DNA from: Streptomyces thinghirensis
Lineage (GTDB): Bacteria > Actinomycetota > Actinomycetia > Streptomycetales > Streptomycetaceae
Direction: 5' to 3'
Assembly: GCA_021502835.1 (NCBI GenBank)
Contig: JAKFGP010000058.1
Coordinates: forward strand, 124,001-188,000
Length of the DNA: 64,000 nt
Every line of letters begins with the position of its first letter. Within the stretch, counting starts at the first letter, position 1. The translations under genes were made by a program, and so were the position numbers. The notes under the pieces are model-generated. The model did no database searches. It was not told the DNA's origin and was given only the letters and a program-made list of their open reading frames with translations. Below are positions 1 to 64,000 of this stretch, piece after piece.

Positions 1-586
1 CTCCTCGTCCTGCTCCTGGCCCTGCCCGCCGCCTACGCCCTCTCCATCCGCCCGGTGAAGAAGTGGACGGACATCCTGTTCTTCTTCCTCTCCACCAAGA
101 TGCTGCCGGTGGTGGCGGGCCTGCTGCCGATTTACCTGTTCGCCAAGAACACCCGGACATGCTGAACAACATCTGGCTGCTGGTCATCCTCTACACCTCG
201 ATGAACCTGCCGATCGCGGTCTGGATGATGCAGTCCTTCTGGCCGAGGTCCCGGTCGCGATCATCGAGGCGGCCCAGGTGGACGAACGCGAGGGCTGCCG
301 ACGATCCTGGCCCGGGTGGTCGCCCCGATCGCCCTCCCGGGCATCGCCGCGACATCGCTCATCTGCTTCATCTTCAGCTGGAACGAACTGCTCTTCGCCC
401 GGGTGCTGACGGGCGTGGTCGCCGAGACCGCCCCGTCTTCCTGACCGGCTTCATCACCAGCCAGGGCCTCTTCCTGGCCAAGGTGTGCACTGCGCGGCCA
501 TCGTCATCTCCCTGCCGGTGCTCGCCGCGGGGTTCGCCGCCCAGGACAAACTGGTCCAGGGCCTGTCGTTGGGAGCCGTGAAATGA
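1..586 (+). CDS. Sugar ABC transporter permease (MalG-like), C-terminal part
   Basis: The left edge cuts off the N-terminus. The frames piece together into a hydrophobic inner-membrane protein with the segment LPAAYALS, then FLSTKMLPVVAGLLPIYLFAKN, and the EAA loop (VAIIEAAQVDERE followed by LARVVAPIALPG), which docks on the ATPase in carbohydrate importers of the MalG family. It ends in VQGLSLGAVK. At least three single-base indels break the frame, near 160, 240 and 430. The stop overlaps the next start by 4 nt (ATGA), so it is translationally coupled to the dehydrogenase gene and probably belongs to a polyol or sugar uptake and catabolism operon that starts left of the window. The substrate cannot be told from the sequence. 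Confidence 0.85.
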
Positions 587-1555
587 AGGCCGCCATCCGA
601 GTCCGTGGGCCGTGCCGTCGTCACCGAGGTCCCCGACCGGCGGGAGCCGCGCGAGGTCGTCGTGGAGGTCGCCGCCTGCGGCCTGTGCGGCACCGACCTG
701 CATATCCTCCAGGGCGAGTTCGCGCCCAAGCTCCCCATCGTGCCGGGCCACGAGTTCGCCGGCGAGGTGGTCGGCGTCGGCGACCGGGTCACGGAGGTGT
801 CCGTCGGCGACCGGGTCGCGGTGGACCCGTCCCTCTACTGCTACGAGTGCCGCTACTGCCGCACCGGCCACAACAACCTGTGCGAACGCTGGGCGGCCAT
901 CGGCGTGACGACGGCCGGCGGCGCCGCGAAGTACGCGAGCCCCCGTGGCCAACTGCGTGAAGCTCCCGAGCACGTCCGCACCCAGGACGCGGCCCTGATC
1001 GAACCGCTCTCCTGCGCGGTCCTTGGCTACGACGTCCTCCAGTCCACCTCGGCGCCCACGTCCTGATCTGACTCCGGCACGATGGGCCTGATGATGCTGG
1101 AGCTGGCCAAGCGCACCGGCGCGGCCAGCGTCGACATGGTCGACCTCAGCCCGGCCGCCTGGAGACGGCCGCTGGCCTCGGCGTCTCGGCCTCGGCCGCG
1201 ACCCGGACGAACTGGACCGCCCCAGGGCTGGGACCTCGTCATCGACGCGACCGGCAACGCGGCGGCCATCCAGGACGGCCTGGACCGCGTCGCCAAGGCC
1301 GGCACCTTCCTCCAGTTCGGCGTCGCCGACTACGCGACCCGCGTACAGATCGACCCCTCCCGCATCTACAACCAGGAGATCACCATCACCGGCTCGATGG
1401 CGGTCCTGCACAGCCGCGCGCGGCGGAACTGTCGCGAACGGCGTCCTCGACCCGGACGTCTTCATCAGCGACCGCATCCCCTGGACCGCTACCCCGAGGC
1501 ACTGGAGCAGTTGGCGGCGGGGGTGGGCAGGAAGATCGTCGCGGTCGTGCCGTGA
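583..1555 (+). CDS. Zinc-dependent alcohol/polyol dehydrogenase (MDR family)
   Basis: Medium-chain dehydrogenase of the sorbitol/threonine dehydrogenase type. The catalytic zinc region reads ACGLCGTDLHILQGEF then GHEFAGEVVGVG. The structural zinc cysteines follow in CYECRYCRTGHNNLC. EPLSCAVLGYDVL and the nucleotide-binding half (MGLMMLELAKRTGAASVDMVDLS) come next, and the protein ends in GRKIVAVVP. Reconstructed length is about 320 residues, normal for the family. Indels near 601, 955, 1060, 1170 and 1425 break the frame. The ATG overlaps the permease stop, so it probably oxidises the sugar alcohol imported by that transporter, an inference from context. Confidence 0.88.
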
Positions 1556-1563
1556 GAAATAGC

Positions 1564-1660
1564 CCGTCGGCGTTCCAGGACGAGGCCGTCCAGGCCGATA
1601 GCGGGTCTGGGGGCGCAACCCCCGACAGGAACGGAAGGGCGGCTGGGGCGAAAACCCTCG
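1564..1660. repeat. Streptomyces intergenic repeat, copy 1
   Basis: About 95 bp closely matching 37178-37275. Both copies share GACGAGGCCGTCCAGGCCGA, a G-rich CTGGGGGC-centred hairpin and the tail GGGGCGAAAACC. Here the hairpin is imperfect (GGGGG, CGCA, then ACCCCC). It starts 9 nt after the dehydrogenase stop, which suggests a transcription-termination or mRNA-end role. Elements of this type are, to my knowledge, dispersed in Streptomyces genomes. Confidence 0.75.
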
Positions 1661-1687
1661 CCCCGCCCCCCCCACCCACCCGATCAC

Positions 1688-1902
1688 ATGCCCAAACCCC
1701 ACGGCTTCCCCTACACCGCCACCGGCAACGGCACCGTCCACATCACCCACCACAACAACCGCCACCACCCTGAACGGCTCCCGCCGCCCGCTTCCTCGAA
1801 GAGATCACGGCAGAGCGACTAACTGGTGATGGCCGCTGGACCGGCAACTACAAACACGGCAACGGAGCACGCGCCCGCAACCACCCCCGAAACCGCCGCT
1901 GA
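1688..1902 (+). CDS. Small conserved Streptomyces protein, unknown function
   Basis: The frames join to a basic protein of about 70 residues: MPKPHGFPYTATGNGTVHITHH, an arginine/alanine-rich middle (GSRAARFLEEITAE), then ARWTGNYKHGNERARARNHPRNRR. The C-terminal TGNY-(x)n-NHPRN signature is one I recall from a common Streptomyces family of unknown role. One or more indels lie between 1755 and 1850. No signal peptide or membrane segment is visible. It stands alone between the intergenic repeat and terD. Confidence 0.6.
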
Positions 1903-1987
1903 GCACCCCCCACCAGCCCCTGACCCGATTGGCCCCGGGTAAGGGAACGGTAAAACGCCCTCGCTCGTTCACCCGGCATGAGCAGCT

Positions 1988-3222
1988 ATGACTCCCGGCT
2001 CGAACATCCCCCTCTCCGCCGCCCGCGTGACGGTGGACGTCGCCGCGCCCGTTGCGGCTCGACGTATCCGGGCCTGGTTGCCTTCACAGCCGACGGCAGA
2101 TGCGCTCCGACGACGACTTCATCTTCTACAACCAGCCCACCGGCCAGGGCGTGACCTACCGCTCCGGCGGCGGCGCCGCCGGACCTGGTGCGATGGTCGA
2201 CACCTCCGCCGTCCCGCCGGGCATCGAGAAGATCGTCGTCACCGCCCAGCCCGACGCCGCCGGGCAGTCCTTCCAGGGCATCGAACCGACCGCCACCGCA
2301 TCCGCAACGCGGACGACAACTCCGTCCTCGCCACCTTCACGCCTCCCCGCAGCTCGGCACCGAGACCGCGCTGGTGATCGTGGAGGTCTACCTGCGCAAC
2401 GGCGCCTCGGAAGGCCCGCGCGGGTCGGGCCGGGGGGCTACTCAACGGCCTCGCCGGCATCGCGACGGACTCTCGGCGTCTCGGTGGAGGAACCCGCCGC
2501 CCCGGCCGCCCAGCCGGCCACCCCGCCGGCCCCGCAGCGGTCCCAGGCGGCCACCCCGCCGCCCCCGCCCGCCGCCGCGCCGACGATGCCCTCCGCGCCT
2601 CCCGCTGCACCGGCCCCGCCCCACCCCGGCCCCGGGCGCCGGCAAGATCAACCTCGACAAGGGCCGGGTCAGCCTCCAGAAGAACCAGACCGTCTCCCTC
2701 GTCAAGGGCGGCCGGCCGATGCTCTCCCAGGTCAAGATGGGCCTCGGCTGGGAGCCGGCATACCGCGGCAAGGACATCGACCTGGACGCGTCGGTCATCG
2801 CGTACGGCCTGCAGCGCAACCACATCGACAGCTGCTACTTCGGCAAACTGTCCATCGTCGGCGGCGCCATCAAGCACTCGGGGACAACCTCACCGGCGAG
2901 GGCGGCGGCGACGACGAGGTCATCACCGTCGACCTGGGGGCGGCTCCCGCAGGAGGTCAGCGGCCTGGTCTTCACGGTGAACTCGTTCTCCGGCCAGAAG
3001 TTCACGGAGGTCGCCAAGGCCTACTGCCGCCCTCATGGACGCCGCGACCGGTGAGGAACTGGTCCGCTTCGACCTCACCACAGCGCCGAGCCGCAGACCG
3101 GCGTGATGATGGCGAAGCTGATCCGGCAGTACTCCGGCGAGTGGGAGATGACCGCCATGGGCGACTTCGTCAAGTCCCGCACGGTCCGGGGCATGGTGAA
3201 GCCCTCGGCCCAGGCCCTGTAG
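1988..3222 (+). CDS. TerD-family protein with two TerD domains
   Basis: The N-terminal domain reads SDDDFIFYNQPTGQGVTYRSGG, then VPPGIEKIVVTAQPDAAGQSF and LVIVEVYLRN, the usual TerD fold with the calcium-binding DDF region. A proline/alanine-rich linker of about 60 residues follows (about 2490-2640). A second, divergent TerD domain spans INLDKGRVSLQKNQTVSLVK to MGDFVKSRTVRGMVKPSAQAL, with VIAYGLQRNHIDSCYFGKLS and EVSGLVFTVNSFSGQKF. TerD proteins are linked to tellurite and stress resistance and to calcium-dependent signalling. Length is about 405 residues after correcting indels near 2060, 2190, 2300, 2430, 2880, 3030 and 3080. It appears monocistronic. Confidence 0.88.
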
Positions 3223-3280
3223 GCAACGGCAGGTGGGGCCCCCGGCGCTCCCGGCACCGCCGGCGCCCCACCAACGCCGC

Positions 3281-3840
3281 CTACGCCCGCAACCCGCCCC
3301 ACACCAGGGACAGATACCGGCGGACGAGACTCCCCGGCATCCCCTGCCCTACCCCGTCGGTCGACTCGGACGCCGTCACCACCCCGTGCACCAGCCGCAG
3401 CACCTCGATCAGCTCGACGTCCCCCGCAGCGTCCCCTCGTCGCGCCGCCCGCACCAGCCGCCCGGCCGCCCCCACCACACAGTCGCCGCACGCCGTGTCC
3501 ACGGCCGAGCCACCGGCCGTGACGGCGGTGCCCAGCAACGCCTTCATGCCGCGGACCTGGAGCGCCCCCACAGCGGGCTCGTTCAGCCACTCCAGCAACG
3601 CCTCGCCGCCCGGCGCCCGCTCGGCCGCGATCGGGTCGGCGCGCGCCGCGATCGCCGTCCGGTCGAGATAGGCGGCCTCCAGCAGCGCCCGTCGCGTGGG
3701 GAAATGCCGGTACAGCGTGCCGGTCCCGACCCCCGCCCGCTTGGCGATGTCGTCGGGGAGGCGCCTTCGCCATGCTCGGCGAAAGCCGCCGCCGCGACCT
3801 CCAGCAGCCGCTCACGGTTGCGGCGGGCATCCGCGCGCAT
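3281..3840 (-). CDS. TetR-family transcriptional regulator
   Basis: The start MRADARRNRERLLEVAAAAFAEHG and a helix-turn-helix reconstructed around DDIAKRAGVGTGTLYRHFPTR are typical of TetR proteins. The C-terminal half reads LEWLNEPAVGALQVRGMKALL through GMPGSLVRRYLSLVWGGLRA and should bind an unknown ligand. Length is about 185 residues, normal for the family. An indel falls in the HTH near 3755. It converges with the terD gene, so its target is not obvious from position. Confidence 0.85.
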
Positions 3841-3916
3841 GGCCCTGACTGCGCCATCCCACTACTCCCTGCACACCGGGGTCATCTCGCCGATCCCTAC
3901 CGCGCACCCTCCAGCT

Positions 3917-3934
3917 GCGGCCTTCTAAGGCCGC
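3917..3934 (-). terminator. Possible hairpin downstream of the TROVE gene
   Basis: An 18-nt palindrome, GCGGCCTTCTAAGGCCGC, folds to a 7-bp stem with a 4-nt loop. It lies in the 236-bp gap between the TROVE stop and the TetR start, both on the minus strand. No U-run follows. I see nothing else in that gap. Confidence 0.4.
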
Positions 3935-4076
3935 CCAGGGCCAGTCGGCGTCCCGGGCGGCTTCGAGCTGCTGGGGACCATCCGGAACTGCCGCGTCCGA
4001 GGGCGCCGAAGGTGTGCCGGTTGCATATGCCGAGCGAGGCCGTGACCCGCCCGGTACCCGGCCAGGTTCCAGGTGC

Positions 4077-5504
4077 CTAGGCCGGCACGTGCTCCGGAAC
4101 CTGCTCGGTCGGGTCGCCGTGCCGGTTGTAGGCGTACTGCTCGTCGGTGACGATCAGCACCCGGTCGTGCTTCCTGTAGTGCCGGCGGACCGCGTCGGTC
4201 GTGTCGGTCCCGCCCAGGTCACCCGAAGCGCTCAGGATCTTCGCGCCGACTCGCCCGCGGTACCGCGCGGTTGCTCGACGTACCGAACTCCGCAGGTCCG
4301 CGTCCGCCGCCCGCAGCGCAGGCGCCGTGCCGAGATCGCCGCCGCGTCGGCCCGGTTGAGCTCCGAGCGGTCCGACATCCGCGAGTAGAACATGGGCCAG
4401 GCGGTCCACGAGGACCAGGGTCCGGCCGGGCAGCGCGGGCACGTTGGCCGGCGGGTGCCCGAGCAGCCTGCTCCAGCGAGGTACGACCAGCGCAGCGACG
4501 GCGCGTGCCGGTACGCGGCGAGGTAGCGGAAGGGGAACTGCCGCGAGCGCGCCACCTGGTCCGGGTCGCTGATCCGGGCCGCCACCCGCGCCGCGACCTC
4601 GTCGGAGACACCGGCCTCGTCGAAGTTGCGCAGGTTTCGGACGAGCGCCATGGCACCCATGGACGGAATCACGGCCTCCCAGGCCGCCCTGTCCATCGGC
4701 CCCTGGAGCCAGCCGGCCAGCATCTCCCACGTGATGCCCGCCGCCGCGAGCCGCTCGGCACCGTCGGGCGCCGTGACGACCGCTCGCCGCCGGTCGACGG
4801 GCGGCGCCATCAGCTCGCGGTGCGCGGTCGGGACGCGGTTCGAGGCCAGGCGGCACCGCGGTGTCCAGGTTGTGCCGGCGGTCGAGGGCGTACTCGAACA
4901 GCTCGCCCTGCCACGGCTTCTCCGGGTCCGGCGCCGCGTGCACCAGGTTGAGGATGTCGCCGAAGCGGTAGCCCTTGGACGCGGTGTCGTACTTAGCAGC
5001 GACTTGCCGTGGTAGAGCCGCCGTACGGCGTCGGCGATCCCCGCTTGACCGGCTTGGGCACGGCACGCCCGTACGCCGCCGTCCAGTACGCGAGCAGCTC
5101 ACCGGGCTCGTCGGGCCGCTGGAGGACGGAGGCGACGACCTGCCGGTTGGCCGGACCGTCGGTGGCACCCGCGTCGAGGCGTGCCTTGACGTACTCGGCG
5201 GCGCCGACGATCGAGCGGTGCGCAGGTTGCCCTCGCCGCGCAGCCGGCCGAGCAGGCCGGCCGTCCACGACGGATCGGTGAGGGCGAGTTCACGCACGAG
5301 CGTGGCGAAGCGGTCGTCGCGGGCGGCGCCGGGCTCGTAGAAGGTCTGCTGGGACACGAAGTTGGCGACCGACAGCAGGAAGAGCTCGGAGCGTGCGTCA
5401 CGCTCACGGCCCCGGCCGCCCTCGTAGGTGCGCAGCACGCGGCCCGTCGATGTCACGCGCGAGGTGGGCTGTGCCTTCGCCGTCTTGGTGTTGAATCGCG
5501 CCAT
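4077..5504 (-). CDS. TROVE-domain protein (Ro60/Rsr-like RNA-binding protein)
   Basis: The ring-forming TROVE domain starts after a short basic tail (MARFNTKTAKAQPTSRV). It reads SELFLLSVANFVSQQTFYEPGAARDDRFATLVRELA, EYVKARLDAGATDGPANRQVVA, KYDTASKGYRFGDILNLVH and TWEMLAGWLQGPMDRAAWEAVIPSMGAMALVRNLRNFDE. A vWA-like domain follows, with the strand TLVLVDR, a reconstructed G-P-M MIDAS-like loop near 4395, and the end DRVLIVTDEQYAYNRHGDPTEQVPEHVPA. Ro proteins bind Y RNAs and misfolded RNAs in RNA quality control. Length is about 470-480 residues. There are at least six indels, including two in the MIDAS loop, so its metal site cannot be judged. The ATG at 5504 follows GGAATTC spacing, and the three Y-RNA-like structures lie immediately upstream. 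Confidence 0.9.
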   Translation of the reverse strand: MARFNTKTAKAQPTSRVTSTGRVLRTYEGGRGRERDARSELFLLSVANFVSQQTFYEPGAARDDRFATLVRELALTDPSWTAGLLGRLRGEGNLRTARSSAPPSTSRHASTRVPPTVRPTGRSSPPSSSGPTSPVSCSRTGRRRTGVPCPSRSSGDRRRRTAALPRQVAAKYDTASKGYRFGDILNLVHAAPDPEKPWQGELFEYALDRRHNLDTAVPPGLEPRPDRAPRADGAARRPAASGRHGARRCRAARGGGHHVGDAGRLAPGADGQGGLGGRDSVHGCHGARPKPAQLRRGRCLRRGRGAGGGPDQRPGPGGALAAVPLPLPRRVPARAVAALVVPRWSRLLGHPPANVPALPGRTLVLVDRLAHVLLADVGPLGAQPGRRGGDLGTAPALRAADADLRSSVRRATARYRGRVGAKILSASGDLGGTDTTDAVRRHYRKHDRVLIVTDEQYAYNRHGDPTEQVPEHVPA

Positions 5505-5553
5505 GGTGAATTCCCCCCGAATTCCTTTCGGTGGGAGGGGCGCGGCAGAAGGA

Positions 5554-5694
5554 GGGTGCCCGAGGTCGGAATCGGCGACGGGAACATCCGGATGCTCTGC
5601 CATTTGAGCTACACCGACCCGTAGTCGGTGACGGGATTCGAACCCGCAGCCATCCGGTCGAAGGAAGTATCCGCTGCCTGCGCACCGGGCACCC
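5554..5694 (-). ncRNA. Y-RNA-like RNA 2 with permuted tRNA-like module
   Basis: The 141-nt structure is closed by a perfect 9-bp stem, GGGTGCCCG with CGGGCACCC (5686-5694 with 5554-5562). Inside are the conserved GTGCGC (5680-5685) and the helix GGCAGCGG/CCGTCGCC with one A-C mismatch. The tip is a circularly permuted tRNA: CCGGA/TCCGG in the anticodon-stem position (5653-5657 with 5588-5592), T-arm GCGGGTTCGAATCCCGT (5631-5647), acceptor-like stem CACCGA/TCGGTG (5625-5630 with 5612-5617) capped by a 7-nt loop, and D-arm 5594-5609. This is the known layout of bacterial YrlA RNAs. It ends 50 nt before the TROVE start codon. Confidence 0.82.
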
Positions 5695-5707
5695 ACCATC
5701 TGCTGCG

Positions 5708-5780
5708 CCTCCCGAGATCAAGTCGGCCGCGGCGTCGGATTCGATCACAACGAAGTAGCCGCGGCCCGCGCACCGGGAGG
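5708..5780 (-). ncRNA. Short Y-RNA-like RNA without tRNA-like module
   Basis: This 73-nt member lies between the two longer ones. The outer stem CCTCCCG/CGGGAGG (5774-5780 with 5708-5714) is followed by the shared block GTGCGC (5768-5773). A perfect 9-bp stem GGCCGCGGC/GCCGCGGCC (5758-5766 with 5725-5733) comes next, and the shared 3' segment GACTTGATCT lies at 5715-5724. The 24-nt loop begins with TACTTCG, as in the two neighbours, and contains GATCGAATCC, which resembles a T-loop but has no arms. It keeps the likely Ro-binding part and lacks the tRNA-like part. Confidence 0.65.
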
Positions 5781-5797
5781 TGCGTGAAGTGCAAGGT

Positions 5798-5933
5798 GTC
5801 CAGAGTTCAGGTCGGCGGAACCGACAAGGTGCTCTAACCCCTGAGCTACACCGGCGCGTTGTGCCGGTGACGGAACTCGAACCCGTGGCCGCCCCATTAT
5901 GAGTGGAAGTAGGTCCTGCCTTCGCACCTGGAC
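5798..5933 (-). ncRNA. Y-RNA-like RNA 1 with permuted tRNA-like module
   Basis: The 136-nt structure is closed by GTCCAG/CTGGAC (5928-5933 with 5798-5803). The conserved GTGCGAAGGCAG follows at 5916-5927, and the matching 3' segment GACCTGAACT lies at 5804-5813. The helix GGCAGGACC/GGTTCCGCC has an A-C mismatch at the same position as in RNA 2. The tRNA-like tip is permuted: T-arm ACGGGTTCGAGTTCCGT (5870-5886), a perfect 7-bp acceptor-like stem CACCGGC/GCCGGTG (5863-5869 with 5849-5855) closed by a 7-nt loop, then D-arm GCTCAGGGGTTAGAGC (5831-5846). There is no CCA end and no anticodon loop. The anticodon-side helix is weaker than in RNA 2. Confidence 0.8.
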
Positions 5934-5979
5934 GTTCATCACTCTAAGAGGGCGGCCGTCGCTCAGGCGAGCGAATTAA

Positions 5980-7444
5980 TCACCGGCGCTTCTGCCGCTT
6001 CCACGGCCCGGTGATGGCGAGCATGATGCCGGGGTCCTGGATATTGGCGTAGAGGGTCTTCCCGTCGGGCGAGAAGGTGACGCCGGTGAACTCGCTGTAC
6101 TCCGGCTCCTCTTCGGAACCGACGTTCAGGTCGTTGCGGGCGATGGGGTACGTGCGTCCGCTGTCGGTGGCGCCGAACAGGTGCTGGACGCCGTCGCCGT
6201 CCTCGGCGATGACGAGGCCGCCGTACGGGGAGACGGTGATGTTGTCGGGGCCGTCGAAGGCGCCGTCCGCCGACGGGTCGGGGTTGACACCGAGGAGGAC
6301 CTTGAGGGTGAGGGTGCGGCGCTTGGGGTCGTAGAACCAGACCTGGCCGTCGTGCGGCCGGCCGGGGCTCTCGTCACGGGCGAAGGAGGAGACGATGTAG
6401 GCGCCGCCGTCGGCCCACCACATGCCCTCCAGCTTGCGGGCGCGGGTGACCCGGCCGGCGCTGAACTGCTTGCGCACCGAGGTGCTCTTCGCGTCGCGGT
6501 CGGGGACGTCGATCCAGTCGACGCCGTAGACGGTGCCGGTCCTCGTCGCGCGGGAGAGGTCGTCGACGAACTTGCCGCCGGAGTCGAAGCACTTGAACGC
6601 CTGGAGGACCCCGGCGTCGTCGGCGAGGGTGCGCAGCCTGTTGCGGCCGTAGCCGGAAGCCCTCCGGCGGGGTCCAGCGGTAGAAGAGGCCGTTGGGGCC
6701 GGAGGCGTCCTCGGTGAGGTAGAGGTGGCCGCGCCTGGGGTCGACGACGACGGCCTCGTGGGCGTAGCGGCCGAGCGCCTTGATCGGCTTGGGGTCGCGG
6801 TTGGCGCGGCGGTCCTCGGGGTCGACCTCGAAGACGTAGCCGTGGTCCTTGGTCATCCCCCTCCTCGCCGGCCTTGTCCTCGGTCTCCTCGCAGGTCAGC
6901 CAGGTGCCCCACGGGGTGCTGCGCCCGCGCAGTTGGTGGCGGTGCCGGCGATGCCGACCCACTCGGCGACGTGGCCGCCAGCGGCGGACCTCGACGACCG
7001 TGCAGCCGCCGGCCGCGGCGGGGTCGTAGGACGAGGCCCTCGGTGAGCGGGACGGGGTGCGGCCAGTCGTCGCGGTGGCCGCCGAGTTCGTGGTTGTTGA
7101 CGAGGAGGGTGGTGCCGCGCGGGCCGTCGAAGGCGGCGGTGCCGTCGTGGTTGGACGGGGTGTACTCACCCGACTCCAGCTTGGTCCGGCCGCAGTAGGT
7201 GATGATCTCGTACCGGAACCCGGCGGGCAGGGCGAGGATGCCGTCGGGGTCGGGGATCAGCGGCTCGTACCACCCGTGGTCGTGTCCGTGTCCGTGGCCT
7301 CTGTCTGTGCTCCTCCCCCGTGCTCGGTGTCCGTGGAAGCGAGGGCGTTCGGGGCGGTGGCGAGGGCGCCGACGCTGCCCGCCAGCACGACCCGGCGCCG
7401 GTGAGCGCGGAGCGACTGGCGAAGTCCCTGCGGGTGAGCGACAT
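5980..7444 (-). CDS. phoX: PhoX-family alkaline phosphatase, Tat-secreted
   Basis: The N-terminus MSLTRRDFASRSALTGAG plus a hydrophobic stretch and ALAST is a twin-arginine signal. The body is PhoX/DUF839: DHGWYEPLIPDPDGILALPAGFRYEII, TLLVNNHELGGHRDDWPHPVP, TPWGTWLTCEETEDKAG, GRYAHEAVVVDPRRGHLYLTEDASGPNGLFYRW, GMWWADGGAYIVSSFARDES, FDGPDNITVSPYGGLVIAEDGDG and EFTGVTFSPDGKTLYANIQDPG. PhoX enzymes are extracellular Ca/Fe phosphomonoesterases that release phosphate from organic esters. Length is about 470-485 residues. Indels cluster at 6545, 6655, 6855 and 6930-7050. A PHO-box candidate lies about 80 nt upstream. It probably belongs to the PhoP regulon. Confidence 0.9.
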
Positions 7445-7521
7445 GGTGACTCCTGTGACGGTGGACGTGCCGGACGTGCCGTGGAGGGTGGCGGACCTCG
7501 GTCCGGCGACACGGTTCCGCC

Positions 7522-7543
7522 CGCGCCTGAACGGCGGTTGAAC
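7522..7543 (-). promoter_or_regulatory. Candidate PHO box upstream of phoX
   Basis: On the minus strand two 11-nt units follow each other directly: GTTCAACCGCC and GTTCAGGCGCG. Direct-repeat units of 11 nt starting GTTCA(C) are the known PhoP binding pattern in Streptomyces. The pair lies 78 nt upstream of the phoX start. The first unit fits well and the second only in its first five bases. Confidence 0.55.
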
Positions 7544-7592
7544 TACGCACGGCGCCCACGCGGCAGCCCGCACAACCACGAACCCGCCCCGC

Positions 7593-7679
7593 AACCGCGC
7601 AGACCCCGCGCAACCGCAGGCACCCCTCCCGCCTAACCGCAGGCACCCTGCCACGTAACCGCGGGCATTCGTGCCGCCT
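7593..7679. repeat. Imperfect direct repeats in the phoX upstream gap
   Basis: Four imperfect copies of an AACCGC(A/G)GGCA(C/T) unit begin near 7593, 7612, 7635 and 7657, with a period of 19-23 nt. The array ends in a short hairpin, CGTGCCGCC-TAG-GGCGGCACG, at about 7669-7689, which may terminate the minus-strand hypothetical gene to the right. The rest of 7445-7677 holds the PHO-box candidate and no gene. Confidence 0.4.
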
Positions 7680-9209
7680 AGGGCGGCACGGGTGGGCGCG
7701 GGCGGCACCCCGCAACGCCGGGTCGCGCCACCCACCCCCGCCCGGCTGACCGGCGTGAACCAGACTCCGCCCCGCGCCCCGGCGTCAGCCCCCTGCTGCG
7801 ACCGCGCCTTGAACGCCGCCTTACGCGCTTCCTTCGCGACCTTCTTGTCGGGATGCAGCCGCCCCATCGCCTCCAGCACGTCCGGCGTGGCCGGGTGCTC
7901 GACCCGCCACACCGTGTCGAAGAACCCGCTGTGCTGCCGGGCCAGCCCCTCCACCAGCGCTCGCAGCTCCTCGGAGTTCCCTCGGCCGCGAGCTGCGCCG
8001 CCACGGTGTCGATGGTCAGCCAGAAGACCATCTCCTGCGGCGCGGGCGGGAACGTCCCGCGCACCGTGCTCGGTCAGCCAGACCCGGGCCAGGCCGCCCA
8101 GCTCGGCGTCGTCGAGGACCTCCCGCAACGCGGGCTCCGCCTCGGTGCCGACCAGGGACAGCGCCTGCTGGCAGCGCAGCCGGCGCAGGGGCGCGCCGGT
8201 GTCCGGAGCCGCGTGCCGCCGCCAGCAGTTCCCGGGCCGCGACGAGAGCGCTACGGCCGGCCAGCCACAGCTCGGTCTCGGCGTACGCGGCCGGCGGGAA
8301 CGGGGCGGTGCCGTCGAGCAGCGCGTCGGCGCCCTTGTCGGAGAGGTCGCCGACGGCGGGCGCCTCGAAGCCGGCCTCCAGCAGCCGGGCGCGCAGTCCG
8401 GTACAGGCCGAGCGGGGTGAGCCGCACCATGCCGTAGCGGGCGACGTCGGTCTCGTCGACGGGCGCCGCGGCTCCTCGTCCGCGTCGGCCATCAGGGCCT
8501 CGTCGACCGGCTGGTACTCGACGAGGCCGATCGGCTCCAGCAGCCGGAACTGGTCGTCCAGCCGCATCATCGCGTCGGACACCTGCTCCAGCACGTCGTT
8601 GGTGGGTTCGCCCATGTCGCTGGGCACGATCACGGACGCCGCCAGCGCGGGCAGCGGCACCGAGGCGTCGCCGGGGCGGTCCTCGCCGACCGTGAGCAGG
8701 TAGAGGTTGCCGAGCACGCTGTCGAGGAACTCCGCCTCGGCCTCCGGGTCCCAGTCGAGGGACGAGAGGGTCGACCTCGCCGCCCTCGGCCATCGCGTCG
8801 ACCAGGTCGTCGAGGTCGGGCACGCTCGCGTCGGCGAGCACCGCCTCCAGGGCGGTGAGCCACAGTCCGAGCACGTCCTGCGGGGAGCCGCCGGTGAGCA
8901 GCGCGACGTCCTCGCCCGCCGTGACGGTGCCCGCCTCCTCGTCGGTGATCTCGACGGAGCCCGGTGTCCACGGCGATCCGCCATGCCTCGCTCGCGGGCC
9001 GCGGCGTCGTCCCCGCTCAGCCCGAGCTCCTCGGCCGCCGTCGGCAGCTGCTCCTCGACGAGCCCGCCCCCGGCGTCGACACGGGTGTCCGGACCGGCCC
9101 AGCGGGCCAGCCGGGCGGCCTGGAGAGCACCGGCGCGGACAGCGCGTCGCGGGCCAGTTCCGCTTCGGGGCGCAGCCGTGCGGGCGGCAGGGGTGGAGCT
9201 GTCTGACAT
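7678..9209 (-). CDS. Conserved actinobacterial hypothetical protein
   Basis: About 480 acidic residues, soluble, no signal peptide. It begins MSDSSTPAARTAAPRSGTGP, continues ITDEEAGTVTAGEDVALLTGGSPQDVLGLWLTALEAVLADASVPDLDDLVDAMAEGGEVD, EAEFLDSVLGNLYLLTVGED, ASVIVPSDMGEPTNDVLEQVSDAMMRLDDQFRLLEPIGLVEYQPVD, YGMVRLTPLGLYRTARLLEAGFEAPAVGDLSDKGADALLDG, and ends near MVFWLTIDTVAAQLAAEG and VWRVEHPATPDVLEAMGRLHPDKKVAKEARKAAFKARSQ. I do not know its function. The winged-helix-like middle (RLTPLGLYRTARLL) is only suggestive. Many indels are present. The true stop could be at 7785 rather than 7678. Confidence 0.65.
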
Positions 9210-9516
9210 CGGCTGTTTCTCCTCGCGCGCCTTGGCCGCCGTACGGCCATCCGGACGCCGTACGGCTCAACAGCTCAGCCTAGACGGGTTTCCACCCATG
9301 CCGCCCGGTTCATCTCCCCGACGGGTGGAGTACATGGCCGAAACCTTGACAACTGGCGTGGCCAAGCAGGAGATTGACGCGCGTGAAGCGGGGGGACAAG
9401 TGTTCACTCAGCTCCACGTGCGCCCTGCGGCCCTCGCCTCCCACTCTCGTCCCGTCGCGCCCACACCCATCGCCCCACCCTCGTCCCGGCGCTCTCACGT
9501 CCCCGGAGGGATCACG
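9210..9516. other. Divergent intergenic region
   Basis: This 307-bp region separates the minus-strand hypothetical gene from the plus-strand nuclease gene. It contains TTGACA at 9346-9351, a possible -35 for the nuclease gene, but no convincing -10 at 17-18 nt, and one GTTCACTCAGC unit near 9402. The ribosome binding site GGAGG is at 9504-9508. Confidence 0.4.
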
Positions 9517-11348
9517 TTGGCCAGCAAGTCCTCCGCGCGCCTCGCCGCGCTCACCGTCGCCGCAGTCTGCTCGGCGGCGTCCACGATCGTCCTCACCTCG
9601 CCCGCGCACGCCGACTCCGTGCGCGTCCACGACATCCAGGGCAGCACCCGGCTGTCGCCGTACGCCGGCGAGCAGGTCACGGACGTGGCCGGAATCGTCA
9701 CCGGCGTCCGCGGCTACGGCTCCTCCAGAGGTTTCTGGATCCAGGATCCGCGCGCCGGACGCCGACCCGGCCACCAGCGAGGGCGTCTTCGTCTTCACCG
9801 GCTCCACGCCGAAGGGCGTCGCCGTCGGTGACGCGGTCACCGTCTCCGGCACGGTCTCGGAGTACGTCCCCGGCGGCACCTCCTCCGGGAACCAGTCGCT
9901 GACCGAGATCACCCGCCCGGTGTTCACGGTCGTCTCCAGCGGCAACGCGGTCCCGGCCGCGACGACCGTCTCCGCCCGCACCGTGCCGCGCGCGTACGCC
10001 CCTCGAGGGCGACGAGGCCGCGAACGGCTCGGTCAACGGCCTGCCGCTGCGGCCGGCGAAGTACGCCCTGGACCACTACGAGTCCCTGGAGGGCATGAAC
10101 GTCCGGGTCGCCGACGCCCGTGTGGTCGGCGCCTCCGACCCGTACACGGAGCTGTGGGTCACGGTGAAGCCCTGGGAGAACGCCAACCGCCGAGGCGGCA
10201 CGGTGTACGGCTCCTACGACTCCCAGAACACCGGCCGGCTGCAGATCCAGTCCCTGGGCAAGCCGGCCGACTTCCCCGACGCCAACGTCGGCGACACCCT
10301 CGCCGGAATCACCGCGGGCCCGCTGGACTACAACCAGTACGGCGGCTACACGCTGGTCGCGAGCGAGATCGGCGCGCTGGAGAGCGGGGGCCTGGAGCGC
10401 GAGTCGACGCGCCGGCAGAGCAGTCGCGAGCTGGCGGTGGCGACGTACAACGTCGAGAACCTCGACCCCTCCGACGAGACCTTCGCCGCGCACGCCGACG
10501 CCATCGTGCACAACCTGGCGTCGCCCGACATCGTGTCCCTGGAGGAGATACAGGACAACAACGGCGCCACGAACGACGGCACGGTGGCCGCCGACGCGAC
10601 GGTCGGCAAGCTGATCGACGCGATCGTCGCGGCCGGCGGCCCGCGCTACGACTGGCGCGGCATCGACCCGGTCGACGGCGAGGACGGCGGCCAGCCCGGC
10701 GGCAACATCCGCCAGGCGTTCCTGTTCAACCCGGAGCGGGTCTCCTTCACCGACCGCGGGTCCGGCGACGCGACCACCGCGACCGGGGTGACGAAGGTGC
10801 GCGGCAAGGCGGCGCTCACCCACTCACCCGGCCGCGTGGACCCGGCGAACCCCGCCTGGGAGGACAGCCGCAAGCCGCTGGCCGGCGAGTTCGTCTTCGC
10901 GGCCGCACCGTCCTGGTCATCGCCAACCACTTCAACTCCAAGGGCGGCGACCAGAGCCTGTCCGCGCAGTACCAGCCGCCCTCGCGTGGCTCGGAGACGC
11001 AGCGCCACCTCCAGGCGAAGGCCGTGAACACCTTCGTCAAGGACGTCCTCTCCACTCAGAAGAACGCGGACGTCATAGCCCTCGGCGACATCAACGACTT
11101 CGAGTTCTCCAGGACCACGCGCATCCTGGAGGACGACTGGCGCCCTGTGGTCGGCCGTCAAGTCGCTGCCGCGGAGCGAGCGTTACTCGTACGTCTACCA
11201 GGGCAACAGCCAGGTCCTCGACCAGATCCTGGTCAGCCCGTCGATCCGGTGGGGCGGGCGCCTGTCGTACGACAGCGTGCACGTCAACGCCGAGTTCCAC
11301 GACCAGATCAGCGACCACGACCCGCAGGTGCTGCGGTTCCGTCCGTAA
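9517..11348 (+). CDS. Secreted endonuclease/exonuclease/phosphatase-family nuclease (ExeM/NucH-like)
   Basis: I chose the TTG start because GGAGG lies 8 nt upstream and a Sec signal peptide follows at once (ASKSSARLAALTVAAVCSAASTIVLTSPAHAD). An OB-fold region comes first (VTDVAGIVTGVRGYGSSRGFWIQDP, GVAVGDAVTVSGTVSEY, SLEGMNVRVADARVVG). The EEP catalytic domain then reads ATYNVENLDPSD, IVSLEEIQDNNG, ANHFNSKGGDQSLSAQYQPPSRGSE, VIALGDINDFEFS, and ends VLDQILVSPSIRW with FHDQISDHDPQVLRFRP. The metal and catalytic residues (N, E, H, D/N, D, H) are all visible. Length is about 610 residues. Likely role: digestion of extracellular DNA for nutrients. Indels at 9752, 10005, 10900 and 11160. Confidence 0.9.
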
Positions 11349-12104
11349 CCGGCGGCCGGCGGGGAGCGGGTTCTGGCGGGGTGCCGAGGCCGAGGGCGTG
11401 GTCGTAGCGGTTGACCGTACTGCTTTTCAGGCCCGGCCAGTTGTGCACCCGCTCCCACCGTGCCGGCGCCGAGCCGACGCCGTCGCCCGGTGCGGCGAGG
11501 GCGTCGATGTGGGCCTGGGCGCCCTCCCCACTCGGCGTAGTTGAGGACGCGGGTGCCGTCGGTACTGAGGTGGAAGTGGGCGGAGATGCCGCCGGGGTGC
11601 GGCTCCGGCTCGCTCGCCAGGGCCTCGAAGACGGCGTCCACCCAGGCGCGCTGCCGCTCGGGGTCGGGCCTCGAACTCGACGTCGACGATCACGATGCAG
11701 CCCGGGACGGGCGCCGGCCCGTCCCTCGCGGGTGCCGCTGCGATGGCGCCGGCACCGCCGAGCCCCCAGCCGCTCGATGCCGGGCACGGCGGTGTCGACC
11801 TCGTCGACGCGCTCCTGCCGGTGGGCCCACGGCGGAGCCGCTGTCGGATCCAGCACGAAGGCCTCGTACGCCTGCTCGCTCGCCCACTGCGGGTGGTGCA
11901 GCAGGGTGCTGCCGTCGTGGCCGGTGTAGACGTGGTAGCCCAGCAGGTCGTCGGCGGGCCAGGGGCGGCGCTCCCCAGGTACGGGCGATGGCGTCGACCG
12001 TCTGCCGCTGCCGCTCGGGCGTGCCCATCCCGCCAGGTACTGAAGAAGGGGCCCGGACGTCGGGACGGGCGATGTCGGGGGTGTACGTCGGTACGGCGGG
12101 GCAT
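11308..12104 (-). CDS. Antibiotic-biosynthesis-monooxygenase-like (ABM) protein, two-domain
   Basis: The reconstructed protein has two similar halves. The first is PFFSTWRVGTPERQRQTVDAIARTWERRPWPADDLLGYHVYTGHDGSTLLHHPQWASEQAYEAFV. The second is IVIVDVEFEARPDPERQRAWVDAVFEALASEPEPHPGGISAHFHLSTDGTRVLNYAEW. Both show the ABM pattern of a strand, a helix with W, a strand and a Y/W-AEW-like end. ABM proteins are small cofactorless or heme-related oxygenase folds, but many have no known reaction. The C-terminus NRYDHALGLGTPPEPAPRRPPVT runs into the 3' end of the nuclease gene. The overlap may be an artefact of an indel. At least five indels. Confidence 0.65.
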
Positions 12105-12240
12105 GCGGGCCTCCACTGATCGGTTCGTCGGGTGCACGCACCACTCTCCGACCTCGACCAAGGTTGAGGATCAAGTGCGCTCCGGAAGGCACTCCGGCGC
12201 CGGTACGACGTACATGACGAGCACCCCCGGCCCCGACATG

Positions 12241-12277
12241 CGTGACGAGGGGCCCCGCCCCGGAGCCCCTCGTCACG
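12241..12277 (-). terminator. Hairpin terminator downstream of the DUF3618 gene
   Basis: CGTGACGAGGGGC and GCCCCTCGTCACG form a perfect 13-bp stem with an 11-nt C/G loop. It starts 10 nt beyond the stop of the minus-strand DUF3618 gene. There is no U-tract, as is common for Streptomyces terminators. Confidence 0.7.
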
Positions 12278-12286
12278 CCCGCACCC

Positions 12287-12789
12287 TCAGCAGTGCCCGT
12301 GCCCGTGCCGGCGCCGCAGCACGCCCGCCGCGATCACCGCACCCGCCGCCGCACCGGCGACCAGCACCGCGGCCGGGATGCCCGAGCCCGGCCCGAACCG
12401 CACCGCGCGCCCGTCCCGGCACCCGCTGCTCCCACGGTGTGCCCGGCGCTGCCCGCCTTGTCCCGCGCCGTACGGCCGGCCCGGCTCGCCTTGTCCTGCG
12501 CGGTGTGCCCGGCCCGGCTCGCCTTGTCCTGCACGGTGTGCCCGGCCTGTGCGGCGGAGCTGCGCAGCTGCACGGTCATGGGCACCGGCCTTGTCCCGGA
12601 GGTCGGCGGCCCGGGCCTTGGCGCGGCCCCTTCACATCCGCCTTCCCCGCCAGTTCCTCCACAGTGTCGCCGGAGCTGACCGCGGGTCTGTTCGATCTGC
12701 TGCCGCAGCTCGTCGGGCCCCTTGGCCCCGCCGATCGGCTGTGCGGTGGAGCCGCTCCTCGTGCCATCACCGCTTGTCGCGTCGGTCAT
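12287..12789 (-). CDS. DUF3618-domain protein with C-terminal membrane anchor
   Basis: It starts MTDATSGDGTRSGSTAQPIG, then the DUF3618 core KGPDELRQQIEQTRGQLGDTVEELAGKADVKG. A repetitive helical region follows with the unit AGHTVQDKASR repeated about four times (about 12440-12560). It ends in a glycine/alanine-rich membrane segment and a basic tail, RRRHGHGHC. The function is unknown, but the amphipathic repeats and anchor suggest an envelope-associated protein. Its ATG overlaps the stop of the holin-like gene upstream (ATGA), so the two are cotranslated. Indels near 12595 and 12630. Confidence 0.78.
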
Positions 12790-13208
12790 CGATGCGCCCT
12801 TTCCCTGATCTGGTCCACGTCGGCCCTGACGCTGCCGAGGGTCTCCTCGGGTTTCGGGGCACGGCGCGGCGGAGCTGGGCACGGCCCATCATGGCCAGTA
12901 CGCCCGCGATCACGAAGAGCACCGCCGTCACGATGAGCGCCGCGGCCCAGACGGGCAGCGCCAGCGAGAGCGCGGCGGTGGCCGTTCCCGGCCAGGGCGA
13001 ACAGCCCGACGTACGCGATGGCGCCCGCGGCGCCCAGCATCCCGCCGCCACGCCCGGCCCGCTTGCCCTTCTCGGCCAGCTCCATCTTGGCGAGGGCCAC
13101 TTCCTGGCGCACGAGCCGGGAGAGCTGTTCGGTGGCCTGACCGACGAGTTCACCCACGGAGTGCTGCTGCTCGTCGTGCACAGGCCTGGTGTGCATGGTC
13201 CCGGTCAC
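12786..13208 (-). CDS. Actinobacterial holin-X-like membrane protein
   Basis: I chose the GTG at 13208 because AGGAGG lies about 8 nt upstream. The protein reads VTGTMHTRPVHDEQQHSVGELVGQATEQLSRLVRQEVALAKMELAEKGKRAGRGGGMLGAAGAIAYVGLFALAG, a cytoplasmic helix followed by two predicted membrane helices. It ends PEETLGSVRADVDQIRERAHR. This matches the holin superfamily III (Act-holin X) proteins that are common in Streptomyces chromosomes next to DUF3618 genes and are not phage-linked. Their role is unknown. The second membrane helix is scrambled by an indel near 12985. Confidence 0.78.
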   Translation of the reverse strand: MTGTMHTRPVHDEQQHSVGELVGQATEQLSRLVRQEVALAKMELAEKGKRAGRGGGMLGAAGAIAYVGLFALAGNGHRRALAGAARLGRGAHRDGGALRDRGRTGHDGPCPAPPRRAPKPEETLGSVRADVDQIRERAHR

Positions 13209-13327
13209 GGTTCCGCCTCCTCTCGGTTCGGAGCATCCCGGGTACCCATGGCCGACCGGCACTACCCCTGCCCTCTCCCACCGCCGACCACGCAGCACTC
13301 CTTACGCATACCTCGTAGCAGATTTAG

Positions 13328-14275
<948 letters not shown>

Positions 14276-14290
<15 letters not shown>

Positions 14291-14506
14291 GCCGTTACCG
14301 AGCAGCAGCGTGTGCTGCAGGACGTCCTCCGCCGGGTCGTCGATCTGCCCCACGTTGACGTTGAGGAGACCGACCCGGGGACCGTTGTGCGAACCGGAGG
14401 TGGTCTCGTCCGCCTGCGCGGCCCCCGCCGACCCCCAGCACACCAGCACCGCGGCGCCCGCCCCGGCCAGCCAACGCGCCACGGTCCTCGCCCGCTCGTT
14501 CGTCAT
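14276..14506 (-). CDS. Small secreted protein, unknown function
   Basis: 76 residues, read without a frame break. The N-terminus MTNERARTVARWLAGAGAAVLVCWGSAGAAQA is a clear Sec signal peptide with an AQA-D cleavage site. The mature part is only about 44 residues: DETTSGSHNGPRVGLLNVNVGQIDDPAEDVLQHTLLLGNGYTWS. It has no cysteine and no chaplin signature. I do not recognise a named family, although the VGQIDDPxEDVLxHT core looks conserved rather than random. It converges with dapA and overlaps its blurred end. Confidence 0.72.
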
Positions 14507-14751
14507 ACCAAGGCCCCTCGTTTCGTCGGATCGGCGTCTGATCGGACACTTCGTCCACCCCGTTCATCCGGCAAGACCACCGGAAGGTCACGGGAGATCA
14601 TCCGTACGTGCGGGGGCGCGCGCAGCACGCGCCGTCACCGCGTTGGCGGAACACACCCCGGAGCCGCGCCCGGAAACGACGACCGCCCTCCCGACGGCCC
14701 GGCAGGGGCACGTCGAAAGGGCGGCTCGGCCGTCGGCGACCGGTTACGGCG

Positions 14752-15740
14752 TCAGTTGTGGCTGTGCAGGACGTCGTTCAGGCCGCCCCACACCGCGTTG
14801 TTCGGGCGGGCCTCGACCGTGCCCGTGACCGAGTTGCGGCGGAAGAGGATGTTGGAGGCGCCGGAGAGTTCGCGGGCCTTGACGACCTGGCCGTCGGGCA
14901 TCGTCACGCGGGTGCCGGCGGTGACGTAGAGGCCGGCCCTCGACCACGCGCTCGTCGCCGAGGGCGATGCCGACGCCCGCCTCGGCGCCGACCAGGCAGC
15001 GCTCGCCGATGACGATCCGGACGTTGCCGCCGCCGGAGAGGGTGCCCAGGTGGAGGCGCCGCCGCCGATGTCGGAGCCGTCGCCGACGACGACGCCCGCG
15101 GAGATGCGGCCCTCGACCATGGAGGTGCCGAGCGTGCCCGCGTTGAAGTTGACGAAATCCCTCGTGCATGACGGTGGTGCCCTCGAGGGGTGCGCGCCGA
15201 GGCGGACGCGGTCGGCGTCGGCGATGCGGACGCCCTTGGGAGCGACGTAGTCCGTCATGCGCGGGAACTTGTCGATCGAGGTGACCTGGAGGTGCAGGCC
15301 CTCGGCGCGGGCGTTGAGGCGCACCTTCTCGATGTCGTCCACGGCGACCGGGCCCAGCGAGGTCCAGGCGACGTTGGCGGGTGGGCGAAGATGCCGTCCA
15401 GCTCTGGCCGTGCGGCTGACCAGGCGGTGGGAGAGCAGGTGCAGGCGCAGGTAGACGTCGTGCGTGTCTGACCGGCTTCTCGTCCAGCGAGGCGATGACC
15501 GTGCGGACCGCGACCACTTCGACGCCACGCCGGGTGTCCGGACCGACCGCCGCGGTCGCGCCGCCGCCGAGGAGTTCGGCGGCCTGTTCGGCGGAGAGGC
15601 GCTCGGTGCCGGACGGGCCGGGCTCAGCGGTCAGTTCGGGGGCCGGGAACCAGGTGTCGAGAACGGTGCCGTCGGCGGCGATCGTGGCAAAGCCCGGCGG
15701 CCACGGCGCCGGTGGTGCGGGGAGCAGTCGTGTCGGTCAT
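14752..15740 (-). CDS. dapD: Tetrahydrodipicolinate N-succinyltransferase
   Basis: The enzyme succinylates tetrahydrodipicolinate in the diaminopimelate branch of lysine and cell-wall synthesis. It begins MTDTTAPRTTGAVAAGFATIAADGTVLDTWFP and continues RGVEVVAVRTVIASLD, DTHDVYLRLHLLSHRLV, VAWTSLGPVAVDDIEKVRLNARAEG, and SIDKFPRMTDYVAPKGVRIADADRVRLG. The left-handed beta-helix follows (FVNFNAGTLGTSMVEGRISAGVVVGDGSDIGGGAS), and it ends LSGASNILFRRNSVTGTVEARPNNAVWGGLNDVLHSHN. Length is about 329 residues, normal for actinobacterial DapD. Indels near 14940, 15050, 15160, 15380, 15465 and 15690. Confidence 0.9.
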
Positions 15741-15849
15741 GAGGGCAACCTAACCGGCCGTCGCCCGCGGAAGCGAGCCGACCCCTCGGCCGTCTCGCGT
15801 GCCGGGCGGTACGGCACCGCGCGGGCGCCTGCTGCGAGGTCCGTCCCGG

Positions 15850-16389
15850 TCACCTACCGAGCACCCGCCCCAGCACGTCCCTCGCGTACTCCTCGTCGTA
15901 CGGCGCCCCCGTCAGCAGTACCTGGAGGCAGATGACGTCCAGCAGGGCCACCAGGGGCGCGGGCCGTCACCGGGTCCGTGCGGCAGGAGAGGAGGTCGGC
16001 GACGCCCTCGGCCCACTCGCGGCGACCGGGCGCAGGGCGGGGCGGCGCAGGGCGGCCAGGTACAGCTCGTACTCCAGCTCGACGCCGGTGCGGTCGCCGG
16101 CCAGCCACTCGCCGGGGACGCGGGCGAGTTCGGCGGGCAGGTCGGCCCGGGGGTCCGCCAGGGCCGGATGCGCGGCGACCGCCTTGGCGAAGCCCTCGTT
16201 CGTCTGGCGCAGGGCGGCGACCAGGAGTTCGTCCAGAGTCGCGAAGTGGTACGTCGTCGAGCCGAGGGGTACGTCGGCCTCGGCGGCGACGGTGCGGTGG
16301 CTGAGGCCGGCGATGCCCTTGTGTCCGACCACCCGGATCGCCGCGTCGATGATGCGCTGGCGTCGTTCCGGGTCGTAGCGGCGGGACAT
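15850..16389 (-). CDS. TetR-family regulator of the adjacent SMR pump
   Basis: MSRRYDPERRQRIIDAAIRVVGHKGIAGLSHRTVAAEADVPLGSTTYHFATLDELLVAALRQ is a complete TetR helix-turn-helix. The ligand-binding part runs AKAVAAHPALADPRADLPAELARVPGEWLAGDRTGVELEYELYLAALRRPALRPVA and ends in LLDVICLQVLLTGAPYDEEYARDVLGRVLGR. Length is about 179 residues. Its ATG overlaps the SMR pump stop (TGATG), so it is cotranslated and probably represses the pump gene. One indel near 15965 affects the C-terminus. Confidence 0.9.
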
Positions 16390-16709
16390 CAGTGCGCGCC
16401 GCCCAGGTTGAGGACGACCACGCCGATGATGATCAACGCGATGCCGACGGCCTTGGTGACGGTCATCCCCTCGCCCATGAACGCCACGCCGATCGCGGCG
16501 ATCGCGGCGGTGCCCACGCCGGCCCAGATGGCGTACGCCGTGCCCACGGCGAGGATCTTCAGGGTCTGGGCGAGCAGCGCGAAGGAGAGCACGTACGCGA
16601 GCGCTGTCAGCAGTGAGGGGCCCAGCCTGCTGAAGCCCTCGCTGTACTTCATGGCGGTGGTCCCGGCGACCTCGGCGGCGATGGCTCCGGCCAGGAGCAG
16701 ATATCCCAT
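16389..16709 (-). CDS. Small multidrug resistance (SMR) efflux protein
   Basis: 106 residues without a frame break, with four predicted membrane helices: MGYLLLAGAIAAEVAGTTAMKYSEGFSRLGPSLLTALAYVLSFALLAQTLKILAVGTAYAIWAGVGTAAIAAIGVAFMGEG and TKAVGIALIIIGVVVLNLGGAH. The conserved membrane glutamate (AAEVAGT, Glu13) that couples protons to cationic drugs is present, as is the WAGVG motif. It works as a dimer in the inner membrane. The following TetR gene overlaps it and probably regulates it. A terminator at 16756-16788 separates it from the suf operon. Confidence 0.93.
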   Translation of the reverse strand: MGYLLLAGAIAAEVAGTTAMKYSEGFSRLGPSLLTALAYVLSFALLAQTLKILAVGTAYAIWAGVGTAAIAAIGVAFMGEGMTVTKAVGIALIIIGVVVLNLGGAH

Positions 16710-16755
16710 GTGTACGAGCGTACATAACGAAGCCCCGAGAGGCTCCCCGGACACA

Positions 16756-16788
16756 GAAACGGCGACACCCGGTGGGTGTCGCCGTTTC
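16756..16788 (-). terminator. Terminator at the end of the suf operon
   Basis: A perfect 15-bp stem, GAAACGGCGACACCC with GGGTGTCGCCGTTTC, has a 3-nt loop. It lies about 19 nt past the stop of the last suf gene on the minus strand, and the run of A on the plus strand becomes T-rich on the transcript side. Confidence 0.82.
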
Positions 16789-16806
16789 TTCGCGCTGTGG
16801 TGTGTC

Positions 16807-17140
16807 TCAGACGTTGAACCCGAGCGCGCGCAGCTGCTCGCGGCCGTCGTCCGTGATCTTGTCCGGGCCCCACGGCGGCATCCAGACCCAGTTGATCCGC
16901 AGCTCGTTGACGATGCCGTCCGTGGCGGACTTGGCCTGGTCCTCGATCACGTCCGTCAGCGGACAGGCCGCCGACGTCAGGGTCATGTCGATGGTCGCGA
17001 TGTTCGCGTCGTCGATGTGGACGCCGTAGATCAGGCCCAGGTTGACGACGTCGATGCCCAGCTCGGGGTCCACGACGTCCAGCAGGGCCTCGCGGACCTC
17101 CTCCTCGGAGGCCGGCTTCATTTCCCACGGTCTCACTCAT
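16807..17140 (-). CDS. SufT-like metal-sulfur cluster assembly factor (DUF59/MIP18)
   Basis: About 110 residues: MSETV, then MKPASEEEVREALLDVVDPELGIDVVNLGLIYGVHIDDANIATIDMTLTSAACPLTDVIEDQAKSATDGIVNELRINWVWMPPWGPDKITDDGREQLRALGFNV. The VxDPELxxxVVxLGLIY pattern and the TSAACPLTD cysteine are hallmarks of DUF59 proteins that help mature iron-sulfur proteins. The start at 17140 overlaps the sufU stop. A single indel at about 17125 separates MSETV from the body. It is the last gene of the suf operon. Confidence 0.9.
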
Positions 17141-17603
17141 GCCGTCGTCTCCTTCTCGGCGTCGGCGCCGTCCAGTGCCTGGGCCGTCGCGTCCTTCCAG
17201 GCCATCCAGCTCAGCAGGGCGCACTTGACCCGGGCCGGGTACTTCCGAGACCCCGACGAACGCGACCGCGTCCTCCAGGACCTCCTCCATCGCGTCGTCC
17301 GGCTCGATCCTGCCCTTGGACTGCATCAGCTCCAGGAAGGTCTCCTGGATCCGCTGCGCCTGGGCGAGGTCCTTGCCGACCAGCAGGTCGTTCAGCACGG
17401 AGGCGCTCGCCTGGCTGATCGAGCAGCCCCTGGCCCTCATAGCTGACGTCACTGATCGTCGTGCCGTCGTACTTCACGCGCAGCGTGATCGTCGCCGCAC
17501 GTCGGGTTGACGTGGTGCACCTCGGCGTCGCCGTCCCTCAGACCACGCCCGTGCGGGTTCTTGTAGTGGTCCAGGATGACTTCCTGGTACATGGAGTCCA
17601 GCT

Positions 17604-17607
<4 letters not shown>
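17137..17607 (-). CDS. sufU: Fe-S assembly sulfur-relay protein SufU
   Basis: SufU accepts sulfur from SufS with a zinc-bound cysteine and passes it to the SufBCD scaffold. Sequence: [121 protein letters not shown] and [29 protein letters not shown]. The three cysteines (NPTCGD, GQGCSIS, KCALL) and the aspartate are the expected zinc ligands. About 155 residues. Indels near 17240, 17430 and 17500. Both ends overlap neighbouring suf genes by 4 nt. Confidence 0.92.
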
Positions 17608-18883
<1,276 letters not shown>

Positions 18884-18887
<4 letters not shown>

Positions 18888-19655
18888 TCGGATGCGCCGC
18901 CCTTCGTGTATGCCTCGTAGCCCTCGGCCTCCAGCTTGTCCCGGCCAGCTCGGCGCCGCCCGACTCGGCGATGCGGCCGTTGGCGAGGACGTGGACGTGG
19001 TCAGGCTTGATGTAGCGCAGGATGCGCGTGTAGTGGAGTGATCAGCAGGGTGCCGACCTCGCCCGACTCGTGGACGCGGTTGACGCCCTCGGAGACGACG
19101 CGCAGGGCGTCGACGTCGAGGCCGGAGTCGGTCTCGTCGAGGATCACGATCTTCGGCTTGAGCAGCTCCAGCTGGAGGATCTCGTGGCGCTTCTTCTACA
19201 CCGCCGGAGAAGCCCTCGTTGACGTTGCGCTCGGCGAAGGCGGGGTCCATGTTGAGGCGCTCCATGGCCTCCTTGACCTCCTTCACCCAGTGGCGCAGCT
19301 TGGGGCCTCATCGCCGCGGACGGCGGTGGCGGAGGTGCGCAGGAAGTTGGAGACCGAGACGCCGGGGACCTCGACCGGGTACTGCATCGCGAGGAACAAG
19401 GCCGGCGCGGGCGCGCTCGTCGACGGACATCTCAGGACGTCCTCGCCGTCGAGGGTGACGGTGCCGCCGGTGATCGTGTACTTGGGGTGACCCGCGAGGG
19501 AGTAGGCGAGGGTCGACTTGCCGGAGCCGTTCGGGCCCGCTGATGGCGTGCGTCTCGCCCTGCTTCACGGTGAGGTCGACGCCCTTGAGGATCTCCTTCG
19601 TGGCGTTGTCGGCCTCGACGGTGACGTGCAGGTCTCGGATTTCAAGCGTTGCCAT
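18884..19655 (-). CDS. sufC: SUF system ATPase SufC
   Basis: SufC is the ABC-type ATPase of the SufBCD scaffold in the cytoplasm. It reads [41 protein letters not shown] with the Walker A loop scrambled by an indel near 19540. [39 protein letters not shown] (ABC signature FSGG), [32 protein letters not shown] (Walker [11 protein letters not shown]) and [29 protein letters not shown] follow. It ends YTKGGASE. About 256 residues. Stop and sufS start overlap (GTGA). Confidence 0.92.
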
Positions 19656-19662
19656 GGGTGCC

Positions 19663-19981
19663 TCAGGACTCCTGGGTGAGGGGAGACGAGCACGTCGTCC
19701 CCTTCGATCTTTACGGGGTATACGGGGACGGGGCGCGTCGCCGGAAGACTGTCGGGCTTGCCGGAACGGAGGTCGAAGCGCGAGCCGTGCAGCCAGCACT
19801 CGATGTGGCAGTCGTCGACCTCGCCCTCGGCGAGGAGACGTTCGCGTGCGAGCAGATGTCGTGGATCGCGAACAGCTCGCCCTCGGTCCGCACGACGGAG
19901 ATCGGCGTGCCGTCGAGTTCCACCCGCTTGGGGGTGTCCTCCTCCAGCTCGCCCGCTCCACGAGACGCGTACGAAGGTCAT
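19663..19981 (-). CDS. Rieske-type [2Fe-2S] ferredoxin
   Basis: About 105 residues: MTFVRV, ELEEDTPKRVELDGTPISVVRTEGELFAIHDICSHANVSLAEGEVDDCHIECWLHGSRFDLRSGKPDSLPATRPVPVYPVKIEGDDVLVS, ending in LTQES. The C-x-H (CSH) and C-x-x-H (CWLH) pairs are the two histidine and two cysteine ligands of a Rieske cluster. This dioxygenase-ferredoxin-like protein sits inside actinobacterial suf operons between sufD and sufC, and its electron partner is unknown. Indels near 19685 and 19955. Confidence 0.9.
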
Positions 19982-19999
19982 CCGACCGACGCCTCCAAC

Positions 20000-21170
20000 T
20001 CACTCGTCGATCTTGGTGAGCAGACGCTCCTCGATGTCCGGGACACCGATCTGCTGGACCAGCTCGGCGAAGAAGACGCGGACCACCAGGCGGCGGGCGT
20101 CGATCTCGGGGATGCCACGCGCCCATCAGGTAGAAGAGCTGCTCGTCGTCGAAGCGGCCGGTGGCCGAGGCGTGGCCGGCGCCGACGATCTCGCCGGTCT
20201 CGATCTCCAGGTTCGGCACCGAGTCGACCCGCGCGCCGTCCGTGAGGACGAGGTTGCGGTTCATCTCGTAGGTGTCGGTGCCCTCGGCCGCTGACCTCGA
20301 TGAGCACGTCGCCGATCCAGACCGCGTGCGCCGTCGTCGCCCTGCAGCGCGCCCTTGTAGACGACGTTGGACTTGCAGTGCGGGACGTTGTGGTCGACCA
20401 GGAGGCGGTGGCTCCTGGTGCTGGCCCTGGTCGGTGAAGTAGAGGCCGAACAGCTCGGCCTCGCCGCCGGGGACCGGCGTAGGCGACGCGCGGGTGCAGC
20501 CGGACCAGGTCGCCGCCGAAGGTGACCACGAAGGACGTTGAAGGTGGCGTCCCGGCCGATCAGCGCGTTGTGCTGGCCGACGTGCGACGGCCTTGTCGTC
20601 CCCAGTCCTGGACGGGGACGACGGTCAGCTTGGCGCCGTCGCCCAGGACGTAGTCGACGTTGGCGGCGAGCACCCGCGTCACCGGTGTGGTCGATGACGA
20701 CCACGGCCTCGGCGAAGGCACCAGCAGCTCGACGACCTGGTGGGCGTAGGCGGTGCCGCCCTCGCCGTGCACGGCGATGCGGATCGGCTCGGTGAGGACC
20801 GTCTCCTTGGGGACGGTGAGCACGCCGGCCTTCTCGAACGCCGAGTAGGCCTGGGCGGCGACCCGGTCCACGGGGGTGCCGGCCCTGCCGATGCGCGCGT
20901 CGTCACGGCCGACGGTCTCCACGACGACACCCTCAGCGCGTCGTGTCGACCTTCACGCCGTCGCCGGTGGCGACGCGGTGCCGTCGTGCAGCCCGCGCAG
21001 CCGCTCCAGCGGCGTGAACCGCCACTCCTCCTCGCGGCCGTGCGGGACCGGGAAGTCCGCCACGTCGAAGGACGCGGGCGCGCTCATGCGCGTGGCGACG
21101 GTCGACTCGGCGGCCACCGCGATCTGGCCGCGGTGGTGGACCCCACGGGGATGTTCTGAGCCTCAGCCAT
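20000..21170 (-). CDS. sufD: Fe-S assembly scaffold subunit SufD
   Basis: SufD pairs with SufB and SufC to build [4Fe-4S] clusters. It begins MAEAQNIPVGSTTAAQIAVAAESTVATRMSAPASFDVADFPVPHGREEEWRFTPLERLRGLHDG. The beta-helix core includes FEKAGVLTVPKETVLTEPIRIAVHGEGG, ANVDYVLGDGAKLTVVPVQDW, LVDHNVPHCKSNVVYKGAL and MNRNLVLTDGARVDSVPNLEIETGEIVGAGHASATGRFDDEQLFYLMG. The conserved VGAGHAS histidine and the end DIEERLLTKIDE are present. About 393 residues. More than eight indels between 20110 and 20990. Confidence 0.92.
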
Positions 21171-21229
21171 GGCTGTCGGTCTGCTCTCTTCCTACGTCAG
21201 AAATCTGGCGACTGCTTCGGGGGCGGGTC

Positions 21230-22650
21230 TTAGCCGACCGCGCCTTCCATCTGCAGCTCGATCAGCCGGTTGAGCTCGAGGGCGTACTCCATCGGCAGCT
21301 CCTTGGCGATCGGCTCGACGAAGCCGCGCACGATCATCGCCATCGCCTCGAACTCGCTCAGACCTCGGCTCATCAGGTAGAAGAGCTGGTCCTCGGAGAC
21401 CTTGGAGACGGTCGCCTCGTGGCCCATGGACACGTCGTCCTCGCGGACGTCCGCGTAGGGGGTACGTGTCGGAGCGGGAGATGGTGTCGACGAGCAGCGC
21501 GTCGCACAGCACGTTCGACTTGGAGCCGTGGGCGCCTCGCCGATCTCGACGAGACCGCGGTAGGAGGTGCGGCCGCCGCCGCGCCGCCACGGACTTGGAG
21601 ACGATGTTGGAGGACGTGTTGGGCGCCATGTGGACCATCTTGGAGCCGGCGTCCTGGTGCTGGCCCTCGCCCGCGAAGGCGATGGACAGGGTCTCGCCCT
21701 TGGCGTGCTCGCCCATCAGGTAGACGGCCGGGTACTTCATCGTCACCTTGGGCCGATGTTGCCGTCGATCCACTCCATGGTCGCGCCCTCGTACGCCACG
21801 GCGCGCTTGGTGACCAGGTTGTAGACGTTGTTCGACCAGTTCTGGATGGTCGTGTAGCGGCAGCGGGCGTTCTTCTTGACGATGATCTCGACCACGGCGG
21901 AGTGCAGCGAGTCCGACTTGTAGATCGGAGCCGTGCAGCCCTCGACGTAGTGCACGTAGGCACCCTCGTCGACGATGATCAGGGTCCGCTCGAACTGACC
22001 CATGTTCTCCGTGTTGATACGGAAGTAGGCCTGGAGCGGGATCTCGACGTGCACGCCCTTCGGCACGTAGATGAAGAGCCGCCGGACCACACCGCGCTGT
22101 TCAGCGAGGCGAACTTGTTGTCGCCGACGGGGATGACGGTCCCGAAGTACTCCTTGAAGAGCTCCGGGTGCTCCTTCAGGGCCGTGTCGGTGTCCAGGAA
22201 GATGACGCCCTGCTCCTCCAGGTCCTCGCGGATCTGGTGGTAGACGACCTCGGACTCGTACTGGGCCGCGACACCGGCGACGGGCGCTGCTTCTCCGCCT
22301 CGGGGATGCCGAGCTTGTCGTACGTGTTCTTGATGTCCTCGGGCAGGTCCTCCCAGGACTCCGCCTGCTTCTCCGTGGAGCGCACGAAGTACTTGATGTT
22401 GTCGAAGTCGATGCCCGACAGGTCCGAGCCCCAGTTCGGCATGGGCTTCTTCTCGAAGAGGCGCAGGCCCTTGAGGCGGAGCTTGGTCATCCACTCCGGC
22501 TCGTTCTTCTTCGACGAGATGTCGCGGACGAGTCCTCGTTGATGCCGCGCTTGGCAGAGGCGCCGGCCGTGTCGGAGTCGGCCCAGCCGTATTCGTACTT
22601 GCCCAGGCCCTCGAGCTCAGGGTGAGAGCAGTCTCCGTGGGGAGAGTCAT
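21230..22650 (-). CDS. sufB: Fe-S assembly scaffold subunit SufB
   Basis: SufB is the cluster scaffold that receives sulfur. It begins [28 protein letters not shown]. Key blocks are [144 protein letters not shown], the conserved EGCTAP cysteine, [25 protein letters not shown] and [66 protein letters not shown]. About 473 residues. Indels near 21465, 21535, 21580, 21755, 22090, 22280 and 22535. Start overlaps the sufR stop (ATGA). Confidence 0.94.
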
Positions 22651-23411
22651 GCGGGGTTCCTCCCGGCCGTGCTTGCAGGATGCGTTAGCGGTGTTCGTGG
22701 GCGCTTGCGCCGGGGCGGCGGCGCGTGCGAAGTCTTCGGAATGAACGTGGTGCAGACCCCGTCGCCGTGCGCGATGGTCGCGAGCCGCTGTGCATGAGTA
22801 CCGAGCAGCTCGGCGAAAAATTCCGTCTCCGCCTCGCACAACTGCGGGAAACTGCTCCTGCGACGTGGGCGACCGGGCATGGTGCTGGCACAGCTGCTCG
22901 CCCTGCTCGGGGGTGGGGTGCGCTCCCGCGCGGTAGCAGCGTACCCGTCCGCGCTCAGGGCCTTGGCCAGCGCTTCCGTGCGCTTCTCGGGCGGGACGGA
23001 CTCGACCGCCTTGGGTACGCACCTCCCTGGGCGGCGATCCGGGCGCGGGCGAAGGCGGCGATCGCCTGCTCCCGCCCTCCTGCCGGCCGATCCAGCGCAG
23101 GGCGTCGCGCGCCAGCTTGTCGTGCGACTGGTCGAGGCGTCCCGGCCGCAGTCGGTGAGCGCGAAGACCTTGGCGGGTCGTCCGCGCGTGCGCGTGCCGT
23201 AGACCCGCTGCTCACGGGCTTCGACCACGTCGTCGGCGACCAGCGCGTCGAGGTGGCGCCGGACGGCGGCCTGGGTGAGACCCAGACGCCCGGCGAGCTC
23301 GGCGACGGTCGACGGCCCGTGGTCCAGGACGGAGCGCGCAGACACGGTTGCAGGTGGACCGCTCACCGGTCGCGAGTTCCTCCTGCGCGGAGCCTCGCCA
23401 ACGTTTTTCAC
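22647..23411 (-). CDS. sufR: Fe-S-sensing repressor SufR
   Basis: A DeoR/ArsR-like winged helix ([68 protein letters not shown]) precedes a domain that binds a [4Fe-4S] cluster. After correcting one missing base near 22883, the cysteines read EQLCQHHCPVAHVA, then [35 protein letters not shown]. Such proteins repress the suf operon when clusters are plentiful. It is the first gene of the operon and overlaps sufB. I used GTG 23411; an ATG at 23421 behind GGAGG would also work if one base is an error. Aac(3) diverges 120 bp away. Confidence 0.9.
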
Positions 23412-23534
23412 AACGCCATTGTTGCGTAATTCCTCCGGGGTCGGCAAGCCGCGTCCGGATCTTCGTGCGGTGCCCTGCGTCACTTGGGTACACCTTAACC
23501 TGACCTGCGGAAACGATCTCTGATCGATCAACCG

Positions 23535-24365
23535 GTGGCGCGCGGGATCGGCCCGGGGCACTCCCCGGCGCCCCACCCCCTCCCACCGGCCCACTCGTCA
23601 CCCCGCGGCGCGATCGCCGCCGGGCTGCGCGCAGCTTCGGTGTGCGGACCGACGACACCCTCCTCGTGCACTCCTCCCTCAGCACTCTCGGCTGGGTCTG
23701 CGGAGGTCCCGGTCGCGGTCGTCCAGGGACTGCTCGACGCGCTCGGCCCGGACGGCACGCTGGTGGTCCCCACCCAGACCCGGCGACCTCTCGGACCCGG
23801 CCTGTGGAAGAGCCCGCCGGTGCCCGAGGAGTGGTGGGACACCGTCCGGACCGCGATGCCCGCCTACGACCCCGCTGATCACGCCCTCACGCGGGGTCGG
23901 GGTGCTGCCCGAGACCGTACGCACCTGGCCGGGCGCCCTGCGCAGCGCGCACCCGCAGACGTCCTTCGCGGCCCTCGGCCCACGCGCCCGCCGAGGTGGT
24001 CGCGGGGCACGCGACCGATTGCCGGCTGGGGCGAGCGCAGTCCGCTGGCGACCCTGGAGCGGCTGGGCGCCCGGGTGCTGCTGCTCGGCGCGGGCTTCGA
24101 GGTGTGCACGGGCTTCCACCTCGCCGAGTACCTGATTCCGTCCCCGCTGGTGGAGGTGGGGCGGCCGGGACCGGTGGGCTGGGGAACGGGTCACCGAGGT
24201 GTCGATCACCTCGGACCGGTTCGACGAGCTGGGCCACGACTTCGAACGGGACCGGCCCGTCGTACCAGGGGACGGGTCGGCGCGGCCGTCACGCGGCTGT
24301 TCCCGCTGGCGGACGCGGTCGCCTACGCGGAGCGCTGGCTCGCCGCGCACCGTCCCCGCGAGTGA
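23535..24365 (+). CDS. Aminoglycoside N(3)-acetyltransferase family protein
   Basis: The reconstructed protein is about 275 residues. Family motifs: VRTDDTLLVHSSLSTLGWVCGGPVAVVQGLLDALGPDGTLVVPTQTGDLSDP, VPEEWWDTVRTAMPAYDP, GVLPETVRTWPGALRSAHPQTSFAALGPRAAEVVAGHATD, ERSPLATLERLGARVLLLGAGFEVCTGFHLAEYLIPSP, then VSITSDRFDELGHDFER and AAVTRLFPLADAVAYAERWLAAHRPRE. The SHPQ-(x)n-H and GAGF-(x)n-HLAEY acetyl-CoA and catalytic histidine regions match AAC(3). Such enzymes can acetylate aminoglycosides, but chromosomal Streptomyces homologues may have other substrates. Indels near 23635, 23705, 23790, 23895, 23985, 24180 and 24275. Confidence 0.87.
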   Translation: MARGIGPGHSPAPHPLPPAHSSPRGAIAAGLRAASVCGPTTPSSCTPPSALSAGSAEVPVAVVQGLLDALGPDGTLVVPTQTRRPLGPGLWKSPPVPEEWWDTVRTAMPAYDPADHALTRGRGAARDRTHLAGRPAQRAPADVLRGPRPTRPPRWSRGTRPIAGWGERSPLATLERLGARVLLLGAGFEVCTGFHLAEYLIPSPLVEVGRPGPVGWGTGHRGVDHLGPVRRAGPRLRTGPARRTRGRVGAAVTRLFPLADAVAYAERWLAAHRPRE

Positions 24366-24776
24366 CGGCCCGGGCAACCGGCCTCGAACGACGTGCCCGG
24401 TCGCCCGCTGCCGCACCGGGCACCGGTGAGCGGCCCCGCGCGGGGCGCCTCGCGAGCCTCGGCACACCCCGCGAGCGACGGCTCACGGGCCTGAGCCCCG
24501 TACGCCGACGAGCGCCGCCCCCGTACCCACCCGCGCCCGGACGCCACAAGCACCGCGTCCAATCCCCGCGGCAAACCCCTGCGTCCGCCCGCGTACGGCC
24601 ACCTCAGTGCCGTGGCCCCCCCCGCGGCCGCCCGCACACGGCCCTGAGCGGCGTACGCCGTCCCGGTCCGCAAGCGTTCACCGGCCCCCACGAGCGCCCC
24701 TGTACGCCCACCCCTCCGGAGGAGATCCCGCACCCCCGCGCCTGAGTCCCCGGCCGCGTACCTAGACTCGTGACCC
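24366..24776. other. 411-bp gap without a gene
   Basis: The gap between aac(3) and the ABC ATPase gene is extremely G+C-rich and lies between two genes on the same strand. It has several CCCGCGAG(C/T) and GTACGCC-like repeats and no protein-like reading frame that holds up. No clear terminator or promoter was found. Confidence 0.4.
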
Positions 24777-25705
24777 ATGCGAAGCGAGCCCGTGGTCCAG
24801 GTCCAGGCCCTGGTGAAGCGGTACGGCACGAAGACCGCGGTGGACGGCCTCGACCTGGTGGCCCGGGCGGGTGTGACCGCCGTACTCGGCCCCAACGGGG
24901 CGGGCAAGACGACCACCGTCGAGACCTGCAGAGGGTTACCGCGGGCCCGACTCCGGCACGGTGCGCGTGCTGGGCCTCGACCCGGTGGCACAGGGCTCCG
25001 AGCTGCGGCCCCGGATCGGCGTGATGCTCCAGTCCGGCGGCGTCTACTCCGGCGCCCGCGCGGACGAGATGCTGCGCCACGTCGCGAAGCTGCACGCCCA
25101 CCCGCTGGACGTCGACGCGCTGATCGAGCGGCTCGGCCTCGGCTCGTGCGGCCGGACGACGTACCGCAGACTCTCCGGCGGCCAGCAGCAGCGGCTCGCC
25201 CTGGCGATGGCCGTCGTCGGCCGCCCCGAGCTGGTGTTCCTGGACGAGCCCACCGCCGGCCTGGATCCGCAGGCCCGCCGCGCCACCTGGGACCTCGTAC
25301 GGGACCTGCGCGGCGACGGCGTCCTCGGTGATCCTCACCACGCACCACATGGACGAGGCCGAGCAGCTGGCCGACGACGTCGCCGTCATCGACGCCGGCC
25401 GGGTCATCGCGCAGGGCTCGCCCGAGGAGCTGTGCCGCGGTGGCGCCGAGAACACCCTGCGGTTCTCCGGCCGGCCCGGACTGGACGTCGCGTCCCTGCT
25501 CAGGCGCTGCCCGCGGACTCCGCGCGGCCGCCGAGCTGACCCCGGGCTCCTACCGCGTCAACGGCAAGGTCGACCCCCAGCTGCTCGCCACGGTGACCTC
25601 CTGGTGCGCCCAGCACGGGGTGATGCCGGACCGCATCTCGGTGGAGCGGCACACACCCTGGAGGACGTCTTTCTGGAGCTGACGGGCAAGGAGTTGCGCT
25701 CATGA
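24777..25705 (+). CDS. ABC exporter ATP-binding protein (DrrA/Nod-type)
   Basis: About 308 residues. VVQVQALVKRYGTKTAVDGLDLVARAGVTAVLGPNGAGKTTTVETC carries Walker A (GPNGAGKTT). The signature is YRRLSGGQQQRLALAMAVVGRPELVFLDEPTAGLDPQARR with Walker B, and TTHHMDEAEQLADDVAVIDAGRVIAQGSPEEL gives the switch histidine. It ends FLELTGKELRS. It powers export of an unknown substrate through the membrane partner encoded next, whose ATG overlaps this stop (ATGA). Indels near 24925, 25325, 25505 and 25655. Confidence 0.92.
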
Positions 25706-26483
25706 CGACGACGACCACCGGTACGTACACGCCGAAGCCCGGTGCCGCGCCACTCGGCCGCATGATCGCGACCCAGGCCGTGCTCGAGACGAAGATGCTG
25801 CTGCGCAACGGCGAGCAGTTGCTGCTGACGGTGATCATCCCGACGCTGCTGCTCCTCCTGTTCAGCTCGTGGACATCATCGACACCGGCGCCGGCGAGGC
25901 CGTCGACTTCCTCGCGCCCGGCATCCTGGCGCTCGCCGTGATGTCGACGGCGTTCACCGGGCAGGCCATCGGCACCGGCTTCGAGCGCCGGTGGCCGGCG
26001 TACTCAAGCGGCTGGCCGCCTCGCCGCTGCCGCGCTGGGCACTGATGACCGCGAAGACGGTGTCCGTGCTGGTGCACTGAGGTCCTCCAGATCGTCCTGC
26101 TGACGGTGATCGCCTTCCGCGCTGGGCTGGTCGCCGCACGGCAACCCGTTCGCCGTGCTGCTGCTCCTGGTCCTCGGCACGGCCGCCTTCTCCGGGCTCC
26201 GGGCTGCTGATGGCGGGCACGCTGAAGGCGGAGGCTACGCTGGCCGCCGCTAACCTGGTCTTCCTGCTGCTGCTCGTGGGCGGCGGGGTGATCGTGCCGC
26301 TGGACAAGTTCCCGGACGCGGCGCAGAGCGTGCTGGGGCTGTTGCCGATCTCCCGCCCTGTCGGACGGGCTGCGGGACGTCCTCCAGCACGGGGCCGGGA
26401 TGCCCTGGGGCGACCTGGGAATCCTCGCCGTGTGGGCGGTCGGGGGGCTCGCGGCGGCCGGGAGGTTCTTCCGCTGGGAGTAG
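25702..26483 (+). CDS. ABC-2 type exporter permease
   Basis: About 258 residues with six predicted membrane segments: GRMIATQAVLETKMLLRNGEQLLLTVIIPTLLLLLFS, VDFLAPGILALAVMSTAFTGQAIGTGFERRYGVLKRLAASPLPRWALMTAKTVSVLV, EVLQIVLLTVIAFALGWSPHGNPFAVLLLLVLGTAAFSGLGLLMAGTLKAEATLAAANLVFLLLLVGGGVIVPLDKFPDAAQSVLGLLPIS and GAGMPWGDLGILAVWAVGGLAAAGRFFRWE. This is the ABC-2 membrane family paired with DrrA-type ATPases. Cotranslated with the ATPase. Indels near 25870, 25993, 26078, 26120, 26200 and 26358. Confidence 0.9.
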
Positions 26484-26548
26484 GCGCCCGGGCCGGAGAT
26501 CGGGACCCTAGTGAAAGCGTGCACAAGCGGACGCCTACGATGGACGGC

Positions 26549-27550
26549 GTGCCAAACGTGACCCGCGCCGACGCCGCAGCCGCCGTGCGCAACCCACTCG
26601 CCTTCATCGCCGCACGCTGGACCCCGGAGCCCCGGACGGTCCGCCGGGCGGCCCTCGCCGCGCTCACCATGGCGGTGCTCATCGTCGTCACCGGCGGTGC
26701 CGTGCGCCTGACCGGCTCGGGCCTCGGCTGCCCGACCTGGCCCAAGTGCACCGACGACTCGCTGACCACCACCAGTGAGATGGGCTTCACGGCGTCATCG
26801 AGTTCGGCAACCGCCTGCTGACCTACGTGCTGTGCGCCGCGTCGGCTGGGCGATCATCGCCGCGCGGTCGCAGAAGCCCTACCGGCGTGACTTGACGCGG
26901 GCTGGGCTGGCTGCAGTTCTGGATCGTGATGGGCAACGGCGATCCTCGGCGGCATCGTGGTCCTGGTCGGCCTCAACCCGTACACCGTCGCGGCCCACTT
27001 CCTGCTGTCGACCGCGCTGATCGCCGTCGCGACCGTGATGTGGCAGCGCACCCGGGAGGGCGACGCGGCACCGCGCCCCCTGGTCGGCAGGGCGTCGTCC
27101 AGCAGCTGGTGTGGGCACTGATCGCCGTCTCCGTGCTGCTGATCGCGGTCGGCACGGTGGTCACCGGGGCCGGTCCGCACGCGGGCGACTCCAGCGATGT
27201 CCCCCGCATGCCGCGCTCGACTGGGAGACGGTGAGCAAGGTGCACGCCGTGCTGGCGTGGGTCGTGGTGACGCTGACGTTCGCCCTGTGGTTCGTCCTGA
27301 AGGCGGTCGACGCGCCCAAGGGGCCCGCTGGCCCGCACCCGCGACCTGTTCCTGGTGCTGCCGCACAGGGGGCCATCGGCTACGTCCAGTACTTCACCGA
27401 CCTGCCCGAGGTCCTGGTCGCCCTGCACATGCTCGCTCGTGCGTGATGTGGATCGCGGCGCTGAGGGGTGCGCTGGCGCTGCGCGAGCGGCCGGAGGAGA
27501 CGGCCGGTGTGCCCGGCCCGGCGGCGGAGGCGACGCTCACACGGGCCTGA
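26549..27550 (+). CDS. ctaA: Heme A synthase CtaA/COX15
   Basis: CtaA oxidises heme O to heme A for cytochrome aa3 oxidase in the inner membrane. About 334 residues with eight membrane helices. Motifs: VLIVVTGGAVRLTGSGLGCPTWPKCTDDSL (paired cysteines), EFGNRLLTYVLC (heme-ligand region), LNPYTVAAHFLLSTALIAVATVMWQRT, LIAVGTVVTGAGPHAGDSSDVPRMPLDWETVSKVHAVLAWVVV (H ligand), and QGAIGYVQYFTDLPEVLVALHMLGSCVMWIAAL. I chose GTG 26549; TACGAT at 26536-26541 lies just upstream as a possible -10, suggesting a leaderless transcript. An in-frame ATG lies at 26540. The 3' end overlaps the convergent amidohydrolase gene by 14 nt. Confidence 0.92.
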
Positions 27551-28693
27551 ACGGGCTGACGTTCCCGGCGGGAGGCCCCGGTGCCTGCTCCAGGCCGTAC
27601 ACCCGCCCCGCGTTCCCCGAAGCGATCATCCCCGCCACCGCTGCGGTCCCCAGGGACCACGCCCCTCGGCTCGACCCAGGGTGCCCAGCACCTCGTCCCA
27701 GGGCCTCGCGGAACAGCCGGGCGGCGGACCACTGCAGCTCGGGCAGGCCCTGGGCGCCGCTGGAGAACAGGATCTTGCCGAAGGGGGCCAGCTCTAGGAT
27801 CTCCGCGAGAACCGTGGCCGCGCGGGCGCCGGTGCGCACCAGGGCGGCGCCCGAGTCGGCTGTAGATGTGGGGGAAGACGCTGGCGAGGTGGGCGGCGTG
27901 GCGGTGGTACGGGTAGCCGTGCAGCAGGACCAGGTCGGTGCCGAGGCCGGCGGTGGCCCGCACGAAGTCCGTCAGCAGGACCGGGTCGGTGCGGTCGATG
28001 CGCAGGCCGGGCTCGCCGAGGCCCGCGTGCAGCTGGAGCGGCAGACCCGAGGCGCCGGCGATCCACAGCAGGTGCCGCAGCAGTACCGGGTCGCTCAGCT
28101 CACCGCCGACCTCGCGTCCGGTCAGCCAGCGGGCGACGGCGCCGCGCACCTCCCCGGGCCTCGGCGGTTCCGGCGCGAGCGCCAGGCCGTGCCGTATCGC
28201 CCGCGACGGAGGTGAAGGCGACCGCGTTCGCGGCGGCGCCGTGCACGGCCTCGGCGAGGTTGGCGAGGAATGACTCGACGGTGCCGGAGGTGTCGGCGAC
28301 CCGCTCGGCGAGCAGTTCGAGGCGCACGATCTCGTGAGCGCGTCCGGTCCGCGGCGACGCCATCTCGGCGGGGGCCGGTGAGGTCGCCGGGTAGGCCCGC
28401 GTCGACCAGGTAGGTCGTGATACCGCTGCCCGCGCAGCAGCCGGCGGTCGGCCTCCATGACGCCCAGCTCCCGGCGCCGGGCCAGATAGCGGCGGGCGGG
28501 CGGTGCGGTTCCAGCCCAGCAGGGCGGGCACCAGCGGCGTACCGCGAAGCCGGTCTGGGTGTCGAAGAGGGTGGTGCCCGGCGCGGGCGGTCCCTCGGTG
28601 CGGGCCAGCCGGGCCTCGAAAGGTGCCGAGGCCCAGCTCCGTTCTCAGGACGCCGTGGCAGTACTGGTCCACCAGGGACGGCGTTTCGATCAT
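27537..28693 (-). CDS. Amidohydrolase-family protein (FluG N-domain-like)
   Basis: About 380 residues. It starts [23 protein letters not shown], where the D-x-x-CHG region supplies metal ligands. [21 protein letters not shown], [111 protein letters not shown] and [34 protein letters not shown] follow. The QLHAGLG and HGYPYHR histidines and the C-terminal SS-x-x-PE segment match metal-dependent hydrolases related to the N-terminal part of FluG. The substrate is unknown. Many indels. Convergent with ctaA. Confidence 0.85.
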
Positions 28694-28792
28694 CCGGGCT
28701 CCCCGTGATGGGACCGTGCGCCGTGCGGTTCCCGGGCCTTGCGGCTCGTGAGCCCTGACGGCTTCCTACGGTCCCAACGGGTGAACCCGGTC

Positions 28793-29139
28793 TCAGGTGT
28801 TGCTCGGGCCGCCCACCTGGATGCCCGCCATGCGCGACCACTCAGCAGGGGCCGGTCTCCACCTTGGCCGCGAACTCGCCGTCGAAGTCCTCGTGGACGG
28901 TGATCCCGGACTTCTCCACGGCCTTCCGCGCCGTCTCGTAGGAGCGCGCGACCAGGTCGCCCCCAGGCGCCGTCCGCGCCGACGAGCACGATCCGGGCAC
29001 CGCGCTCACCGAGGTAGGCCACCTGGCCCTCGGCGCCGCCGTGCGCCTTGGAGAAGGAGTCGATCCGCCCGGCCAGCCGGGTCACCCGGCGCTCGGCCCG
29101 CCGGTCGGCCTTCGTGTCAACCTGCTGCGTGTCTGCCAT
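28793..29139 (-). CDS. Conserved hypothetical protein
   Basis: About 114 residues: [114 protein letters not shown]. It is soluble with a charged N-terminal helix. The [17 protein letters not shown] centre looks like a strand-loop-helix, but I cannot name a fold. It lies between ctaB and the amidohydrolase gene on the same strand, cut off from ctaB by the strong terminator at 29173-29216. Indels near 28970 and 28845. Confidence 0.8.
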
Positions 29140-29172
29140 GACCAGGATGCTACCGACGGGTAGATCAAACGG

Positions 29173-29216
29173 CGACGGGCGGGGTGCGTGGCCTTGACCA
29201 CGCACCCCGCCCGTCG
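29173..29216 (-). terminator. Strong terminator after ctaB
   Basis: CGACGGGCGGGGTGCGTGG pairs perfectly with CCACGCACCCCGCCCGTCG: a 19-bp stem with a 6-nt loop, starting 21 nt past the ctaB stop. The stem is symmetric and could work in both directions. Confidence 0.9.
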
Positions 29217-29236
29217 GAGCCTTCACAAGGAGCTGC

Positions 29237-30190
29237 TCAGCGCAGGAAGGGATCCACCGCGATCGCCAGGAACAGCACCGACACATAGGTGATGGACCAG
29301 TGGAAGAGCCGCATCTCCTTGAGCTTGCCCCCGTCGCCTCGGACTTGGCGCGGTTCTGCAGCCTGTGCGCCTCCCACAGCCACATGCCGCCGGCCAGCAG
29401 GGCCACCGCCGTGTAGAACCAGCCGGTGTAGCCGAGCGGCGTCAGCAGCAGCGACACGACGACCATCACCCAGCTGTAGATGACGATCTGCCGGGCGACG
29501 ACCTTGTTGGAGGCGATGACCGGGAGCATCGGCACGCCGACGCGCGCGTAGTCCTCCTTGACCCTTCATGGACAGCGGCCAGTAGTGCGGCGGCGTCCAG
29601 AAGAACATCACCCCGAAGAGGATGATCGGCGCCCAGGACATCGAGTTGGTCACGGCCGACCAGCCGATGAGTACCGGCAGACAGCCGGCGATGCCGCCCC
29701 AGACGATGTTCTGCGAGGTGCGGCGCTTGAGGATCATCGTGTAGACGACGACGTAGAAGAGGAGGGCGCCGAGCGAGAGCCAGGCCGACAGCCAGTTGAC
29801 GGTGAGGCCGAACAACAGCGTCGAGACGATGGCCAGGGTGAAGCCGAAGACGAGGCATTCGGCCGGGCTGACCATGCCGGTCACCAGTGGCCGCTGCGAG
29901 GTCCGGTCCATCAACGCGTCGATGTCGCGGTCGATGTACATGTTCAGCGCGTTGGCGCCGCCCGCGGACAGGTAACCGCCGACACAGGTCAGCAGCACCA
30001 GCTTCAGATCCGGAACACCCTGTTCGGCCAGGAACATCACCGGAACGGTGGTGATCAGCAGAAGCTCGATGATCCGCGGCTTGGTCAACGCCACGAACGC
30101 CTTGACACGGGCCCCGAACGGCCGGTGACTCGGGCTCTGGCTCGTCCCGATAACCCCCGCTGGACGGGATTCAACGGCCGTCACGCACAC
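29237..30190 (-). CDS. ctaB: Protoheme IX farnesyltransferase (heme O synthase)
   Basis: CtaB adds a farnesyl group to heme B to make heme O, the step before CtaA. It is a membrane protein of about 317 residues. [77 protein letters not shown] carries the UbiA-family NxxxDxxxD motif ([15 protein letters not shown]). [39 protein letters not shown] and [24 protein letters not shown] follow. The GTG at 30190 begins [13 protein letters not shown]; a second GTG at 30184 is possible. Indels at 29335 and 29562. Terminated by the 19-bp hairpin downstream. Confidence 0.94.
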
Positions 30191-30559
30191 CCCTGACAGA
30201 GACTCCCAGCAAGCCCGACCGTGTGAAGTGGCGGTAAAGGCTCGCGCGTACCACGCCACTTTAGACGTTGCCCATACCTCGGCCTTCGCGGGGTGGGGTC
30301 GTTGGAAGGGGTGCTCCGACGTGCGTTCGACGGTCGATTGAGCGGTCCGATGAGCGGCTCCGTATTCACTTGGCCGAACGGCGGTTTCGCCCAGTCGACA
30401 GGCGGATCCAAGAGAGTCCCGGCAGTCTGGTTTCCAGCGGAAAACGCACGTACTTACGGGGGTAGGCTCAACAACGGCCGGCCGACTCAGACGCGCCGGC
30501 AGCCGGTGGGCGCCCACGTGCACCGGCATCCGACATGTGGAGAGGAGCCCTGGACTCAG
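30191..30559. other. Divergent ctaB/tkt promoter region
   Basis: This 369-bp gap separates ctaB (minus) and tkt (plus). It should hold both promoters. TAGGCT at 30464-30469 could be a -10 for tkt, and GAGAGGAG just before 30560 is the tkt ribosome binding site. No coding frame in it is convincing. Confidence 0.45.
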
Positions 30560-32641
30560 GTGAGCACCAAGCCGACCACCACAGACCTCGAGTGGACCTG
30601 AACTGACCAGCGGGCCGTGGACACCGCCCGCGTCCTGGCCGCCGATGCCGTACAGAAGGTTGGCAACGGCCATCCGGTCCGGCGATGAGCCTGGCGCCCG
30701 CCGCCTACACCCTCTTCCAGAAGGTGATGCGGCACGACCCTGCCGACGCGAACTGGGTCGGGCGCGACCGTTTCGTGCTGTCCGCCGGCCACTCGTCCCT
30801 GACCCTCTGCACGCAGCTGTACCTGGCCGGCTTCGGCCTGGAGCTGGCGGACCTGGAGTCCTTCCGAACGTGGGGCTCCAAGACCCCGGGCCACCCCGAG
30901 TACGGCCACACCACGGGCGTGGAGACGACGACCGGCCTGCTCGGCCAGGGTGTCGCCAACGCGGTGGGCATGGCGATGGCCGCCCGCTACGAGCGCGGTC
31001 TGTTCGACCCGGAGCGCCGCCGCGGCGAGTCCCCGTTCGACCACTTCATCTACTGCATCGCCGGTGACGGCTGCCTCCAGGAGGGCATCTCCGCCGAGGC
31101 CTCCTCCTCGCGGGCCACCAGAAGCTCGGCAACCTGGTCCTGCTCTGGGACGACAACCACATCTCGATCGAGGGCGACACCGAGACCGCCGTCCTCGAGG
31201 ACACCTGCAAGCGCTACGAGGCGTACGGCTGGCACTGCAGCGCGTCGCCCTGAAGCCCGACGGCGACCTGGACCCGAACGCGCTCTACGACGCGATCGAG
31301 GCGGCGAAGCAGGTCACCGACCGGCCGTCCTTCATCGCCATGCGCTCGATCATCGCCTGGCCCGCCCCGAACGCCCAGAACACCGAGGCCGCGCACGGCT
31401 CGGCGCTCGGCGACGACGAGGTCGCGGCGACCAAGCGGGTCCTGGGCTTCGACCCGGAGAAGTCCTTCGAGGTCTCCGACGAGGTCATCGGTCACACCCG
31501 GCAGGCGCTGGAGCAGGCCAGGCGGCCCGCGCCGTGTGGAGAAGTCCTTCCAGCAGTGGCGGACAACAACCCCGACCGCGCCGCCGAGTACGAGCGGGTC
31601 GCCAAGGGCGAGCTGCCCAAGGGCTGGGAGGGAGAAGATCCCGGTCTTCGAGACCGGCAAGGGCGTCGCCACCCGCGCCGCGTCCGGCAAGGTGCTCCAG
31701 GCGCTCGGCGCGATCGTCCCCGAGCTGTGGGGCGGCTCCGCCGACCTGGCCGGCTCGAACAACACGACGATCGACAAGACGTCCTCCTTCCTCCCGGCGG
31801 ACAACCCGCTGCCCGAGGCGGACCCGTACGGCCGCACGATTCACTTCGGCATCCGCGAGCACGCGATGGCCGCCGAGATGAACGGCATCGCGCTGCACGG
31901 CAACGCACCCGCATCTACGGCGGAACGTTCCTGGTCTTCCCGACTACATGCGCAACGCCGTGCGGCTGTCGGCGCTGATGCACCTGCCGGTGACGTACGT
32001 GTGACGCACGACTCCATCGGTCTGGGCGAGGACGGCCCGACCCACCAGCCCGTCGAGCACCTCGCCCGCTGCGCGCCATCCCGGGTCTGAACGTGGTCCG
32101 CCCGGCGGACGCCAATGAGACGGCCATCGCCTGGCGCGAGATCCTGCGCCGCTGGACGAAGGAGTTCGGCAAGGGCCAGCCGCACGGACTGGCGCTGACC
32201 CGCCAGGGCGTGCCGACGTACGAGCCGAACGACGACGCGGCCAAGGGCGGCTACGTGCTGTTCGAGGCCGAGGGCGGCGACGCCGAGGTGGTGCTGATCG
32301 CCACCGGTTCCGAGGTGCACGTCGCCGTCGAGGCGCGCGAGCGGCTCCAGGCCGACGGTGTGCCGACCCGCGTGGTGTCCATGCCGTCCGTCGAGTGGTT
32401 CGAGCAGCAGGACCAGGGGTACCGGGACAGTGTCCTGCCCCCCGTCCGTGAGGGCCCGTGTCGCGGTCGAGGCCGGATCGGCCTCACCTGGCACAAGTAC
32501 GTGGGGGACGCCGGCCGCATCGTTTCCCTGGAGCACTTCGGTGCTTCGGCGGACGGCAAGGTGCTCTTCCGCGAGTTCGGCTTCACTGCCGAGAACGTGG
32601 CCGCCGCTGCCCGGGAATCGCTGACCGCAGCCCAGCGCTGA
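30560..32641 (+). CDS. tkt: Transketolase
   Basis: This thiamine-diphosphate enzyme moves two-carbon units in the non-oxidative pentose-phosphate pathway. About 693 residues starting [40 protein letters not shown]. Motifs: [68 protein letters not shown], the ThDP-binding [17 protein letters not shown] to [96 protein letters not shown] and [22 protein letters not shown]. The start was chosen for its AGGAG site. Indels near 30600, 31115, 31235, 31530, 31630, 31910, 31940, 32000, 32070 and 32455. Confidence 0.95.
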
Positions 32642-32675
32642 CGCTCACACACGACACGTAGGAGATGCATTTTCC

Positions 32676-33798
32676 ATGACAGACGCACTCAAGCGCCTCT
32701 CCGATGAAGGCGTCGCGATCTGGCTGGACGACCTGTCGCGCAAGCGGATCACGTCCGGCAACCTCGCCGAGCTGATCGACCAGCAGCAGTCGTGGGCGTC
32801 ACCACCAACCCGTCGATCTTCCAGAAGGCGATCTCGCAGGGCGACGGCTACGACCAGCAGCTCTCCGACCTCGCCTTCCGCAAGGTCACGGTCGAAGAGG
32901 CCATCCGCATGATCACCACGGCGGACGTCCGCGACGCCGCCGACATCCTGCGCCCCGTCTTCGACGCCACCGGCGGCAAGGCGACGGCCGGGTCTCCATC
33001 GAGGTCGACCCGCGCCTCGCGCACAACACCAAGGCGACGGTCGCCGAGGCCAAGCAGCTCGCCTGGCTGGTGGACCGGCCCAACACGCTGATCAAGATCC
33101 CGGCGACCGAGGCGGGTATCCCGGCGATCGCCGAGACGATCGGCCTGGGCATCAGCGTCAACGTCACGCTGATCTTCTCGCTGGAGCGCTACCGCCTGGT
33201 CATGGACGCCTTCCTGACCGGCCTGGAGAAGGCCAAGGAGCGCGGCCTGGACCTGTCGCAGATCCACTCGGTGGCGTCCTCTTCGTGTCCCGCGTGGACA
33301 CCGAGATCGACAAGCGGATCGACGCGCTCGGCACCGACGAGGCCAAGGCCCTGCGCGGCAAGGCCGCCGTCGCCAACGCCCGTCTCGCCTACCAGGCGTA
33401 CGAGGAGGTCTTCGCCTCCGACCGCTGGAACGCCCTGGAGAAGGCCGGCGCCAACAAGCAGCGTCCGCTGTGGGCGTCGACCGGCGTGAAGGACAAGGCG
33501 TACAGCGACACCATGTACGTCACCGACCTGGTCGCGCCCAACACGGTCAACACCATGCCGGAGGCCACGCTGGAGGCCACCGAGGACCACGGCGAGATCA
33601 CCGGCAACACCGTCGCCGGCACCTACGAGCAGGCCCGCGCCGACCTCGACGCGGTCGAGAAGCTCGGGATCGGCTACGACGAGGTGGTCCAGCTGCTGGA
33701 GAAGCGAGGGCGTCGACAAGTTCGAGGACTCCTGGACGGACCTGCTGAAGTCGACCGAGGCGCGAGCTGGAAGCGCCTCGCCCCCTCGGAGGAGCTAA
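32676..33798 (+). CDS. tal: Transaldolase
   Basis: It moves dihydroxyacetone units between sugar phosphates. About 372 residues, the long actinobacterial form. [113 protein letters not shown] (the catalytic lysine in LIKIPAT), [77 protein letters not shown] and [37 protein letters not shown]. The stop is blurred by an indel near 33765. Zwf follows within 10 nt, so tkt-tal-zwf-opcA-pgl form an operon. Indels near 32790, 32990, 33280 and 33708. Confidence 0.94.
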
Positions 33799-33802
33799 AA
33801 CA

Positions 33803-35331
33803 TTGTCAAGCAGCAACCCGCTGCGTGACCCCGCAGACCGACGGCTCCCGCGTATCGCGGGGCCGTCGGGTCTGGTCATCTTCGGCGTCACCGGCGACCT
33901 CTCCTGCAAGAAGCTCATGCCCGCCGTGTACGACCTCGCCAACCGGGGTTTGTTGCCGCCGGGCTTCTCGCTCGTCGGTTTCGCCCGCCGCGACTGGGAA
34001 CACGAGGACTTCGCCCAGGTCGTGCACGACGCCGTCAAGGAACACTCCCCGAACGCCCTTCCGTGAGGAGGTCTGGCAGCAGCTCAGCCAGGGCATGCGC
34101 TTCGTCCAGGGCACCTTCGACGACGACGAGGCGTTCGAGGCGGCTGCGCGGCACCATCGACGAGCTGGACAAGGCGCAGGGCACGGGCGGCAACTTCGCC
34201 TTCTACCTGTCGGTGCCGCCGAAGTCCTTCCCGGTGGTCATCCAGCAGCTGAAGAAGCACCAGCTGGCCGACCAGTCGAGCGGCTCCTGGCGCCGCGCGG
34301 TGATCGAGAAGCCGTTCGGCCACGACCTGAAGTCGGCCGAGGAGCTCAACGCGATCGTCCACGAGGTCTTCGCCCCGGACCAGGTCTTCCGCATCGACCA
34401 CTACCTGGGCAAGGAGACCGTCCAGAACATCCTGGCGCTCCGCTTCGCCAACACGATGTTCGAGCCGATCTGGAACCGGTCCTACGTGGACCACATCCAG
34501 ATCACGATGGCCGAGGACATCGGCATCGGCGTGCCGGGCCGGCTACTACGACGGCATCGGCGCCGCCCGCGACGTCATCCAGAACCACCTCCTCCAACTG
34601 CTCGCGCTGACCGCGATGGAGGAGCCCGCCTCCTTCGACGCGGACGCGCTGGCGGCGGAGAAGACCAAGGTGCTCGGCGCGGTCCGGCTCCCCAGGACCT
34701 GGGCCGGGACACCGTGCACGCCCAGTACGCGGCGGGCTGGCAGGGCGGCGCGAAGGCCGTCGGCTACCTCGAAGAGGACGGCATCGACCCGAAGTCGAAG
34801 ACCGACACCTACGCCGCGATCAAGGTCGGCATCGACAACCGTCGCTGGGCGGGCGTCCCCTTCTACCTGCGCACCGGCAAGCGCCTCGGCCGCCGGGTCA
34901 CCGAGATCGCGGTCGTCTTCCAGCGCGCGCCGCACTCCCCTTCGACTCCACGGCCACCGAGGAACTCGGCTCGAACGCGATCGTCGTCCGCGTCCAGCCC
35001 GACGAGGGCGTCACCGTCCGCTTCGGCTCAAGGTGCCGGGCACGTCGATGGAGATCCCGGGACGTGTCCATGGACTTCGCGTACGGCGAGTCCTTCACGG
35101 AGTCCAGCCCGGAGGCGTACAGAGCGCCTCATCCTGGACTGATGCTCCTGGGCGACGCCAACCTCTTCCCGCGCACCGAGGAGGTCGAGCTGTCCTGGAA
35201 GATCCTCGACCCGATCGAGCGGTACTGGGACGAGCACGGCGCTCCGGCCCAGTACCCGGCCGGTACCTGGGGGCCCGTCGAGGCCGGACCACATGCTCGA
35301 ACGAGACGGACGGAGCTGGCGCCGCCCATGA
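33803..35331 (+). CDS. zwf: Glucose-6-phosphate 1-dehydrogenase
   Basis: It makes NADPH and 6-phosphogluconolactone. About 507 residues. The TTG start is preceded by GGAGG about 10 nt upstream. [65 protein letters not shown] has the NADP motif GVTGDLS. The catalytic [13 protein letters not shown] site, [129 protein letters not shown] and [22 protein letters not shown] follow. The stop overlaps opcA by 4 nt. Indels near 34060, 34143, 34535, 34690, 34940, 35030, 35058 and 35118. Confidence 0.95.
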
Positions 35332-36385
35332 AGACGGACCTCACGGACACCACGGCCAGCAAGATCAACAAGGCACTGGTGCTGGGACGCCGGGCGATCG
35401 GCACCCCGGCCATCGGCATGGTGCTCACCCTGGTCATCGTCACCGACGAGGAGAACGCCTACGACGCGCTGAAGGCCGCGAGCGACGCCGCGCACGAGCA
35501 CCCCTCGCGCACGCTCGTCGTCATCAAGCGCGTCTCGCGCTCGCCCCGGGACCGTACGAAGTCCCGGCTGGACGCGGAGGTACGCCTCGGCGCCGACGCG
35601 GGCACCGGCGAGACGATCGTGCTGCGCCTGTACGGCGACGTCGTCGACCACGCCCAGTCGGTGGTCCTGCCGCTGCTGTTGCCGGACGCGCCGGTCGTGG
35701 TGTGGTGGCCGGTGAACGCGCCGCTGGACCCGGCCGGGGGACCCGCTGGGCGCCCTGGCCCAGCGCCGGGGTCACCGACACCTACGCCTGCGAGGAGCCG
35801 GTACGGGAGCTGGCCGCCCGCGCCGACGCCTACACGCCGGGCGACACCGACCTGTCCTGGACCCGCATCACGCCGTGGCGCTCGATGCTCGCGGCGGCCC
35901 TGGACCAGGTCGACTGCGAGGTGCAGGCGGTCGAGGTGGAGGGCGAGGAGTACAACCCGAGCTGCGAGCTGCTCGCGATGTGGCTCGCGGACCGCCTGGA
36001 CGTGCCGGTGAAGCGCACCGCTTCCAACGGTCCGGGTCTTGACGGCGGTCCGGATGGACATCGACTGCGGCCCGGTCGTCCTGGACCGGGCCGACGGCCC
36101 GCTGGCGAACCTGTCCATCCAGGGCCAGCCGGCCCGCGCGGTGGCGCTCAAGCGCCGCGAGACGGCCGAGCTGATCGCGGAGGAGCTGCGCCGCCTGGAC
36201 CCGGACGACACGTACGCCTCAGCGCTGCGGTACGGGGTGGACCGGCTGAACACGCCGGATGCCTCGGACGCCTCGGACAAAGGGGGCGCCGTCGCGGTCC
36301 TCGCTCCCGTCGAGACGGCTGCGAAGCTCCCGCGAAGGAAGCGGCGCAGGAGAAGACCCCGGTGAAGAAGGCGGCGGCGAAGTGA
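35328..36385 (+). CDS. opcA: Glucose-6-phosphate dehydrogenase assembly protein OpcA
   Basis: OpcA is needed for assembly or activation of Zwf in actinobacteria and cyanobacteria. About 350 residues: [175 protein letters not shown], and [60 protein letters not shown]. It ends in a lysine/alanine-rich tail ([11 protein letters not shown]). It overlaps zwf and pgl by 4 nt at both ends, consistent with shared translation. Indels near 35735, 36035 and 36330. Confidence 0.94.
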
Positions 36386-37171
36386 GCACTCCCCAGCTGG
36401 TCGTGCACCCGCGACAAGGAGCTGATGGCCGAGGGCCGCGGCGGCACGGCTGATCACCAAGATCGTGGACGCGCAGGCCTCCCGGGGCAGCGCGTCCGTG
36501 GTCCTGACCGGCGGCCGCAACGGCAACGGCCTGCTGGCCGCGATCGCCGGGTCCCCGGCCCGGGATCGCCGTCGACTGGGCCCGCCTGGACCTGTGGTGG
36601 GGCGACGAGCGCTTCCTGCCGGAGGGCGACCCGGAGGCGCAACGTCACCCAGGCCCGCGAGGCGCTGCTCGACTCGGTGCCGCTGGACCCGAAGCGGGTG
36701 CACGCGATGCCCGCGTCGGACGGGCCGCACGGCTCGGACGTGGAGGCGCGGCGGCGGCGGTGTACGCGCGGGAGCTGGCCGAGGCGTCCGTCCCCGAGAA
36801 CTCATGCCGCGGTGCCGTCCTTCGACGTCCTGCTGCTGGGCGTGGGCCCGACACGCACGTGGCGTCGCTCTTCCCGGACGCATCCGGGCGTACGGGAGAC
36901 GGAGCGCATGGTGATCGGCGTCCACGGCTCCCCGAAGCCGCCGCCCACCCGCGTCTCCCTGACCCTGCCGGCGATCCGCGCGGCCCGTGAGGTGTGGCTG
37001 CTCGCGGCGGGCGAGGACAAGGCGAACGCGGTCGCGATGGCCCTGTCGGGCGCGGGCGAGATCCAGGCCCCGGCGGCCGGCGCACAGGGCCGCGCCCGCA
37101 CCCCGTGGCTCCTGGACACGACGGCGGCTTCACAACTACCGAGGTCCCTCTACCCACCGGCATCGGCCTGA
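36382..37171 (+). CDS. pgl: 6-phosphogluconolactonase
   Basis: It hydrolyses 6-phosphogluconolactone. About 262 residues. [219 protein letters not shown] and the H-VASLFPEHP region are family hallmarks. The GTG overlaps the opcA stop. Indels near 36410, 36450, 36565, 36640, 36750, 36805, 36855 and 36885. Confidence 0.92.
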
Positions 37172-37177
37172 CCAGCC

Positions 37178-37275
37178 CGTCCGGCGTTCGAGGACGAGGC
37201 CGTCCAGGCCGAAAGCGGGGGTCTGGGGGCGCAGCCCCCAGGGATGGGGAAGGGGGCGGCGGGGGCGAAAACCCT
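37178..37275. repeat. Streptomyces intergenic repeat, copy 2
   Basis: The second copy of the element at 1564-1660: GGCGTTCGAGGACGAGGCC, then GTCCAGGCCGAAAGCGGGG, a perfect 8-bp hairpin CTGGGGGC-GCA-GCCCCCAG (37223-37241) and GGGGGCGAAAACC. It sits between two convergent genes, pgl and an ABC permease gene, 7 nt after the pgl stop, where a terminator is expected. Confidence 0.8.
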
Positions 37276-37294
37276 CCCCGCCGCCCACCCACCG

Positions 37295-38133
37295 TCACTT
37301 CACGGACCCCGCCATCACCCCCTGCACGAAATGCCGCTGGAACGCGAAGAACACCACCACCGGCACCACCAGCGACAGGAACGCCCCCGGCGCCAGCACA
37401 TCGATGTTGCTGCCGAACTGACGGATCTGCGACTGGAGTTCCACCGTCAACGGCTGCGACGAACTGTCCGCGAACAACAGCGCCACCAGCATGTCGTTCC
37501 ACACCCACAGGAACTGGAAGATGGCGAGGCTGGCGATGGCCGGCTTCCCCACCGGCAGCACCAGCCGTGTGAAGATCCGCCACTCGTTGCCGCCGTCCAT
37601 CCGCGCGGCCTCCAGCATCTCCTTGGGCATCTCGGCGAAGTAGTTCCCAGCAGGAACACCGCGAACGGCAGCCCGTACGCCACGTGGAAGAGCACGACAC
37701 CCGGATGGTCCCGAACAGGCCCAGCTGCCCGAAGAGCTTGGCGACCGGCAGCAGTCCGATCTGCACGGGCACCACCAGCAACGCCACGACCAGCAGGAAG
37801 ATCGCCTCGCGCCCCGGGAAGTCCAGCCATGCGAAGGCGTACCCGGCGAGCGCCCCGACGACCACGACGAGCAGCGTCGTCGGCACGGAGATCAGCACCG
37901 TGTTCCAGAAGGCCTGGGTGATGCCCGAGTTGCCGAGCAGCGCGGAGTAGTTGTCGAGGGACAGGCTGCCCGGGCTGGCGAGCGCCGTCCACCAGCCGCC
38001 CTCGGCCGTGTCCTCGGCCGACCGCAGCGAGGACAGGAACAGCCCGGCCAGCGGCGTCATCCACACCAGGCCGATAAGCACGAGGAATGCCTGCACGACC
38101 CCGTTGCCCAGATACCGCCGCACCGGCGTTCAT
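37295..38133 (-). CDS. Sugar ABC transporter permease (MalG-like)
   Basis: About 280 residues, six membrane segments. RRYLGNGVVQAFLVLIGLVWMTPLAGLFLSSLRSAEDTAEGGWW, SLDNYSALLGNSGITQAFWNTVLISVPTTLLVVVVGALAGYAFAWLDFPGREAIFLLVVALLVVPVQIGLLPVAKLFGQLGLFGTI, then the EAA loop MPKEMLEAARMDGGNEWRIFTRLVLPVGKPAIASLAIFQFLWVWNDMLVALLFA and FVQGVMAGSVK. It is the last gene of the minus-strand sugar operon and follows the other permease gene by 10 nt. The ATG at 38133 gives MNA before the first indel near 38122. A second indel lies near 37645-37700. Confidence 0.92.
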
Positions 38134-38143
38134 CGCTGACTCC

Positions 38144-39511
38144 TCATCGCTGGCTCCTCTCGAAGCGGCGGACGTTGAAGACCATGGCCGGGACGACGAG
38201 CAGCAGGAGCAGTACGCCCAGCGCGCTGCCGAGCCCCTGGTTGTTGCCGCCACCGAACGACACCAGCCACATCTGCGTCGCGAGCACCGTCGCGTCCTCC
38301 TGCACGGGTCCGGGCGCGATGATGTAGACGAGGTCGAAGACCTTCATCACGTTGATCACGAGGGTGATGAAGACGACCGTCAGCACCGGAGCCAGCAGCG
38401 GCACGGTGATCCGCCGGAAGATCTGCCACTCGTTCGCGCCGTCCATCCGCGCCGCCTCCAGCGCGTCGCGCGGCAGCGACGACAGCCCGGCGCCGATCAG
38501 GACCATCGCGAATCCGGTCCAGATCCACAGGTACGCTCCGATGATCGCGGGCGTGACCAGCGCGGGCCCGAGCCAGGAGACGCCCTCGTAGGGCGGGGCG
38601 AAGTTCGACGCGGGCAGCTCGACGGCGTACGAGCCCTCGGCCAGGTCCTCGAAGCGGAAGGAGCCGTCGGCCGCGGTGGTCGTGGTGGCGACCGTACGGC
38701 CGTCGCGCACGGCCTCGACCGTCATCTCGGGCAGCCCGTTCTCGCGCCGGTCGACCCGGCCCTGCTCCCCTCCCCGCCGGGCGTGAAGTCCAGGTAGACG
38801 ACACCGCTCACCTCACCGGTCGCCGCCTCGCGGCCCGCCGCGCCGTACGCGGGCTTCGTGCCGGACGGCAGGTCGTCGGGCAGTACGCCGACCAGGCCGA
38901 GCGCCACCGTGTCGCCGGGGGACACGCCCGTACTCGTCCGGTACGAGCCGTCCGCCGCCTTGACCAGGCCGCCGCCGTCCTGTCCCTCGCGGGCGCGGGC
39001 GCCCGGATAGGTCGACTTGCCGGCGAAGGCGTCGTGCACACCGGTCACGGCGGCGTTGAGGACGCCCTTGTCCGGATCGTGGTCGTAGGCGAGCCGGAAG
39101 ATGATGCCGGCGGCGAGGAAGGACACCGCCATCGGCATGAAGAGGAGCAGCTTGAAGGCGGTGGCCCAGCGGACCTTCTCGACCAGGACGGCGAGGATCA
39201 GGCCGAGGCCGGTCAGCAGCGTGGGGGCGATCACGACCCAGATGGCCGTGTTGCGGACGGCCTTGAGGGTGGCCGGGTCGCTGAACATCTCGGTGTAGTT
39301 GTCGCCGCCCACGAAACGCGTGCCCGAGGCGTCGAAGAAGCTGCGCCCGACGGAGAACAGCACGGGGTAGACGACCAGCGCGCCCAGCAGGAGCAGCGCG
39401 GGCAGGACGAAGAGCAGGGCGACGGCCGCCGCGGCGCCGCCGGGGGCGCCGTACGGGCGCCGGGCCGGGGGCGGTGGGCGGACTCGCCTCTTTCACCAGG
39501 GTCGAGGTCAT
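38144..39511 (-). CDS. Sugar ABC transporter permease (MalF-like) with large inserted domain
   Basis: About 455 residues, much longer than the usual 300. The N-terminal part is membrane-bound: VLPALLLLGALVVYPVLFSVGRSFFDASGTRFVGGDNYTEMFSDPATLKAVRNTAIWVVIAPTLLTGLGLILAVLVEKVRWATAFKLLLFMPMAVSFLAAGIIFRLAYDHDP. An extracellular insert of about 150 residues follows (about 38590-39040), with an Ig-like segment PEMTVEAVRDGRTVATTTTAADGSFRFEDLAEGSYAVELPASNF. The normal C-terminal half then resumes: WLGPALVTPAIIGAYLWIWTGFAMVLIGAGLSSLPRDALEAARMDGANEWQIFRRITVPLLAPVLTVVFITLVINVMKVFDLVYIIAPG (EAA loop). Indels near 39460 and 38770. Pairs with the next permease. Confidence 0.9.
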
Positions 39512-39517
39512 GGCCGG

Positions 39518-40838
39518 TCAGTCCTTGTAGGCCTTGGCGGCCGCGGTCTCCAGCTGCGCGGCGGTGGCCTTCGGGTCGGACGGGTCGCGCAGGAAGTCCT
39601 GGAGGATCTTCCACTCGCCCGTGCCCTCGGTGCCGCCGAAGGCCGCCGGTGCCTGGTCGGACATGTCGAAGCGGACCGAGTCGCCGGCGTCCACGAGGGA
39701 CTTGGCGGTGGCCCGGCTTGACGTCGTTCCCGTAGGAGGCGAGGTCGAGCTTCTTGTTCGGGGAGAGGAAGCCGCCCGCCTCGGCCCACGGCCGCGGCCT
39801 CGGGGTGGCGAGGTACTCCAGGAGCGCCATGCCGGCCTTGAGTTCTTGCCGTCCTTCGGGACGACGGCCGCGTCGCCGCCGCTGACCACGGGCGCCTCGC
39901 CGCCCTCGACCGCGGGGAACGGGAAGAAGTCCGCGTCCTTGCCGACTCCTTGCCGAACTGGTCCTTGGCGGACCCCGGCGACGAAGTCGCCCTCGTAGAC
40001 CATGCCGGCCTCGGGCTTCGGGCCGAAGACCTTCTCCACGGAGCCCGGGAAGTCGGTGTTCAGGGCGCCCTTCTGGCCGCCCTCGATCAGCTGCTTGTCC
40101 TGTGAAGAGCTTGCCGAGGGTGGTGAGGGCCTCGACCACGCTCGCGTCGGTCCACTTCAGTTCGTGGGCGGCGAGGGCGTCGTACTTCTCGGGTCCGGCC
40201 TGGGAGAGGTAGATGTTCTCGAACCAGTCGGTCAGCGTCCAGCCGTCCTGTCCGGCGACCGAGAAGGCGGCGAGCCCGGAGTCGGAAACGGTCTTGCCCG
40301 GCCTTCAGCATCTCGTCGTAGGTCTTCGGCGGCTCGACCCCGGCCTGGTCGAGCGCGTCGGGCTGTACCAGACGGTCGACTTGTGGGCGGCCTTGAAGTA
40401 CAGGCCGTAGAGGGTGCCGTCGACGCTGCCGTACGACTTCCAGACATTGGCGAAGTTGGCGTCCACGGACTTCTGTGCCGTCTTGGACAGCGGCTTCAGC
40501 CAGCCCTTGCCGGCGAACTGCTGGAGCACGCCGACCTGCGGGACCATCACCACGTCGGGAGCGTTGCCACCCTCGATCTTGCTGCCGACGACGGTGGAGA
40601 CGTTGTCGCCGGTGGAGACGAAGGACGTCTTGGCGCCGGTCTTTCGGAGAAGGCGTCCAGCACCTTCTGGAAGTTCTCCTGCTCGGTGCCGGACCAGACG
40701 CCGGCCACGGTGACGGACTGTCCGCCGAGCGTCTTGTCACCGCCGCCGGCCGTGACGGGTCCCGAGCCGCCGCACGCGGTGGCGCCGAGGGCGAGGACGA
40801 GGGCGGTGCAGCCGGTGAGCAGGGGGTGCGTCGTCGCA

Positions 40839-40842
<4 letters not shown>
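39518..40842 (-). CDS. Sugar ABC transporter substrate-binding lipoprotein
   Basis: About 435 residues. MMRRRTHPLLTGCTALVLALGATACGGSG is a lipoprotein signal with lipobox GATAC, so the mature protein is anchored by the cysteine. SVTVAGVWSGTEQENFQKVLDAFSEKTG, GGNAPDVVMVPQVGVLQQFAGKGWLKPLSK, SVDGTLYGLYFKAAHKSTVWYSPDALDQAGVEPPKTYDEMLKAGK, DGWTLTDWFENIYLSQAGPEKYDALAAHELKWTDASVVEALTTLGKLFTG, FGPKPEAGMVYEGDFVAG, AGGFLSPNKKLDLASYGNDVK and GTGEWKILQDFLRDPSDPKATAAQLETAAAKAYKD fit the MalE-like family. It overlaps the alpha-glucosidase gene. Indels near 39718, 39795, 39845, 39950, 40110, 40300, 40360, 40645 and 40820. Confidence 0.92.
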
Positions 40843-42542
<1,700 letters not shown>

Positions 42543-42550
42543 GTTAGGTA

Positions 42551-42688
42551 GCGGTGTCGCGAGGGTGTCAACGAACAGAACAGAAGCTACTGAGGTGTTG
42601 GGCTCTTATATGCCCACTTTTCACCGCAGCGAGGACACAGATGAGACGTCGGCGTTACCTAACACGTAACTAGAGATGGCGGAAGAGT
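42551..42688. promoter_or_regulatory. Intergenic region with TTAGGTA-type operator candidates
   Basis: This gap precedes the alpha-glucosidase gene on the minus strand. TGTTAGGTA occurs at 42542-42550, overlapping the alpha-glucosidase start, and inverted at 42656-42664. The second lies in GTTACCTAACACGTAAC (42654-42670), with inverted arms GTTAC/GTAAC. The same 9-mer also forms half of the palindrome at 44009-44023. These are likely binding sites of a sugar-cluster regulator or of PadR. Confidence 0.5.
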
Positions 42689-43964
42689 TCAGCGCCGCGA
42701 GATCGCGGCCAGCTCGCGCGCCAGCCGGCGCACCGCCGCCTCGGGCGTCTGCCGCCCGGTCATCGCGTCGCGCACGATCGCCTGCACGGCCAGGCTGACC
42801 TGGTCGTAGCGCGGGCTCTTGGGCGCGGCGCGGCGGCCAGCACGCTCTCCCCGCAGGGTCGGCAGGTACGGGAACGCCTCGGTGAGTCCGGGGTCCTCGT
42901 AGAGGTCGGCCCGTACGGGCGGCTGCGCGCCGCGGGTGAGCACCTGGCGCTGGACGCGCTCGCTGGTGAGGTACGCGATGAGACGCGCGGCCGAGTCGGG
43001 GTGCCGGGCATGGGTGCCGACGGCCAGGTTGGAGCCGCCGAGGACGCTCGTACCGGGCCCGTCGGGTCCCGGCAGCGGCACGGCGCCGACCTTTCCGGCG
43101 ACCTTCGAGTCCGCGGCGGAGGCGCCGACGTAGGCGTAGGGCCAGTTGCGCAGGAAGAGCAGGCGGCCGTCCTGGAAGGCCTGCTTCGACTCCTCCTCCT
43201 TGTAGGTGAGCGCGTCCTTCGGTATCCAGCCCTCGCGCACCCCGCGCGCCAGGAATCCGATGCCCTCGCGGGCCGCCGCCGAGTCCACGGTGACGCGTTC
43301 GCCCTCGTCGCCGAGGATGCTGCCGCCGGCCGAGTAGACGGCCTCGGCGGCGTTGACGGTGAGGCCCTCGTAGGGCAGGAACTGGCCCGCGTAACCGTCG
43401 AGCCCATGCTTCGGGGCGATGGTCTCGGCGTACCGCTCCAGCTCGGCCCAGGTGCAGCGGCGGCGGGGACGCCCTCCTCGGCGAGGACGTCCTTGCGGTA
43501 GAGGAGGAGGCCCGCGTTGGTGACGTACGGGACGGCGGCGTACAGCCGCCCGTCGTACGTCGCCGTGTCGACGACCGGCGGCAGGAAGGTGTCGAGCGGG
43601 AACCGGTCGCGGGGCAGCGGGCGTATCCAGCCCGCGGCGGCGAACTCGGAGGTCCAGTTGACGTCGATGTTGAGGACGTCGAAGCGGTGCCGGTCGCCGT
43701 CCCGCAGGTCGGTGGCCATCTGCGCGCGGGTCTCGTCGGCGGAGTCGGGCAGTTCGACGAGGGTGACCTTCTCGTCGGGATGGTCGCGGTTCCAGCCCTC
43801 CAGCAGCGGGCCGAGGTAGCCCGTGAGGTCACCGGCGGTGGCCAGGGTGAGCGGCCCGCGCCCGCTCTCGACGCCCACGTCGGCGCGGGCGCCCGAGGCG
43901 ACATGGCCGGTCAGGAGCACGACGAGGACGAGAGGCCCCTACCGGCGGCGTGGATCCACCGCAT
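42689..43964 (-). CDS. Extracellular solute-binding protein, second of the cluster
   Basis: About 420 residues. The ATG at 43964 follows GGGAGGAA. MRWIHAAGRGL, then a hydrophobic stretch LVLVVLLTGHVASGA is a signal or anchor; no lipobox cysteine is visible, although an indel falls there. VGVESGRGPLTLATAGDLTGYLGPLLEGWNRDHPDEKVTLVELPDSADETRAQMATDLRDGDRHRFDVLNIDVNWTSEFAAAGWIRPLPRDRFPLDTFLPPVVDTATYDGRLYAAVPYVTNAGLLLYRKDVLAEEGV and EEESKQAFQDGRLLFLRNWPYAYVGAS are typical of family-1 sugar-binding proteins. It ends RLARELAAISRR. It lies upstream of the alpha-glucosidase gene and may belong to the same system. Confidence 0.85.
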
Positions 43965-44008
43965 AGGTTCCTCCCTGTACACCCTCGTACACCGGTCAGG
44001 GGCCATGT

Positions 44009-44023
44009 ATACCTGTTAGGTAT
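44009..44023. promoter_or_regulatory. Palindromic operator candidate of PadR
   Basis: ATACCTGTTAGGTAT is a perfect inverted repeat with 6-bp arms and a 3-nt spacer. It lies in the 110-bp region between the divergent binding-protein gene and padR, about 50 nt upstream of the padR start I prefer. Position and symmetry suit an autoregulatory PadR site. Confidence 0.55.
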
Positions 44024-44074
44024 GCGCGATACTAGGGCCTGGAGCACATGTGACCAGAAGGGAAGGACGGCTGA

Positions 44075-44593
44075 GTGCGCCTGCACCTTCTGGCCCCTTC
44101 TGGCCCGCGGACCGGCCCACGGCTACGAGCTGAAGCAGGACCTTGAGCAACTGCTGGGCCCCGCGTACCCTCAGCCGAACGTCGGCCAGATCTACGTCAC
44201 CCTCGGCCGCCTCGAGAAGACGGGGCTGATCGAGGGCGAGGACATCGAGCAGTCGAGCCGGCCCAACAAGAAGGTCTACCACCTCACCGACGCCGGGCCG
44301 CGACGAGCTGCGGGCCTGGTACGAGGAGACGGCGGACGAGCGCCGGGTGCGGGACGAGTTCTTCATGAAGCTTCGCCCTGGCTCCGCAGACCGGGCTCGC
44401 CGACGAGATCTCCCTCATCAACAAACAGCGGCGGCAGTACCTGAACACCATGCGGCAGCTCTCCAAGTTGGCCGCCGCCGAAGACCGCGACAACCGCGTC
44501 GCCCACCTCCTCATCGAGGGCGCGATGCTGCACCTGCAGGCCGACCTCGACTGGCTGGAACGGTGTCAGGAAGAGCTGGAGGAGCTGGAGTGA
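44075..44593 (+). CDS. PadR-family transcriptional regulator
   Basis: Reconstructed about 172 residues. I chose GTG 44075, behind GGAAGGAC, giving VRLHLLALLARGPAHGYELKQDLEQLLGPAYPQPNVGQIYVTLGRLEKTGLIEGEDIEQSSRPNKKVYHLTDAGRDELRAWYEET, a PadR winged helix. A helical dimerisation tail follows: DEISLINKQRRQYLNTMRQLSKLAAAEDRDNRVAHLLIEGAMLHLQADLDWLERCQEELEELE. An upstream ATG at 44022 would overlap the palindrome. Its stop overlaps the ABC ATPase start (GTGA), so it probably controls this exporter operon, as PadR proteins often do. Indels at about 44095, 44300 and 44390. Confidence 0.9.
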
Positions 44594-45413
44594 GTGCTGG
44601 CGTGGGTGCCGATCCCGCTCCCGTGCTGCGGGCCGAGGGCCTGGTCAAGACGCACCACGGCGAGGGTGCTCCGACGCACGCCGTGCGCGGGGTCGACCTG
44701 TGTGTGCGGCGGGGGCGAGTTCGTGGCGATCACCGGGGCCGTCCGGCGCCGGCAAGTCGACGCTGCTGCACCTGCTCGGCGGCCTCCGGCGGCCGGACGC
44801 CGGCGCAGCCTCTGGCTGGACGGCGCGTGCACGGACGCGACAGCGAGGCGCGCTGGGCGGTCGAGCGCAGGAAGCGCATCGGGATCGTCTTCCAGTTCTT
44901 CAACCTGGTCTCCGACCTGTCCGTCGCGGACAACGTCGAGCTGCCCGCCCTGCTCGCCGGGCTGCCGCCGAAGCGGGCGCGCGCCGAGCGGGCGGAGCTG
45001 CTGGCCGAGCTGGGCCTCGTGGGCAAGGAGCGCAGCATGCCCGGTGAGCTGTCCGGCGGCGAGCAGCAGCGGGTGGCGCCCGCCCGGGCCCTGGTCAACC
45101 ACCCGCCGCTGCTGCTGGCCGACGAACCCGCGGGCAACCTGGACAGCAAGGGCACCCGCGAGGTGATGCGGCTGCTGTCCCGCTTCCACCAGCGCGGCCA
45201 GACCATCCTGCTGGTCACCCATGACGCCCGGCTCGCCAGCGCCGCGACCGGGTGATCAGCCTTCGACGGGCGCATAGCCGACGACGCCGAACTGGACGCC
45301 GGTATCGCCACCGCGCCGCCGGTCCGGGGCGTCCGCCGTGCTGGAACTCAAGGACCGACATGCGGGCGTACGACCACCGCGAGCACCGCGCGCACCGCTC
45401 ACCGGAGGGCTGA
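44590..45413 (+). CDS. ABC exporter ATPase (LolD/MacB type)
   Basis: About 272 residues. [61 protein letters not shown] has Walker A. ERRKRIGIVFQFFNLVSDLSVADNVELPALLAGLPPKRARAERAELLAELGLVGKERSMPGELSGGEQQRVAPARALVNHPPLLLADEPAGNLDSKGTREVMRLLSRFHQRGQTILLVTHDARLASAADRVISL has Q-loop, signature LSGGEQQR, Walker B and switch H. The normally isoleucine-containing VAIARAL reads VAPARAL here. The frame after indels ends RAYDHREHRAHRSPEG. It powers the FtsX-like permease encoded 6 nt downstream. Indels near 44705, 44740, 44825, 45250 and 45345. Confidence 0.92.
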
Positions 45414-45418
45414 GGCCC

Positions 45419-49689
<4,271 letters not shown>

Positions 49690-49787
49690 GTCGGACTTCA
49701 GCCTTCTTCCTTCGGTGTCCCAGCTGTCCCGGCTGGTCCAACCTAATTGATCAGCCCGCGAGAAGACCGGCTGAAGAAGACCGAAGA

Positions 49788-49841
49788 GACCTGGAAGGCC
49801 GAAGGGACCTGGAAGGCCGAAGGGACCTGGAAGGCCGAAGG
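49788..49841. repeat. 18-bp tandem repeat, three perfect copies plus one decayed
   Basis: The unit GACCTGGAAGGCCGAAGG repeats three times without change (49788-49805, 49806-49823, 49824-49841) and a fourth, degenerate copy follows (49842-49859). It lies between the 3' end of the RbpA-like gene and the pgi start. On the plus strand it would read (TWKAEG)n, on the minus strand (PSAFQV)n, but no known protein is coded there. It might form the leader of pgi or a spacer. Confidence 0.85.
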
Positions 49842-49860
49842 AGCCTCGAAGGCGGCCGGT

Positions 49861-50196
49861 CTAGATCTCGCCCGCAGTTTGGCGAGCGCCTCGGCGAGAA
49901 TCGCCTCGCCGGTCCGCGTCGCTGCGACGCTCGCGCACATAGGCGAGATGCGTCTTGTAGGGCTCGGTGCGCGGCGGGTCCGGCGGATTGTCCCGGTCCT
50001 GTCCGGCGGGAAACCGCATCGCGGGCAGTCCCAGGTCTCGGGGACCTGTGCGTCGCTCGCGAGCTCGGCTGCGTCTCCTGTCCGTTGGAGCACCAGAAAA
50101 GGAGATGCGCAGGCGCGGCGCGGACTCGCCACGCTCGGCCTCGCCCATCGGCCCCGCCCCGACCCGGCTTCCCCGGATCGCGTTGCCACTTGCCAC
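49861..50196 (-). CDS. RbpA-family RNA-polymerase-binding protein
   Basis: 111 residues. The reconstructed sequence is MASGNAIRGSRVGAGPMGEAERGESAPRLRISFWCSNGQETQPSF, SDAQVPETWDCPRCGFPAGQDRDNPPDPPRTEPYKTHLAYVRERRSDADGEAILAEALAKLRGEI. RbpA proteins bind sigma factor and RNA polymerase in actinobacteria. The zinc-ribbon-like C-(x)n-H/Q and CPRC, the W-(D/E)C motif and the PxxxPYKTHL linker are visible. The GTG at 50196 was chosen over longer options. The first three cysteine-region residues differ between frames. This is a paralog of the main RbpA, not necessarily the essential one. Indels near 50065, 50093 and 49905. Confidence 0.82.
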   Translation of the reverse strand: MASGNAIRGSRVGAGPMGEAERGESAPRLRISFSGAPTDRRRSRARERRTGPRDLGLPAMRFPAGQDRDNPPDPPRTEPYKTHLAYVRERRSDADRRGDSRRGARQTAGEI

Positions 50197-50402
50197 GGTC
50201 GTAACTCCCTGCGTGATGGTGCCGCAAAGCGAGTCGGCGTTCGCTTCGCTGCGAGCGCCTCAGTCTACGTGGGCCCAACGCGCGTCCAGTGATTGGAGTT
50301 ACAAGCCCAAGCGCCCAGACGCAAGCCCCATGATAGGCAGCACCGTGCGGCGCGTACCGAACATGGGGCTTTACGTGCTCAAGAGCGGGGTGTGTCAGTT
50401 GT

Positions 50403-50639
50403 TCAGTTGTTCGCCTTCATCAGCAGGCCGAGCACCATGATGCACGCGAACCACAGCAGACCGACCACCACGGTGATCCGGTCGAGGTTGCGCTCGGCGA
50501 CCGAGGAGCCGCCGACGGACGACTGCATGCCGCCACCGAACATGTCGGAGAGGCCGCCGCCCTTCCCTTGTGCATCAGCACCAGCAGCATCAGCAGCAGG
50601 CTGAAGACGATCCAGGGCGATCGAGAACCCCAAAACCAC
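50403..50639 (-). CDS. secG: Preprotein translocase subunit SecG
   Basis: 78 residues: VVLGFSIALIVFSLLLMLLVLMHKGKGGGLSDMFGGGMQSSVGGSSVAERNLDRITVVVGLLWFACIMVLGLLMKANN. Two membrane helices surround a glycine-rich loop, the SecG pattern; it stabilises the SecYE channel. The GTG at 50639 is the probable start. One indel lies near 50618. It follows tpiA on the same strand with 138 nt between them, the usual tpiA-secG order in Streptomyces. Confidence 0.93.
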   Translation of the reverse strand: MVLGFSIALDRLQPAADAAGADAQGKGGGLSDMFGGGMQSSVGGSSVAERNLDRITVVVGLLWFACIMVLGLLMKANN

Positions 50640-50777
50640 GGCTGGACCAACTTCCTCGGATTCGGATGAACGACGGGGGCACGGTGACAGCAGGCCACCA
50701 TGCCCCCGCAAGGGTACGACGTATCGCCGCCGACGCATACTCACCGGTCGACCCGCTGATCGACCTGGTGGGCAGAG

Positions 50778-51533
50778 CTACTGGTCGCGGAAGCGGACGA
50801 TCTTGACGAACTCGTCCGAGTCCAGCGAGGCACCGCCGACCAGCGCGCCGTCGATGTCGGCCTGCGACATGATCTCCGCGACGTTGCCGGACTTGACCGA
50901 GCCGCCGTACTGGATTCGGACCTTGTCGGCCAGCTCCTGCGAGTACAGCTCGGCGAGCTTGCCGCGGATGGCTGCGCAGACCTCCTGGGCGTCCTCGGCG
51001 CCGCAGACCTTGCCGGTGCCGATGGCCCACACGGGCTCGTAGGCGATCACGACGGTTTCGGCCTGCTCGGCCGGGAGGTCCTTCAGGCCGCCCTCGACCT
51101 GGGCGAGGGTGTGGGCGACGTGGTTGCCCGCCTCACGGACGTCCAGCTCCTCGCCGACGCACAGGATCGGGGTCAGGCCGTGCTTGTAGGCGGCCTTGAC
51201 CTTGGCGTTGACCAGCTCGTCGGTCTCGGCGTGGTACTGCCGGCGCTCGGAGTGGCCGATCGCGACGTAGGTGCAGCGCAGCTTGGCCAGCATCGGGCCG
51301 GGAATCTCGCCGGTGTAGGCGCCGCCGTCGTGGGCGGAGACGTCCTGGGCGCCGTACTTGATCTTGAGCTTGTCGTGCTCGACCAGGGTCTGCACCGAGC
51401 GCAGGTCGGTGAAGGGGACGAGGACGGCGACCTCGACGGCGTCGTAGTCGCGGTCCGCGAGTGCGAAGGCGAGCTTCTGGACGTGGGCGATGGCCTCGAG
51501 GTGGTTGAGGTTCATCTTCCAGTTGCCCGCCAT
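50778..51533 (-). CDS. tpiA: Triosephosphate isomerase
   Basis: An intact frame of 251 residues: [130 protein letters not shown], then [17 protein letters not shown]. The catalytic Lys is in NWKMN, His in GHSERR and Glu in [11 protein letters not shown]. Family members begin about seven residues earlier ([14 protein letters not shown]); that stretch is readable upstream but has no start codon, so I use ATG 51533. It follows pgk closely and is probably cotranscribed. Confidence 0.97.
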
Positions 51534-51560
51534 CAGCGGCGTGCGGGTGGTCGGTTGAGG

Positions 51561-52780
51561 TCCAGTCCTCCAGTGCGGCGAGGCCGGGGAGCGTCTTGCC
51601 CTCGAGGTATTCGAGGGACGCCGCCGCCGGTCGAGATGTGGCCGAATGCGTTCTCGTCGAAGCCGAGCGTACGGACGGCCGCGGCGGGTAGCCGCCGCCG
51701 ACCACGGTGAAGCCCGGGGAGTCGAGGAGGGCCTGGGCGACCGCCTTGGTGCCCTCGGCGTAGTCGGGGTGCTCGAAGACGCCCATGGGGCCGTTCCAGA
51801 AGACGGTGGCCGCGTCGGCGAGCTTCGATGCGTACAGCTTGCGGGTCTCGGGACCGATGTCCAGACCCTCCTGGTCGGCCGGGATGGCGTCCGCGGCGAC
51901 GGTGGCGGGGTTGGCCGGGGCCTTGGTCTTCAGGTCCGGGAACTCGGAAGCGACCAGGACGTCGACGGGGAGGACCAGCTCGACGCCGTTCTTCTCCGCG
52001 CGCTCCATGTACTCCTTGACCGTCGGGATCTGGTCCTCCTGGAGGAGGGAGATGCCGACCTCGTGGCCCTGGGCCTTGAGGAAGGTGTACGCCATGCCGC
52101 CGCCGATGAGGAGCCGGTCGGCCTTGCCGAGGAGCTGGTCGATGACGGCGAGGCTTGTCGGGAGACCTTGGCGCCGCCGAGGGCGACCACGTAGGAGCCG
52201 CTGAACGTCGTCGGTGAGCTTCTTCAGGACGCCGACCTCGGTGGCGATGAGGTACCCGGCGTAGTGCGGGAGCTTCTTCGGCAGGTCGTAGACCGAGGGC
52301 GTGCTTGCGGTGCACGGCGCCGAAGCCGTCGCCGACGTAGACGTCCGCGAGGCCGGCCAGCCTGTCGGCGAAGGCGGCGCGCTCGGTGTCGTCCTTGCTG
52401 GTCTCGCCGGCGTTGAAGCGCAGGTTCTCGATGACCGCGACCTGACCGTCGGACAGACCGGAGACGGTGGCCTCGGCGGCGGTGCCGACCGTGTCCTCGG
52501 CGAAGGCGACACCGGTGCCTTCGCCGAGCAGCTCACCGAGGCGGGCGGCGGCGGGGGCGAGGGAGAAGGCCGGGTCTGGGGCGCCCTTGGGGCGGCCCAG
52601 GTGCAGGCGACGATCACGCGCGCGCCCGCGTCGGCCAGGGCCTTGACGGTGGGCACCACGGCGCGGATGCGGCCGTCGTCGGTGATGGTGGTGCCGTCCA
52701 GCGCACCGTTGAGGGTCGGCGCGGACGAAGACGCGCTTGCCAGTGACGCCTTCGGAGAGCAGTTCGTCGATCGTCTTCAT
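51561..52780 (-). CDS. pgk: Phosphoglycerate kinase
   Basis: About 403 residues. [51 protein letters not shown] with [201 protein letters not shown] and [37 protein letters not shown] and GGGDS are family signatures. The stop is blurred by an extra base near 51561. Indels near 51630, 51690, 52160, 52205, 52303, 52575 and 52720. Confidence 0.95.
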
Positions 52781-52846
52781 GCAGTGGGCTCCTGGGTTCT
52801 CGGATCGCTCGTGATCCTACTGAGGGCTGGTCGCTGCGGACGCGAC

Positions 52847-52888
52847 GCAGGGCTCGGGCAGCGCGGCCTTGCGCTGCCCGAGCCCTGC
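52847..52888 (-). terminator. Terminator between gap and pgk
   Basis: GCAGGGCTCGGGCAGCGC pairs perfectly with GCGCTGCCCGAGCCCTGC: 18 bp with a 6-nt loop. It lies 35 nt past the gap stop and 67 nt before the pgk start, both on the minus strand, so gap can be terminated separately and pgk may have its own promoter. Confidence 0.9.
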
Positions 52889-52890
52889 TA

Positions 52891-54126
<1,236 letters not shown>

Positions 54127-54158
54127 CTACACCGTGTCAGTCCCCAGCGGCCCGGGAT

Positions 54159-57156
54159 TCACTCATCCAGGGCACGCAGCGCCTGCCGGACCAGAGCCGT
54201 CGGGCGGCCGGCTCATTGGGAGTGCTCCGGGCCGAAGCCCAGCAGGACCGTGTCGTCCGTGGTGACCGCGCCGTACGTCTGGAACAGGGTCCCGGTGCGG
54301 GCCAGTCCTTGAGGACGGCGGGGCTGCCGCAGGCGGCCGGGGGACCTCCAGGCGCCGAGCGCGGTCTCGAAAGCCCTCGGTCTCGGTCGCCGTACCGCCG
54401 ACGACCAGCGAGGCCTCGTCGGCGAGGACGCCGCGCCCGCCGCTGCCGGGGTCGGTGACGTAGGCGATCGACACCTCGACGGACTTCCCGGCGTAGGCGC
54501 TCCAGGTCGAACTCGACCTGCCGCCAGCCCCCGGAGGAGCCGGTGAGGCTTGTTCCACTGCCCGGTGGTGCCGGTCGCGGTGCAGCCGTCGTCGGACAGG
54601 GTCAGGTGGTGCTCCAGCCAGGGGTGCTCACCCATGTAGAACCCGGCCGCGCACTCCGCCGGTACGGCCGTGCCGGTGGCCGCCCGTCTCGGGGGCGTGG
54701 TCCAGTCGTCGGCGCCGGTGGTGTGCGCCTCGACCAGGGCGTGGTCGTAGCCGCTCTCCGTGTCCCACAGCAGCTGGGTGCGGAGCGTGGGCCGGTCGGA
54801 GGCGGTGACACCGGTGAGGTCGACGGTGCGGGCGAGCCGCTTGTAGGCGTCGTCGGTGTGGACGGCGGCGGCCATCCACTCGCCCGCGTAGGGCCCGTAC
54901 GGGTTGACGGTGCCGGCGAACTCCCCGGCGCCCGCGCTCGCGAACTGCGGGTAGGTGTCGGTGGGCAGCTGGTCCGAGGTGACGCTGTGGGTTCCGGCGG
55001 TGTCCAGCGAGGTTGCCGGGGGCGTCGCCGAGTGTGCCGGTGGTTCCGCCGAGCTTGCCGGGCCGGTGAATCCGGTGGCCCCGGGGTCGAGGTGCGGGTG
55101 TAGGCGCCCAGGTAGTACTGGCTGAAGTCGTTGGACATGGTGCCGTCGCCGAGGTCGACGCTGCCGCCGGCCCGCTGCACGCCGCCTCGATCAGCCTGCC
55201 GCCCTCGTTGGCGAGGAAGGCGCGCAGCTGGAGCCGGGTGGCGTTGCCGGTTTACCGCGGCGCGCCGGTGTGGTGGACGACGGTGTGGAAGTGGCCGAGG
55301 ACGCCGGCGCGTCGGCGCGCGCCCACAGGTGGCGACGTCTGAGACGGCCCCGCCCGCTGAAGCCGGTCGGCGCTTCAGGGCGTCGACGTACTTCTGGGTC
55401 TGCTTCGCCTTCGCCGCCCTCCTCGGCGACGACGAGGACGATCCGCGCGGGGCCGCTCGGCGATCGTGTACGTGAAGTGCTCGCTCTCGGTCCGCTTGCG
55501 CGCTTCGTCTCGCCGGCGAATTAGACCTCGACCCGGTCGCCGCGGTCGCCGTCCCTTGACTTGGCCCGGTACTCTCAGTAGAGGTTGTCCTCGCCGCCGT
55601 ACATCTCGCCGCCCCGCCAGGGCGACGCAGCTTCATGTCGTGGACGCGTCCGCCGTTGACGCGGTACTTCAACTCCTTTTGTCGCGCACCGACTTGCGTA
55701 CGACGACGGGGACCTCCTGGTCGGCGCCGCGCGAGTAGGACGTGGTGAAGGGGAGCCGGGGTGAAGTCGGCGGCCTCCAGGCCGGCCGCGGAGGACGACC
55801 GGTCGGTGAACGGCGATCCTCGGCGAGGAAGGCGCGAAGGGGATGTTCTTCGCGAACTCCTGCTGATCAGTTTCTCGTCGTCGAGGAAGTTGAAGCCCGA
55901 CTGGCAGTCGCCCGCGTTCCACTCGTCGTCCGGGGTCCTGCTCCGGAGATGTTACTGGCAGGTCGACATCTCGCGGTGAACATCGCCAGCCGCGCCGGGC
56001 TAGACGTTCGGCCGCGTGGCCGTCCACCTCGCCGTTGGTGGTGTACAGCTCCGAGGAGACCTGCGGGTGGTAGCCGGGGATCGCGAGGTTGTCCGGCGTG
56101 CCGGCGAGCGCCTCGTAGAGGACGTCGTCCGGGGTGTTCGTGGCCACCTGCCAGCCGACGCCGTAGAGGAGGGAGCTCGGCGCGGGTGGTAGTTGATGCC
56201 GTACGATGAAGCCGATCCGCTTCTGGAAGGCGTCCAGGGCCTTGGTCTCCGGGCTCAGAGTTCGGGCCGCGCCCAGTAGGTCTGGCTGGTGGGGTTGGGG
56301 GACGAGCCCTCGTCGTCGTAGCCCCAGCTTGTAGAGCGAAGTTGCGGTTGAGGCTCGACGCCGTCGCCGGTGCCGATAACGCCGTCACCGGTGTTGTCGC
56401 GCAGGTTCTTGCGCCCAGGCGGTTGTCGCGGTGTCCTCGAGCGATGTAGTCGTAGCCGTCGGGGTTGGCCGAGCAGGAGGAACCACAGTTCGGTTGAGTC
56501 GACCAGCTTCGCTTGTTCGCCGGTCCTCGTCGTATTTGTCCAGGTAGTGGTGCATCAGCCGCCGGGTCATCTCCGGGGTGATCCACTCGCGCGCGTGCTG
56601 GTCGGACATAGCAGAGGACGGAGGGCTTGGAGCCGTCCTTCGACTTCTTCGCGTTCTTGGTGAGCTTGAGCGCGGGGGATGTCCTGGCCGTTCACCGTCT
56701 TGCCGATGGAGACGACCTTGGTGAGGCGAGGGGTTCTCCTGCGCGGTCCGCAGGATCTCCTCACGAGGCCGCCGCTGCTGGCTCACGGGCGGAAGGAGCC
56801 CTCGGCGGCGTCATCGGGCACTTGCGTCGGCACGGGTGGAGAGTATTAGCGCACCCGAGGTCGGCGCCCTGTTTCTCCCAGCTTCCCGGCCTGCTGGTCG
56901 GTGAGGTGGACGCTCGACGTGGCCGTTCCCTTGTCGGGGACCTGCTCACCGAGTTCGTGTGGCCGTCCTGGCCGGCGGCCAGCGGCGAGGGAGCCTGCTC
57001 CTGGGTCACATCGGCGCGGAAGACCTTCACCTCGTCGGTGCGTCCGCGGGTCGCGGGGCCGGCGAGGTTGGCATGCCTGGGCGATGAGGCGCGAAGCTCG
57101 CTCCACCGATCCAGGAGCGCGCCGACGGCGAGGATCGATCTCGCTCTTCGTCTCAC
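54159..57156 (-). CDS. Secreted M14 zinc carboxypeptidase
   Basis: About 985 residues. The GTG at 57156 gives VRRRARSILAVGALL, a Sec signal peptide. A propeptide-like part follows (DEVKVFRADVTQEQ, LTDQQAGKLGETGADL). The M14 catalytic domain reads EEILRTAQENPSLTKVVSIGKTVNGQDIPALKLTKNAKK, SVLYMSDQHAREWITPEMTRRLMHHYLDKYDEDRR (zinc HxxE), SANPDGYDY, VDLNRNFAL, FIYGINYHSAAELLLYGVGWQVATNTPDDVLYEALAGTPDNLAIPGYHPQVSSELYTTNGEVDGHA. A long C-terminal part contains SQYYLGAYTRTS and a jelly-roll-like segment (GWRQVEFDLE, VEVSIAYVTDPGSGGRGVLADEASLV). The likely end is ALVRQALRALDE at 54159. It digests peptides outside the cell. More than twenty indels. Confidence 0.88.
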
Positions 57157-57350
57157 GAACCCCCTAGATGGGGCCTGTCCGACAGGCCTGCGTTCGCCAC
57201 AGCAAAGCGAACAGATGCCGGAGCTCATGACAGCTCATGATCGAGGTCAAGAGCGCGGCAAGGATACGCGGAGGCTCGGTGCCGGTGCGCCAAGTGGTTG
57301 CCCGCACCGGCTCTTGACGGCCCGTGTGCGGTGGGCCGACGCGTGTTCGG

Positions 57351-58347
57351 TCACAGCCGACGAGGTTGTCGGCCAGCTCCTCCTCGCCGAGGGTTGGCGT
57401 CCGTGCCCGGAATCCCGGGGTCCGAGGCCCGCTTGTCGGCCATGGCCAGCGGGCGGCGGATGCGGCCGGCGACGGCGTCCTTGGTCAGCGGCGGGTCGGC
57501 GAGGGCGCCCAGCTCCTCCAGCGAGGCCTGCTCGTGCTCCATGCGGAGCCGGCCGCGGCGGCGAGGTTAACTCAGAGCGTCGTCGGCGAGGATCTCCAGA
57601 GGCGCGCTGGACCCGGGCGCCGGCGGCGGCGGCCGCAGGCGAGGCCGGCGCAGATTGGCCGTCGTCGAAGTTGCGAGGCGGTTGGCGGTGGCGCGGACCT
57701 CGCGCCGCAGCCGCCGCTCCTCCCCAGGCCAGCACCGCGTCGTGGAGCACCCTAGCCGGGTGAGCAGGGCCCCGATCGCGTCACCGTCGCGGACCCACGA
57801 CCCGGTCCACGCCGCGCACCTCGCGGGCCTTGGCGAGGATCGACAGCCGGCGGGCGGCGCCGACCAGCACGAGCGCGGCCTCGGGGCCCGGGCGGGTCAC
57901 CTCCAGGGAGGAGGAGCGGCCGGGCTCGGTGAGTGAGCCGTGCGCCAGGAAGGCTCCGCGCCAGGCTGCCTCGGCGTCGCGGGTGGCCCCCGAGACCACC
58001 TGCGGCGGCAGGCGCAGATCGAGGCGTCCCCGGCCGTCCACCAGGCCGGTCTGGCGGGCCAGCTGGTCACCGCCCGCGACCACCCGGACGACGAAACGCG
58101 AGCCGCGGCGCGGCCCCACCCGGCGCCATCACGATCAGCTCGGAACTGTGTCCGAAGATCTCCAGGATGTCCTGCTTGAGCCGCCGGGCCGCCCTCGCGA
58201 TGTCCAGCTCTCGCCTCGATTGCAATGCGCCCGCTCACCGGAGTGGAGGCCGCCGGCGAACCGCAGAATGGCGGAGACCTCCGCCTTTCTGCAGCAGGTC
58301 CAGGTGACGGGGAGCCGGGAGATCTCGTCCTTCACCGCTGCCGTCAT
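57351..58347 (-). CDS. whiA: Sporulation regulator WhiA
   Basis: WhiA is needed for Streptomyces aerial hyphae to septate into spores and works with WhiB. About 329 residues. The homing-endonuclease-like N-domain reads [58 protein letters not shown], [65 protein letters not shown], and [39 protein letters not shown]. The C-terminal HTH reads [50 protein letters not shown]. The ATG overlaps the yvcK stop. A GTG at 58354 would give the usual MAMTAAVK if one base is extra. Indels near 57410, 57570, 57735, 58120, 58240 and 58300. Confidence 0.93.
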
Positions 58348-59447
58348 CGCCCACGGGCCGATCCTTCCATACATCCGAAAAAATACGGTCGTACGCGGCG
58401 GCCAGCAGCTCGGGTCGTGCCTCGGGGTCCGTCGGTCCGGGCGACCGGAGCCAGTTCGACAGCGGCGCCGAACCGTTTCGCGGCGTCGGTGAGCGAGTCA
58501 CGGTCGGGCACGGCGGCCTCGTCGGCCAGCACCACGTCCAGGGCGAGTTTAGGGGCGTGTCGTCCCAAAACCTCCAAATGACGCTGGTGAGAAGCCTCGG
58601 TTCGACGGGTTGCGGAGCGAGGTTCAAGGGAGAGCACCCGGCGGGCCTTCGTCTCAAACTGAGCGCGTCCAGCCAGATCGGGCACGAGCAGGTGCGGGAT
58701 GACCGAGGAGGCCAGGGGCGGGGCCGGCACCACCCAGTCCGCATCCAGGACGGCGTCGACCGCCTCCGGGACGGCGGGCGGATCGTTCGGCACCAGGTGC
58801 GCCCGACTGCACCTCGCCGGGCGTGGCAACAGGCCCGCCACGGTGGCCTGCCCGCGCACGGTGTCCACCTCGTCGGGCCGGTCCGGGTCGTGCCCTGACC
58901 AGGGCCTGGGCTCAGCAGCGGCACGGCGGACATGGGCAGCACCGTCCGTGCGCGCCGAGCGGCTTGCCGGCCCAGGTCAGCGCCTGGACGTGGTCGCCCA
59001 GCTGCTCCCACAGGGCGACGATCAGCAGATTGCCGACCGCATTGTTCGGTGCAGGTCGCCCTGGGACGTGGAAGCGGTGCTGGAGCGGCGCGAGGCCCAG
59101 GTCTGGCCCCAGTCGTCGTCGCCGCACAGCGCTGGCCAGCGCCTTGCGCAGGTCGCCGAGGCGGCTGAGGACGCCCAGCTCGTCACGGGGCGTCGCTGGA
59201 GCCGCCGTCGTCGGCCACGGTGACGGCTGCAGGTGAGGTCGCCGGTGATCGGCGGCAGTGCGGCGGCGAGGCGGACAGGCCCATGCCGCCGCCGAGGGCG
59301 ACGACCTTGGGCTGGGCGCCCCGGCGGCGCGGCTTGCCGCCGCGCGCCTGTTCGGGCCGGGCGGCGCGGGCGTCGGCGGGGCCTGCCGCCGCGCCCCTCG
59401 GGCACCTCACCCGGCGCAGCCTGCTCAGCCGCGGGTACGTCTGTCAT
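58344..59447 (-). CDS. yvcK: YvcK/CofD-like gluconeogenesis factor (UDP-GlcNAc-binding family)
   Basis: About 360 residues, with a long basic Ala/Pro-rich N-terminal tail before the Rossmann core ([24 protein letters not shown]). [39 protein letters not shown], [46 protein letters not shown] and [11 protein letters not shown] lead to [47 protein letters not shown]. The family is involved in carbon metabolism and cell-wall control in other bacteria; the GGGMG and NDPPAVP motifs are visible. The start overlaps the rapZ stop and the end overlaps whiA (ATGA). Many indels. Confidence 0.92.
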
Positions 59448-60449
59448 TCCCGTCCCATGTCCCGGTGGACGACCACCGTCTCCACGCCCTCGGCGACGAG
59501 CCTGGCGGCGAGCTCTCCGACATGGCCACGGACCGGTGCTTGCCGCCGGTGCAGCCGACGGCGACGGTCACGCAAGCGCTTGCCCTCCCGACGGTAGCCC
59601 GCGGCGATCATCTGGAGCAGCTCGGTGTAGCGGTCGAGGAACTCCTGGCCCCGGGCTGGTTGAGGACGTACGAGGACACCTCCTCGTTCAGGCCGGTGAA
59701 CGGCCGCAGCTCCGGCACCAGTGCGGGTTGGGCAGGAAGCGCATGTCCACGACCAGGTCGGCGTCGACCGGGAGGCCGTGCCGAAGCCGAAGGACATGAC
59801 GGTGGCCCGCAGCTGGGGCTCTTCGTCGCCGGCGAACTGGGCGTCCATCTTGGCGCGCAGCCGTGCACGTTGAGGCTGGAGGTGTCGATCACCAGGTCGG
59901 CGTCGCCGCGCGGCTCGGCGCAGCAGTTCCCGCTCGGCGGCGATGCCGTCGACGATGCGGCCGTCGCCTGGAGGGGGTGCGGGCGGCGCACCGACTCGAA
60001 GCGGCGCACCAGGTGCCTCGTCGGAGGACTCCAGGAAGACGATCCGGCGGGTGACGCCGCTGGAGTCGAGGTCCGCGAGGATTCGCGCAGATTGTGAAGA
60101 AGCGCCGGCCGCGGACGTCGACGACGACCGCGATCCGATGCCACGTTGCCCTGGGAGCGGGCGCCAAGCTCCACCATGGTGGGGATCAGCGCGGGCGGGA
60201 GGTTGTCGACGACGAACCAGCCCAAATCCTCCAGACACTTGGCCGCCGTCGAGCGGCCGGCCGAACATGCCGAGATGATCACCAGCTCGGGGATGGCCGC
60301 CTCGTGCGCCCCGGCTGTTTCCCTTGCCCGTACTCACCGTGCTCCGTCGTCCCGGCGCTGTTCGAAGCGGCCGTCTGCGGGCCCCGCCTCCTCGGTGTGC
60401 CGTGGGCCTGTTCTCGCCCCACTGTGGGCTGTGCCTCGTGCTCGGTCAT
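59444..60449 (-). CDS. rapZ: RapZ/YvcJ-family nucleotide-binding protein
   Basis: About 325 residues. ATG 60449 gives [47 protein letters not shown], a long Streptomyces N-terminal extension. [52 protein letters not shown] has Walker A (AGRSTAAK) and [151 protein letters not shown] and [12 protein letters not shown] follow. In other bacteria RapZ acts in glucosamine-6-phosphate sensing. Overlaps both neighbours by 4 nt. Many indels. Confidence 0.93.
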
Positions 60450-62545
60450 CTCTCCCGCCCCCGTCGTTCGTCCGGGGTGCCCGCGGTCACGGGCTCCCCA
60501 GGGCATCCGCCGTCGTCTCGGGTGCCCCCGTCCTCGTCATCAATGATCTTCCGGTCGCCGTGTTCACGGCGGGTGCGGCCGGGGTGGCCCGGGCGGGGGC
60601 CACGGCCACGGTCTCGGCCGTCTTGCGCGGCCTCCGCCGGGCACCTCGCAGATCTGGTCGATCGTCGCCGACCGCAGCTTCTTCACCGAACTGAAGTGCT
60701 TGATCAGCGCCTGCTTGCGGCTCCCCGAGGCCCGGCACGTCGTCCAGCGGGCTGGAGCGGAAGCGCTTGGCGCGCTTGGCCCGCTGGTAGGTGATCGCGA
60801 AGCGGTGCGCCTCGTCACGGACCCGTTGCAGCAGGTACAGGCCCTCGCTGGTGCGGGGCAGGACGACCGGGTCGTCCCCGCGGGGCAGCCAGACCTCCTC
60901 CAGGCGCTTGGCGAGTCCGCAGACGGCGATGTCGTCGATGCCCAGCTCGTCCAGGGCGCGCTGGGCCGCCGCCACCTGCGGCTGCCCGCCGTCGACGACG
61001 ACGAGCTGGGGCGGGTAGGCGAAGCGCTTGGGCCGGCCGTCGTCGTCCTTCAGGGCCGAGGCCGTCCGTGAGCTGCTCGTCGCCGCCCGCCTCCGTCCCG
61101 TCCGCGCCGTCCTCCCCGTCCGCCCACTCGCCGGTCTTCTCCTTCTCGGCGAGGTAGCGGCGGAAGCGGCGGGTGATGACCTCGTGCATGGAACGGACGT
61201 CGTCCTGTCCGGCGAAGCCCTTGATCTGGAACCGGCGGTACTCGCTCTTCCGGGCCAGTCCGTCCTCGAAGACGACCATGGAGGCCACGACGTCGTCGCC
61301 CTGGAGGTGCGAGATGTCGTAGCACTCGATCCGGAGCGGAGCGCTGTCCAGGTCGAGGGCGTCGGAGATCTCCTCCAGCGCGCGTGAGCGCGTCGTCAGG
61401 TCGGAGGCGCGCTTGGTCTTGTGCAGGACGAGCGACTGCTGGGCGTTGCGCTGGACGGTCTCCATCAGCGCCTTCTTGTCGCCGCGCTGCGGGATGCGCA
61501 GCGACACGCCCGACCCGCGGCGCTCCGTCAGCCACTGCTGGACCGGCTCCACCGGGTCGGGCAGGGCGGGGGACCAGGACCTCCTTGGGGACCGCGTCCC
61601 CGGTCTCCTCGCCGATACAGCTGCTGGAGGGCGTGCTCGACGAGGGCGCCGGTGGTGATCTCCTCCACCTTGTCGGTGACCCAGCCGCGCTGGCCGCGCA
61701 CGCGTCCGCCGCGCACGTGGAAGATCTGGACGGCCGCCTCCAGCTCGTCCTCGGCGACCGCGATCAGGTCGGCGTCGGTCGCGTCGGCGAGCACGACCGC
61801 GCTCTTCTCCATGGCCTTCTTCAGGGCCCCGATGTCGTCGCGCAGCGCGTGCCGCCCGCTCGTACTCCATCTCGTCGGCCGCCTCGGCCATCTGCCGCTC
61901 CAGGCGGCGCAGGTAGGTGCCGGTGCGGCCGGCCATGAAAGTCGCAGAACTCGTCGGCCAGGTCCCAGTGGTCGTCCGGGAGATGCGCTCGACGCAGGGC
62001 GCCGAGCACTTGCCGATGTAGCCGAGCAGACAGGGGCGGCCGGTCCGGGCGGCGTTCTTGAAGACACCGGCGGAGCGAGGTCCGCACCGGGAAGACGCGC
62101 AGCAGGAGGTCGACCGTGTCGCGGATCGCCCAGGCGTGTCCGTACGGCCCGAAATACCGCACGCCCTTCTTCTTGTGCCCGCGCATCACCTGCACGCGCG
62201 GGAACTCCTCGTTCATCGTCTACCGCGAGGTAGGGGTAGCTCTGTGTCGTCGCGGTACTTCACGTTGAACCGGGGGTCGTACTCCTTGATCCAGGAGTAC
62301 TCCAGCTGCAGCGCGCTCGACCTCCGTGGACACCACGGTCCACTCCACGGACGCGGCCGTCGTGACCATGGTGCGGGTGCGGGGTGGAGGTTCGCCAGGT
62401 CCTGGAAGTAGTTCGCCAGGCGCTGGCGCAGGCTCTTCGCCTTTCCGACGTAGATCACCCGGCGGTGCTCGTCGCGGAACCTGTACACCCCCGGGGAGTC
62501 CGGGATCTCACCCGGCCTGGGGCGGTAGCTGGAGGGGTCGGCCAT
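60446..62545 (-). CDS. uvrC: Excinuclease ABC subunit C
   Basis: Nucleotide-excision repair nuclease, about 690 residues. The N-terminal GIY-YIG domain reads [50 protein letters not shown], and [45 protein letters not shown] follows. The UVR domain is in [21 protein letters not shown]. The RNaseH-like 5' incision domain has [62 protein letters not shown]. The C-terminal HhH pair is [11 protein letters not shown] and [35 protein letters not shown]. The proper frame ends [11 protein letters not shown], overlapping rapZ (ATGA). Indels near 60650, 60720, 61060, 61570, 61610, 61850, 61935, 61985, 62075, 62225 and 62325-62385. Confidence 0.95.
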
Positions 62546-62926
62546 GACTCACACCCTACTGGCGGGGACCGACACTCCGGCGGGGCTGTGGACGACGGGC
62601 CGGGGCGCTGTGGACGACCGGAGGAGGGGCCGGAGGGAGACGGGTCCGGGGCCGTTCGGTCACGCCGAGTGCCCTCGGGGCGGCGGGCCGGTGTGTTCTC
62701 GGCCAGGAGCGTGTCGCGGTCGGGTGTCAGGTGTTGTCGGGGCTTGGTCAACACGCTTCAATGCGGGGGGACTCGGGGCCCTGGAGCGCGGCGTACGGAT
62801 GTGTGAAGACCCTCTGTGCCGCAACGGGGGCGGCGGCCCCGACCCATCCCCTCGACGGATCCTCTCGACGGATCCGCGTCGAACGGTCATGACCAGCCGT
62901 TGCGGACTTCACAGAAAGGCCCCTGC
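62546..62926. other. Divergent intergenic region
   Basis: This 381-bp region separates uvrC (minus) from the HTH gene (plus). It contains two copies of GCTGTGGACGAC about 20 nt apart near 62584-62615 and the repeat CTCGACGGATCC at 62851-62862 and 62864-62875. Promoters for both genes should lie here, but I cannot pick out clear -35/-10 pairs. No gene is visible. Confidence 0.4.
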
Positions 62927-63881
62927 ATGCCGCACGCCACTCAGCACGCGGACGTCGCCACCGCGGAACTCGACTCGGCCCTGCGCGGCGGCCCCTTCCA
63001 CGTCGCGCTGCGCGCCGCGATCGCCGCTCGCGGACTGCCGCTGCAGCGTGTGCAGCACCATCTGACGCGCCACGGGGGGGGTGAGAGTGGGCGTCACGAG
63101 TCTGAGCTACTGGCAGCAGGGCGCCGGCGGCCGCAGCGCCCGGAGTCGCTGCGGGCCGTGCGGGCGCTGGAGGAGATACTCCAGCTGCCCGAGGAGTCGC
63201 TGATACGCCTGCTCGCCGAGGCCGAGGAGGACACCTCGGCCAAGCGGCCCGGCGGCCCGCTCCTACCGCTCCTACGTGGAGGCCTCGGGCGTACTCGACC
63301 GGCTGCTCGCCGAGCTGGACCATCCGCCGTCGGACGGCGGGGTGTACACCCTCGGTCACCACGAACTCATCCGGGTCGGGCCCCGCCGCGAGCTGGCGGG
63401 CCGCGAGTCGCACCACATCGTCCGCGCCCACCGCGACGGCGTCGACCGCTTCGTCGCCGTCCACCAGGGCGACCCGGGATGCGCTCCCGCGCGGATGACC
63501 GTCCACGCGCTGGAGAACTGCCGTACGGGACGTGTCCGCACCCACCACGACACCGGCGTGCTCGTGACCGAGTTGCTCTTCGACACGCGCCTGCGGGCCG
63601 GGGACACCCACCTCTTCCGCTACGGCGTGGAGGACGGCACGGCGGGGGCCTCGCGGGAATACGTCCGCGGGTTCGGCTCGGCGAGCGGGCAGTACGCGCT
63701 CCAGGTGCGGTTCGACGCAGCGGCCCTGCCGGTGCGCTGCCACCGGTTCACCCAGCACTCGCCGGCGGCGACGCGCGGCGGCCGACAGGAACTGCCCCTC
63801 AGCGGGCGGCACCGCTCGGTGCATCTCGTGGAGCCGCGGGTGCGGTCGGGGATGCTGGGGATCGAGTGGGAGTGGGAGTGA
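62927..63881 (+). CDS. Helix-turn-helix domain protein, function unknown
   Basis: About 318 residues. MPHATQHADVATAELDSALRGGPFHVALRAAIAARGLPLQRVQHHLTRHGVRVGVTSLSYWQQGARRPQRPESLRAVRALEEILQLPEESLIRLLAEAEED looks like an XRE-type HTH (residues about 25-100). The rest, SYVEASGVLDRLLAELDHPPSDGGVYTLGHHELIRVGPRRELAGRESHHIVRAHRDGVDRFVAVHQGDPGCAPARMTVHALENCRTGRVRTHHDTGVLVTELLFDTRLRAGDTHLFRYGVEDGTAGASREYVRGFGSASGQYALQVRFDAAALPVRCHRFTQHS, is a beta-rich region without a family I can name. It occurs beside uvrC in Streptomyces. ACAGAAAGG lies upstream as a ribosome binding site. Indels near 63078 and 63262. Confidence 0.75.
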
Positions 63882-63955
63882 GCGGGGGAGCGGGCGGGGC
63901 CCTGGGGTGAGCGGGGGGGCTGGGGTGAGCGGGGGGCTGGGGGTGAGCGGGCCCG
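63882..63955. repeat. G-rich tandem repeat downstream of the HTH gene
   Basis: The unit GTGAGCGGGGGGCTGGG, about 17 nt, repeats roughly four times with small changes (starting near 63889, 63909, 63926 and 63944). It sits between convergent genes. Runs of G (up to seven) could form G-quadruplexes, and exact copy number may be wrong in this assembly. Confidence 0.7.
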
Positions 63956-63961
63956 TGCCGG

Positions 63962-64000
63962 TCAGGTTCCGGGGCTCACCACGATGCGGCCCTGCTTCAC
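63962..64000 (-). CDS. C-terminal end of a minus-strand gene
   Basis: The last 12 codons before a TGA at 63962-63964 read VKQGRIVVSPGT. The G-(K/R)-IVV-SP ending resembles quinone-oxidoreductase/zinc-dehydrogenase C-termini, but 12 residues are too few to name it. The rest lies beyond the right edge. Confidence 0.45.
   Translation of the reverse strand: MKQGRIVVSPGT

Follow-up and report, generated by a model that had tools for sequence, protein, structure and literature searches.

Bacterial Y RNAs that work with a Ro60-type protein have been described in Salmonella and Deinococcus. The structure of Salmonella YrlA is available as PDB 6CU1 (cited in PMC8394870), and the available text of that article states that YrlA mimics three arms of tRNA (D, T and acceptor) and carries the tRNA-type modifications dihydrouridine and pseudouridine. 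Competition of YrlA for an anticodon nuclease is presented in the accessible parts of PMC7790460 and PMC8394870 as an unproven idea. The same portions describe a Y RNA of Deinococcus that tethers Rsr to PNPase, and YrlA has already been reported in phages, according to the accessible part of PMC7765460.

The locus described here lies in a 64-kb stretch of Streptomyces thinghirensis DNA (64,000 nucleotides, called the window), and consists of three small RNA genes (R1, R2 and R3) on the minus strand, arranged head to tail directly 5' of a TROVE/Ro60-like gene. Its features are as follows.

5941-5946, minus strand: TAGAGT, a promoter -10-like box (TANNNT) that ends 7 nt upstream of R1
5798-5933, minus strand: R1, 136 nt, a long Y RNA that contains a permuted tRNA module as well as a hairpin resembling an anticodon arm
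5892-5908, minus strand: the R1 hairpin, TTCCA-CTCATAA-TGGGG
5887-5891, minus strand: variable-loop-like segment of R1, 5 nt, before the T arm
5870-5886, minus strand: T arm of R1, ACGGG-TTCGAGT-TCCGT
5849-5869, minus strand: acceptor-like stem of R1, 7 bp, CACCGGC (3' strand first), loop ACAACGC, GCCGGTG (5' strand)
5831-5846, minus strand: D arm of R1, GCTC-AGGGGTTA-GAGC
5708-5780, minus strand: R2, 73 nt, a short Y RNA with the shared Ro-type stem (predicted) and TACTTC, without a tRNA module
5554-5694, minus strand: R3, 141 nt, a long Y RNA of YrlA layout with an AGCTC-type D arm, matched by RF02553
5588-5657, minus strand: permuted tRNA module of R3, with a closing helix (CCGGA/TCCGG) where a tRNA has its anticodon stem
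3935-5504, minus strand: TROVE (Ro60-like) gene, split over several frames in the assembly and intact in the nearest genome

The first-pass annotation had proposed three tandem Y-RNA-like genes before a TROVE gene, and every feature that it named was found. The spacers of 17 and 13 nt between the RNAs are as it gave them, and the distance from the end of R3 to the start codon (ATG at 5504) is 49 nt rather than 50. The shared blocks were also as described, and all three outer stems are perfectly paired (GTCCAG/CTGGAC, CCTCCCG/CGGGAGG and GGGTGCCCG/CGGGCACCC). When both strands of the 64 kb were searched, the motif pair GTGCGNNGGC...TACTTC occurred three times, always within R1-R3. Two hallmarks of Y RNAs are present: the 5' and 3' ends pair into a stem with a conserved internal motif, and the genes are encoded beside a Ro60/TROVE gene. 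The annotation overlooked the permuted tRNA modules of R1 and R3 and the fact that no two of the three RNAs share an architecture.

The TROVE assignment was examined in the protein. PF05731 matched three intact relatives at 50.3-51.1 bits, over the curated cut-off of 23, and the vWA family PF13519 was found in the TROVE protein only below its cut-off. The predicted structure of the TROVE protein from the nearest genome, G001 (pLDDT 79.9), has a vWA-like domain beside its helical part, and compares with Ro60 (1yvp, 2i91) and Deinococcus Rsr (2nvo) at a TM of about 0.7. In this predicted model the ring of helical repeats and the vWA domain are both present.

In the Rfam comparison that the annotation had recommended, run in e-value mode, RF02553 (YrlA) matched R3 over its full length (model 1-114, 42.2 bits, E 7.9e-8) and the inner part of R1 (model 24-84, 26.8 bits); R2 had no match, and none of the three reached the gathering score of 69 bits. 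At gathering thresholds, Rfam had no match in the window or in ten relatives. The interpretation of the array as Y RNAs beside a TROVE gene is nevertheless upheld by the full-model match of R3, by the predicted Ro60 fold and by the recurrence of the array 5' of TROVE genes.

In G001, an array of 98% identity precedes an intact TROVE frame, which, like the covariation described below, speaks against a chance arrangement. Of 61 relatives searched, 34 contain PF05731; they gave 43 matches, and 30 of these were retrieved as loci. Matches to models of R1 or R2 were found in 29 of these 30 TROVE loci, most of which had been used in building the models and therefore match as a matter of course (L001, L003, L005, L007, L021 and L026 are independent); the exception, L002, ends at a contig edge, has 53 nt of upstream sequence and carries none of the RNAs. 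All three RNAs were present in 12 loci (R3 weakly in L024, 30.4 bits), R1 and R2 in three, R2 and R3 in five (L014 is cut near R2) and R2 alone in eight, and L021 carries two long RNAs. By eye, one of the two R1-model matches 5' of TROVE in L021 has a Ser-like D arm.

Among named genomes, 442 protein relatives were found, and the best 80, all Streptomyces, were analysed, with R3 defined as the second R1-model match. R1, R2 and R3 occurred together in 39 of these 80 loci, R2 and R3 in 27, R1 and R3 in 10, and R1 and R2 in four; all 80 therefore carry at least two of the RNAs. These model searches replaced an earlier regular-expression count, which had given all three in 32/80. R1 was absent from 27 of the best 80 (in one of them, L110, the contig stops before the R1 position), R2 from 10 and R3 from four; R3, present in 76 of the best 80 of 442, is thus the most constant member. 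The three-member array, which had been thought unusual, is accordingly common in the genus, given the 39 of the best 80 named loci, and was seen in 12 of the 30 loci from relatives.

Beyond the genus, the R2 model matched 207 of 394 genomes of the family, in nine of 17 genera, although this model can also match R3. The corresponding R1-model prevalence (350/394) was discarded, because many genomes had only a match near E 2e-8, and in all five such genomes that were checked the match was a tandem tRNA-Asn gene pair. At the level of the class, an R1-model match with an E value of 1e-9 or lower was present in 23 of 246 genomes, of which 12 fall in the same genus. Three consecutive R1-model matches were also found in two genomes of another family (G579 and G491), and G253, G105, G033, G162 and G139 are among the genomes with two separate loci of high-scoring R1-model matches. 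In other genera (L120; L181-L185), the R2 position is often occupied by a longer element of about 100 nt, which in L120 appears by eye to contain a reverse-complement T arm. Some R1-model matches have D arms that look Glu-like by eye (TCGTCCAG...GGAC).

The stems of the array are maintained by covariation. In an alignment of 105 R1-model matches (104 distinct, of R1 and R3 type), which was fitted to the R1 model, standard pairs occupied 97.0% of cells, and two-sided changes were found in 578 cells, compared with a shuffled mean of 117 and with 33-61 for slid partners. All six helices contain pairs with such changes in the 104 distinct matches. The first 16 R1 copies of the genus, aligned without a model, had 15 two-sided cells against 2.3. 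The outer stem and the D arm are invariant among these 16 copies, and covariation of the outer stem therefore comes from paralogues and more distant relatives. In the 13 R3 copies given to RNAalifold, both partners had changed in 18 of 37 pairs, some of them in the anticodon-stem-position helix. When the RNAs of the window were folded thermodynamically, the z values were weak for R1 (-0.98) and R3 (-1.48) and reached -2.87 for R2, and single-sequence folding of R1 gave no cloverleaf.

The module of R1 and R3 runs in the order T arm, 3' acceptor strand, short loop, 5' acceptor strand, two bases and D arm. Both RNAs thus have the T arm, closed acceptor stem and D arm of YrlA, in permuted form, and R2 has no module. 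When R1 copies were rearranged to tRNA order, ARAGORN called a tRNA in 69/69, compared with 2/69 in native order and 0/345 for mononucleotide shuffles; the restored R1 of the window was called tRNA-Met(CAU). The isotypes of the module halves were compared using 47 distinct tRNAs from G008 loci and L121/L122 as reference. Both halves pointed to the same amino acid in two of 69 R1 modules (shuffled mean 0.8), 11 of 82 R3 modules (mean 4.8, maximum 10) and 10 of 89 other matches (mean 6.4). Over all 240 modules the count was 23, against a shuffled mean of 18.1 and a maximum of 30, and a single isotype for both halves was rejected as a general rule on this count. Clear cases are seven R3 modules with Arg(ACG) best for both halves, and Leu D halves also occur. 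No isotype is assigned to R1.

R3 modules fall into two types in the named loci: 44 of 76 have the AGCTC-type D arm, as in the window, and 32 are tRNA-Leu-like (GGCGGAA..GACGC). The variable region of the Leu-like copies is long in 24 and short in eight. Seventeen of the 21 distinct long variable regions form at least four Watson-Crick pairs, compared with 14% of shuffles, and the paired regions differ in sequence on both sides. The tRNA type of R3 thus varies within the genus, the Y stem staying similar; the window's own R3 has neither a Leu-like D arm nor a long variable region.

The hairpin of R1 lies between the Y stem and the variable-loop-like segment. From its sequence, we infer that it may be a true anticodon arm. 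The alternative is that it is an ordinary Y RNA hairpin with a 7-nt loop by chance, R1 being a three-armed YrlA with an insert. A stem of 5 bp with a 7-nt loop was found in 68 of 69 R1 copies of the genus, which contain 13 distinct 17-nt segments, so that the arm sequences differ and yet the geometry is kept; of the shuffled upstream segments, 4.8% reached 5 bp and 27.9% reached 4 bp, with real copies and shuffles alike scored at whichever of four offsets was best. At the corresponding place, 5 bp were found in six of 82 R3 copies and 32 of 89 other matches. The arm precedes the T arm by about one variable-loop length, as in a tRNA, and its loop obeys the anticodon-loop rule. In the distinct segments with at least four pairs (13 from R1 of the genus and 36 from a divergent group), the consensus is mostly C32, U33, free 34 and 35, U or C36, A37 and A38, with U also admitted at position 32. 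Several loops (CUCAUAA, CUGAUAA, CUCUUAA, CUGUCAA and UUUGGGA) are shared with real tRNAs of a relative. These points speak against a chance loop. The anticodon-arm reading is weakened by copies with C or G at position 37 and by one copy of the genus, L018, whose loop is shifted. In other families of the class, at least four of the five pairs form in nine of 13 fetched matches.

Several observations favour an ordinary hairpin. Its 5' strand starts inside the TACTTC motif, which is common to R2 and R3, and the bodies of R1 have no consistent isotype. When the arm alone was shuffled, ARAGORN still called a tRNA in 333/345, and its calls were therefore dropped as evidence for an anticodon arm. 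Fewer than four pairs form in 27 of 63 distinct segments of the divergent group, which mixes R1- and R3-type matches. Pairing was also examined in an alignment anchored on TACTTC or a near variant with pairing ignored, which covered 46 distinct segments from 77 of 78 best-scoring matches (one lacks the anchor), all found with a model that includes the hairpin, a source of bias. Pairs occupied 87.8% of cells, and 29 cells were two-sided, against 7.6 when shuffled and 3-9 when slid, which argues against the ordinary hairpin; these changes fall on only two of the five pairs, a number of pairs that shuffles equal, which argues for it. The ordinary hairpin is a possible explanation, although not one to be favoured.

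A promoter-like TANNNT box was found at the same offset, 7 nt 5' of R1, in 52 of 53 named R1 loci. As this is the one such box before R1, and the 17- and 13-nt spacers leave little room for others, co-expression is probable, and R1-R3 are likely to be made as a single transcript that is processed afterwards. With the array immediately preceding the gene in the same orientation, behind one promoter-like box, the arrangement would also suit a cis-acting leader of the TROVE mRNA, such as an attenuator or a T-box-like tRNA sensor. Every unit, however, closes on its own outer stem, members are singly absent in different species, and the best Rfam match is YrlA, with no leader family among the eight matches listed. 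A leader is therefore judged quite improbable.

Permuted tRNA genes are known from red algae, and R1 and R3 could be such genes, cut and rejoined by RNase P and ligase into working tRNAs. The tRNA calls of all restored R1 copies would agree with this, as would the CCA found near the start of the acceptor loop in 27 of 240 modules (ACCACGC, for example, in seven). The other 213 loops lack CCA near the start, however, the halves of a module seldom belong to the same amino acid, and the anticodon-like triplet varies among species of one genus (CAU, GAU, CUU, GCU and others). The bracketing Y stem is moreover unchanged in the first 16 R1 copies. A conserved anticodon, a CCA end and one isotype, as a working permuted tRNA would have, are thus lacking, and this explanation is hardly credible.

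The window's TROVE region is 97% identical to that of G001, with 36 gaps in 3.4 kb, and the G001 frame is intact. The neighbouring gene upstream (5980-7512), which we take to be PhoX/DUF839-like, appears by eye to be split over several frames as well. Given the gaps at this identity and the split upstream gene, the frame breaks in 3935-7512 are probably indel or sequencing errors of the draft. The broken TROVE frame might suggest that R1-R3 are relics in decay. This is scarcely to be believed, since the array is intact as well as conserved, G001 retains the frame, and the split upstream gene points to sequencing errors.

The locus is best explained, with good confidence, as a TROVE (Ro60-type) gene with three Y RNA-like genes, likely under one promoter, whose RNAs share a stem as their predicted contact with the Ro60 ring and present differing heads. 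R1, R2 and R3 would be expressed together from that promoter and then processed. The shared stem would hold the Ro60 ring, and the head of each RNA would gate the ring or recruit a partner such as PNPase or tRNA-binding enzymes; this mechanism, carried over from Deinococcus and Salmonella, is likely by analogy. The head of R1 would be a permuted tRNA module with an anticodon-like arm, that of R2 a plain hairpin, and that of R3 a permuted tRNA module with its closing helix in the place of the anticodon stem, of AGCTC type here and Leu-like in some species. With three different heads, one Ro60 ring would obtain three adaptors, and R1-R3 may serve as interchangeable handles or decoys for tRNA-handling enzymes.

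A further proposal, offered tentatively and rated rather unlikely, is that R1 carries as its head a complete tRNA with all four arms, circularly permuted with the break between positions 26 and 27, in which the first two anticodon bases drift freely. This head would act as a bait that delivers anticodon-arm enzymes (nucleases or modifiers) or their victims to Ro60, with R3 as an exchangeable second bait (class I, or Leu-like class II elsewhere), both derived from tandem tRNA genes and the same device being used by some actinophages. Should the R1 arm prove to be a genuine anticodon arm, R1 would be well placed to bind the enzymes by which such arms are read. The possible purposes of tRNA mimicry would be widened by one head that has an anticodon-like arm and another that has a long class II variable arm, and the mimicry would become testable, by asking which tRNA enzymes bind which head. 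Streptomyces provides up to three heads beside one Ro60 gene.

An origin of the modules is suggested by the false positives of the R1 model, which are tandem tRNA-Asn genes covered over model positions 26-104. Where two tRNA genes stand in tandem, the 3' half of the first and the 5' half of the second together reproduce the arrangement of the module, and this suggests that the R1 and R3 modules were derived from tandem tRNA genes.

A phage protein search matched 85 records, four of which were examined (BRock, Alone3, VanLee and Atuin). R1-model matches lay near the Ro-like gene in all four, the best scoring 102.4, 68.6, 56.1 and 43.6 bits. In VanLee, the Y RNA match (L239 1204-1275) coincides with the one annotated tRNA of the locus, tRNA-Arg(tct), and in Alone3 the match (L238 1274-1347) coincides with an annotated tRNA-Ser(gct); ARAGORN repeats both calls. 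A Y RNA match is thus labelled as a tRNA gene in two of the four phage records examined, which is a warning for annotation. Sub-threshold matches to manA RNA (RF01745) were also seen among tRNA genes of two Streptomyces phages (L237 3579-3742 and L238 3467-3699).

Compared with known systems, R3 resembles YrlA (RF02553) most fully, with T arm, closed acceptor stem, D arm and closing helix followed by the Y stem, and R1 shares the same three arms in the same order. Both differ from YrlA in their sub-gathering scores, R1 also in an additional anticodon-arm-like hairpin that the Rfam consensus structure lacks, and the R3 of some relatives in having a Leu-like D arm with a long variable arm. The Salmonella rsr-yrlBA-rtcBA operon, as described in the available text of PMC7790460, likewise pairs a Ro60 orthologue with multiple Y RNAs, of which one or more are tRNA-like, whereas the Streptomyces RNAs precede the protein gene and number three rather than two. 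The Rsr-Y RNA-PNPase complex of Deinococcus radiodurans (RYPER) also unites a TROVE/Ro60 protein with a Y RNA, and the G001 model matches its Rsr (2nvo); tethering of PNPase is described in other bacteria, and not for Streptomyces in the portions of the literature examined. The actinophages, in the four of 85 records, share a TROVE gene with nearby R1-model matches, but in three of the four (BRock, Alone3 and Atuin) this gene is surrounded by tRNA genes, unlike at the Streptomyces locus. The R1 and R3 variants were not described in the titles and abstract openings searched, a scope to which the claim of novelty is limited. The Ro60-Y RNA system itself is known, and its R1 and R3 variants in Streptomyces appear to be new relative to the portion of the literature examined.
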